The translations under genes and the position numbers were made by a program. From Clostridia bacterium (GTDB taxonomy: Bacteria > Bacillota > DUOV01 > Zhaonellaceae), in contig DUOV01000133.1 in the NCBI GenBank assembly GCA_012838615.1, positions 1 to 34,900 on the forward strand: 34,900 bases of DNA, given 5' to 3'. The number at the start of each line of letters is the position of its first letter. Positions within the stretch are counted from its first letter, which is position 1. The notes beneath the pieces were generated by a model, which was not told the origin of the DNA, made no database searches, and worked only from the letters and a program-made list of their open reading frames with translations. Positions 1 to 34,900 of this stretch are shown piece by piece.

Positions 1-25
1 GAAATTTTGGGTAGTATTAGAGTAG

Positions 26-88
26 ACCATCGGTAAACACTCCTTCTTGGTTTGCTCGTCACTTACCAATTTCGGAGTTACCGATGGT
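26..88 (+). terminator. Nested long hairpin with T-rich tail
   Basis: Positions 26-35 (ACCATCGGTA) pair perfectly with 79-88 (TACCGATGGT). Inside, 39-43 pairs with 74-78 and 47-51 with 65-69. On the plus strand the stem is followed by a T-rich run (86-104), which fits a terminator for a plus-strand gene lying left of the window. On the minus strand it is 3' of cimA, the end of the BCAA operon, but lacks a strong U-run there. It is larger than a usual terminator, so another structured RNA is possible. Confidence 0.45.
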
Positions 89-180
89 TTTTCCTTTTTA
101 CTTTTGCGAACTTAATTGTACTTTATCTTCTAACGTACCTCCACCCTAACTATTAGTAAAAAACCTGTTTTCCTAATTAT

Positions 181-1788
181 TTAATTTTCCCCGGCTGCCA
201 TTTCCTGTTTCTTCTGGCAATCCTCAGAAAGTTTCCGTATAATAGCATAGTCCATACTGTCTAAGAGAGCATGCCAACTGGCTTCTATAATATTAGTTGA
301 AACCCCGATGGTATTCCAAGTGCTGGTGGCATCTTTCGATTCAATAAGCACCCGGACTTTAGCTGCAGTAGCATCCTTACCGTCCAGAACCCGAACTTTG
401 TAGTCAGTCAGGTGCATTTCCCCGATCACAGGGTAAAACTCTCCCAAAGCTTTACGTAGGGCATTATCCAAGGCGTTGACAGGACCGTCTCCTTCTGCTG
501 CTGTATGCACAATTTTATCTCCTACCCTGAGTTTGATCATAGCTTCTGAAACTATCTCCTGTGCTCCCCGCTTTTCTACCAGTACTTTAAAAGATTCCAA
601 ATGGAAACCAGGCAGGTACTCATTCATAGCCCGACGCAACAATAATTCTAAGGAAGCTTCAGCACCTTCAAACTGATAACCTTCATATTCTAACTTTTTA
701 ATTTCCTGAACAATTTGCTTCATTTTAGCTTTATCGTTTAAAAATTCCAAACCTAACTCCCGGGCTTTGTATTCTAAGTTGCTGGCTCCGGACAGCTCAG
801 AAACAAGAACCCTTCTCTTATTGCCTACCCATTCAGGACTCATATGCTCATAAGTCTTGGGGTTTTTCAATACTGCGCTTACATGAATACCACCTTTATG
901 GGCAAAGGCACTTTGGCCTACAAAAGGTTGGTTGTTAGGCTGAACTACATTGGCAATTTCACTTACGTAATGGGAAACTTCAGTTAAGAGCTTTAGTTGG
1001 TTCTCTTCCAGGCATTTTAAACCAAGCTTTAATTGTAAGTTGGGAATAACTGAGCAAAGGTTAGCATTGCCACACCGTTCACCTAAACCATTAATAGTAC
1101 CTTGCATAAGCACCGCTCCAGATTGGACGGCTGCAATACTATTGGCCACAGCCAAATCACCGTCATTATGACAATGAATACCAAGAGGGACTGTCAGGTA
1201 GGGTGTGATCTTTTGTATGATGTCAACTATCTCATGGGGAAGTGAGCCACCATTAGTATCACAAAGAGTTAACCATTTAGCCCCTGCTTTTTGGGCAGCT
1301 AACAAAGTTTGTAAGGCATATTCCGGATTAGCTTTGTAACCGTCAAAGAAATGTTCTGCATCATAGATAACTTCTATTCCCCGTTCTGTCAAAAATCCAA
1401 TACTGTCTTCGATCATGGCCAAGTTTTCTTCCAAAGGTACCTTTAAAGCTTCCTGAACATGCAAATCCCAGGTTTTGCCAAAAATAGCTGCAACTTGCAC
1501 CCCAGCTTCCAAAAGGGCATTTAAGTTTGGATCGTCTTCTGCTTTAAGACCTGCCCTGCGGGTGCTCCCAAAGGCTGACACCTTGGCATTTTTCAATCCT
1601 AAGTCTTTAACCTTTTCAAAATACTCCAGATCCTTGGGATTAGATCCGGGCCAGCCCCCTTCGATATAATCGATGCCAAGACGATCAAGTTTTTTAGTAA
1701 TATTTAATTTATCGTTAACAGAGAAGCTTATGCCTTCTCCCTGCGAACCATCTCGTAGGGTAGTATCATAAAGGAATACTTGTTTCAT
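181..1788 (-). CDS. cimA: (R)-citramalate synthase
   Basis: The enzyme condenses pyruvate and acetyl-CoA to (R)-citramalate. LeuCD and LeuB then convert this to 2-oxobutyrate, a threonine-independent route to isoleucine. The 535 residues match the family length. The N-terminal TIM barrel carries DTTLRDG (residues 8-14), the metal-binding HCH (205-207) and a GLGERCGN motif; the C-terminal part is the LeuA-type regulatory dimer domain (roughly 400-520). It differs from leuA in this window by DGSQGEGISFS after the RDG motif, as expected for the CimA branch. It is the last gene of the BCAA operon, one base after the leuB stop, with an AGGAG ribosome site before its ATG. Its place next to leuBCD suggests those enzymes serve both leucine and citramalate pathways. 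Confidence 0.95.
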   Translation of the reverse strand: MKQVFLYDTTLRDGSQGEGISFSVNDKLNITKKLDRLGIDYIEGGWPGSNPKDLEYFEKVKDLGLKNAKVSAFGSTRRAGLKAEDDPNLNALLEAGVQVAAIFGKTWDLHVQEALKVPLEENLAMIEDSIGFLTERGIEVIYDAEHFFDGYKANPEYALQTLLAAQKAGAKWLTLCDTNGGSLPHEIVDIIQKITPYLTVPLGIHCHNDGDLAVANSIAAVQSGAVLMQGTINGLGERCGNANLCSVIPNLQLKLGLKCLEENQLKLLTEVSHYVSEIANVVQPNNQPFVGQSAFAHKGGIHVSAVLKNPKTYEHMSPEWVGNKRRVLVSELSGASNLEYKARELGLEFLNDKAKMKQIVQEIKKLEYEGYQFEGAEASLELLLRRAMNEYLPGFHLESFKVLVEKRGAQEIVSEAMIKLRVGDKIVHTAAEGDGPVNALDNALRKALGEFYPVIGEMHLTDYKVRVLDGKDATAAKVRVLIESKDATSTWNTIGVSTNIIEASWHALLDSMDYAIIRKLSEDCQKKQEMAAGEN

Positions 1789-1789
1789 G

Positions 1790-2866
1790 TTAACCGTCTC
1801 CTAACTCCTGACACACCAGATCTCCCATTTCTCTGGTGCCAACCAGTATTTTCCCTTCTTCCATAATATCTGGAGTCCGATAACCTTTTGCTAATACTTT
1901 ATTAACAGCTTCCTGAATTTCTCTGGCCCCATCCAATTCTTTAAAAGAATATTCCAGCATCATGGCAGCGGATAAAATAGTAGCTAAAGGATTAGCTTTA
2001 TCTTGACCTGCAATATCCGGAGCTGAACCATGGGAAGGCTCATATAAGGCTACTTTTCCTCCTATGCTGGCCGAAGGAAGCATACCAATAGAACCGGTAA
2101 GCATAGAAGCTTGATCTGTTAAAATGTCACCAAACATATTCTCAGTAACAATTACATCAAACTGAGTTGGCCGACGTACTAATTGCATGGCTGCGTTATC
2201 AACATACATATGCTCCAACTCTACGTCAGGATAATCTTGGTGAACTTGTTTAGTAACTTCTCTCCAAAGCCTTGAACTTTCTAAAACGTTAGCTTTATCA
2301 ACGGAGGTAACTTTCTTACGTCGGTTTCTGGCTACTTCAAAAGCAAGTCTTGTAATCCGCTCTATTTCTGAGGTACTGTAAATTAAGGTATCAATAGCCA
2401 CTTCTTCACCGGTTTCCTTCTTCTCCCGCTTTTTCTCTCCAAAATAGAGTCCGCCGGTTAGCTCACGAATAGTTACTATATCAGTACCTAATATCACTTC
2501 CCTCTTTAAAGTCGAAGCGTCAACTAAAGGTTCATATAAAATGGAAGGACGAATATTAGCATAAAGTCCTAACTTTTTTCTTAAAGGAAGTAGAGCTGCA
2601 GCTTCCGGCCTTTGGGCCACGGGCAGATTATCCCACTTAGGACCCCCTACGGCACCGAGTAAAATTGCATCACTATTTTCACAAAGTTCTATGGTTTCAT
2701 CTGGTAAAGGTGTGCCAGTAGCGTCAACTGCTGCACCACCAATCAAACCTTCCGTATAAGAAAAATCCAAGTTATACTTTCTTCCAACTATATCTAAAAC
2801 CCGGATTGCTTGGGGAACTATTTCAACCCCAATACCATCTCCCGGCAAAACTGCGATTCTAGGCAT
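1790..2866 (-). CDS. leuB: 3-isopropylmalate dehydrogenase
   Basis: This is a cytoplasmic NAD-dependent enzyme that oxidises and decarboxylates 3-isopropylmalate to 2-oxoisocaproate in leucine synthesis; in citramalate-pathway organisms it also acts on methylmalate. The 358 residues are a normal length. Visible family signatures are the start [17 protein letters not shown], the conserved YANIRPS segment, the [14 protein letters not shown] loop, the DNAAMQLVR segment and the nucleotide-binding [17 protein letters not shown] near residue 280. The ATG overlaps the end of leuD by 8 nt, implying translational coupling. The next gene, cimA, follows after a single base. Confidence 0.96.
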
Positions 2867-3359
2867 TACCCTTCACCTTCTTTGCAACATAGTTCATTAG
2901 TCCACCAGCCTCAATCAATTCCTGCATAAACGACGGGAAGGGCTGGGCCTGAAAAATTTCACCAGTAGTCAAATTTTTGATTTGCCCACTTTCGGTATCT
3001 ATAGCCACTTGGTGCCCGGCCTCAACCCTTTCTGCTGCTTCCGGGGATTCAAAAATCGGAAGACCAATGTTGATTGAGTTACGGTAAAAAATTCGGGCAA
3101 AAGAATGGGCTATAACAGCAGCTACCCCACTAGCCTTAATGGCAATAGGCGCATGTTCTCTGGAACTGCCGCAACCAAAGTTTTTACCTGCAACGATGAT
3201 GTCTCCCGGTTGAACTTTAGAACTAAATGACGGATCTGCATCTTCCATACAGTGTCTAGCCAGTTCTTCCGGAGAAGAAGTGTTTAGATATCTAGCCGGT
3301 ATGATTACATCTGTATCTACATCATTACCAAATTTCCATGTTTTTCCTTCCAACTTCAT
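2859..3359 (-). CDS. leuD: 3-isopropylmalate dehydratase small subunit
   Basis: This is the swivel-domain subunit that, with LeuC, isomerises 2-isopropylmalate to 3-isopropylmalate, and citramalate to 3-methylmalate. The 166 residues are the short archaeal/HacB-type form, matching the 420-aa LeuC next to it. The conserved core [15 protein letters not shown] (about 13-27) and [12 protein letters not shown] (about 60-71) that binds substrate are intact. Its ATG abuts the leuC stop with no spacer and its 3' end overlaps leuB by 8 nt. Confidence 0.95.
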
Positions 3360-4622
3360 CTATTTCACCTCCCAGGGGGCTGCAATCCGGCCTAAGACAG
3401 CACTAGCTGCCGCAACTGCAGGACTAGCTAAATATACTTCACTTTCCGGATGTCCCATGCGACCAACGAAATTCCTGTTGGTAGTAGAAAGAGCACGCTC
3501 CCCTTTAGCTAAAATACCCATGTGGCCACCTAAACAAGGCCCGCAAGTTGGTGTGCTGATAGCTGCTCCCGCATCAAGAAAGATATCAAAAAGTCCTTCA
3601 TGCATAGCTTGGCGATATATCTCTTGAGTACCAGGGATGACTATTAAACGAATTTCCTTATGAACCTTATGACCTTTTAAGATACTTGCTGCCACTCTTA
3701 AATCTTCCATCCTCCCATTAGTGCACGATCCGATTACAACCTGATCAATGGTGACATTCCCCACTTGGCTGATAGGTTTTGTATTTTCCGGCAAATGGGG
3801 AAAAGCTACCTGAGGTTCAATTTTGGAACAATCATATTCAATAACTTGGGCATACTTGGCATCAGCATCGCTCTGGAAGACTTTCCACGTCCGCTTAGCT
3901 CTGTTTTTAACATAAGCTTCCGTTATCTCATCAAAATGGATAATCCCGTTTTTACCCCCTGCTTCAATAGCCATATTACACATGGTAAAGCGATTATCCA
4001 TAGATAAGCCGGAAATAGCTTCACCGGTAAACTCCATAGCCATGTAGCGAGCGCCATCCACTCCTATATCACCGATGGTGTGCAGAATAAGGTCTTTTCC
4101 GCCTACGTAAGGCTGTAATTTGCCATAGTAGACGAATTTTATTGATTCCGGCACCTTAAACCAAGCTTCTCCTGTAGCCATGCCGGCTGCCATATCAGTA
4201 CTGCCCACACCTGTAGCAAAAGCTCCTAAAGCACCATAAGTACAGGTATGAGAATCAGCGCCTATCACAACATCTCCCGGAACTACAATACCTTGTTCTG
4301 GAAGAAGACAGTGTTCTACGCCCATCTGGCCAACATCAAAATAATTAGTTAAATCCTGTTCTCTGGCAAATTCTCTTAGCATTTTGGCCTGCTCGGCAGA
4401 TTTAATATCTTTATTGGGTGTAAAGTGATCGGGAACTAAACAAACCCGTTCCTTATCAAATACTTTTTCTAAGCCCAGTTTCTTAAACTCTTTAATGGCT
4501 ACCGGTGCAGTTATATCATTGCCTAAGACAATATCCAGCTTGGCATTAATCAGTTGACCAGGTTCCACTTTTTCTAAGCCGGCATGTTCAGCCAGAATTT
4601 TTTCAGTTATGGTCATTCCCAT
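3360..4622 (-). CDS. leuC: 3-isopropylmalate dehydratase large subunit
   Basis: This aconitase-family [4Fe-4S] subunit is the partner of LeuD. The three cluster ligands are visible: Cys300 in GSCTNGR, and Cys360 and Cys363 in TCGPCLGG. The [13 protein letters not shown] block (121-133) is also present. At 420 residues it belongs to the short LeuC/HacA type, as in archaea and many Clostridia, rather than the roughly 465-aa E. coli type. An AAGGAGG ribosome site precedes the chosen ATG; a second ATG two codons later is possible. The 70-nt gap to leuA is the longest inside the operon and carries an inverted repeat. Confidence 0.95.
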
Positions 4623-4645
4623 TGTTGTGTTCCTCCTTGTATTAT

Positions 4646-4698
4646 CCTTGGGTCAGTCCCTAGTCCCCAGTAACTGGCGACTGGGGACTTTACTAACG
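4646..4698. repeat. AGTCCCC/AGTCGTT-type repeat with perfect 10-bp inverted repeat
   Basis: AGTCCCCAGT (4662-4671) and ACTGGGGACT (4680-4689) form a perfect stem with an 8-nt loop. They are flanked by heptamer-like units (CAGTCCC TAGTCCC on one side; ACTAACGACTAAG on the other). The same TTAGTCGTTAGT word occurs in the ilv leader near 13121-13152. The repeat runs into the 3' end of leuA and supplies its last codons and stop. It lies between leuA and leuC and could form an RNA hairpin within the operon transcript. Confidence 0.7.
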
Positions 4699-6204
4699 AC
4701 TAAGCTCATATTCTACTTTATTTATAGCGTTAATGTAGGCTTTGGCACTTGCTTCGATAATATCAGTACTTAAGCCCCGACCAAGGTAAGTTTTACCTTC
4801 AAAATCAACCTTAACAGTAACTTCACCCATAGCGTCTTTACCGCCGGTAATAGCATTTAAGTTGTAATAACTTAAAGACACTCCTAATTGGCTGATTTTA
4901 TCAATAGCTTTAAAAACTGCATCAACGGGCCCGTCTCCACAAGCAGCTTCTTCAACTACTTCATCGCCGATTTTTAAACCGATAGTGGCTGTAGGCACTA
5001 CCCGGCTACCGCTGAATAAGTGGAGGGAATCAAAAACATATTTTTCCGGTAAAGCTCTTGTTTCATCTTCCACGATAGCTTCTAGGTCTTTGTCGGTAAT
5101 TTCTTTTTTCCGGTCAGCTAAGTTTTTAAACCGGATAAAAGCTTTTACTAATTCTTCTTCAGTAAGTTCAAAGCCTAATTCCTCCAGCCGCTGCCTGAAA
5201 GCATGACGGCCCGAATGTTTGCCCAGTACAATATTGTTTTGGATAATACCCAGCTTCGCCGGATCCATGATTTCGTAAGTAGTTCTTTCTTTTAGCACAC
5301 CGTCTTGGTGAATCCCTGACTCGTGGGCAAAAGCATTTTTTCCTACAATAGCCTTATTGTATTGAACAGGCATACCTGTTAAAGAGCTGACTAAGCGGCT
5401 GGTACGGTATATTTCTTCCGTGTTGATGCTAACCTCCCGGCCGTAATAATCTTTACGGGTCAGAAGAGCCATCACAACCTCTTCCAATGCCGTATTGCCT
5501 GCTCTTTCACCAATCCCGTTGACGGCACATTCTATCTGCTCAGCACCGTTTTCAACAGCTGCCAGAGAATTGGCTACTGCCATACCTAAATCGTTATGGC
5601 AATGGACACTAAGAATAGCTTTATCCATATTGGGGACACCTGTTTTGATAGCTCTGATAAATTCACCAAACTCTTTTGGGGTAGCGTAGCCTACCGTATC
5701 AGGTATGTTGATAACTGTTGCCCCGGCATTTATAGCTGTTTCTACAACCTTGAGCATAAAGTCTATATCGGTGCGCGAACCATCTTCCGGTGAAAATTCT
5801 ATATCAGAGGTAAACTGTTTTGCGTACCGTATACCTTTGTCTATGGCTGCCAGCACCTGTTCCCTGGTTTTCTTCAATTTATATTTCATATGAATATCAG
5901 AAGTAGCAATAAAAGTGTGAATACGGGGTTTTTCAGCATACCTCAAGGCTTCCCAAGCCCGGTCAATGTCTTTTTCGTTAATCCGAGCCAAAGCTGCAAT
6001 AGTCGGCCCTTTAATCTTTTGAGCAATAGCAGCTACAGCTTCAAAATCACCAGGGGAGGCAATTGGAAAACCCGCTTCAATTACATCGACTCCTAGCTTG
6101 GCCAGCTGTCCTGCAATTTCCAGTTTTTCTTGAATGTTTAAACTGACGCCGGGGGATTGTTCCCCATCCCGTAGTGTAGTATCAAAAATATAGACTCTGT
6201 TCAC
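4693..6204 (-). CDS. leuA: 2-isopropylmalate synthase
   Basis: The enzyme condenses 2-oxoisovalerate and acetyl-CoA, the committed step of leucine synthesis. The 503 residues have the [12 protein letters not shown] motif (8-19), the metal-binding H201-C-H203-ND, the NGIGERAGN motif, and a C-terminal LeuA dimer domain (about 380-500) that in this family binds the feedback inhibitor leucine. It starts with GTG, preceded by a G-rich ribosome site, 2 nt after ilvB2. The end is odd: the last residues LSR and the TAG stop are read from a CTTAGTCGTTAG heptamer repeat unit, so the native C-terminus was probably altered by that repeat. Confidence 0.95.
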
Positions 6205-6206
6205 GA

Positions 6207-7895
6207 TTACTTCTCTCCCCCCGGGTAATAAATCATCTCATCCAGAGCCCCATTGTTGGGAACTACAGGATAAACTAATTCTTCATCGCTTATACAGCAA
6301 TCAATTAAGGTAAGCTTGCCGTTAGATAAGGCTTCAATTAAAACTGGTTCCACATCCTCAGGCTTTTCAATACGCAAGCCTACAGCACCTGGATAAGAAG
6401 TTGCCAACTTTACAAAATCCGGATTACCGGTAAAGCATACACCAGAATATCTTTTACCGCTGTTAAAGTACTGCAATTGTTTAACCAAGCATAAGTGAGA
6501 ATTGTTAAGCAGCAATATTTTTAAGGGAAGTTTTTGCTCTGTTGCTGTACCTAACTCACCCATATTCATTTGGAAACTTCCATCACCTGTTACAGCTACT
6601 ACTAGGGAGTCTGGAGAAGCTAATTGAGCTCCTACTGCCGCCGGCAATCCGTAACCCATAGTGCCTAATCCCCCAGAGGTAATAAAACTCCTTGGTTTAG
6701 TAAAGTTATAGTATTGGGCAGTCCACATTTGATGTTGACCTACGTCAGTAGTTACAATGGCCTTACCTTTGGTCAACTCTCCCAGCTTTTGAAGTATATA
6801 TTGAGGGCGAAGACTGCTTTGATTATCACCATAAGCAAGGGGATGAGATTTTTTCCAAGCCCTAATTTGCTCCAGCCATGCATCATTTCGCCTAGGATTT
6901 ATTCTTTTTAGCAATTCATTTAAAACAAATTTCACATCACCCACGATAGGTAAATCTGCTGCCACATTTTTACCTATTTCAGCCGGATCTATATCGATGT
7001 GAACCACTTTGGCCTGAGGAGCAAATTTATTGACTGCACTTGTTACCCGATCATCAAAACGCATTCCTATACCTATAAGAAGATCACAATTCTGAACGGC
7101 ATAATTGGCATATGGTGTGCCATGTAAGCCCAGCATACCTAAAGAAAGAGGATGGTCTTCAGGAAAAGAGCCTAAACCCATTAAAGTAGTAGTAACCGGA
7201 GCATTCACCTTTTCAGCCAATTCTTTCAAATCCTCCCAAGCGTTTGAGGAGATGACTCCACCGCCGGAGCAAATCAAAGGCCTCTCGGCTTGGGCTAAAA
7301 GGCCAGCCAGATTTTTAATCTGGGCCGGATGTCCTTTATAAGTCGGTTTATATCCTTGTAGTTCAACCTTTGCTACCGGCCTATAATCAAAAACTTTTCC
7401 CGCCACATTTTTAGGTAAATCGATGAGTACAGGTCCCGGCCGGCCTGTACTGGCTATATGAAAAGCTTCCTTTATTATTACTGGTAAATCATCAACATTT
7501 TTAACCAGGTAATTGTGTTTAGTAATGGGCATGGTAATACCGGTTATATCAACTTCCTGAAAAGCATCAGTTCCAACCATATCTGTGCTGACCTGGCCGG
7601 TAATGGCAACTACAGGAATTGAATCCATATAAGCAGTTGCCAAGCCGGTCACCAGATTAGTCGCCCCTGGCCCCGAAGTAGCTATACAGACGCCAGGTTT
7701 TCCTGTTACCCTAGCATACCCACTAGCCGCATGAACAGCAGCCTGCTCCTGTCTGACCAGAACATGAGTTATTTTACTTGACTCTAGTAGGGCATCATAA
7801 AGGGCTAATACGGATCCTCCGGGATAACCAAATATATATTTAACATTTTCTTCTTCCAGAAACTTAATTAACGCTTGTGCGCCTGTGAGCCTCAC
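6207..7895 (-). CDS. Divergent second acetolactate synthase large subunit
   Basis: This 562-aa ThDP-dependent enzyme is paralogous to the ilvB product two genes upstream. The catalytic Glu50 ([15 protein letters not shown]), the GDGS ThDP motif (437-440) and NN (464-465) are present, so it should bind cofactor. The active-site segment is unusual: canonical LGMVRQWQ reads LCLVKQLQ here, with Leu474 in place of the Trp that in AHAS enzymes shapes 2-oxobutyrate preference and sulfonylurea binding. The C-terminus is also divergent. The start is GTG, about 10 nt after a GGAGG. It sits where ilvC is usually found in such operons. It may be a pyruvate-biased AHAS isoform sharing IlvN, or a related carboligase; the substrate is not certain. 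Confidence 0.85.
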
Positions 7896-7924
7896 CTTCT
7901 TCTAACCTCCATTCAAAATGGCAT

Positions 7925-8434
7925 TTACAGGGCTTCCTGATTCCTGCCGTTTTTGCTTTTTGCACCTCTGGCCATAGCAATTTTTCCCGTTCTAACAACT
8001 TCCTTGATACCGAAAGGACGAAGTGCACTTTCTATAGCATTAATTTTGCCTTCATCTCCCGTAGCCTCAATGATTAAGCTATTACGACCAATATCTACAA
8101 TCCTGGCCCGGAAAATCTCAACTATTTGCATAATCTCTCCTCTGATGGCCGGATCAGCATTAACCTTGATTAAAATCATTTCCCTATCCACATGTTCATC
8201 GTTAGTAATATCGGTAAGTTTAATTACCTCAATGAGCTTATATAACTGTTTACCAACTTGTTCGATAACCCGATCGTCACCTTCAACTACAATAGTCATC
8301 CTGGAGATAGCAGGATTTTCTGTTCTGCCTACGGCAAGGCTTTCAATATTGTACCCCCGCCTTGCAAAGAGTCCGGCAATCCGGGTTAAGACCCCCGGCT
8401 TGTTTTCAACAAGGACAGTTAACGTATGCTTCAC
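7925..8434 (-). CDS. ilvN: Acetolactate synthase regulatory subunit
   Basis: This small subunit of acetohydroxyacid synthase stimulates the catalytic subunit and gives valine feedback inhibition. The 169 residues are typical. The N-terminal ACT domain shows the classic VENKPGVLTRIAGLFARRGY pattern (about 9-28), followed by the second conserved domain (about 80-160). It lies 6 nt downstream of ilvB and 29 nt upstream of the second large-subunit gene, so it could serve both catalytic subunits. An AGGGAG site precedes the ATG. Confidence 0.95.
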   Translation of the reverse strand: MKHTLTVLVENKPGVLTRIAGLFARRGYNIESLAVGRTENPAISRMTIVVEGDDRVIEQVGKQLYKLIEVIKLTDITNDEHVDREMILIKVNADPAIRGEIMQIVEIFRARIVDIGRNSLIIEATGDEGKINAIESALRPFGIKEVVRTGKIAMARGAKSKNGRNQEAL

Positions 8435-8440
8435 TTCTCC

Positions 8441-10189
8441 CTACCTCCCTAAAATATTATTGATGGATGCACCAGCGGGAACCATGGGAAATACATTTTC
8501 TGTATCATCCACATGAAAATCGAGAATATAACAACTGGGTGAAGCAACAGCTTCTTCAAGAGCCGGACGTACGTCTTCCGGTCTTGTAATGCGCAATCCC
8601 TTAAGTCCGTAAGCTTCCGCCAACTTTACAAAATCGGGCTGACCGGACATATTAGTGTGGGAGTACCTTTCTTCAAAGAATAACTCCTGCCACTGACGAA
8701 CCATACCTAGATTATGATTATTTAAAATAGCTACATTAATAGGCAGTTTATTTTGGGCAATCGTAGCAAACTCCTGTGAATTCATTTGGATACTTCCGTC
8801 ACCGGCAATATTAAACACTATTTTATCAGGATGAGCTATTTGCACGCCCATGGCAGCCGGTAAGCCAAATCCCATAGTACCGAGGCCTCCGGAAGAAATA
8901 AACCTTCGAGGCTCAGACAAAGCGTAATATTGAGCAGTCCACATCTGATGTTGACCCACCTCGGTACAGATAAAAGCTTCGCCTTTAGTGACTTCATAAA
9001 TCTGTTGAATTACAAATTGAGGTTTAATAAGCCGATCAGATTTTTCATAGCGTAAAGGAAACTCTTTTTTCCAACCTGCAATTTTTTCCAGCCAAGGTTT
9101 AAGATCCGGCTTAACACTTTTAGCTTTAAGAACTTTTAAAAGTTCCCTTAAAACTTGCTTTACATCGCCGGCTATAGGAATATGGGCATATACATTTTTG
9201 CCCAGCTCAGCTGGGTCAATATCAATATGAATTACCGTAGCGTTTTTAGCAAAAGTAGACAAATCCCCAGTAACTCTGTCGTCAAACCGCACCCCGATGC
9301 CTATAACCAAATCGGCTTCCCACATGGCATAATTAGCACTTACCGTGCCGTGCATACCTACCATACCTAAACACAACTCATCATTGTCAGTAAAGGCACC
9401 TTTGCCCATTAAGCTATAGGTCACAGGAAAACTTAACATTTGGGCTAAACTGGTAACCTCCTCAGCAGCTCCGGAAGCAACAGCTCCCCCACCTACAAAG
9501 ATAAGAGGTTGTTTAGCCTCCAACATGGCTTGAGCAGCTTTACCTATCTGGGTAGCATTTATTACATTATTAATCCGGTAACCTTGCAAATCCAGCTCAG
9601 GTGGATAATTAAAAGACGCCTTCTTAGTAGTTATGTCCTTTGGTATATCAATTAAAACAGGGCCCGGACGGCCGGTAGTGGCTATATGGAAAGCCTCATG
9701 GACTACTCGGGCCAAATCCTTAACGTCTTTAACCAGGTAGCTGTATTTAGTTATAGGTGTAGTAATACCTGTAATATCTGCCTCCTGAAATGAATCCCGA
9801 CCTAAAGCAGCTAAAGCTACCTGTCCTGTAATAGCCACTAAAGGGATCGAATCCATATAGGCATTGGCGATACCTGTTACCAGGTTCGTTGCTCCTGGGC
9901 CTGAGGTTGCAATGCAAACACCGGGTTTCCCTGTGGAACGTGCATAACCATCGGCTGCGTGAACTGCGCCTTGCTCATGTCTTGTTAAAATGTGAGTAAT
10001 ATTCTTATTTTTATATAAGGCATCGTAAATTGGGAGTACTGCACCCCCCGGATAACCAAATATAACCTTAACTCCTTCAGCTTCTAGTGCTTTGAGCAGA
10101 ATTTCTGCTCCGGTAAATTCATTGGTATGGAGTTCTTGGCTCACCTCATGCAACATTTTTTCCCTTTGTTTAAGTGGTAAACTTGTCAT
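8441..10189 (-). CDS. ilvB: Acetolactate synthase large subunit
   Basis: This is the catalytic subunit of acetohydroxyacid synthase. It makes 2-acetolactate from two pyruvates (valine, leucine) and 2-aceto-2-hydroxybutyrate from pyruvate and 2-oxobutyrate (isoleucine). The 582 residues contain the catalytic Glu72 ([15 protein letters not shown]), ThDP motif GDGS (463-466) with NN (490-491), and the canonical [12 protein letters not shown] with Trp500. Unlike the second copy it looks fully standard. The chosen ATG overlaps the end of ilvD by 20 nt and has a GGGGG upstream; ATG at 10156, with AGGGA before it, is an alternative start that would avoid the overlap. Confidence 0.95.
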
Positions 10190-11843
10190 TAAAAATCGCC
10201 CCCGTACTTGCCGAAGTAACTAATCTCGCGTATCTGGCTAAATATCCTTTAGTAATCTTTGGTTCAGGCTTACGCCAACGTTTTTTCCTCTTTTCCAGTT
10301 CATCAACTTCCACTAAAATATCTAACTTATTATTTGGAATATCTATGCTAATCAAATCCCCATCTTGGACTAAACTTATAGGTCCTCCTTCCGCTGCTTC
10401 AGGAGAAATATGGCCGATGGAGGCCCCCCTAGTTGCTCCCGAGAAACGACCATCAGTAATAAGTGCTACTGACTCGCCAAGCCCCATACCTGATACAGCA
10501 GCAGTAGGTGTGAGCATCTCTCTCATGCCAGGACCTCCTTTTGGTCCCTCATAGCGGATAACAATAACATCCCCCGGTTTAATCTTTAACCCCATAATAG
10601 CTTCTACGGCTTCTTCTTCTGATTCAAAAACCCGAGCCGGACCTGTATGAACCATCATTTCAGGTGCAACAGCACCTTTTTTCACTACTGCACCTTCCGG
10701 TGCCAAAGAACCCCAAAGAACAGCCAAGCCACCGTCAGGGCTGTAAGGATCTTCTACCGGGCGAATGATCTTTCTGTCCTTTACTTTAGCCCCAGCCAAA
10801 TTATCATTCCATTGTTTGGTAGTTACTGTTAGTGAATTAGTGTTGATCAAGTTTAATTTAGATAACTCAAGGACTACAGCCGGGATACCTCCAGCCATAT
10901 CTAAATCATCAATAAAATGATTACCCGCCGGAGCAAGTTTGCATAAATGAGGTGTTTTTTTCGAGATCCGGTTGAAATCCTCAAAACCTATTTTTACTCC
11001 TGCTTCATGGGCAATAGCAGGTAAATGTAAAGCTGTATTAGTTGAGCAGCCTAGAGCCATATCTACTGCTATGGCATTTTCAAAAGCTTCCTTAGTCATA
11101 ATATCTAAGGGTCGGATATTCTTTTCTAGTAAGGCCATAATTTGCATTCCGGCCCTTTTAGCCAGCCTAATACGATTGGCGTTAACTGCCGGGATAGTTC
11201 CATTACCAGGAAGGCCCATACCCAGCACTTCAGTTAAGCAGTTCATAGAATTGGCCGTAAACATCCCCGAGCAGGAACCACAACCGGGGCAAGCACATTC
11301 TTCAAGTTCCTGTAATCCTTCTTCAGTCATTTTACCTGCCCCTACTGAGCCTACCCCTTCAAACATGTCAGTAAGGCTCACTTTCTTACCTTGGTGAATA
11401 CCTGGTAGCATAGGACCGCCGCTGATAAAAATAGAAGGTAAGTTTAGGCGAGCAGCGGCCATCAGCATACCTGGAACTACTTTGTCACAGTTTGGTATAA
11501 AGACTAACGCATCAAAAGGATGGGCTGTAGCCATGATTTCTATGGAATCGGCAATTAATTCCCTACTGGCTAAGGAATATTTCATCCCAGCATGATTCAT
11601 GGCAATTCCATCGCACACAGCAATAGCTGGGAACTCAAGAGGAGTTCCTCCAGCCATCCGGATTCCGGCTTTTACTGCCTGAGCAATCTGATCTAAGTGT
11701 AAGTGGCCAGGTACAACTTCATTTTGAGCGTTAACAACTCCTATGATTGGCCTGGATAACTCTTCGTCTGTAAGTCCTAATGCTTTAAACAAAGAACGAT
11801 GAGGTGCTTTTTCAACCCCTTGTTTCATTTGTAGGCTGCGCAT
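10170..11843 (-). CDS. ilvD: Dihydroxy-acid dehydratase
   Basis: This Fe-S enzyme dehydrates the dihydroxy acids to 2-oxoisovalerate and 2-oxo-3-methylvalerate. The 557 residues match the family. Cluster ligands Cys119 (PNCDK) and Cys191 (CPGCGSCSG) are present. The first Cys found in [2Fe-2S]-type plant enzymes is missing ([12 protein letters not shown]), which resembles the E. coli-type, oxygen-labile enzyme and suits an anaerobe. It starts 10 nt after the ilvE stop with an AGGAG site, and its 3' end overlaps ilvB. Confidence 0.95.
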
Positions 11844-11853
11844 GCTGTCACTC

Positions 11854-12735
11854 CTAACTATTTTTGATCAGGGGACCGTTAACTTTAGTGAGTTCCCGAT
11901 AAGCTTTGATCAAATCATTAGTCATCGGTCCTGGCTGTCCGTTTCCGATTTGTCTGCCGTCTACACTTACGACAGGAATCAGTTCGGCAGCAGTACCAGT
12001 TAAGAAACACTCATCAGCTACATATACGTCCAGTCTGTTAAACAATTTTTCCTGAACATCTATACCCTTTTCCCTGGCTAGTTCCATAACGGTGTTACGG
12101 GTTATACCTTCCAACAAACCTACGAAAGGTGGAGGTGTGATAAGTACTCCGTTTTTAACAATGAAAACATTGTCACCCGTAGCTTCTGTTACATACCCTT
12201 CGTTATTTAAAAGAAGGGCTTCCGGTACTCCGCTTAAAATGGCTTCCATTTTGGCCATAATATTGTTTAAGTAGTTTAAGGATTTAACTCGCGGGTTAAT
12301 AGCCTCCGGATTATTTCGTCTTGTTGGTACAGTAACTATTGACATACCTTTTTGGTATAATTCCTCCGGATACAATTGAATACCGGAGGCAATACAAAAT
12401 ACTGAAGCTTTAGGACACTTCCGCGGGTCAAGGCCTAAATCACCCTTGCCTCTAGTAACAACTAAACGAATATAGGCATTATCTAAATTATTTCTACGGC
12501 AAGTCTCGATAACAACTTCCGTCATTTCCTCTTTAGTTAAACCAATGTTTAGTTGAATGACATGGGCCGATTCATATAAACGGTCAATATGTTCTTTAAG
12601 TTTAAAAACCCGTCCATGATAAGCTCTAATTCCTTCAAAAACACCATCACCATAAAGCACACCATGGTCAAAAACTGAGACAACAGCTTCTTCCTCTTTA
12701 ACAAATCTACCGTCCAAGTAAATAATTAAACTCAT
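11854..12735 (-). CDS. ilvE: Branched-chain amino acid aminotransferase
   Basis: This PLP class IV aminotransferase performs the last step to isoleucine, leucine and valine using glutamate. The 293 residues include the conserved [14 protein letters not shown] start, the PLP-lysine region [14 protein letters not shown] (about 148-161) and the [10 protein letters not shown] segment. It is the first gene of the BCAA operon. A very strong AGGAGGT site precedes the ATG at 12735. It is the direct target of the long leader (T-box plus ykkC-type aptamer). Confidence 0.94.
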
Positions 12736-12894
12736 AACGATACCTCCTATAATTAATTGAATTATGAATTTTGTATTAAAACTCAGAGTAGTGAGTTACA
12801 ATTTTAAATTAGCTAAACTAAGCTTTAGTATAACTGTTAATTGTAAAAATTATATAAAGGGTAAAGTAATAACCAGCTTAGTGAAAATATTAGA

Positions 12895-12943
12895 AAACTA
12901 AGTTTGCACCAAGTCCTTTAGACGAAAGCTGACTACTTAGTTT
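12895..12943. other. Third hairpin in the ilv leader
   Basis: AAACTAAGT (12895-12903) pairs perfectly with ACTTAGTTT (12935-12943), with a smaller internal stem (AGTC-CTTT / AAAG-GACT on the minus strand). It lies in the stretch between the second leader terminator and ilvE. On the plus strand it is followed by ATTTTTA, which is terminator-like, but no plus-strand gene precedes it. Its role is unknown; it may stabilise or regulate the operon transcript. The rest of 12736-12980 is AT-rich and holds only the ilvE ribosome site that I can recognise. Confidence 0.45.
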
Positions 12944-12979
12944 ATTTTTAAAATCGGAAAACTTATACTTTCTGATTCT

Positions 12980-13026
12980 ATAAAAATACCCTGCGATAAG
13001 TTCTGATGAGGAGAACCTATCCGCAG
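12980..13026 (-). terminator. Terminator of the ykkC-type riboswitch
   Basis: On the minus strand CTGCGGATAGGTTCT pairs with AGAACTTATCGCAG (12991-13026, one bulge and a mismatch), followed by GGTATTTTTAT. Its 5' arm (13012-13026) is the same sequence that forms the 3' closing strand of the aptamer. Ligand binding and termination should therefore be mutually exclusive, the arrangement of an ON switch. Confidence 0.8.
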
Positions 13027-13242
13027 AGCCTTTTATACTCACGGTGTAACAAATACCTAGCTACTTTTTAATAAAAATAGCCGTATTTGTCTGTACCGCT
13101 TGGACCAGACAGCGTAGCTGAGTCGTTAGTCCTTAGTCGTTAGTCGTTAGTAAAAGCCTATGTAGCTGCTTTAAATACTAAAGACTAATGACTGGTTTCT
13201 AATGACACCGCAGGCACCCGGAACCCTAGGTACACTTCCCTC
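13008..13242 (-). ncRNA. ykkC-family riboswitch (probably ppGpp-type) upstream of ilvE
   Basis: Minus-strand conserved blocks of the ykkC class are visible: AGTGTACCTAGGGTTCC (13220-13236), GGTCCAAGCGGTACAG (13091-13106), a P3 hairpin (ACAAATAC at 13083-13090 with GTATTTGT at 13049-13056), and a 3' block ending GGATAGGTTCTCCTC. TGTACC (13229-13234) pairs with GGTACA (13092-13097). GAGG/CCTC closes the base. Known subtypes sense guanidine, PRPP or ppGpp; the ppGpp subtype is associated with branched-chain amino acid genes, hence the assignment. The ligand is inferred from context, not read from the sequence. The loop between the first two blocks is enlarged by a repeat insertion (13111-13206). 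Confidence 0.8.
13121..13193. repeat. AGTCGTT heptamer repeat and inverted copy inside the aptamer loop
   Basis: Positions 13121-13152 are a tandem heptamer run (AGTCGTT AGTCCTT AGTCGTT AGTCGTT AGTA). Positions 13176-13193 (TACTAAAGACTAATGACT) are complementary to 13135-13152 with two mismatches. A 7-bp direct repeat GTAGCTG lies at 13114-13120 and 13162-13168, bracketing the tandem part. In RNA this folds into a long hairpin extending the P2 region of the riboswitch. It is related to the repeat at 4646-4698. Confidence 0.75.
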
Positions 13243-13269
13243 ATAAAATTTTATTTGAATCCTAATACT

Positions 13270-13312
13270 AAAAAAACCTCTGTCCTTGGCAAAGTATGCC
13301 AGGGACGAGAGG
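13270..13312 (-). terminator. T-box terminator
   Basis: Minus strand: CCTCT-GTCC-TGGC pairs with GCCA-GGAC-AGAGG (13277-13312), followed by a run of seven T. The T-box sequence lies directly upstream and supplies the competing antiterminator strand. Confidence 0.9.
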
Positions 13313-13545
13313 TATTCTCGCGGTACCACCCTGATTGTCATATATATGACCACTTAATTCAGCGTCTATCAACGCCTGTGCAGTAACGGACACTTCCGGC
13401 TTTACTTACTAATCTTTCAGCAAAGCAGCTGAGGAGGGATACCAAAACTTTTTAAGGTACCGGCTTTCAGCTAACCCGGCTCTCTGTAACCTTAGAATTA
13501 AAGCTTTGACTTGTCTCCTGTCATAGCTTGTTGTGGCGAAAATTT
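13270..13545 (-). ncRNA. T-box leader of the ilv-leu operon
   Basis: On the minus strand the T-box sequence AGGGTGGTACCGCG (13317-13330) is exact. Stem I features are visible: AGGAGACAAG near 13510-13520, CAGAGAGCCGGG and GCTGAAAGCCGG (about 13461-13486). By spacing to the AGCTG of the 3' side, the most likely specifier codon is ATC (Ile, 13438-13440); a nearby CTC (Leu) cannot be excluded. It ends in an intrinsic terminator. Uncharged tRNA binding would favour the antiterminator and read-through into the second switch and ilvE. Confidence 0.93.
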
Positions 13546-13561
13546 TTTTTTATTAACTTGT

Positions 13562-13590
13562 AGTATAGTATGGGGTTTTATGCATGTCAA
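13562..13590 (-). promoter_or_regulatory. Sigma-A promoter of the ilv-leu operon
   Basis: Minus strand TTGACA (13585-13590), 17-nt spacer, TATACT (13562-13567). Transcription would start near 13555, giving a leader of about 820 nt before ilvE. Confidence 0.85.
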
Positions 13591-13631
13591 GAAAAAATAT
13601 TTGTTTTGATAAAAATTATATGTTCAATTAA

Positions 13632-13844
13632 TTAACACCCAGAACAGCAGCTGCAGTTTCCCCCGCTACAGCCAGAAGAGCCTCTACTTGAACCACCAGG
13701 CTTGGAATATAGGAAACCAGTAAATAACTGCCTGACACTCTGGCTCCCACATTCAGAACAACGAGCTTCATGCTTTTTGCTCAAGCTTATGAACAGGGTA
13801 AATCTATTGCCACAATCCTCACAAACATAATCATAAGTAGGCAT
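13632..13844 (-). CDS. FmdB-family zinc ribbon protein
   Basis: A 70-residue protein beginning MPTYDYVCEDCGNRF with a second pair CSECGS, a four-Cys zinc ribbon (residues 8, 11, 31, 34) of the FmdB regulatory-protein family. The tail is Gly/Ser/Cys-rich (SGCSGGNCSCCSGC) and could bind additional metal. Function in this family is poorly defined; roles in regulation have been proposed. It follows the HD-GYP gene by 37 nt with an AAGGGGAG site, so the two are probably cotranscribed. Confidence 0.85.
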   Translation of the reverse strand: MPTYDYVCEDCGNRFTLFISLSKKHEARCSECGSQSVRQLFTGFLYSKPGGSSRGSSGCSGGNCSCCSGC

Positions 13845-13881
13845 TTACATCAGCTCCCCTTTAATCTAACTATCTTATTAT

Positions 13882-15000
13882 TTAACTTACAGTTCTTACA
13901 GTTTTTAACGTAGTCATTTCTTCCTCATTAATAACATCACTTATTAAAACCCTTAGGTTTTCAGCCAACTTTATTTCATAAGGTTCTTTTACCAGCCTGT
14001 CCTGTTGAAATAAAATACGTACAGTAGGACGAGTTGATAATCCCTTGGGGGTATCGACAACTATTCCTATTTCCCCTGTATTTAATCTTACCACAGTACC
14101 AACAGGATAAGCTGCAATATGACTTAGAAAAACTTTTACCAATTCATAATCAAACAGCCTGCCACCGGAACCAGCCAGCAACTCGTATGCTTCATTAGGT
14201 AAAAAACCTTTTCTATAAATCCGATCAGCCGTTAAGGCATCAAACATATCAGCCATACCCACAATCTGGGAAAAGGGATGTATATCTGACCCTTTTAAGC
14301 CTTGAGGATAACCTGTCCCGTCAAATCTTTCATGATGCTCATAAATAATCCGTTTAGATAAGGCACTTATTTGAGGGTGTTTTTCTACAATGCTGAGCCC
14401 GAATTCAGAATGGCGCTTAATAACCTTATACTCTCCCGGTGTCAAAGCACTCGGTTTATTTAATATTTCCCCCGGAATAAAGACTTTTCCAACATCGTGT
14501 AAAATAGCACCTATACCTAAATGGTAAAGGGAGCTTTCACTTAATCCCATGGCAACACCAGTTAAGATTGATAAAACCGCAACATTGACCGAATGGGCAA
14601 AAGTATAAGAATCTGTTGAGCGGATATCCATTAGATTAACCATAAGTGATTTGTTGCTTAGGATATCTCTGATAATATTCTGAATAGTTTTGGCGAGTTT
14701 TTTGCTATGTACAATAATAAAACGTCCAGAATTAGCTTCCCGCTTAATAGTATTCAACATATCCTTAACCGTTTTAACAGCTTCTATACGTGTCTTTTCC
14801 GAGATAACATCTTCAACTTCCACATCAGGCAAAAGAGAATCTTCAACATAAATAGATGTTATGTTAAATTTTTCCAGTTGATAAATATAGCGTTTTTTTA
14901 TTATGCTACCTGAGCCCAAGAGTACAAATCCGTCATCACTATAAACAGTTCTAGCAACAACCATGCCCGGTTGTAAATACTTAACAGGTATTTTTCGCAC
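13882..15000 (-). CDS. HD-GYP domain protein (probable c-di-GMP phosphodiesterase)
   Basis: A 372-aa cytoplasmic protein. The N-terminal part (1-60) has the PVKYLQPGMVVARTVY pattern common in this family. The HD-GYP domain follows (about 125-310), with H168-D169 (HDVGK), H192/H223-type metal positions (KRHSEFG, EHHERFDG) and GYP at 230-232. HD-GYP enzymes hydrolyse cyclic di-GMP. A C-terminal region (about 315-372) resembles a small beta domain. No receiver or membrane segment is visible. It starts with GTG after GAGAGG. It has its own sigma-A promoter and likely drives the FmdB gene too. Confidence 0.9.
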   Translation of the reverse strand: MRKIPVKYLQPGMVVARTVYSDDGFVLLGSGSIIKKRYIYQLEKFNITSIYVEDSLLPDVEVEDVISEKTRIEAVKTVKDMLNTIKREANSGRFIIVHSKKLAKTIQNIIRDILSNKSLMVNLMDIRSTDSYTFAHSVNVAVLSILTGVAMGLSESSLYHLGIGAILHDVGKVFIPGEILNKPSALTPGEYKVIKRHSEFGLSIVEKHPQISALSKRIIYEHHERFDGTGYPQGLKGSDIHPFSQIVGMADMFDALTADRIYRKGFLPNEAYELLAGSGGRLFDYELVKVFLSHIAAYPVGTVVRLNTGEIGIVVDTPKGLSTRPTVRILFQQDRLVKEPYEIKLAENLRVLISDVINEEEMTTLKTVRTVS

Positions 15001-15052
15001 TATTAGACCTCTCTATTCACTCTTTAGTCAAAATCTGCCTTTTTACTCTCTT

Positions 15053-15081
15053 TGTATAAATTCTAACAAAGTCCTTGTCAA
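15053..15081 (-). promoter_or_regulatory. Promoter of the HD-GYP gene
   Basis: Minus strand TTGACA (15076-15081), 17-nt spacer, TATACA (15053-15058), about 50 nt before the GTG start. Confidence 0.75.
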
Positions 15082-15095
15082 AATGAAAGCAAGAT

Positions 15096-15180
15096 AAAAT
15101 AAAAAGCAGCTATCCTGAGAAGATTAGCCACTTAAGATTTTATAGCTGGCGAATTTTCAAAAACGCAAAGATATAAATCC
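15096..15180 (-). repeat. CGCAAAGATATAA intergenic element, copy A
   Basis: Plus strand core AAAACGCAAAGATATAAATCC (ends at 15180). On the minus strand it is followed by a hairpin CAGCTAT...ATAGCTG (15107-15113 with 15142-15148) and TTTTTATTTTA. It lies between the nifU terminator and the HD-GYP promoter. Copies B and C near 28611-28680 and 31888-31950 share the core and layout. No known family is recognised. Confidence 0.6.
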
Positions 15181-15188
15181 TTTAGCAA

Positions 15189-15215
15189 CAAAAAAGAGAC
15201 GCTATTTTGCGCCCC
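15189..15215 (-). terminator. Terminator of the NifU-domain gene
   Basis: Minus strand GGGGCGC-N6-GCGTCTC (two G-U pairs), then TTTTTTG, just after the stop codon. Confidence 0.8.
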
Positions 15216-15223
15216 TGATACAA

Positions 15224-15448
15224 CTAATTTACAGAAACAACTTCTTTTATTTCAGGAATTTCTTCCTTTACAACACGCTCAACACCGTTTTTTAAGGTTA
15301 AAAGGGCCATGGGACAACTGCCGCAAGCACCTTGTAGTCTAACTTTTACTACGTTATCTTCTGTAACTTCTACTAATTCCACATCGCCGCCATCAGCTTG
15401 AAGGCTTGGTCGAATTTTGTTTAAAGCTGCCTCTACTCTTTCTTTCAT
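15224..15448 (-). CDS. NifU C-terminal-domain Fe-S scaffold protein
   Basis: A 74-residue single-domain protein matching the NifU C-terminal (Nfu) domain: start of helix ERVEAALNKIRPSLQADGGDVEL and cluster motif CGSCPMA (Cys42, Cys45). Such proteins bind a [4Fe-4S] cluster at a homodimer interface and deliver it to target enzymes. The operon contexts nearby include Fe-S dehydratases (IlvD, LeuCD), although no direct link is shown. The gene is monocistronic: own ribosome site (GGGAGGAGG), own terminator, and an extended -10 TGGTATAAT upstream (15481-15489). Confidence 0.93.
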   Translation of the reverse strand: MKERVEAALNKIRPSLQADGGDVELVEVTEDNVVKVRLQGACGSCPMALLTLKNGVERVVKEEIPEIKEVVSVN

Positions 15449-15480
15449 AATATTTTACCTCCTCCCTTACAATTATGGTT

Positions 15481-15489
15481 ATTATACCA
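15481..15489 (-). promoter_or_regulatory. Extended -10 promoter of the NifU-domain gene
   Basis: Minus strand TG-G-TATAAT about 33 nt before the ATG. No good -35 box is seen at normal spacing, as often with extended -10 promoters. Confidence 0.5.
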
Positions 15490-15619
15490 CAGCAGAAAAA
15501 TACTATGTGAAAAAATTTGTGTTTTTTAGTTATAATATTAGTCACAATATTTTTTTGTAGCTAGCCTATTAGCTTATCTTACGTTAGAATCTTAAATAGC
15601 ATGAACTAGGAGCACTAAA

Positions 15620-17374
15620 ATGAGAGAATTTCTAACGTTAAAAAATTTTTTCAGAACTTATAAATGGTATTATCTTTTTGGCATCTTAGGTTTAATTGCT
15701 GTAGATTTATTACAACTGCTACCTCCTCAGATCTTAGGGCAGCTAGCTGATTATTTACAGCAGGGAATCTTGACACCAAAAATAATTCGGACTTACGCTT
15801 TATGGCTAATCGGTATTTCAGTAATAATCGGCATCTTACGCTTTTCATGGCGCTATTTAGTGCAAAAAACAACCCGCTCTTTAGAGACTCATCTGCGGGA
15901 CTTGCTTTACAGCCATCTCCAAACTTTAGAGCCAGCTTATTATAACCATCATCGGATCGGTGATTTAATGGCTCACGCTACTAATGATGTCAGCTCAGTC
16001 CGGACAGCTTTTGGACTGGGCTTGGTTATGATTATAGATTCGACTGTTTTAACGATAGCTACTGTAATTTTAATGCTTAAGACTATTGATACCCGATTAG
16101 TATTGTTATCTTTATTGCCTTTACCGCTGGTGGCCCTTGCAGCAACCTTATTCAGCCATCCTTTACATCAACGTTTTTTACAAGTCCAGGAAGCTTTCAG
16201 TCAACTAACCGAAAATGTCCAGGAAAACATTTCGGCTATGCGGGTGATAGTTTCTTATGCCCGTGAAAATTTTACAGCAGCAAGGTTTGAAAAAATAAAC
16301 CGGCTCAATGCCCAAGTTAACATACATCAGGCTAAGCTTTCTAGCTTAATACATCCCTTAGTCAATTTCTTTGCTTCTTTAAGCTTTATTATTGTTTTAG
16401 GATATGGAGGAGTCCTCATTCTGCGCCAGGAAACTACCCTGGGAAGTTTTGTTAAGTTAAACAGCTATCTTTCTATGCTCACCTGGCCTATGATGGCTTT
16501 AGGCTGGGTTTTCAGCGTGATTCAAAGAGGGATTGCTTCTCAAGCTCGCATAAATTCTATTCTTAACACAGAACCTCAAATTAAAAATGCCCCTGACGCT
16601 ATTAGTTTGCCCCACCCACAAGGAAGTATAACGATTAAAAATTTGACTTACTGTTATCCAGGTAGTTCAGAGCCTGCTTTAAAAGATCTCAATTTACTAA
16701 TCAGGGCCGGCGAAACGCTAGGAATCGTAGGCCGAACAGGAAGTGGCAAATCTACTTTAGTTCGTTTATTGCTCAGGTTATACGAGCCACCGGAAAAAAC
16801 CATCTTCCTGGATGGTCAAGATATATTAAAAATTAGATTAGAAGATTTAAGAGGTTCCTTTGGTTACGTACCTCAGGATGCTTACCTATTTTCAACTACC
16901 ATTGAAGCGAACATTCTATTTGGTAGAAAAGCCAAAAACGATGAACTTAAACATGTTGTAGAGGTAAGCCAACTGGCCAAAGATTTACCTCAACTATCCC
17001 ATGGATTAAAGACGGTAATAGGTGAGCGGGGAGTTACTTTGTCTGGGGGCCAAAAACAACGGGTTGCTATTGCCCGGGCTTTACTTAATCATCCGCCCCT
17101 TCTTATCTTTGATGATGCTTTATCGGCTGTGGACACTAAAACAGAAAAGGCCATTTTACAAGGATTAAGAAAAGAAACAGTTAACAAAACTACTATCATG
17201 ATTTCCCATCGTATCTCTACTATACTTCACGCAGACAAAATTATTTATCTAGACAATGGTAGCATCCTTGAAGAAGGCACCCATCAAGAGCTTCTTGCCA
17301 AAAAAGGAGCTTATTTCGAGTTATACGAGAAACAACTTTTAGAAGAGGAACTAGAAGAAGCGGGAAAGGACTAG
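15620..17374 (+). CDS. ABC exporter subunit, BmrC-like (degenerate Walker B)
   Basis: A 584-aa half transporter with a six-helix exporter membrane domain (1-320) and a nucleotide-binding domain. Walker A GRTGSGKS (371-378), signature LSGGQ (474-478) and Walker B LLIFDD (494-499) are present; Asp499 replaces the catalytic Glu. This matches the BmrC/YheI side of heterodimeric multidrug exporters. Its LSGGQ should complete the active ATP site of the partner, while its own site is degenerate. It starts after AGGAG and is followed 3 nt later by the partner gene. Substrate is unknown; drugs or lipids are typical. Confidence 0.92.
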   Translation: MREFLTLKNFFRTYKWYYLFGILGLIAVDLLQLLPPQILGQLADYLQQGILTPKIIRTYALWLIGISVIIGILRFSWRYLVQKTTRSLETHLRDLLYSHLQTLEPAYYNHHRIGDLMAHATNDVSSVRTAFGLGLVMIIDSTVLTIATVILMLKTIDTRLVLLSLLPLPLVALAATLFSHPLHQRFLQVQEAFSQLTENVQENISAMRVIVSYARENFTAARFEKINRLNAQVNIHQAKLSSLIHPLVNFFASLSFIIVLGYGGVLILRQETTLGSFVKLNSYLSMLTWPMMALGWVFSVIQRGIASQARINSILNTEPQIKNAPDAISLPHPQGSITIKNLTYCYPGSSEPALKDLNLLIRAGETLGIVGRTGSGKSTLVRLLLRLYEPPEKTIFLDGQDILKIRLEDLRGSFGYVPQDAYLFSTTIEANILFGRKAKNDELKHVVEVSQLAKDLPQLSHGLKTVIGERGVTLSGGQKQRVAIARALLNHPPLLIFDDALSAVDTKTEKAILQGLRKETVNKTTIMISHRISTILHADKIIYLDNGSILEEGTHQELLAKKGAYFELYEKQLLEEELEEAGKD

Positions 17375-17377
17375 AAA

Positions 17378-19189
17378 ATGAGCAACAAAAAATTCCAAGT
17401 AGAAATGGCAGAGGAGAAAGCTTTTGATTTCCATTTAATGAAGCGTCTTCTTGCTTATATTAAACCTTATATCTTTCAGATGGCTGTGACAATATTACTG
17501 CTTGTTTTAGTTACCCTGGCTGATTTAGCCAGACCTTATCTGATTAAATTAGCCATAGATAACCATCTGACTGCTTTTGCCAGTAATACAAGCAGTTTTA
17601 AAGAACATGCTGGTGCACTATTGAGGTTGGTCTTGTTCTACTTATTATTAATCGCAGCATCTTTTGGGCTAAACTATAGCCAGGCCCTACTTTTGGAAAT
17701 TACTGGGCAACGCATAATTTACACGCTACGGAAACAAGTCTTCAACCACCTCTTAAAACTTGATATTGCTTTTTTTGATGCTAACCCGGTTGGAAGGCTG
17801 GTAACACGAGTTACTAACGATATTCAAAACCTGCAAGAGATGTATTCAGGTGTAATCATCACTTTATTTAAAGATTTTTTCTTGCTGGCTGGGATTATCA
17901 TAGTTATGCTCAGACTCCATACGGTTCTGGCCCTTGTTTCTTTTGCCGTAATACCTTTAATTTTATTGGCTACAATTATTTATCAGCTTTATGCCCGCCA
18001 AGCTTTCCGAGCTATCAGGGCAAACCTGGCCCAAGTAAACTCTTTCTTACAAGAGCATTTGTCAGGTATGAGCATTATCCAAAGTTTTAATAAAGAGGAT
18101 TTTAAATACGAAGAATTTAAAAAATATAACAGAAAACTTCACCAGGCTAATATGGATGAGCTTTTATCCTTTTCCACTTTCAGGCCATCTATGGATTTAA
18201 TGTACGCTCTCGCCTTGGCTCTCCTTATCTGGTATGGTGGCGGAAAAGTAATCCAAGGCTCAGTATCTTTCGGCGTACTTTATGCTTTTATTAACTATAT
18301 AGAACAATTTTTTCACCCTATTAATGATTTGACTGAAAAATATAGCATTTTACAATCAGCTATGGCCTCAGCCGAGCGGATTTTCAGTCTATTAGATACA
18401 AAACCTACCATAACTGAACCCGCTAGCCCCCAAATTTTACCGTCAATTAAGGGAAAAATAGAATTTGACCATGTTTGGTTTGCTTATCAGGGTGAAGATT
18501 GGGTTTTAAAAGATATTTCTTTTACCGTAGAACCGGGACAGACTTTTGCCTTAGTGGGAGCTACGGGAGCAGGCAAAACTTCAGTCATCAACTTGTTAAA
18601 CAGGCTTTATGATGTGCAAAAAGGTGAAATACGTATCGATGGAATTCCCATTAAAGACATCCCTCTAACTGATTTACGTCGTTTCATCGGAGTCGTAATG
18701 CAAGATGTTTTTATCTTTGCCGGAGATGTTGCTGAAAATATCAGCTTAGGTAACCCGAAGCTTTCTTTAGACGATATCAAAAAAGCAGCTGAATATGTAC
18801 ACGCCAACCACTTTATTGAACGCCTCCCCAAGGGTTACAAAGAACCGGTAACCGAAAGAGGTGCCACTTTTTCTACCGGCGAACGGCAGCTTTTGGCTTT
18901 TGCCAGAGCTTTAGCTTATAACCCGGCCATTTTAGTTTTAGATGAAGCTACAGCCAATATAGATACGGAAACTGAACTACTAATTCAAGATGCATTAAAA
19001 AAATTAACAGCCCAAAGGACCACTTTAATCGTAGCTCACAGGCTGTCCACCATTCAACATGCCGACTGTATTTTAGTGTTTCACCATGGCCGTTTGGTGG
19101 AAGCCGGACCTCACCAAGAGCTGTTAGCCAAAAGAGGAAGGTACTACCAGCTTTACCGACTACAATACCAAGAAGTTGCGGAAGTTTAA
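17378..19189 (+). CDS. ABC exporter subunit, BmrD-like (degenerate signature)
   Basis: A 603-aa half transporter, membrane domain about 20-340, then nucleotide-binding domain. Walker A GATGAGKT (394-401) and Walker B ILVLDE (518-523) with catalytic Glu523 are intact, but the signature is FSTGE (498-502) instead of LSGGQ. This is the complementary pattern to the upstream subunit and fits the BmrD/YheH side. Together they should form one asymmetric exporter with one active and one degenerate ATP site. The stop codon lies in the loop of the terminator that ends the two-gene operon. Confidence 0.92.
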   Translation: MSNKKFQVEMAEEKAFDFHLMKRLLAYIKPYIFQMAVTILLLVLVTLADLARPYLIKLAIDNHLTAFASNTSSFKEHAGALLRLVLFYLLLIAASFGLNYSQALLLEITGQRIIYTLRKQVFNHLLKLDIAFFDANPVGRLVTRVTNDIQNLQEMYSGVIITLFKDFFLLAGIIIVMLRLHTVLALVSFAVIPLILLATIIYQLYARQAFRAIRANLAQVNSFLQEHLSGMSIIQSFNKEDFKYEEFKKYNRKLHQANMDELLSFSTFRPSMDLMYALALALLIWYGGGKVIQGSVSFGVLYAFINYIEQFFHPINDLTEKYSILQSAMASAERIFSLLDTKPTITEPASPQILPSIKGKIEFDHVWFAYQGEDWVLKDISFTVEPGQTFALVGATGAGKTSVINLLNRLYDVQKGEIRIDGIPIKDIPLTDLRRFIGVVMQDVFIFAGDVAENISLGNPKLSLDDIKKAAEYVHANHFIERLPKGYKEPVTERGATFSTGERQLLAFARALAYNPAILVLDEATANIDTETELLIQDALKKLTAQRTTLIVAHRLSTIQHADCILVFHHGRLVEAGPHQELLAKRGRYYQLYRLQYQEVAEV

Positions 19190-19205
19190 CCTTCCGCATT
19201 TTTTT
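19177..19205 (+). terminator. Terminator of the ABC exporter operon
   Basis: TGCGGAAG (19177-19184) pairs with CTTCCGCA (19191-19198), followed by seven T. The stop codon TAA (19187-19189) is in the loop. Confidence 0.9.
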
Positions 19206-19364
19206 GTCGATTTATTTAAGACTTTATAGAACTGTTAGATTTTCGTGTAATATTTTTTATCCCTTAACCTTTAGTCCAGCCGGTTTTCTTCAAACTTTCT
19301 TCAAAAATTTGTACTATACTGAGTTTACCTAGAACCAAGCATACTTGTGAAGGAGGGAATTTGT

Positions 19365-19892
19365 TTGAATCGTATTTTTAAGGAACCAAAACTTGCAATT
19401 TTTTGGACTGTAGTTAGGCTTTGGCTCGGTTATCAGTGGTTACAAGCAGGTCTTGGTAAAATCAGCAATCCGGCTTGGACCGGGGACAAAGCAGGTGCTG
19501 CCATTACCGGATTTCTGAACAACTCCCTTTCACTAGCGGCGGGAGACCACCCTGCAGTACAAAGCTGGTACGCCGCTTTTATAGAGCATCTTGCTCTGCC
19601 CAATGCTAAAATATTAACATATCTTGTAGCTTTCGGAGAATTTGCTGTCGGTCTTGGACTTATTGTAGGTTGTCTCACTACTTTTGCTTTACTAGGCGGA
19701 GCCTTTATGAATCTAAATTTTATGCTTGCCGGTACAACCAGTACTAACCCGATTCTTTATACTGTGGCCATACTTCTTTTAGTTGCCGGTCCCAATGCCT
19801 ACCGTTATGGAGTTGATTACTTTTTACCTGATATAGTAGCTAAGCTTAAAGACCTAATAGATAAAGGAAAAGTTGGAGAAGTACAACCATAA
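19365..19892 (+). CDS. DoxX-like small membrane protein
   Basis: A 175-aa protein with about four membrane segments and the DoxX-type pattern: RLWLGYQWLQAGLGKI near the N-terminus, then GEFAVGLGLIVGCLTTFALLGG and FMNLNFMLAGTTSTNP. DoxX relatives include thiosulfate:quinone oxidoreductase subunits and oxidative-stress membrane complexes; the actual role here is unknown. I chose TTG at 19365 because AGGAGGG (19351-19357) lies 7 nt before it; the upstream in-frame GTG at 19347 overlaps that ribosome site. Monocistronic, with its own terminator. Confidence 0.8.
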   Translation: MNRIFKEPKLAIFWTVVRLWLGYQWLQAGLGKISNPAWTGDKAGAAITGFLNNSLSLAAGDHPAVQSWYAAFIEHLALPNAKILTYLVAFGEFAVGLGLIVGCLTTFALLGGAFMNLNFMLAGTTSTNPILYTVAILLLVAGPNAYRYGVDYFLPDIVAKLKDLIDKGKVGEVQP

Positions 19893-19917
19893 ATTTTATA
19901 AACTGCAGTCAGAGGCA

Positions 19918-19943
19918 AATGCTCCGCAAAACGGAGCATTTTA
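19918..19943 (+). terminator. Terminator of the DoxX-like gene
   Basis: AATGCTCCG-CAAAA-CGGAGCATT followed by TTAT; starts about 26 nt after the stop. Confidence 0.8.
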
Positions 19944-20003
19944 TATTGCTAAAGTAAATTCTATCTTGGCTGTTTTGCAGTCGGCGGTACAGCGGGCTTG
20001 CCG

Positions 20004-20369
20004 TTAAACTCGTTTAGCTATTTCATTTTCTATGAAGTCTTTAGCAATGTACATGGCTCTTATAATAGGGGTAAATCGTTTATATTGGGTAGTTCTTTCA
20101 ACATATTTACTTCGTGCTTTTTCAGTTTTGTTTATGATTGAAATTACGGGAGATAATGCTTTTTCTAAATCCGATTGAGTATATTGTCCCAGATTGCAAT
20201 CATTTCCTATTAAATCCTTTGAAATATACAATGCCTTAATTCTGTTCTTTAAAAGAGAATGCTGTGATGTACCCTCTTCAAATTTTAATTTCATCTTTTC
20301 GCAATTACTAATAGCCGAAGATATGAGTTGTAACGCATCATCAAGTTCTTTTTGTGAATAGTATTGCAT
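20004..20369 (-). CDS. Unrecognised 121-aa protein made of two related helical repeats
   Basis: No family is recognised. The protein is an internal duplication: residues about 4-54 (YSQKELDDALQLISS..., ending RIKALYISKDLI) resemble 63-114 (YTQSDLEKALSPVIS..., ending IIRAMYIAKDFI). Both are predicted helical, charged and soluble; there is no signal peptide or membrane segment. An AAAGGGGAAG site precedes the ATG. The gene is AT-rich but is bracketed by two GC-richer blocks that resemble each other (19977-20003 and 20499-20530), unlike other gene borders in the window. It may have arrived as a cassette. Confidence 0.65.
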   Translation of the reverse strand: MQYYSQKELDDALQLISSAISNCEKMKLKFEEGTSQHSLLKNRIKALYISKDLIGNDCNLGQYTQSDLEKALSPVISIINKTEKARSKYVERTTQYKRFTPIIRAMYIAKDFIENEIAKRV

Positions 20370-20498
20370 ATGCTTCCCCTTTCCAAATTTCTATTTGTTA
20401 CTCGTTATATAAATAACCTTTACTTCACATAAATCCGCTAACGTGCATTTTAGGAAGAATACGCACTAAGTTTATCTCCAATAATGGGCCAAATGTTT

Positions 20499-20612
20499 GT
20501 CGCTGCGGTACTGCTTTCTGCGGGCTGCCGCTCATTCGCTACTCACTTGCCAAAAAAGCTACAGGGCAAAAACCCTGGGGTAAACTGCAAGTGAACCCTT
20601 GCCCTGCTTAAC
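20499..20612. other. GC-richer intergenic block with inverted repeats
   Basis: 20499-20530 resembles 19980-20003 on the other side of the 121-aa gene (GTCG..GCGGTAC...GCGGGCTTGCCG pattern). Next to it, CTCACTTGC (20541-20549) is matched by GCAAGTGA (20589-20596), enclosing CAGGGC-AAAA-ACCCTG. On the minus strand the inner hairpin is followed by TAGCTTTTTTGG, so it may also terminate the response regulator gene. Confidence 0.4.
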
Positions 20613-20622
20613 GCTTTTTTGT

Positions 20623-21309
20623 TTAGTTAATGCTTATTTCAAATTTATAACCTACACCCCACACAGTATGAATATACTTTCTGTCAGGAGCTGCTTGACT
20701 TAACTTTTCTCTGAGGTTTTTTACGTGGGCATCTACCGTTCGTACATCCCCATAAAAGTCAAACCCCCATAACCATTCTAATAACTGTTCTCTGGTAAAC
20801 ACCCTCCCCGGTCTTTTAGCCAAGCAATATAATAATTCAAATTCTTTAGGGGTTAGGTTAACCAACTGATCACAACATATAACTTGCCTGGTTAAAGTGT
20901 TTATTTCCAAGTTATCAAATTTAAGACTTTCATCACTAATAATTGCGTCCCCTTCAACCCTCCTCAAGACAGCCTTAACCCTAGCAATCAATTCTTTGGG
21001 GCTGAAAGGTTTTGTAATATAATCATCTGCTCCAAGTTCAAAACCTGTTAACCTGTCTGCCTCTTCAGCCTTTGCAGTCAGCATGATAATCGGTACTTTA
21101 CTGTTTTTTCTAATCTCTTTACATACGGACCACCCGTCGCCTTGAGGCATCATGACATCCAGTATTACTAAGTGGACTGCTTCATACTTTTCCAAAGCTT
21201 CTTGACCGGTAGATACTGCAAGAACTTGATACCCTTCTTTTTCTAGCGAAACCTTTACTAATTCCCTGGTTTTTTCCTCATCTTCAGCTAAGAGTACTTT
21301 TATTCCCAT
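20623..21309 (-). CDS. OmpR/PhoB-family response regulator
   Basis: A 228-aa two-domain regulator. The receiver domain has the acidic pocket E9-D10, phosphoacceptor Asp51 (VILDVMMPQGDG), Thr78 and Lys100. The C-terminal winged helix (about 130-226) has LTPKEFELLYCLAKRPGRVFTREQLL and the VRTVDAHVKNLREKL recognition region. No histidine kinase gene is adjacent: upstream is larE, separated by a terminator, and downstream is the 121-aa gene. It is therefore an orphan in this window and its signal is unknown. GGGGAGAAG precedes the ATG. Confidence 0.92.
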   Translation of the reverse strand: MGIKVLLAEDEEKTRELVKVSLEKEGYQVLAVSTGQEALEKYEAVHLVILDVMMPQGDGWSVCKEIRKNSKVPIIMLTAKAEEADRLTGFELGADDYITKPFSPKELIARVKAVLRRVEGDAIISDESLKFDNLEINTLTRQVICCDQLVNLTPKEFELLYCLAKRPGRVFTREQLLEWLWGFDFYGDVRTVDAHVKNLREKLSQAAPDRKYIHTVWGVGYKFEISIN

Positions 21310-21332
21310 TTTTTCTTCTCCCCTAACTATTT

Positions 21333-21363
21333 AAAAACCCCTTGCTCAATTAATAGCAAGGGG
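21333..21363 (-). terminator. Terminator of the larE operon
   Basis: Minus strand CCCCTTGCT-N8-AGCAAGGGG followed by TTTTT. It separates larE from the response regulator gene. Confidence 0.88.
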
Positions 21364-21406
21364 ACGATTTTATGTCAATATTGTCCTTGTTAAGTTAATA
21401 TTCTTT

Positions 21407-22237
21407 TTATGTTGCAGTAGTTAAACTATCAAGCTCCAAGTTCATAGACCCGGTGCCATATCCATGTAAATCTAAAGTCACAAAGGTAAAGCCCAACTCT
21501 TTAATTTTAGACCAAATAACTTGGCGATTTGCTGCCACTAAGGGGATATTCTCCGGCTCAACCTCAATTCTAGCAATATTTCCATGATGTCTGACCCGAA
21601 CCTGACCTTGGCAATACTGGCGAATTATCTCTTCTGCTTTTTCTACCTGGGCCAGCCTTTTTGGTGTAATATATAAACCGTAGGCTAAACGTGAGGAAAG
21701 ACAAGCTGCACTAGGTTTCACCCATGTAGGTAAGCCCCATTCCTTGGAAATTTGCCTGATCTCTTCCTTGGTCAAGCCTACTTCCAGCAAAGGACTTCTT
21801 ACTTTTTCCATCTCCTGAAGGCTTTTAAGCCCTGGTCTGTAATCCTGTAAATCGTCAGCGTTACTTCCTTCAATCAACCAGTTATAGCCACGGTTTTCGG
21901 CCCATTGGACAAGTACACTATAACGTTCTTTCTTGCAATAATAGCAGCGGTCTGGGCCGTTTTTTCTAAAATCCTCATTATTAAGTTCACTAGCTTCCAC
22001 AAAAACATGTTTTATACCAATCAAATCAGCCAAAGACAAAGACTCCTTTTTTTCCCACTCCGGAAATGTTTCGGAACAGGCTGTGAGAGCCAGGGCCTTA
22101 TCTCCTAAGACACGATAAGCTGCCGCCGCTAAAAAAGTACTGTCTACCCCACCGGAAAATGCAATAACAACACTTTCTAGGTCTAACAGTAACTTATTTA
22201 AATTTTCTAATTTTTGTTTAAGAACATTATTTAGCAT
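21407..22237 (-). CDS. larE: LarE-type ATP-dependent sacrificial sulfur transferase
   Basis: LarE converts the pyridinium biscarboxylate precursor into its thiocarboxylate form during nickel-pincer nucleotide synthesis for lactate racemase and related enzymes. The 276 residues have the PP-loop SGGVDST (28-34) and the ACLSSR segment with Cys179, the position of the sulfur-donating Cys. Cys98 and Cys101 (RCYYCK) add to a three-Cys set that in some LarE proteins holds a [4Fe-4S] cluster. No larA, larB or larC is present in the window. It is the last gene of a unit with a ThiF/MoeB-like gene and tcdA. Confidence 0.85.
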   Translation of the reverse strand: MLNNVLKQKLENLNKLLLDLESVVIAFSGGVDSTFLAAAAYRVLGDKALALTACSETFPEWEKKESLSLADLIGIKHVFVEASELNNEDFRKNGPDRCYYCKKERYSVLVQWAENRGYNWLIEGSNADDLQDYRPGLKSLQEMEKVRSPLLEVGLTKEEIRQISKEWGLPTWVKPSAACLSSRLAYGLYITPKRLAQVEKAEEIIRQYCQGQVRVRHHGNIARIEVEPENIPLVAANRQVIWSKIKELGFTFVTLDLHGYGTGSMNLELDSLTTAT

Positions 22238-22252
22238 CTAATCCCAACCTTT

Positions 22253-23272
22253 TTATAAACCTATATACTCAGCGTAGATAGATTTAGCCATGTTTTCATC
22301 CTTAGCATTTTTTATAATGGCTCTGCCGTCCTTGAAAAGGCTTATTTCAATATTTTCTGCAGTAAATTTTAAAAGAAAAGGGTTGACTTTAACTGTACCT
22401 AAATTCTTTAGCTTCTCGGCCACAGCTTTTAAATCTACCTCTCCGGCATGAGCCGGTACAACTTGCACCGAATCCCGCCCACATAATTTAGCTGTATAGG
22501 AACCTTTCATACTTTCTAAAAACTCATATTGTTTTTGTCCGCAAGTAGGACATTCAGGATTTTTAGCTATTTCAACATAATCGGCAGAGTTATTCCAAAT
22601 ATCAATAACAAAGAGATTTTTTCTGACTTCCGGACTTCCAGTCAGTATTTTTAAGGCCTCTGTAGATTCGATGCAAGCTATGATGCCGGTAATCATACTT
22701 AACACTCCTGCTGAACTACAAGTAGGCATTGAGCCCGGAGGAGGAATATTGGGATTAAAGCAGCGAAAACAGGCCGTTTCCCCGGGTATGATGTTCATGG
22801 ACATGCCATAACTCATTAATGCACCGCCATAAACCCAGGGTATTTGTAGTTTTTGACAAGCATCGTTTACTAAGAGCCTAGTCTCCATATTATCTGTTCC
22901 GTCAAGTACCAAGTCAATACCTTCCATAAGCTTTTCAATATTTCCCCCGTTAACATCACAAACTACAGGTTCTAAGGTTATATCTGAGTTAACTTTTTGT
23001 AAATGATTTACTGCTGCTACAGCCTTAGGTAAGTTTTCTTTAACATCTTGTTCATTATATATTACCTGTCGCTGGAGATTACTTAATTCAACATAATCCC
23101 GATCTACCAGGCGTAAAAAACCGACTCCTGCTCGACAAAGGTTATTGGCAATAACAGACCCAAGGGCCCCAGCCCCAACTATTAATACCCTGGCTTTACT
23201 AAGTTTTTCTTGGCCTTCTTCCCCTACACCTTTAAAGGCTATTTGCCTTGAATATCTTTCATTCCAGGCCAC
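22253..23272 (-). CDS. ThiF/MoeB/HesA-family adenylyltransferase
   Basis: An E1-like enzyme of 339 aa that would adenylate the C-terminal glycine of a ubiquitin-like sulfur carrier (ThiS or MoaD type). The Rossmann ATP site GAGALGS (33-39), the R-x5-Q region (NLQRQVIY) and the DGTDN motif are visible. Zinc Cys pairs C168/C171 and C241/C244 are intact, and Cys185 lies at the usual catalytic position (TCSSAGVL). The C-terminal 80 residues form an extra small domain, found in some Firmicutes members. No sulfur carrier gene is nearby. It lies 2 nt from tcdA and 15 nt from larE, so it may take part in sulfur transfer. Confidence 0.85.
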   Translation of the reverse strand: MAWNERYSRQIAFKGVGEEGQEKLSKARVLIVGAGALGSVIANNLCRAGVGFLRLVDRDYVELSNLQRQVIYNEQDVKENLPKAVAAVNHLQKVNSDITLEPVVCDVNGGNIEKLMEGIDLVLDGTDNMETRLLVNDACQKLQIPWVYGGALMSYGMSMNIIPGETACFRCFNPNIPPPGSMPTCSSAGVLSMITGIIACIESTEALKILTGSPEVRKNLFVIDIWNNSADYVEIAKNPECPTCGQKQYEFLESMKGSYTAKLCGRDSVQVVPAHAGEVDLKAVAEKLKNLGTVKVNPFLLKFTAENIEISLFKDGRAIIKNAKDENMAKSIYAEYIGL

Positions 23273-23274
23273 GC

Positions 23275-24048
23275 TTAACCCTCCCTGGGAATATCTCTGA
23301 TCAAGTCTTTTATAACTTCACCGGCTATAATTAAGCCAGATACGGAAGGAACAAATGACACACTACCGGGAATCTGATTGCGGACGGTGCATTTTCTTGT
23401 TGTCCCTTTAGGACAAATACATCCTGTACCGCAACTATTATCATCTGTTTCAATTGGCTTAAGCGGCTGTTCTTTAGAATATACTACTTTAAGAGACTTA
23501 ATCCCTCTATTTCTTAGTTCTTTGCGCATTACTTTAGCCAAAGGGCAGACAGAAGTCTCGTAGATGTCAGCTACCTCCAGCTGGGTGGGGTCCAACTTAT
23601 TGCCCGCACCCATAGCACTTATAATGGGAATGCCGAGACGTTTGGCATTGACAATAATATCTATTTTGGCTGATACAGTATCAACGGCGTCAACAATATA
23701 ATCATAGTCCTGACGAATTAGCTTTGCACCTGAATCAGGTGGGAGGTAAAATTCTTGATGAATTTCTACTTCCGCTTTAGGATTAATTTCGATAATCCTA
23801 TCTCTCATTACTTCTACCTTAGGTTTGCCTACAGTTTTTCTGGTGGCGTGAAGCTGGCGGTTTAGATTGGTTAAGCAAATACAATCGTCATCAATGAGAA
23901 CAAATTTGCCTACACCGCTACGTACTAAACCTTCAACAACAAAAGTACCTACTCCCCCGATGCCAAAAACTGCCACTTTACTAGTTTGTAGTTTATCTAA
24001 AGCCTTTTTACCTAGCAACAATTCTGTTCTGGAAAATGCATGAAGCAT
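23275..24048 (-). CDS. tcdA: tRNA threonylcarbamoyladenosine dehydratase
   Basis: TcdA (YgdL/CsdL) uses ATP to cyclise t6A37 of ANN-decoding tRNAs to ct6A. The 257 residues carry the family start FSRTELLLGKKALDKL, the ATP-binding GIGGVGTFV, the NRQLHAT segment and the DAVDTVSAK motif, with the late Cys-rich stretch (CGTGCICP). I start it at ATG 24048: the in-frame GTG at 24057 is part of its AAGGTG ribosome site. It is the first gene of the tcdA-thiF-larE unit and has its own promoter. Confidence 0.9.
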   Translation of the reverse strand: MLHAFSRTELLLGKKALDKLQTSKVAVFGIGGVGTFVVEGLVRSGVGKFVLIDDDCICLTNLNRQLHATRKTVGKPKVEVMRDRIIEINPKAEVEIHQEFYLPPDSGAKLIRQDYDYIVDAVDTVSAKIDIIVNAKRLGIPIISAMGAGNKLDPTQLEVADIYETSVCPLAKVMRKELRNRGIKSLKVVYSKEQPLKPIETDDNSCGTGCICPKGTTRKCTVRNQIPGSVSFVPSVSGLIIAGEVIKDLIRDIPREG

Positions 24049-24089
24049 TATTATCACCTTTTAAATATAGTTCATTTATAGCTAAAGGT

Positions 24090-24118
24090 ATTATACTTTA
24101 AAACTATTTAAACTTGAA
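24090..24118 (-). promoter_or_regulatory. Promoter of tcdA-thiF-larE
   Basis: Minus strand TATAAT (24090-24095) with a 17-nt spacer to a weak -35 TTCAAG (24113-24118), 40 nt before the ATG. Confidence 0.6.
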
Positions 24119-24136
24119 GCAAGTTCTTTGGAAACA

Positions 24137-24183
24137 AAATAGACCACATGAAGGTTATTCAAACCTTTACAGGGTCTATTTTT
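24137..24183. terminator. Bidirectional terminator after the copper operon
   Basis: AAATAGACC (24137-24145) pairs with GGTCTATTT (24173-24181). There are T runs on both strands (TATTTTTC on plus, TATTTTGTTT on minus). It ends the csoR-copA-copZ transcript. Confidence 0.8.
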
Positions 24184-24228
24184 CAGGCAATTTTAAGCTT
24201 TAATTTCTGCTTTCTTTCTTCTATATTC

Positions 24229-24426
24229 CTATTCTGTTATTTCTCCTCTGGCATATCGTTCATTAAGAATATTAAGAGCATTGTTTTCTACCGCTCGATA
24301 ATTTTCTTTTCCCGAAAACTGGAGGTAGCGTATAAGGACAATAACTGCCAAAATAGTCAAGACTATAAGACAGATCATCATAAGCCATCCCCAGCCATAA
24401 CCCATCATACCATACCTATAACCCAT
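24229..24426 (-). CDS. Small membrane protein with SHOCT domain, interrupted by TAG
   Basis: A 65-aa protein: Met/Gly/Trp/Tyr-rich start, one membrane helix (about 15-32), then a C-terminal SHOCT segment ALNILNERYARGEITE. The reading frame continues past the TAG stop (24229-24231) with EYRRKKAEIKA and TAA, ending at 24193. That is exactly the remainder of a SHOCT domain, so a single base change created the stop. The protein is a truncated allele or is read through. Such small SHOCT proteins often accompany metal-resistance genes. I start at ATG 24426; TTG 24429 or 24438 are possible, but the last touches the AGGAG site. It follows copZ in the operon. Confidence 0.7.
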   Translation of the reverse strand: MGYRYGMMGYGWGWLMMICLIVLTILAVIVLIRYLQFSGKENYRAVENNALNILNERYARGEITE

Positions 24427-24444
24427 CAAAGAAATCAACTCCTA

Positions 24445-24660
24445 TTATAAAGCTTCAATCCCAATCACCTTATAACCTACTTCATTAATCGCAGTTTTAA
24501 GCTCTTCATCTTTTACTTCACCAGTAGCTTCTAGGATAGCATACTTACCATCTAGGTTTACATCTACGTTAGTTACACCGTTAAATTCACTTAAGGCTTC
24601 TTTTACATGGTTAACACAATGTCCACAACTCATTCCTTCAATTAAGACTTTCTTTTTCAT
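24445..24660 (-). CDS. copZ: Copper chaperone (HMA domain)
   Basis: A 71-aa single heavy-metal-associated domain with the metal-binding GMSCGHC motif (Cys12, Cys15) and the ferredoxin-like fold pattern. CopZ carries Cu(I) in the cytoplasm to CopA and exchanges it with CsoR. It lies 33 nt downstream of copA with a GAGGAGGG ribosome site. Here the CxxC is encoded normally, in contrast to the first HMA domain of CopA. Confidence 0.93.
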   Translation of the reverse strand: MKKKVLIEGMSCGHCVNHVKEALSEFNGVTNVDVNLDGKYAILEATGEVKDEELKTAINEVGYKVIGIEAL

Positions 24661-24693
24661 AGTTTTGCCCTCCTCATCTGTAAATATATATTT

Positions 24694-27141
24694 TTATACA
24701 ACTGGCTTAAAATTTCTTAGTCTTAAAGCATTGGTCAGTACTGATACAGAACTTAAACTCATGGCGGCGGCTGCAATCATAGGGTTTAAAAGTGGTCCGC
24801 CGAACAGGTAAAGGATACCCATTGCCACAGGTATACCTAAGGTGTTATACCCAAAGGCCCAAAATAGATTTTCCTTGATATTTTTAATGGTGCTTTTACT
24901 CAGCTGGATAGCAATAGGTACATCCATTAAATCGCTACGCATCAGGACTATGTCTGCAGATTCCATGGCCACATCTGTGCCCGAGCCAATAGCTATACCA
25001 ATATCAGCTTGGGCTAGAGCGGGAGCGTCGTTAATACCATCGCCAACCATAGCAACCTTCTTACCCTCATCCTGCAGTTTCTTAACCTCATTAGCTTTGT
25101 CTTGGGGTAGCACTTCAGCTAAAGTTCTGTCTATGCCTACCTGCTTAGCTATAGCCTCCGCAGTTCTTCTATTATCTCCGGTGATCATTACTACTTCAAT
25201 GCCCAGCTTATGCAAGGTCTCTATAGCTTTCTTACTGTTTTCTTTTACGGTATCAGCAACTGCAATGATTCCTGCGAGTTTTCCATCTATAGCCACATAC
25301 ATTGGGGTCTTGCCCTCTTCCGCCAGCCTATTTGACGTTTTTTCAAAGTCTTCCAAAGATACCTGGCGGTCTACCATCAGTTTTTTATTACCTAGTAAAA
25401 TATTTTTCTCATCAATCTTTACTTCAATGCCATGACCTGGAATAGCTTTAAAATCAGCAAGCTTGATAAAATCTACTCCTTTTTCTTCAGCCTCTTTGAC
25501 AATCGCCTCACCCAAGGGGTGTTCAGAGCCTTTTTCAGCTGAAGCGGCTAACCGAAGTAATTCATTTTCCGTTATTATCTCAGAAGCAACTATATCTGTA
25601 ACCTTTGGCTTACCTTCTGTAATAGTTCCTGTTTTATCAAACACTATTGTATCTATTCTATGGGCTGTTTCCAAAGCAGTTCCGCTTTTAATTAATACAC
25701 CATGTTCTGCTCCTTTGCCGGTACCAACCATAATAGCCGTAGGTGTTGCAAGTCCAAGGGCACAAGGGCAAGCGATTACTAAAACAGAAATAAATATAGT
25801 AAGTGAAAATACTGCCGATTCTTTACCTATTAAATACCAGGCTAAACCTGACAGAATAGCCAAAGCTATAACAATAGGTACAAAATAACCCGAGATAACA
25901 TCAGCCAGTTTGGCTATCGGTGCTTTAGAACCTTGGGCCTCCTCCACGAGTTTTATAATTTGGGCAAGGGTTGTATCTTTACCGACCTTGGTAGCTTTAA
26001 ACTTAATCGTGCCGTTTTTATTAATGCTAGCGCCAATGATTTTATCGCCCACATTTTTTTCAACAGGAATGCTTTCACCGGTCAGCATTGATTCGTCTAC
26101 TGAGGTAGAGCCTTCAATTACTTCCCCATCCACAGGTATTTTTTCTCCCGGTTTGACTAAAATTACATCTCCCACTTCAACTTCATCTATATTGATTTCT
26201 ATTTCTTTTCCGTCCTTAATAACTGTGGCTGTTTTGGGGGCCAGACCCATCAGTCTCTTAATGGCTTCAGAGGTTTTCCCTTTGGACACAGCTTCCAGAT
26301 ATTTACCTAAGGTGATTAAAGTTATAATAGTTGCCGCTGATTCGAAGTACAAGTCCATTACATAGCCGGTATTACCTTTAAGAATCTGGATGGTGGCAAA
26401 TATGCCGTACAGAACAGCAGCTGACGTACCTATGGCAATTAGGGAATCCATATTGGGACTGCCTTTAAAGAGAGTTTTAAAGCCTACTGTATAAAACTTA
26501 TAACCCATTACTACCACAGGTATTGTAAGAAACAGTTGGGTCAAGGCAAAAACAGAGGGGTTTACCATAGGATCAAATAAACGAGGCAAGGGCAGACCTA
26601 TCATATGCCCCATGGCTATATATAGGAGGGGAACTGTAAAAATGGCAGATATAATAAACCTTTCCCACAAAATTTTTATCTCCCGATCTTTTTTCTCCTT
26701 GTCTGTATCTACTTGGGTTTCTTCTTCAACTGCTTTATAGCCTGCTTTTTCTACTGCCTGCTTGATGGTAGAAAGCCTTACTTGCGCCGGCTCGAAACTA
26801 ACCGTGAGTTTCTCGGTAGCCAAATTCACATTGACATCACCTATACCATTGAGCTTGCTTACAGCCCTCTCTACAGCTTTAGCACAGGCAGCACAGGTCA
26901 TGCCTTCTATTTTAAGAGTTTTAAGGGCGGTATCATCTACTGCCTTATATCCTGCTTTCTCTACCGCCTCATAGATGTTCTCAACAGAAACTTTGGACTC
27001 ATCAAAGCTTACGCCTAATTTTTTAGTAGCCAGGTTAACATTAGCCTCTTGTACACCATCAAGCTTGCTTACAGCCCGTTCCACGGCCCTAGCGCAAGCA
27101 GCTCAGGTCATGCCTTCAATCTTTATCAATTTATTAGCCAT
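24694..27141 (-). CDS. copA: Copper-exporting P1B-type ATPase with in-frame TGA in its first CxxC
   Basis: This 815-codon gene encodes a Cu(I) export ATPase of the inner membrane. Order: HMA1 (1-70), HMA2 with GMTCAAC (80-86), eight membrane helices, TGES (354-357), the CPC metal site (458-460), DKTGT phosphorylation site (502-506), and GDGINDAP. The true start is ATG 27141, since GAGGAGG lies 7 nt upstream. From there the frame reads [12 protein letters not shown], then TGA (27103-27105), then [11 protein letters not shown]. The TGA is precisely at the first Cys of HMA1's CxxC. It may encode selenocysteine or be a nonsense mutation; without read-through, a start at 27084 (no good ribosome site) would give a protein with only HMA2 intact. 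It is controlled by CsoR. Confidence 0.88.
27063..27099 (-). promoter_or_regulatory. Candidate SECIS-like hairpin after the copA TGA
   Basis: Minus strand GCTTGC (27099-27094) pairs with GCAAGC (27068-27063). Inside, AGG-CCG pairs with CGG-CT around a TGGAA loop, with a G-G mismatch. The loop is about 20 nt after the TGA and contains GG, consistent with bacterial SECIS placement. The identical-protein region of HMA2 (26846-26905) lacks this pairing. Confidence 0.45.
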
Positions 27142-27170
27142 CTAACTTCCTCCTCAAAAGCAAAAGTTGC

Positions 27171-27437
27171 TTATTTATCCGCTATTCTCCCTAGAATTCC
27201 TATTATTTCGTCGACTTTTTCGCTTCCGTTTCCCTGTTTAAAAGCTTCTTTGACACAGTGATTCATATGCTGCTTTAAAATCAATAAGTTAGCTCTTTTA
27301 AGAAGGGATTGGGCAGCCATTATTTGGTTTGATACATCTATACAGTATCTTCCTTCCTCAATCATTTTAACTGTTGCCTCAATTTGGCCCTTAGCTGTAA
27401 GTAAAGCCTGAACAGCCTGTCTTTTTTGTTCATTCAT
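27171..27437 (-). CDS. csoR: Copper-sensing repressor
   Basis: An 88-aa all-helical DUF156-family repressor. The Cu(I) ligands of CsoR are in place with the exact family spacing: Cys32 (GRYCIDV), His57 and Cys61 (LKQHMNHCV). Cu(I) binding releases DNA and derepresses the operon. It is the first gene of csoR-copA-copZ-SHOCT; its own operator lies in the 5' region, giving autoregulation. The spacer to copA is 29 nt. Confidence 0.94.
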   Translation of the reverse strand: MNEQKRQAVQALLTAKGQIEATVKMIEEGRYCIDVSNQIMAAQSLLKRANLLILKQHMNHCVKEAFKQGNGSEKVDEIIGILGRIADK

Positions 27438-27463
27438 GCTATCAACCTCTTATTATCCTATCT

Positions 27464-27486
27464 ACCCTCCCCCATAGGGGAGGGGT
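27464..27486 (-). promoter_or_regulatory. CsoR operator
   Basis: A near-perfect GC-rich palindrome: CCCTCCCC (27465-27472 region) and GGGGAGGG around a CATA centre. G-tract inverted repeats of this type are CsoR targets. It lies directly downstream of the -10 box, so bound CsoR would block initiation. Confidence 0.85.
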
Positions 27487-27494
27487 TTAATTAG

Positions 27495-27523
27495 ATGATA
27501 TTTGTTTTCTAAAGTTATGTCAA
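27495..27523 (-). promoter_or_regulatory. Promoter of the copper operon
   Basis: Minus strand TTGACA (27518-27523), 17-nt spacer, TATCAT (27495-27500). Confidence 0.8.
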
Positions 27524-27640
27524 GCTAATTTATTTTTTATTTATTCTTCCCTGAAACAATAACAATATGATGTTACGCCCATGAAACCTAAGAAATAGTG
27601 AGTAAATATTGTTTGACCATTTTTAGCTGATAAATTACAT

Positions 27641-27673
27641 TAAAAAACACCCCGTATTAATTAAAATGGGGTG
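27641..27673 (-). terminator. Terminator of the GAF-Fis regulator gene
   Basis: Minus strand CACCCC...GGGGTG (27648-27673) followed by TTTTTTAA, shortly after the regulator stop codon. Confidence 0.85.
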
Positions 27674-27691
27674 GTTCGCAAAGTTCTGAAA

Positions 27692-28513
27692 TTAACTTAC
27701 AATCACTTGTCTTAGATCCAGATTATATTTACGAATCCTATTATATAAAGCATTGCGGGATATGCCCAACATAAGGGCGGACTGGGTTATGTTTCCTTGG
27801 CATACTTTCAAAGCTTTAATAACCTCCATCTTTTCCAACTGTTCTAAAGGTATGACATCTCTTTTTTCAGTACTTGAGTTAACATAATATGAAGAAAAAC
27901 TTTGTAACTTTAAGTTCAAGATTTGAGTAACAGCTTGTAAAAGACCCAAGGTTTGAGGCCCGCTCCTTTCCATGGGAATAACAGCCCCTAACAGCCAAGG
28001 TTCATCGTTTATAAAAAAATGTGCGGCAACTGAATGGTAAGATTGAAGAAAAGCCAAATAATGTTCAGCACCTATAACCTCTATTTGCTTCTCACCTTGA
28101 AGTGCCAAAGCCGGTCCAAAGGTACCGAATACCCTTTCAGAAACAAGCTGTCCTTTGTTAAAGAACAAAGCAAAAGGAGAGGGCAAATTACCCACAACCT
28201 CCATAATAGTTCTGCTGGAATTATGGATCAGCAAAATAATGGCTTCCGAGTTAAGCCAGGTCAAAGTTTCTTTAAGCACCGGTCCTAAAATATCTTCTTT
28301 AAATTCTAACTTAGCTAAATAATTTCCTGGATCTTCGGTATTATGTAAACTTCTTTCTGGTTGTCCCTGAGAGCTTAAACCGTACCTTTTACACCGTAAC
28401 CAGGATCGGGCAATAACCGGTCTGATCCCAGGCATCAATTCTCCCATCTCTGTAAATCTTTGCCAAGCTACCTTTAGCAGTTCAACTTTCTGTTCTCGAT
28501 TTACCTGCTCCAT
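27692..28513 (-). CDS. AcoR/DhaR-like GAF-Fis regulator lacking the AAA+ domain
   Basis: A 273-aa transcription regulator. The N-terminus IRPVIARSWLRCKRYG (30-45) and GAF-type sensor domain (about 60-215, with VIGAEHYLAFLQSYHSVAAHFF) are typical of AcoR-type sigma-54 activators. The C-terminus (about 228-270) is a Fis-type HTH: MEVIKALKVCQGNITQSAL followed by MLGISRNALYNRIRKYNL. The central AAA+ domain that contacts sigma-54 is missing entirely, with no frame disruption at the junction, so it cannot activate sigma-54 polymerase in the usual way. It may act as a repressor or sigma-A regulator. TGAGGAGG precedes its ATG. The target is unknown. Confidence 0.82.
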   Translation of the reverse strand: MEQVNREQKVELLKVAWQRFTEMGELMPGIRPVIARSWLRCKRYGLSSQGQPERSLHNTEDPGNYLAKLEFKEDILGPVLKETLTWLNSEAIILLIHNSSRTIMEVVGNLPSPFALFFNKGQLVSERVFGTFGPALALQGEKQIEVIGAEHYLAFLQSYHSVAAHFFINDEPWLLGAVIPMERSGPQTLGLLQAVTQILNLKLQSFSSYYVNSSTEKRDVIPLEQLEKMEVIKALKVCQGNITQSALMLGISRNALYNRIRKYNLDLRQVIVS

Positions 28514-28610
28514 TTAAAGGCCTCCTCAATCCCTGGTTTTCTAGTAATCATTATTATTTGTATTTCTGGCTGAGTAGGCAAATTCCTGCTCAAAAAGTAA
28601 AGACTGCTTA

Positions 28611-28680
28611 CTAATAAGAAAGCGGGGAAAATGCTTGTTTCCCCGCCGACTTGGCAAAAACCGCAAAGATATAAATTCCC
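28611..28680 (-). repeat. CGCAAAGATATAA intergenic element, copy B
   Basis: Plus strand core AAAAACCGCAAAGATATAAA (about 28656-28675). On the minus strand it precedes a strong hairpin GCGGGGAAA-N7-TTTCCCCGC (28622-28646) and TTTCTTATT. It lies between the groEL terminator and the start of the GAF-Fis gene. Same layout as copies A and C. Confidence 0.6.
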
Positions 28681-28681
28681 T

Positions 28682-28716
28682 AAAAAGAACAAAAGCCTTC
28701 CACCAGGAAGGCTTTT
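28682..28716 (-). terminator. Terminator of groESL
   Basis: Minus strand AAAAGCCTTCC-TGG-GGAAGGCTTTT-type stem followed by TTTTGTTCTTTTTA. Confidence 0.9.
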
Positions 28717-28721
28717 GATAC

Positions 28722-30356
<1,635 letters not shown>

Positions 30357-30366
30357 TTAGTTCTTA

Positions 30367-30648
30367 TTACTGGATAGCTAAAATGTCGCTTTCCCTAAGA
30401 ATCAAATATTCAACACCATCGATCTTCACTTCAGTACCGCTGTATTTAGAGAAAATAACTTTATCGCCGACCTTAACCTCGGGTGCCAGTCTGTTTCCGT
30501 TGTCAAGGATTCTACCTGGACCAACTGCTACAACTTCGGCTACTTGAGGTTTTTCCTTAGCGGTATCCGGTAACACAATACCACCTTTAGTTTTTTCTTC
30601 TGCGGAGATAACTTTTACCACTACGCGATCAGCTAATGGTTTGATCAT
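30367..30648 (-). CDS. groES: Co-chaperonin GroES (10 kDa)
   Basis: This is the heptameric lid of GroEL. The 93 residues are full length, with [34 protein letters not shown], including the mobile loop, and the [18 protein letters not shown] core. It is the first gene of groES-groEL; transcription starts at a sigma-A promoter overlapping the HrcA operator CIRCE just upstream, so expression should rise with heat or protein damage. Confidence 0.98.
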
Positions 30649-30689
30649 TATTATTTTCCCCCCTTTAAGTAATTAAATAATATAATTTG

Positions 30690-30716
30690 TTAGCACTCAC
30701 CTTCGATTAGTGCTAA
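30690..30716. promoter_or_regulatory. CIRCE operator (HrcA site)
   Basis: TTAGCACTC-N9-TAGTGCTAA, one mismatch from the consensus TTAGCACTC-N9-GAGTGCTAA. It lies between the groES promoter and the groES start. Confidence 0.95.
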
Positions 30717-30727
30717 CAGCCACTTAT

Positions 30728-30756
30728 ATAATACAAATTGGAAAATTAATTGTCAA
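30728..30756 (-). promoter_or_regulatory. Promoter of groESL
   Basis: Minus strand TTGACA (30751-30756), 17-nt spacer, TATTAT (30728-30733), directly upstream of CIRCE. Confidence 0.85.
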
Positions 30757-30813
30757 GTATTTACATGCCTACTTTAGCGAAAATTTTTAGCCACTTACGC
30801 CTCAAGTTGGTAT

Positions 30814-31686
30814 TTAATTCGGCACCAAAACGGTTAAAGCTTGGGGTAAAACCCTTATCCTGGCTGGAGCATGTCCAATTATTTCTCCGTCTGCCTGGAT
30901 AACCATAGGGGTTTCAGCTTCAATATTTATTTCCTGTCCTTTCAGCATCGTAACCTTAGGATGAGTAACATGACTGCCGTTAAATATTTTAGGTAGGGAC
31001 CATAAAATTTCAGGTTTAGTTATATTACCGACTATACAGATGTCTAACTGCCCATCATCTAGTATGGCATCGGGAACAATTTTCATACCCCCGCCGTACC
31101 ATGAACCGTTACCAACGGCTACTAAGAGAGAGCTACTGTTCAAAGTCTTATCCCCCACCCTAACCTTTAGGTTAGCATTTTGATAAGTGATTAAGGTTTT
31201 TAAGAGAGCCAACAAATAGGTTGCTGTTCCTGAAATGTACTTATAGCTGGTGTTAACAGCATGGACTACTGCCGCATCAAAACCTAAACCTGCCACATTA
31301 ACAAAGTACCTGTTGTTTACTCTCCCTACATCGATTTTTTTGGCTCGGCCCTGAAAAAGAAGGTCTAAGGCCTTAACAGGATCTTTGGCAATACCTAAGG
31401 AACGAACGAAGTCGTTACCTGTTCCTGTGGGAATAACAGCCAACTCTACCTTTCGCTCCACAATACCCTGTACAACTTCATGAACAGTTCCGTCACCACC
31501 CACTACCACTATACGCTCCACTCGGCCTGATAAATCCTCAGCTAGCCTGGTAGCATCCCCCTGACCCGCTGTAAAATAGGATTCAAAACTATAAGCTCGG
31601 TTTTGCAAAATTTTTGCCAAGTCTGGCCAAAGCTTGGCCGATCTGTTTCTTCCTGCCGCCGGATTTACGATTATTGCTGTTCTCAC
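30814..31686 (-). CDS. Diacylglycerol kinase-family lipid kinase
   Basis: A 290-aa soluble or peripheral lipid kinase of the DagK/YegS/BmrU family. It shows the IIVNPAAGRNRSAK start, the nucleotide-binding GGDGTVHEVVQGI, PTGTGNDFVRSLG and the C-terminal ADGE motif. It phosphorylates diacylglycerol or a related lipid for phospholipid recycling. I start it at GTG 31686 because CCGGAGGT lies just before it and the domain begins there; the longer frame from 31788 covers a leader containing a GGTGCC-N5-GGCACC hairpin (31773-31789). It is monocistronic, between groESL and the decarboxylase. Confidence 0.88.
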   Translation of the reverse strand: MRTAIIVNPAAGRNRSAKLWPDLAKILQNRAYSFESYFTAGQGDATRLAEDLSGRVERIVVVGGDGTVHEVVQGIVERKVELAVIPTGTGNDFVRSLGIAKDPVKALDLLFQGRAKKIDVGRVNNRYFVNVAGLGFDAAVVHAVNTSYKYISGTATYLLALLKTLITYQNANLKVRVGDKTLNSSSLLVAVGNGSWYGGGMKIVPDAILDDGQLDICIVGNITKPEILWSLPKIFNGSHVTHPKVTMLKGQEINIEAETPMVIQADGEIIGHAPARIRVLPQALTVLVPN

Positions 31687-31887
31687 TCTATTACCTCCGG
31701 GATAAGGTGATTTATTTCCTCTATGCTTTAACGTAACTTGAATAACATTTAAATTTTGAAGAACAGGAAAATGGTGCCTGTACGGCACCTAGATTGTAAA
31801 CTTTAAGCTAAGGATTAATTTAAAAAGATATGAACCAGTATTCTGCAAAATTTGTCAAATTCCTCTATAGAATTTGAATTAAAGCAA

Positions 31888-31950
31888 CTAAAAGCAGACG
31901 AATTCGCCACTCCCCCTGCTAGCTTCACAAAACCGCAAAGATATAATTTC
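31888..31950 (-). repeat. CGCAAAGATATAA intergenic element, copy C
   Basis: Plus strand core AAAACCGCAAAGATATAATT (about 31929-31948). On the minus strand it is followed by a hairpin AGCAG...CTGCT (31893-31897 with 31916-31920, with inner CGAATTCG) and TTTTAG. It lies between the decarboxylase terminator and a TTGACA-bearing promoter region for the lipid kinase. Confidence 0.6.
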
Positions 31951-31956
31951 TTTGGT

Positions 31957-31995
31957 AGTATAAAGACGGCAAATTATTCTTGCCGTCTTTATACT
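31957..31995 (-). terminator. Terminator hairpin overlapping the decarboxylase stop
   Basis: AGTATAAAGACGGCAA (31957-31972) pairs perfectly with TTGCCGTCTTTATACT (31980-31995), a 16-bp stem that includes the stop codon. No long U-run follows, but the stem itself is A/T-rich at its base. Confidence 0.75.
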
Positions 31996-33488
31996 GATTG
32001 AGTATATATTTCTTCATCTGCCAGTTCCTTAGTTGCAGCCAGGTCTACAACTTTAATATGATTAATGTTTGGATCCTCTGTGCCCTGCAAATCAGCTTGT
32101 TCCTGTTTAAGAATGTTAACATAATCAATAATCTCCTGGGTAATAACTTCACCGGGACAAATTAAGGGAATCCCCGGTGGGTAAGCCATAATTGCCTCCG
32201 CACTAATTTCACCTGCTGCTTCCTGAAGGTTAAGAACACGGGTAGGACTGTAAAAAGCTTCCCGCGGCGAAATGCTCAAAGGAGGAATTGCCGGTACAGG
32301 AGGACAGATTTTGATTACGTTATCATAGGTTCTTTCTTGAGCAATTTCTTTTACACAGTTAACCAAGTAGGTAACACTTTCCCAAGTATCTCCTAAAGTG
32401 ATTAAGAACATGGTATTGTACAAATCGGAAAGTTCAACTTGTATACGATACTGGGAACGCAAAATCTTTTCCATTTCATAACCCGACAAGCCTAGGTCTC
32501 GCACATTAATAGTAACTTTAGTCGGATCAAAACCGGCACAACCCGGTTGCCCTACCAAATCTTCCCCAAAGACTTTTATGCCCGGAACTGACTTAAGCTC
32601 ATCACGAACCCATTTGGCCAGTTCGACAGTTCGGCCGATAAGTTCTTTACCTTGGATAGCAATCTGTTTTCTGGCTACGTCTAAAGACGAAAGCAGGAGA
32701 TAAGAAGGACTTGTAGTCTGGGTAAGGTTTAAAGCAGCTTTTACCCTTTTAGGATTAACCAAACCCTCCTTTAAAAACAGCATGGAACTTTGGGTGAGAG
32801 AACCAATTAGCTTATGGGTGCTACTAGCAGCCAAATCGGCCCCTGCTTCCATTGCCGAAATAGGCAGCCCTGCATTAAATTTCAAATGGGCACCGTGAGC
32901 TTCATCTACAACTATCGGTATGCCGCGAGCATGGGCTATTTCTGTTATTTTCACCAGATCAGATGCTGTTCCATAATAGTTAGGATTAACTAAAAAGACC
33001 GCTTTAGCATCTGGATGTTGAAGTATTGCCCACTCTACCTTTTCCGGAGTAACACCCATGGAAATACCAAATTCCCGATTCATTTCCGGCTCAATATAAA
33101 CAGGCTTTGCTCCACTCATAATAAGTCCGCCAAAAGCTGACTTGTGAGCATTACGAGGTAAGATGATCTTGTCTTCCGGCTTACAAACAGCCATAATCAT
33201 AGCTTGTATGCCGGCGGTTGTTCCGTTGACTAAAAAATAAGCTCGATCTGCCCCATAGGCTTCGGCAGCTAAGTTTTCTGCTTCAGCAATAACTCCTTTT
33301 GGGTTACATATATTATCTGTATCAGGAAAACAAGTTACATCTATTCCTAAAACATTTGCTCCCACGTATTCTTTAAACTCAGGTAGACCATTACCTTTTT
33401 TGTGGCCTGGTACAACAAAAGGTACAGTACCTTCATGAAAATATTTCTTAACTGCATCAAAAATAGGTGTTTTGTGTTGTTTTGTCAT
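31989..33488 (-). CDS. Orn/Lys/Arg decarboxylase family protein
   Basis: A PLP fold-type I decarboxylase of 499 aa, the short Gram-positive form (SpeA/YaaO-like), for lysine, arginine or ornithine, leading to polyamines. Visible: TPIFDAVKKYFHEGTVPFVVPGHK at the start, VNGTTAGIQAMI (88-99), DEAHGAH (195-201) and PLP-lysine Lys226 in SSTHKLIGSLTQSSML, then the C-terminal domain (about 390-480, with YPPGIPLICPGE). The substrate cannot be told from sequence. GGGGG precedes the ATG; promoter at 33531-33559. Confidence 0.92.
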   Translation of the reverse strand: MTKQHKTPIFDAVKKYFHEGTVPFVVPGHKKGNGLPEFKEYVGANVLGIDVTCFPDTDNICNPKGVIAEAENLAAEAYGADRAYFLVNGTTAGIQAMIMAVCKPEDKIILPRNAHKSAFGGLIMSGAKPVYIEPEMNREFGISMGVTPEKVEWAILQHPDAKAVFLVNPNYYGTASDLVKITEIAHARGIPIVVDEAHGAHLKFNAGLPISAMEAGADLAASSTHKLIGSLTQSSMLFLKEGLVNPKRVKAALNLTQTTSPSYLLLSSLDVARKQIAIQGKELIGRTVELAKWVRDELKSVPGIKVFGEDLVGQPGCAGFDPTKVTINVRDLGLSGYEMEKILRSQYRIQVELSDLYNTMFLITLGDTWESVTYLVNCVKEIAQERTYDNVIKICPPVPAIPPLSISPREAFYSPTRVLNLQEAAGEISAEAIMAYPPGIPLICPGEVITQEIIDYVNILKQEQADLQGTEDPNINHIKVVDLAATKELADEEIYTQSV

Positions 33489-33530
33489 TTGGCCTACCCC
33501 CTATAACCAAATCTAATCACATACAGCAGT

Positions 33531-33559
33531 ATTAAAACACATGGGACTTCAAATTTCAA
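33531..33559 (-). promoter_or_regulatory. Promoter of the decarboxylase gene
   Basis: Minus strand TTGAAA (33554-33559), 17-nt spacer, TTTAAT (33531-33536), about 40 nt before the ATG. Confidence 0.65.
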
Positions 33560-33811
33560 GTAAGAATTTTTACCGTAAAAGAGGTTGTGTAGAACTACAT
33601 TTACATCTTGAATAAAGAGCAAAAATAGTGAGAAATGAGAGGGCTTTGGTTTGTTATGGCAATCATTCCTCATGAATACAATAACACAAGATATAAAATA
33701 CCGCCATTCTTTAGTTCGTTTCCCTTTCTTATCTCACTTACGTCGTGGCCAACTTGTTTGACAAACTACAAACTTTTTACCTGTAAAATAACTTAGTATA
33801 AGATACTATAA
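33560..33811. other. Intergenic region between gerC and the decarboxylase gene
   Basis: This stretch has no gene. A small hairpin TAGTAT-CTT-ATACTA (33789-33803) right after the gerC stop may act as a weak terminator. Apart from the decarboxylase promoter at its edge I see no recognisable element. Confidence 0.4.
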
Positions 33812-34900
33812 TTATTTAATTATAACGCCATAACGGCGAATCTCAAATTCGGTTTTTACCTCAACGTCAGCTGCCAGCCAATAATCCCGCCAGGTTTTTT
33901 CACCCCCCATTTCCTTCCAGGTTTTATAATTTTGCATCCGAAAATATGCACCGATCCCAAGTGGATCTGTCTGTAGCTCCTGAAATTTAGCAATTAGCCT
34001 TTCAGCCCGATGGGTATACTGCTCAGCAAAACTTTTTTCGTAGCGTTCAAGAGTATCTGGATTTATCAGATTAGTAAGAGACTCCTTATCAACAACCTCG
34101 GCAGCTAACCTTACTTCCATAGTAACTTTTACTTGTCCATTTTCCCAGCGTGTTTTTACCTTATTTTTAGCAGAATTGATTTGTACGTTAACATATTTTC
34201 TGTCTTTTACATCTACATCTGGTTCAAAGGGGTCATCAAAGGATAAAGGCGTAAGGCCCACTTGTTCATCAAGAATGGTCAAAATTTTGTTTTCTTCCAC
34301 GTTTAGAGAGCCTATCATTTTGGTATCTTGAAACAGGGCTCTGCCAATAAGGGCAATCCCTTTATCCGTAAGCTCTAAATAGGGCAGACAGGGATCCCAG
34401 CCTTCTGCATTATGTTTAATATAAAATGTAATTAAATCTGCATCCATCATATAGCCCCGTACTGCAGCCGATTGCATTAGATCCCAGGTATATACTCCTA
34501 TTCTAGGGTTTTCCGGGGGTTTATAGTTTAAAAAATCTTTGGCTTTACCTTTAGTTACCAGTATAGCTGCATTGAGTGGGAAATCCGGATCTCTCGTAAC
34601 AATATCCACGTGTTCATCAATTCCGCCCCTGGCCAGCTCTTCGCCAATGACGATAGTTCTAATCTGACCATGTACCAGATCTTTATCTGTATTTTGATTT
34701 ATTATTGAGAGAGCGTCTTCCACATTTTTCCCTTCAGCGCTTAATTGGATTGCCGATTTTTCAGCTTCCCTCTCGAAAAGAGGCATGGTGATAGTTACGG
34801 CGTGGTGCTCACGTTCCCCTTTATCAATGCCGATTCCTATAATAATACCAAGTTCTTCAATAGGTCTACCGAAGCTACAACCGGTACAAGCTACTAGCAC
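33812..34900 (-). CDS. Ger(x)C-family spore germination lipoprotein (5' end cut by window)
   Basis: This is the C subunit of a GerA-type nutrient germinant receptor, an inner-membrane lipoprotein of the spore. The visible 362 residues begin within the signal peptide: lipobox LVAC then TGCSFGRPIEELGIIIGIGID. The conserved Ger(x)C body follows (about 20-360), ending in the C-terminal domain with GIGAYFRMQNYKTW. The frame is open to the window edge, so the start and the A/B subunit genes probably lie beyond 34900. It shows that the organism forms spores. Confidence 0.9.
   Translation of the reverse strand: MLVACTGCSFGRPIEELGIIIGIGIDKGEREHHAVTITMPLFEREAEKSAIQLSAEGKNVEDALSIINQNTDKDLVHGQIRTIVIGEELARGGIDEHVDIVTRDPDFPLNAAILVTKGKAKDFLNYKPPENPRIGVYTWDLMQSAAVRGYMMDADLITFYIKHNAEGWDPCLPYLELTDKGIALIGRALFQDTKMIGSLNVEENKILTILDEQVGLTPLSFDDPFEPDVDVKDRKYVNVQINSAKNKVKTRWENGQVKVTMEVRLAAEVVDKESLTNLINPDTLERYEKSFAEQYTHRAERLIAKFQELQTDPLGIGAYFRMQNYKTWKEMGGEKTWRDYWLAADVEVKTEFEIRRYGVIIK

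Follow-up and report, generated by a model that had tools for sequence, protein, structure and literature searches.

The locus

The window, a stretch of 34,900 nucleotides from a Clostridia bacterium (contig DUOV01000133.1), carries a ten-gene operon on its minus strand. Together the genes cover the synthesis of isoleucine, leucine, and valine: ilvE (11854–12735); ilvD (10170–11843); ilvB, for the first acetolactate synthase large subunit (8441–10189); ilvN (7925–8434); a second ilvB-like large-subunit gene, ilvB2, whose product is 54% identical to that of the first (6207–7895); leuA (4693–6204); leuC (3360–4622); leuD (2859–3359); leuB (1790–2866); and cimA, for citramalate synthase, which feeds isoleucine (181–1788). 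The two large-subunit genes flank the one small-subunit gene, ilvN.

Upstream of ilvE lies a composite leader. The region was examined on both strands, and the order on the minus strand is: a promoter; a T-box; a terminator; a ykkC-type aptamer; a second terminator; and then the operon. The promoter (TTGACA, 13590–13585; a 17-nt spacer; TATACT, 13567–13562) matches the consensus at 11 of 12 positions. An earlier, sequence-only reading of this DNA had claimed a promoter here, together with a ten-gene operon behind the leader. Both are present, the promoter slightly beyond the span that was given. Both terminators were called by folding, having been missed by a hairpin scan (their stems are bulged). 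Just upstream of the leader promoter, at about 13844–13632 on the minus strand, is a gene for an FmdB-like zinc-ribbon small protein (Pfam Zn_ribbon_8).

The T-box

The first element, at 13298–13533 on the minus strand, scores 122.7 bits with the Rfam T-box family (RF00230; cut-off 93; E 5.9e-27). It has in common with other members Stem I, the specifier loop, the antiterminator T-box sequence, and a terminator, and differs from them in no more than lineage detail and the C after its specifier. The T-box sequence, AGGGUGGUACCGCG (13332–13319), which binds the tRNA acceptor end, marks the antiterminator. The competing structure is a terminator hairpin followed by seven U residues (13312–13270; −21.9 kcal/mol, z −6.2 relative to shuffles). 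A T-box with its own terminator, as the sequence-only reading described, is therefore well founded.

In Stem I, at 13438–13440, the RF00230 alignment places AUC (isoleucine) in its specifier column, which makes this the probable specifier codon. This codon fits the amino acids made by the operon. In the genome's other T-boxes the column holds CUC, GCC, ACC, GUC, UGC, and others; in five ilvE-family leaders from other genomes it holds AUC. The window T-box probably reads uncharged isoleucine tRNA.

That it senses leucine or valine tRNA instead is distinctly unlikely. The published tandems of this kind are catalogued as T box-Leu (PMC9481103), a related leader (L178, described below) carries the specifier CUC, and the nucleotide after AUC in the window is C, an unusual context since A is the rule. 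Set against these points are the AUC column itself, in the window and in the five ilvE-family leaders elsewhere; the corresponding T-box of a second genome of the family (L174), which carries the same GGUAUCCCUCC; and the inclusion of cimA, for isoleucine, in the operon.

The ykkC-type aptamer

The second element occupies 13006–13244 on the minus strand. Its aptamer (13237–13013) is enclosed by a closing helix, P0, with the 5′ strand at 13244–13236 and the 3′ strand at 13015–13006. The span proposed earlier, 13008–13242, agrees with the aptamer plus P0. The Rfam Guanidine-I family (RF00442) matches weakly, at 13236–13019, with 29.8 bits against a cut-off of 63 and an E-value of 0.002 in 621 bases, as expected if the aptamer belongs to ykkC subtype 2. 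The Rfam scan of the leader returned no separate family for this subtype.

Type-2 ykkC RNAs were gathered from other genomes and used to make covariance models. Model R1 includes the window sequence and so is not independent evidence; for this reason two further models leave the window out. R2 draws on six branched-chain-linked aptamers (ppGpp-type) and R3 on twelve purine-linked aptamers (PRPP-type). Both find the window at 13237–13013, R2 with 64.3 bits (E 6.7e-13) and R3 with 64.8 bits (E 3.3e-14). Neither gave a further window match at E < 1 in the same search, over 75 kb. The sequence-only reading had called for a covariance-model scan of both elements. The T-box passes Rfam; for the ykkC class, the subtype-2 models return significant matches, whereas the Guanidine-I score stays below the family's cut-off.

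The helices covary strongly. In an alignment of 20 distinct ykkC sequences, all taken from other loci than the window, 97.4% of cells are paired, a figure that leans upward because the alignment was fitted to the model. The covariation score is 0.55; shuffles give 0.15, and sliding the helices gives no more than 0.10. Together with the R2 and R3 matches, this clearly shows a ykkC fold with its conserved core. L174, L175, L178, and L184 all retain P0, with substitutions in its base pairs.

Behind the aptamer stands the second terminator, a hairpin with a U-tract (13030–12982; −22.1 kcal/mol, z −6.1). Its 5′ arm is the 3′ end of the aptamer, overlapping P3 and P0. The same bases thus serve P3, P0, and the terminator, and the closing helix and the terminator are mutually exclusive. 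The earlier claim of a second terminator that shares the aptamer 3′ strand is thereby borne out.

Ligand class

Two positions in the crystal-structure numbering are informative (PMC6031431). Position 49 separates guanidine-type from subtype 2 ykkC RNAs, which have a pyrimidine there. Position 96 is G in PRPP aptamers; in ppGpp aptamers it is absent, A, C, or U. These positions were placed on the sequences by our own reading, from the residue names in that paper (ACACC, 74–78; G104–G105). On this placement, the window has the pyrimidine of subtype 2 at position 49 (AAG48-C49-GG); conserves ACACC, and with it C75, the base that pairs with the ligand guanine; and carries U at position 96 (13025, minus strand).

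At position 96, G is present in every one of the 15 purine-linked aptamers tabulated, among them L001, which precedes purE in the same genome. Six branched-chain-linked aptamers have no G at this position: L174, before ilvE; L178, L184, and L185, before ilvB; and L175 and L177, each upstream of a gene whose product, judged from its sequence, resembles the binding protein of a branched-chain transporter. Against this background, U96 makes ppGpp the most likely ligand of the window aptamer. The ppGpp subtype named in the sequence-only reading is thus favored by U96, C49, the retained C75, and the branched-chain operon. In the ppGpp-bound structure of a G96A variant, the S-turn is replaced by a helix with a single bulge (PMC6031431); a G81–C95 pair in the window would bring about the same conversion.

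The PRPP riboswitch (ykkC subtype 2b) has the fold and most conserved positions in common with the window aptamer. Whole-model scores alone fail to discriminate ppGpp from PRPP here, as the held-out window scores almost equally with the ppGpp-only and PRPP-only models (64.3 and 64.8 bits); for nine held-out PRPP aptamers the PRPP model is better by 14 to 45 bits. Moreover, the sole Rfam match of the aptamer is Guanidine-I. Nevertheless, it is very improbable that the second element responds to PRPP or guanidine rather than to ppGpp. C49 and the sub-threshold Guanidine-I score exclude the guanidine type; U stands in place of the G96 of PRPP aptamers; the operon serves branched-chain amino acid synthesis, neither purine synthesis nor efflux; and the genome has its own PRPP riboswitch with G96, L001, before purE.

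L001 (G000:C186:10788–10871) scores 40.2 bits with Guanidine-I, against the same cut-off of 63. That cut-off misses subtype-2 aptamers both in the window and before purE. A further ykkC variant (L188, 1501–1611) precedes a NUDIX hydrolase-like gene, and is probably of subtype 2c (nucleoside diphosphates).

As a predicted ppGpp riboswitch (subtype 2a), the window element resembles known examples, such as that of Desulfitobacterium hafniense ilvE, in fold, conserved core, non-G residue at position 96, terminator platform, and ilvE context. It differs in the insert within its P1b hairpin, and in that its ligand is predicted from sequence.

Repeats in and behind the leader

The extended P1b hairpin (13219–13110, minus strand) contains an insert of GACTAAC heptamer repeats that takes up about 90–100 nt of the aptamer span, a feature absent from the sequence-only reading. 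This heptamer recurs at dozens of places in the genome. Similar heptamer inserts occur in a ppGpp aptamer (L174) and a PRPP aptamer (L183) of genome G002, as well as in a T-box of the window genome (L008). Dispersed heptamers of the GACTAAC or GACTGGC type have therefore entered variable leader-RNA hairpins in two genera. Given this dispersal and the inserts elsewhere, the P1b insert was rejected as a functional domain and is treated as a tolerated repeat; it probably lengthens a variable hairpin and leaves ligand binding unchanged.

A second repeat lies behind the second terminator. At 12984–12880 (minus strand) is a decayed copy of a dispersed element of about 90 nt, with a consensus of roughly TATCAGAAAGTATAAnCTTTCTGATA..TAAGTGCAACTAAGGCTTYCGCCnGCGYC(U)AAAGRCTTGGCGNAAGCCAAGTTTTCT. 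The loci concerned are this copy, L158–L165, and L193–L234. Of 399 genomes sampled across the phylum, 26, from 20 genera, have the element, often in many candidate copies, and by a strict fold criterion it stands directly behind intrinsic terminators at 17 of 30 loci.

Could this element act as a third checkpoint, again at the RNA level? It occurs throughout the phylum, its loops are GNRA-like, its final hairpin, which includes a U-tract, resembles a terminator, and another copy in the window genome stands behind the ileS T-box terminator. However, the window copy is decayed; the copies of the window genome give no covariation support; the element matches no Rfam family; the orientation of copies relative to the neighboring genes varies, and some sit between convergent genes; and none was seen in the equivalent leader at L174. 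A third checkpoint is accordingly most improbable, and the element was rejected as a riboswitch. Similarly improbable is the fuller proposal, in which a T box-Ile/ppGpp gate, absent from the tandem catalogue (PMC9481103), is joined by a third, phylum-wide element that would add a termination or processing step both here and behind the ileS T-box. Rather, the element has the look of a dispersed repeat whose copies come to lie downstream of terminators.

A probable two-checkpoint leader

The anatomy of the leader, its conservation, and its exclusive pairings together suggest a model. Very probably, this is a transcription-attenuation leader with two checkpoints, an isoleucine T-box followed by a ppGpp riboswitch, that approximates an AND gate. 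The transcript would start just downstream of 13562, so that the T-box, with its AUC specifier and terminator, comes first. Uncharged tRNA-Ile would stabilize the T-box antiterminator and open the first gate. At the second, (p)ppGpp would stabilize P0 and thereby block the terminator. Since each terminator would halt polymerase in the absence of the ligand for its sensor, the ilv-leu-cimA operon would be fully expressed only when both signals are given. Elsewhere, antitermination through the closing helix has been measured in another ppGpp riboswitch (PMC10687018), and an in vivo response of the ppGpp riboswitch from D. hafniense ilvE has been seen in Bacillus subtilis (PMC12373219).

Alternatively, the tandem could be real yet form no AND gate, if a promoter inside the leader, or leakage through one of the terminators, left one sensor dominant. 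Two weak promoter-like matches in the T-box region (13292–13265 and 13341–13314, each 9 of 12) may be internal starts that bypass the T-box. Such matches occur at about chance frequency, however, and the sole strong promoter is upstream of both elements. Both terminators, moreover, are strong. Amino-acid starvation raises both signals together, and the logic is consequently hard to separate in vivo. On balance this alternative is unlikely, and the two-checkpoint gate is the preferred reading.

Relatives and published tandems

The leader has a counterpart in G002, a complete same-family genome. At locus L174, a T-box, an aptamer, and a terminator precede ilvE and ilvD, as in the window. L178 has the reversed order, a ppGpp aptamer and then a T-box, and its CUC (leucine) specifier agrees with published T box-Leu tandems. 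A search of a third same-family genome (G001) with model R1 found the PRPP type alone.

Tandems of T-box and ppGpp aptamer, in either order, have been published as AND gates (eLife 2018, PMC5912903 Fig. 6C; PMC6031431; RNA Biol 2022, PMC9481103). Table 2 of the survey (PMC9481103) counts 16 in the order T box-Leu then ppGpp, and 15 reversed. The window leader, with its T-box and its ppGpp-type aptamer each followed by a separate terminator, has in common with the T box-Leu/ppGpp tandems (Sherlock et al. 2018; PMC9481103) the order of elements, the separate expression platforms, and the branched-chain operon. The AND-gate reading proposed for it agrees with the published model (PMC5912903 Fig. 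6C; PMC9481103 Table 2). The window leader differs from those tandems in two respects: its specifier is AUC, isoleucine, whereas the survey lists T box-Leu only; and its aptamer hairpin holds the repeat insert.

The architecture and its logic are thus already known, and what the window adds is modest: one more member, whose specifier is for isoleucine and whose leader a second genus of the family shares. The specifier suggests that the tRNA input of such gates can be isoleucine besides leucine. In the cited literature the AND logic is a prediction, and this compact two-sensor leader could serve to test it. With this leader the natural RNA AND gates, still few in number, gain a clean example, one that is also kept by a second genus within a small and little-studied family.

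Follow-up and report, generated by a model that had tools for sequence, protein, structure and literature searches.

Does an in-frame TGA close to the start of a copper pump gene specify selenocysteine (Sec), or has it broken the gene? The locus that raises this question is copA, located at positions 24694-27141 on the minus strand of the 34,900-nucleotide stretch of Clostridia bacterium DNA analysed here (the window). It extends from an ATG at 27141 to a TAA stop at 24694 and, by direct reading, contains a single TGA, at codon 13 (27103-27105, minus strand), and no other stop after that codon; with the TGA read as Sec, it would encode a P1B-type Cu(I) ATPase of 815 amino acids with two HMA domains (TIGR01511, PF00122, PF00702 and two matches to PF00403). 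The assignment to the copper-type pumps is based on TIGR01511 (646.7 bits, cut-off 397); the heavy-metal P-type ATPase model TIGR01525 scores 690 bits, and the protein carries the DKTGT and CPC motifs and an N-terminal HMA. The neighbouring genes give a copper operon context: upstream of copA, in the same direction and probably in the same operon, is a gene for a CsoR/RicR-type copper-sensing repressor (27171-27437, minus strand; PF02583 83.6 bits, NF052430 RicR below its cut-off), and downstream is a copZ-like gene for a stand-alone HMA metallochaperone in the Cys form, GMSCGHC (24457-24660, minus strand; PF00403 56.6 bits, NF047957 CopZ 68.8 bits, which is below its cut-off).

An earlier note on this DNA had placed the TGA on the first Cys of the GMTCxxC motif of HMA1, downstream of a GAGGAGG site and an ATG, and had claimed that HMA2 keeps a Cys codon at the equivalent place, that the two copies differ after this codon mostly at third positions, and that a hairpin with a GG-containing loop lies about 20 nt past the TGA; direct reading bears out all four points. 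The ribosome-binding site GAGGAGG (27149-27155, minus strand) lies 7 nt upstream of the ATG. HMA1 (26944-27126, minus strand; PF00403 66.0 bits, above the cut-off, with one TGA inside) has the motif GMT-U-AAC, i.e. U13-A-A-C16, and is the proposed Sec-Cys metal site, whereas HMA2 (26734-26919, minus strand; PF00403 80.5 bits, no stop) has the ordinary Cys-Cys motif GMTCAAC. Residues 6-68 of HMA1 match solved HMA chains of CopA and CopZ, and position 13 aligns with the Cys that opens their CxxC copper site; in a PF00403 profile search HMA1 is the sole HMA with an internal stop in this genome. Over the 25 nt past TGA/TGT the two copies differ at 8 bases, five of them third positions, two in one Arg/Lys codon (AGG/AAA) and one a synonymous first position of Arg (CGG/AGG); the 16 nt that follow, GGGCTGTAAGCAAGCT, are identical in HMA1 and HMA2.

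The genome, a 222-contig draft of 2.55 Mb that is 95% complete, holds all four genes of the Sec-decoding machinery, selA, selB, selC and selD, which the earlier note had proposed to look for. In a profile search, selB (SelB 375.9 bits, cut-off 242) adjoins selA directly downstream; a tRNA-Sec (selC) with anticodon TCA is present; and SelD scores 397.5 bits, its own gene containing an in-frame TGA. Four other genes with an in-frame TGA were found in the genome, namely this selD and three fdhA genes with one TGA each in the context HCARL-U-H followed by hairpins with GG-containing loops, and in all four the TGA is at a known Sec position.

The SECIS-like hairpin itself is located exactly where the earlier note had drawn it, at 27063-27099 on the minus strand, corresponding to bases 4-40 past the TGA. 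Its lower stem comprises 6 bp with a pair probability of 0.91, and its top adopts two near-equal forms, with a GGA loop 20 nt past the UGA or with the larger loop GUGGAACG. The published bSECIS rules call for a loop of 3-9 nt, an upper stem of 4-16 bp, a G as the first or second base of the loop, a distance of 16-37 nt from the UGA and an MFE of <= -7.5 kcal/mol; the copA hairpin conforms to them, the best fit having an MFE of -18.9 kcal/mol with the loop GTGGAACG 18 nt past the UGA, and the GGA loop at 20 nt fits too. When the peptide was recoded synonymously 2000 times, the HMA1 hairpin proved more stable than 98.9% of the versions (P = 0.011 for MFE, P = 0.0115 for a SECIS-shaped hairpin), and in the same test the HMA2 copy is unremarkable (P = 0.40 and P = 0.15, respectively). 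Against dinucleotide shuffles the HMA1 hairpin is nothing special (z -0.98); we prefer synonymous recoding as the control because the segment encodes a conserved peptide. Searching the region against Rfam gave a chance snoRNA match and nothing from a SECIS family. With P ~0.011 for a single locus, the hairpin is moderate evidence.

For many loci, hairpins 15-30 nt past the codon with G as the first or second base of the loop were likewise compared with synonymous recodings. Among 47 TGA-HMAs the mean z is -1.60 and 45% reach P<=0.05; the corresponding values are -0.25 and 7% for 29 Cys HMAs of the same genes and -0.07 and 4% for 48 Cys HMAs of relatives. The difference between TGA-HMAs and Cys HMAs of the same genes (Mann-Whitney p=4.5e-6), as well as that in conformity with the bSECIS rules (32/47 TGA-HMAs, window copA among them, versus 13/77 Cys-HMAs, p=1.1e-8), carries p-values that are optimistic because related sequences are not independent. 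Clearly, SECIS-like structure tracks the TGA and not the HMA peptide. The distance of the loop from the UGA differs among lineages.

How widespread is a TGA at this position? We scanned one genome per species, ~85,000 species in all, for exact matches at the DNA level to GMT-TGA-A-[A/S]-C-[A/V] and sorted them by eye on their translations. The 78 records comprise 39 other CopA genes, in which HMA homology spans the TGA on both sides, five small HMA proteins and 34 chance matches. The TGA-CopA genes are found mostly in Clostridia, then in Candidatus Aquicultor and other Actinomycetota, in one Chloroflexota and in Candidatus Aegiribacteria; they include cultured strains (Tepidibacter formicigenes, Caloranaerobacter azorensis, Clostridium punense, Romboutsia sedimentorum and Maledivibacter halophilus) and the complete chromosome of Oceanirhabdus sp. 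W0125-5. Within 399 genomes of the window's phylum, six have a TGA-HMA. In these 399 genomes, 6/7 matches with TGA at the first Cys are real HMAs, and 0/4 matches with TGA at the second Cys are, the latter being a matched control since TGA there is equally one step from TGY. SelB scores above its cut-off in 43/46 TGA-HMA genomes, the exceptions being one genome that is 81% complete (G110) and two MAGs (G399 and G403), compared with 14/33 chance-match genomes (Fisher p=6.6e-7) and 139/200 genomes of the phylum (p=2.8e-4); given that selB is so common in this phylum, its presence by itself is weak evidence.

T. formicigenes DSM 15518 has two distinct TGA-HMA genes in one cultured genome (L096 and L108), one with GMTUAAC in the first HMA seen and the other with GMTUASC in its second HMA. 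The five small HMA/MerP-like proteins, in which TGA takes the place of the first Cys in GMTUxxC, come from Betaproteobacteria (L078, L138), Planctomycetota (L118, L132) and Akkermansiaceae (L113); all five genomes have selB above the cut-off, and we regard these proteins as candidate HMA selenoproteins. Stand-alone CopZ-like HMA genes with an in-frame TGA in the motifs GMTUMHC and GMTUNHC were seen in two genera of one family, L045 (in G145) and L046 (in G110) on the minus strand near copA and, in addition, L056 and L057; these CopZ-like genes, the small GMTUxHC proteins L056 and L057 among them, do not pass the SECIS-rule test, and G110 is the 81% complete genome without selB above the cut-off.

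The earlier note had suggested a comparison with relatives. The same TGA recurs in the 39 other CopA records, and the closest CopA relatives, L025 (79% identical) and L026 (76%), have TGT at the position of codon 13; the genome set that we searched yielded no member of the same genus. Because L025 and L026 have TGT, it is independent recurrence elsewhere, rather than any sister genome, that supports Sec. A 58-row tree built from the ATPase core without the HMA domains places window copA in a clade of eight genes (SH-aLRT 99) in which the nearest gene, L025, is all-Cys, L026-L028 are Cys, and three Clostridiaceae genes (L087, L091, which is the Oceanirhabdus gene, and L130) have Sec in HMA2 and not in HMA1. 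The Sec/Cys label changes at least 12 times on this tree, five of the changes being forced by well-supported branches, and each gene inspected has Sec in just one HMA, which may be the first or the second, and never in both. The changes on the core tree together with the placement in HMA1 or HMA2 indicate that Sec is often gained or lost and moves between the two domains. Judged from these sequences, Sec in window copA is lineage-specific and not conserved locally, which is what one expects if Sec arises from Cys where Sec decoding is already in place (PMC1794560). The identical 16-nt run in HMA1 and HMA2 (both within 26734-27126) could stem from gene conversion between the domains, and such conversion might be a route by which Sec moves from one to the other. 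Separately, the hairpin in the Cys HMA1 of L025 is SECIS-like but weak (P=0.033, -5.2 kcal/mol); it may be the remnant of a former Sec site or a product of chance.

Combining the machinery of the genome, the conformity of the hairpin with the SECIS rules and the recurrence in 39 other CopA records, we suggest that the TGA is very probably a selenocysteine codon at which SelB-mediated insertion yields a full-length Cu(I) ATPase with a Sec-Cys site in HMA1, as the earlier note had proposed. The strongest competitor is a nonsense mutation from TGT to TGA in HMA1, with the pump surviving by downstream re-initiation, e.g. at GTG 27084, and having one working HMA. TGA is indeed one step from the TGT of L025 and L026, a 796-amino-acid frame opens at GTG 27084, and N-terminal HMAs of P1B ATPases are often dispensable for transport. 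However, GTG 27084 lacks a well-spaced ribosome-binding site, whereas the upstream ATG keeps a near-perfect one, and HMA1, as far as codon comparison tells, is not eroded, although amino-acid changes relative to L025 are somewhat more numerous in HMA1 (26 codons) than in HMA2 (19 codons), which counts against the Sec reading. Moreover, the TGA lies exactly on the metal-binding Cys, as in the 39 other CopA records, and is followed by a hairpin that is missing from HMA2; TGA at the second Cys, equally reachable by mutation, was not found in HMAs of the 399 phylum genomes; and instead of the varied stop positions that decay would leave, the other CopA records share the same TGA codon. We therefore consider a nonsense mutation improbable; TGA-CopA looks like a real, under-annotated family and not a broken gene.

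Less probable still is an error of sequencing or assembly hiding a true TGT or TGC. The sequence is a 222-contig draft of a single isolate, but a random error would not be expected to fall just ahead of a SECIS-like hairpin, in a genome that decodes Sec, and at a codon that recurs as TGA in a family which includes the complete Oceanirhabdus chromosome. That the TGA is read as another amino acid (e.g. Trp), by genome-wide reassignment or as a leaky stop, has a negligible probability: TGA is a rare stop (0/26 window genes, 10/123 long ORFs from ~198 kb of the genome), but because ordinary long ORFs do end in TGA it is not reassigned in this genome, and genome-wide reassignment is rejected on stop-codon use, while no window gene besides copA has an internal TGA, fdhA and selD have TGA at known Sec positions, and Trp would destroy the CxxC ligand. 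As an aside, some of the 10 TGA-ended long ORFs (in the stretches L149-L160) could end at unrecognised Sec codons.

The TGA codon and where it lies, the hairpin, the Sec-decoding genes and the recurrence are read from the sequences; from them we infer how the Sec codon would operate. SelB loaded with Sec-tRNA(Sec) would bind the hairpin at 27099-27063 and place Sec at residue 13. The product would be a full-length P1B ATPase that exports Cu(I), with a UxxC (Sec-Cys) site in HMA1 and a Cys-Cys site in HMA2, the CPC transport site in the membrane remaining Cys. In the HMA CxxC motifs of CopA, CopZ and ATP7B, Cu(I) is bound by the two cysteines, and in HMA1 the Sec selenolate would replace one of them as a Cu(I) ligand. 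This domain may take Cu(I) from the adjacent CopZ-like chaperone or, alternatively, tune the activity of the pump. Because the UGA is codon 13, synthesis of the full-length pump from this start should depend on the supply of selenium. Sec has served as a probe of Cu(I) ligands in engineered copper chaperones (Barry et al. 2008, cited in PMC6235853). A bolder proposal, which we regard as speculative and rather unlikely, is that Sec in one of the two N-terminal HMAs of CopA is a repeatedly evolved design, a Sec-Cys site beside a Cys-Cys site that moves between HMA1 and HMA2, by which selenium supply gates synthesis of the copper exporter; if true, the early UGA ties copper defence to selenium status.

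Most selenoproteins of known function are redox enzymes, and Sec in place of a metal-ligand residue in a copper pump raises the question of the role of selenium in binding rather than catalysis. The recurrence of TGA-CopA, including in cultured strains, makes the family testable. Gene prediction that takes every TGA for a stop would place the start of such genes too far downstream and thereby lose part of the Sec-bearing HMA.

Several known or predicted systems resemble the window gene. The closest is the predicted selenoprotein family 'cation-transporting ATPase E1-E2, UxxC' of Zhang and Gladyshev, with ABB15669.1 as an example (PMC2398784, PMC9312934, PMC13188914). As described in these reviews, it is a P1B ATPase (COG2217/TIGR01525) with Sec in UxxC, and window CopA, a heavy-metal P-type ATPase by TIGR01525 with U13-A-A-C16, fits this description; it differs in the organism, and the family is called rare in the literature, the marine GOS survey containing a single Sec sequence beside 882 Cys homologues, in contrast to the 39 further CopA records in our scan. 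In the literature accessible to us through open access, a search for a characterised Sec-containing CopA returned only predictions. The UxxU metal-binding (seleno)protein of the NCBIfam model NF041115, formerly 'putative mercuric reductase', likewise has an HMA fold in which Sec replaces a metal-binding Cys. A review describes it, however, as small and containing two Sec (UxxU), whereas window CopA would have one Sec in a full ATPase; despite a score above the cut-off (109.9 bits summed over the two HMAs), we do not assign window CopA, with UxxC in an 815-residue ATPase, to this family. MerP and mercuric transport selenoproteins are HMA or mercury-transport proteins with predicted Sec, but they belong to mercury resistance and are not Cu ATPases. 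HMA1 also aligns with CopA of Bacillus subtilis (PDB 2rml, 1p6t) and with CopZ (2qif, 1k0v), which have Cys where Sec is proposed here. Thus, the window gene joins an already predicted and barely studied kind of selenoprotein that was listed before from very few sequences, to which the present analysis adds the breadth of occurrence, matched controls, statistics on the SECIS-like hairpins and the observation that Sec switches between HMA1 and HMA2.
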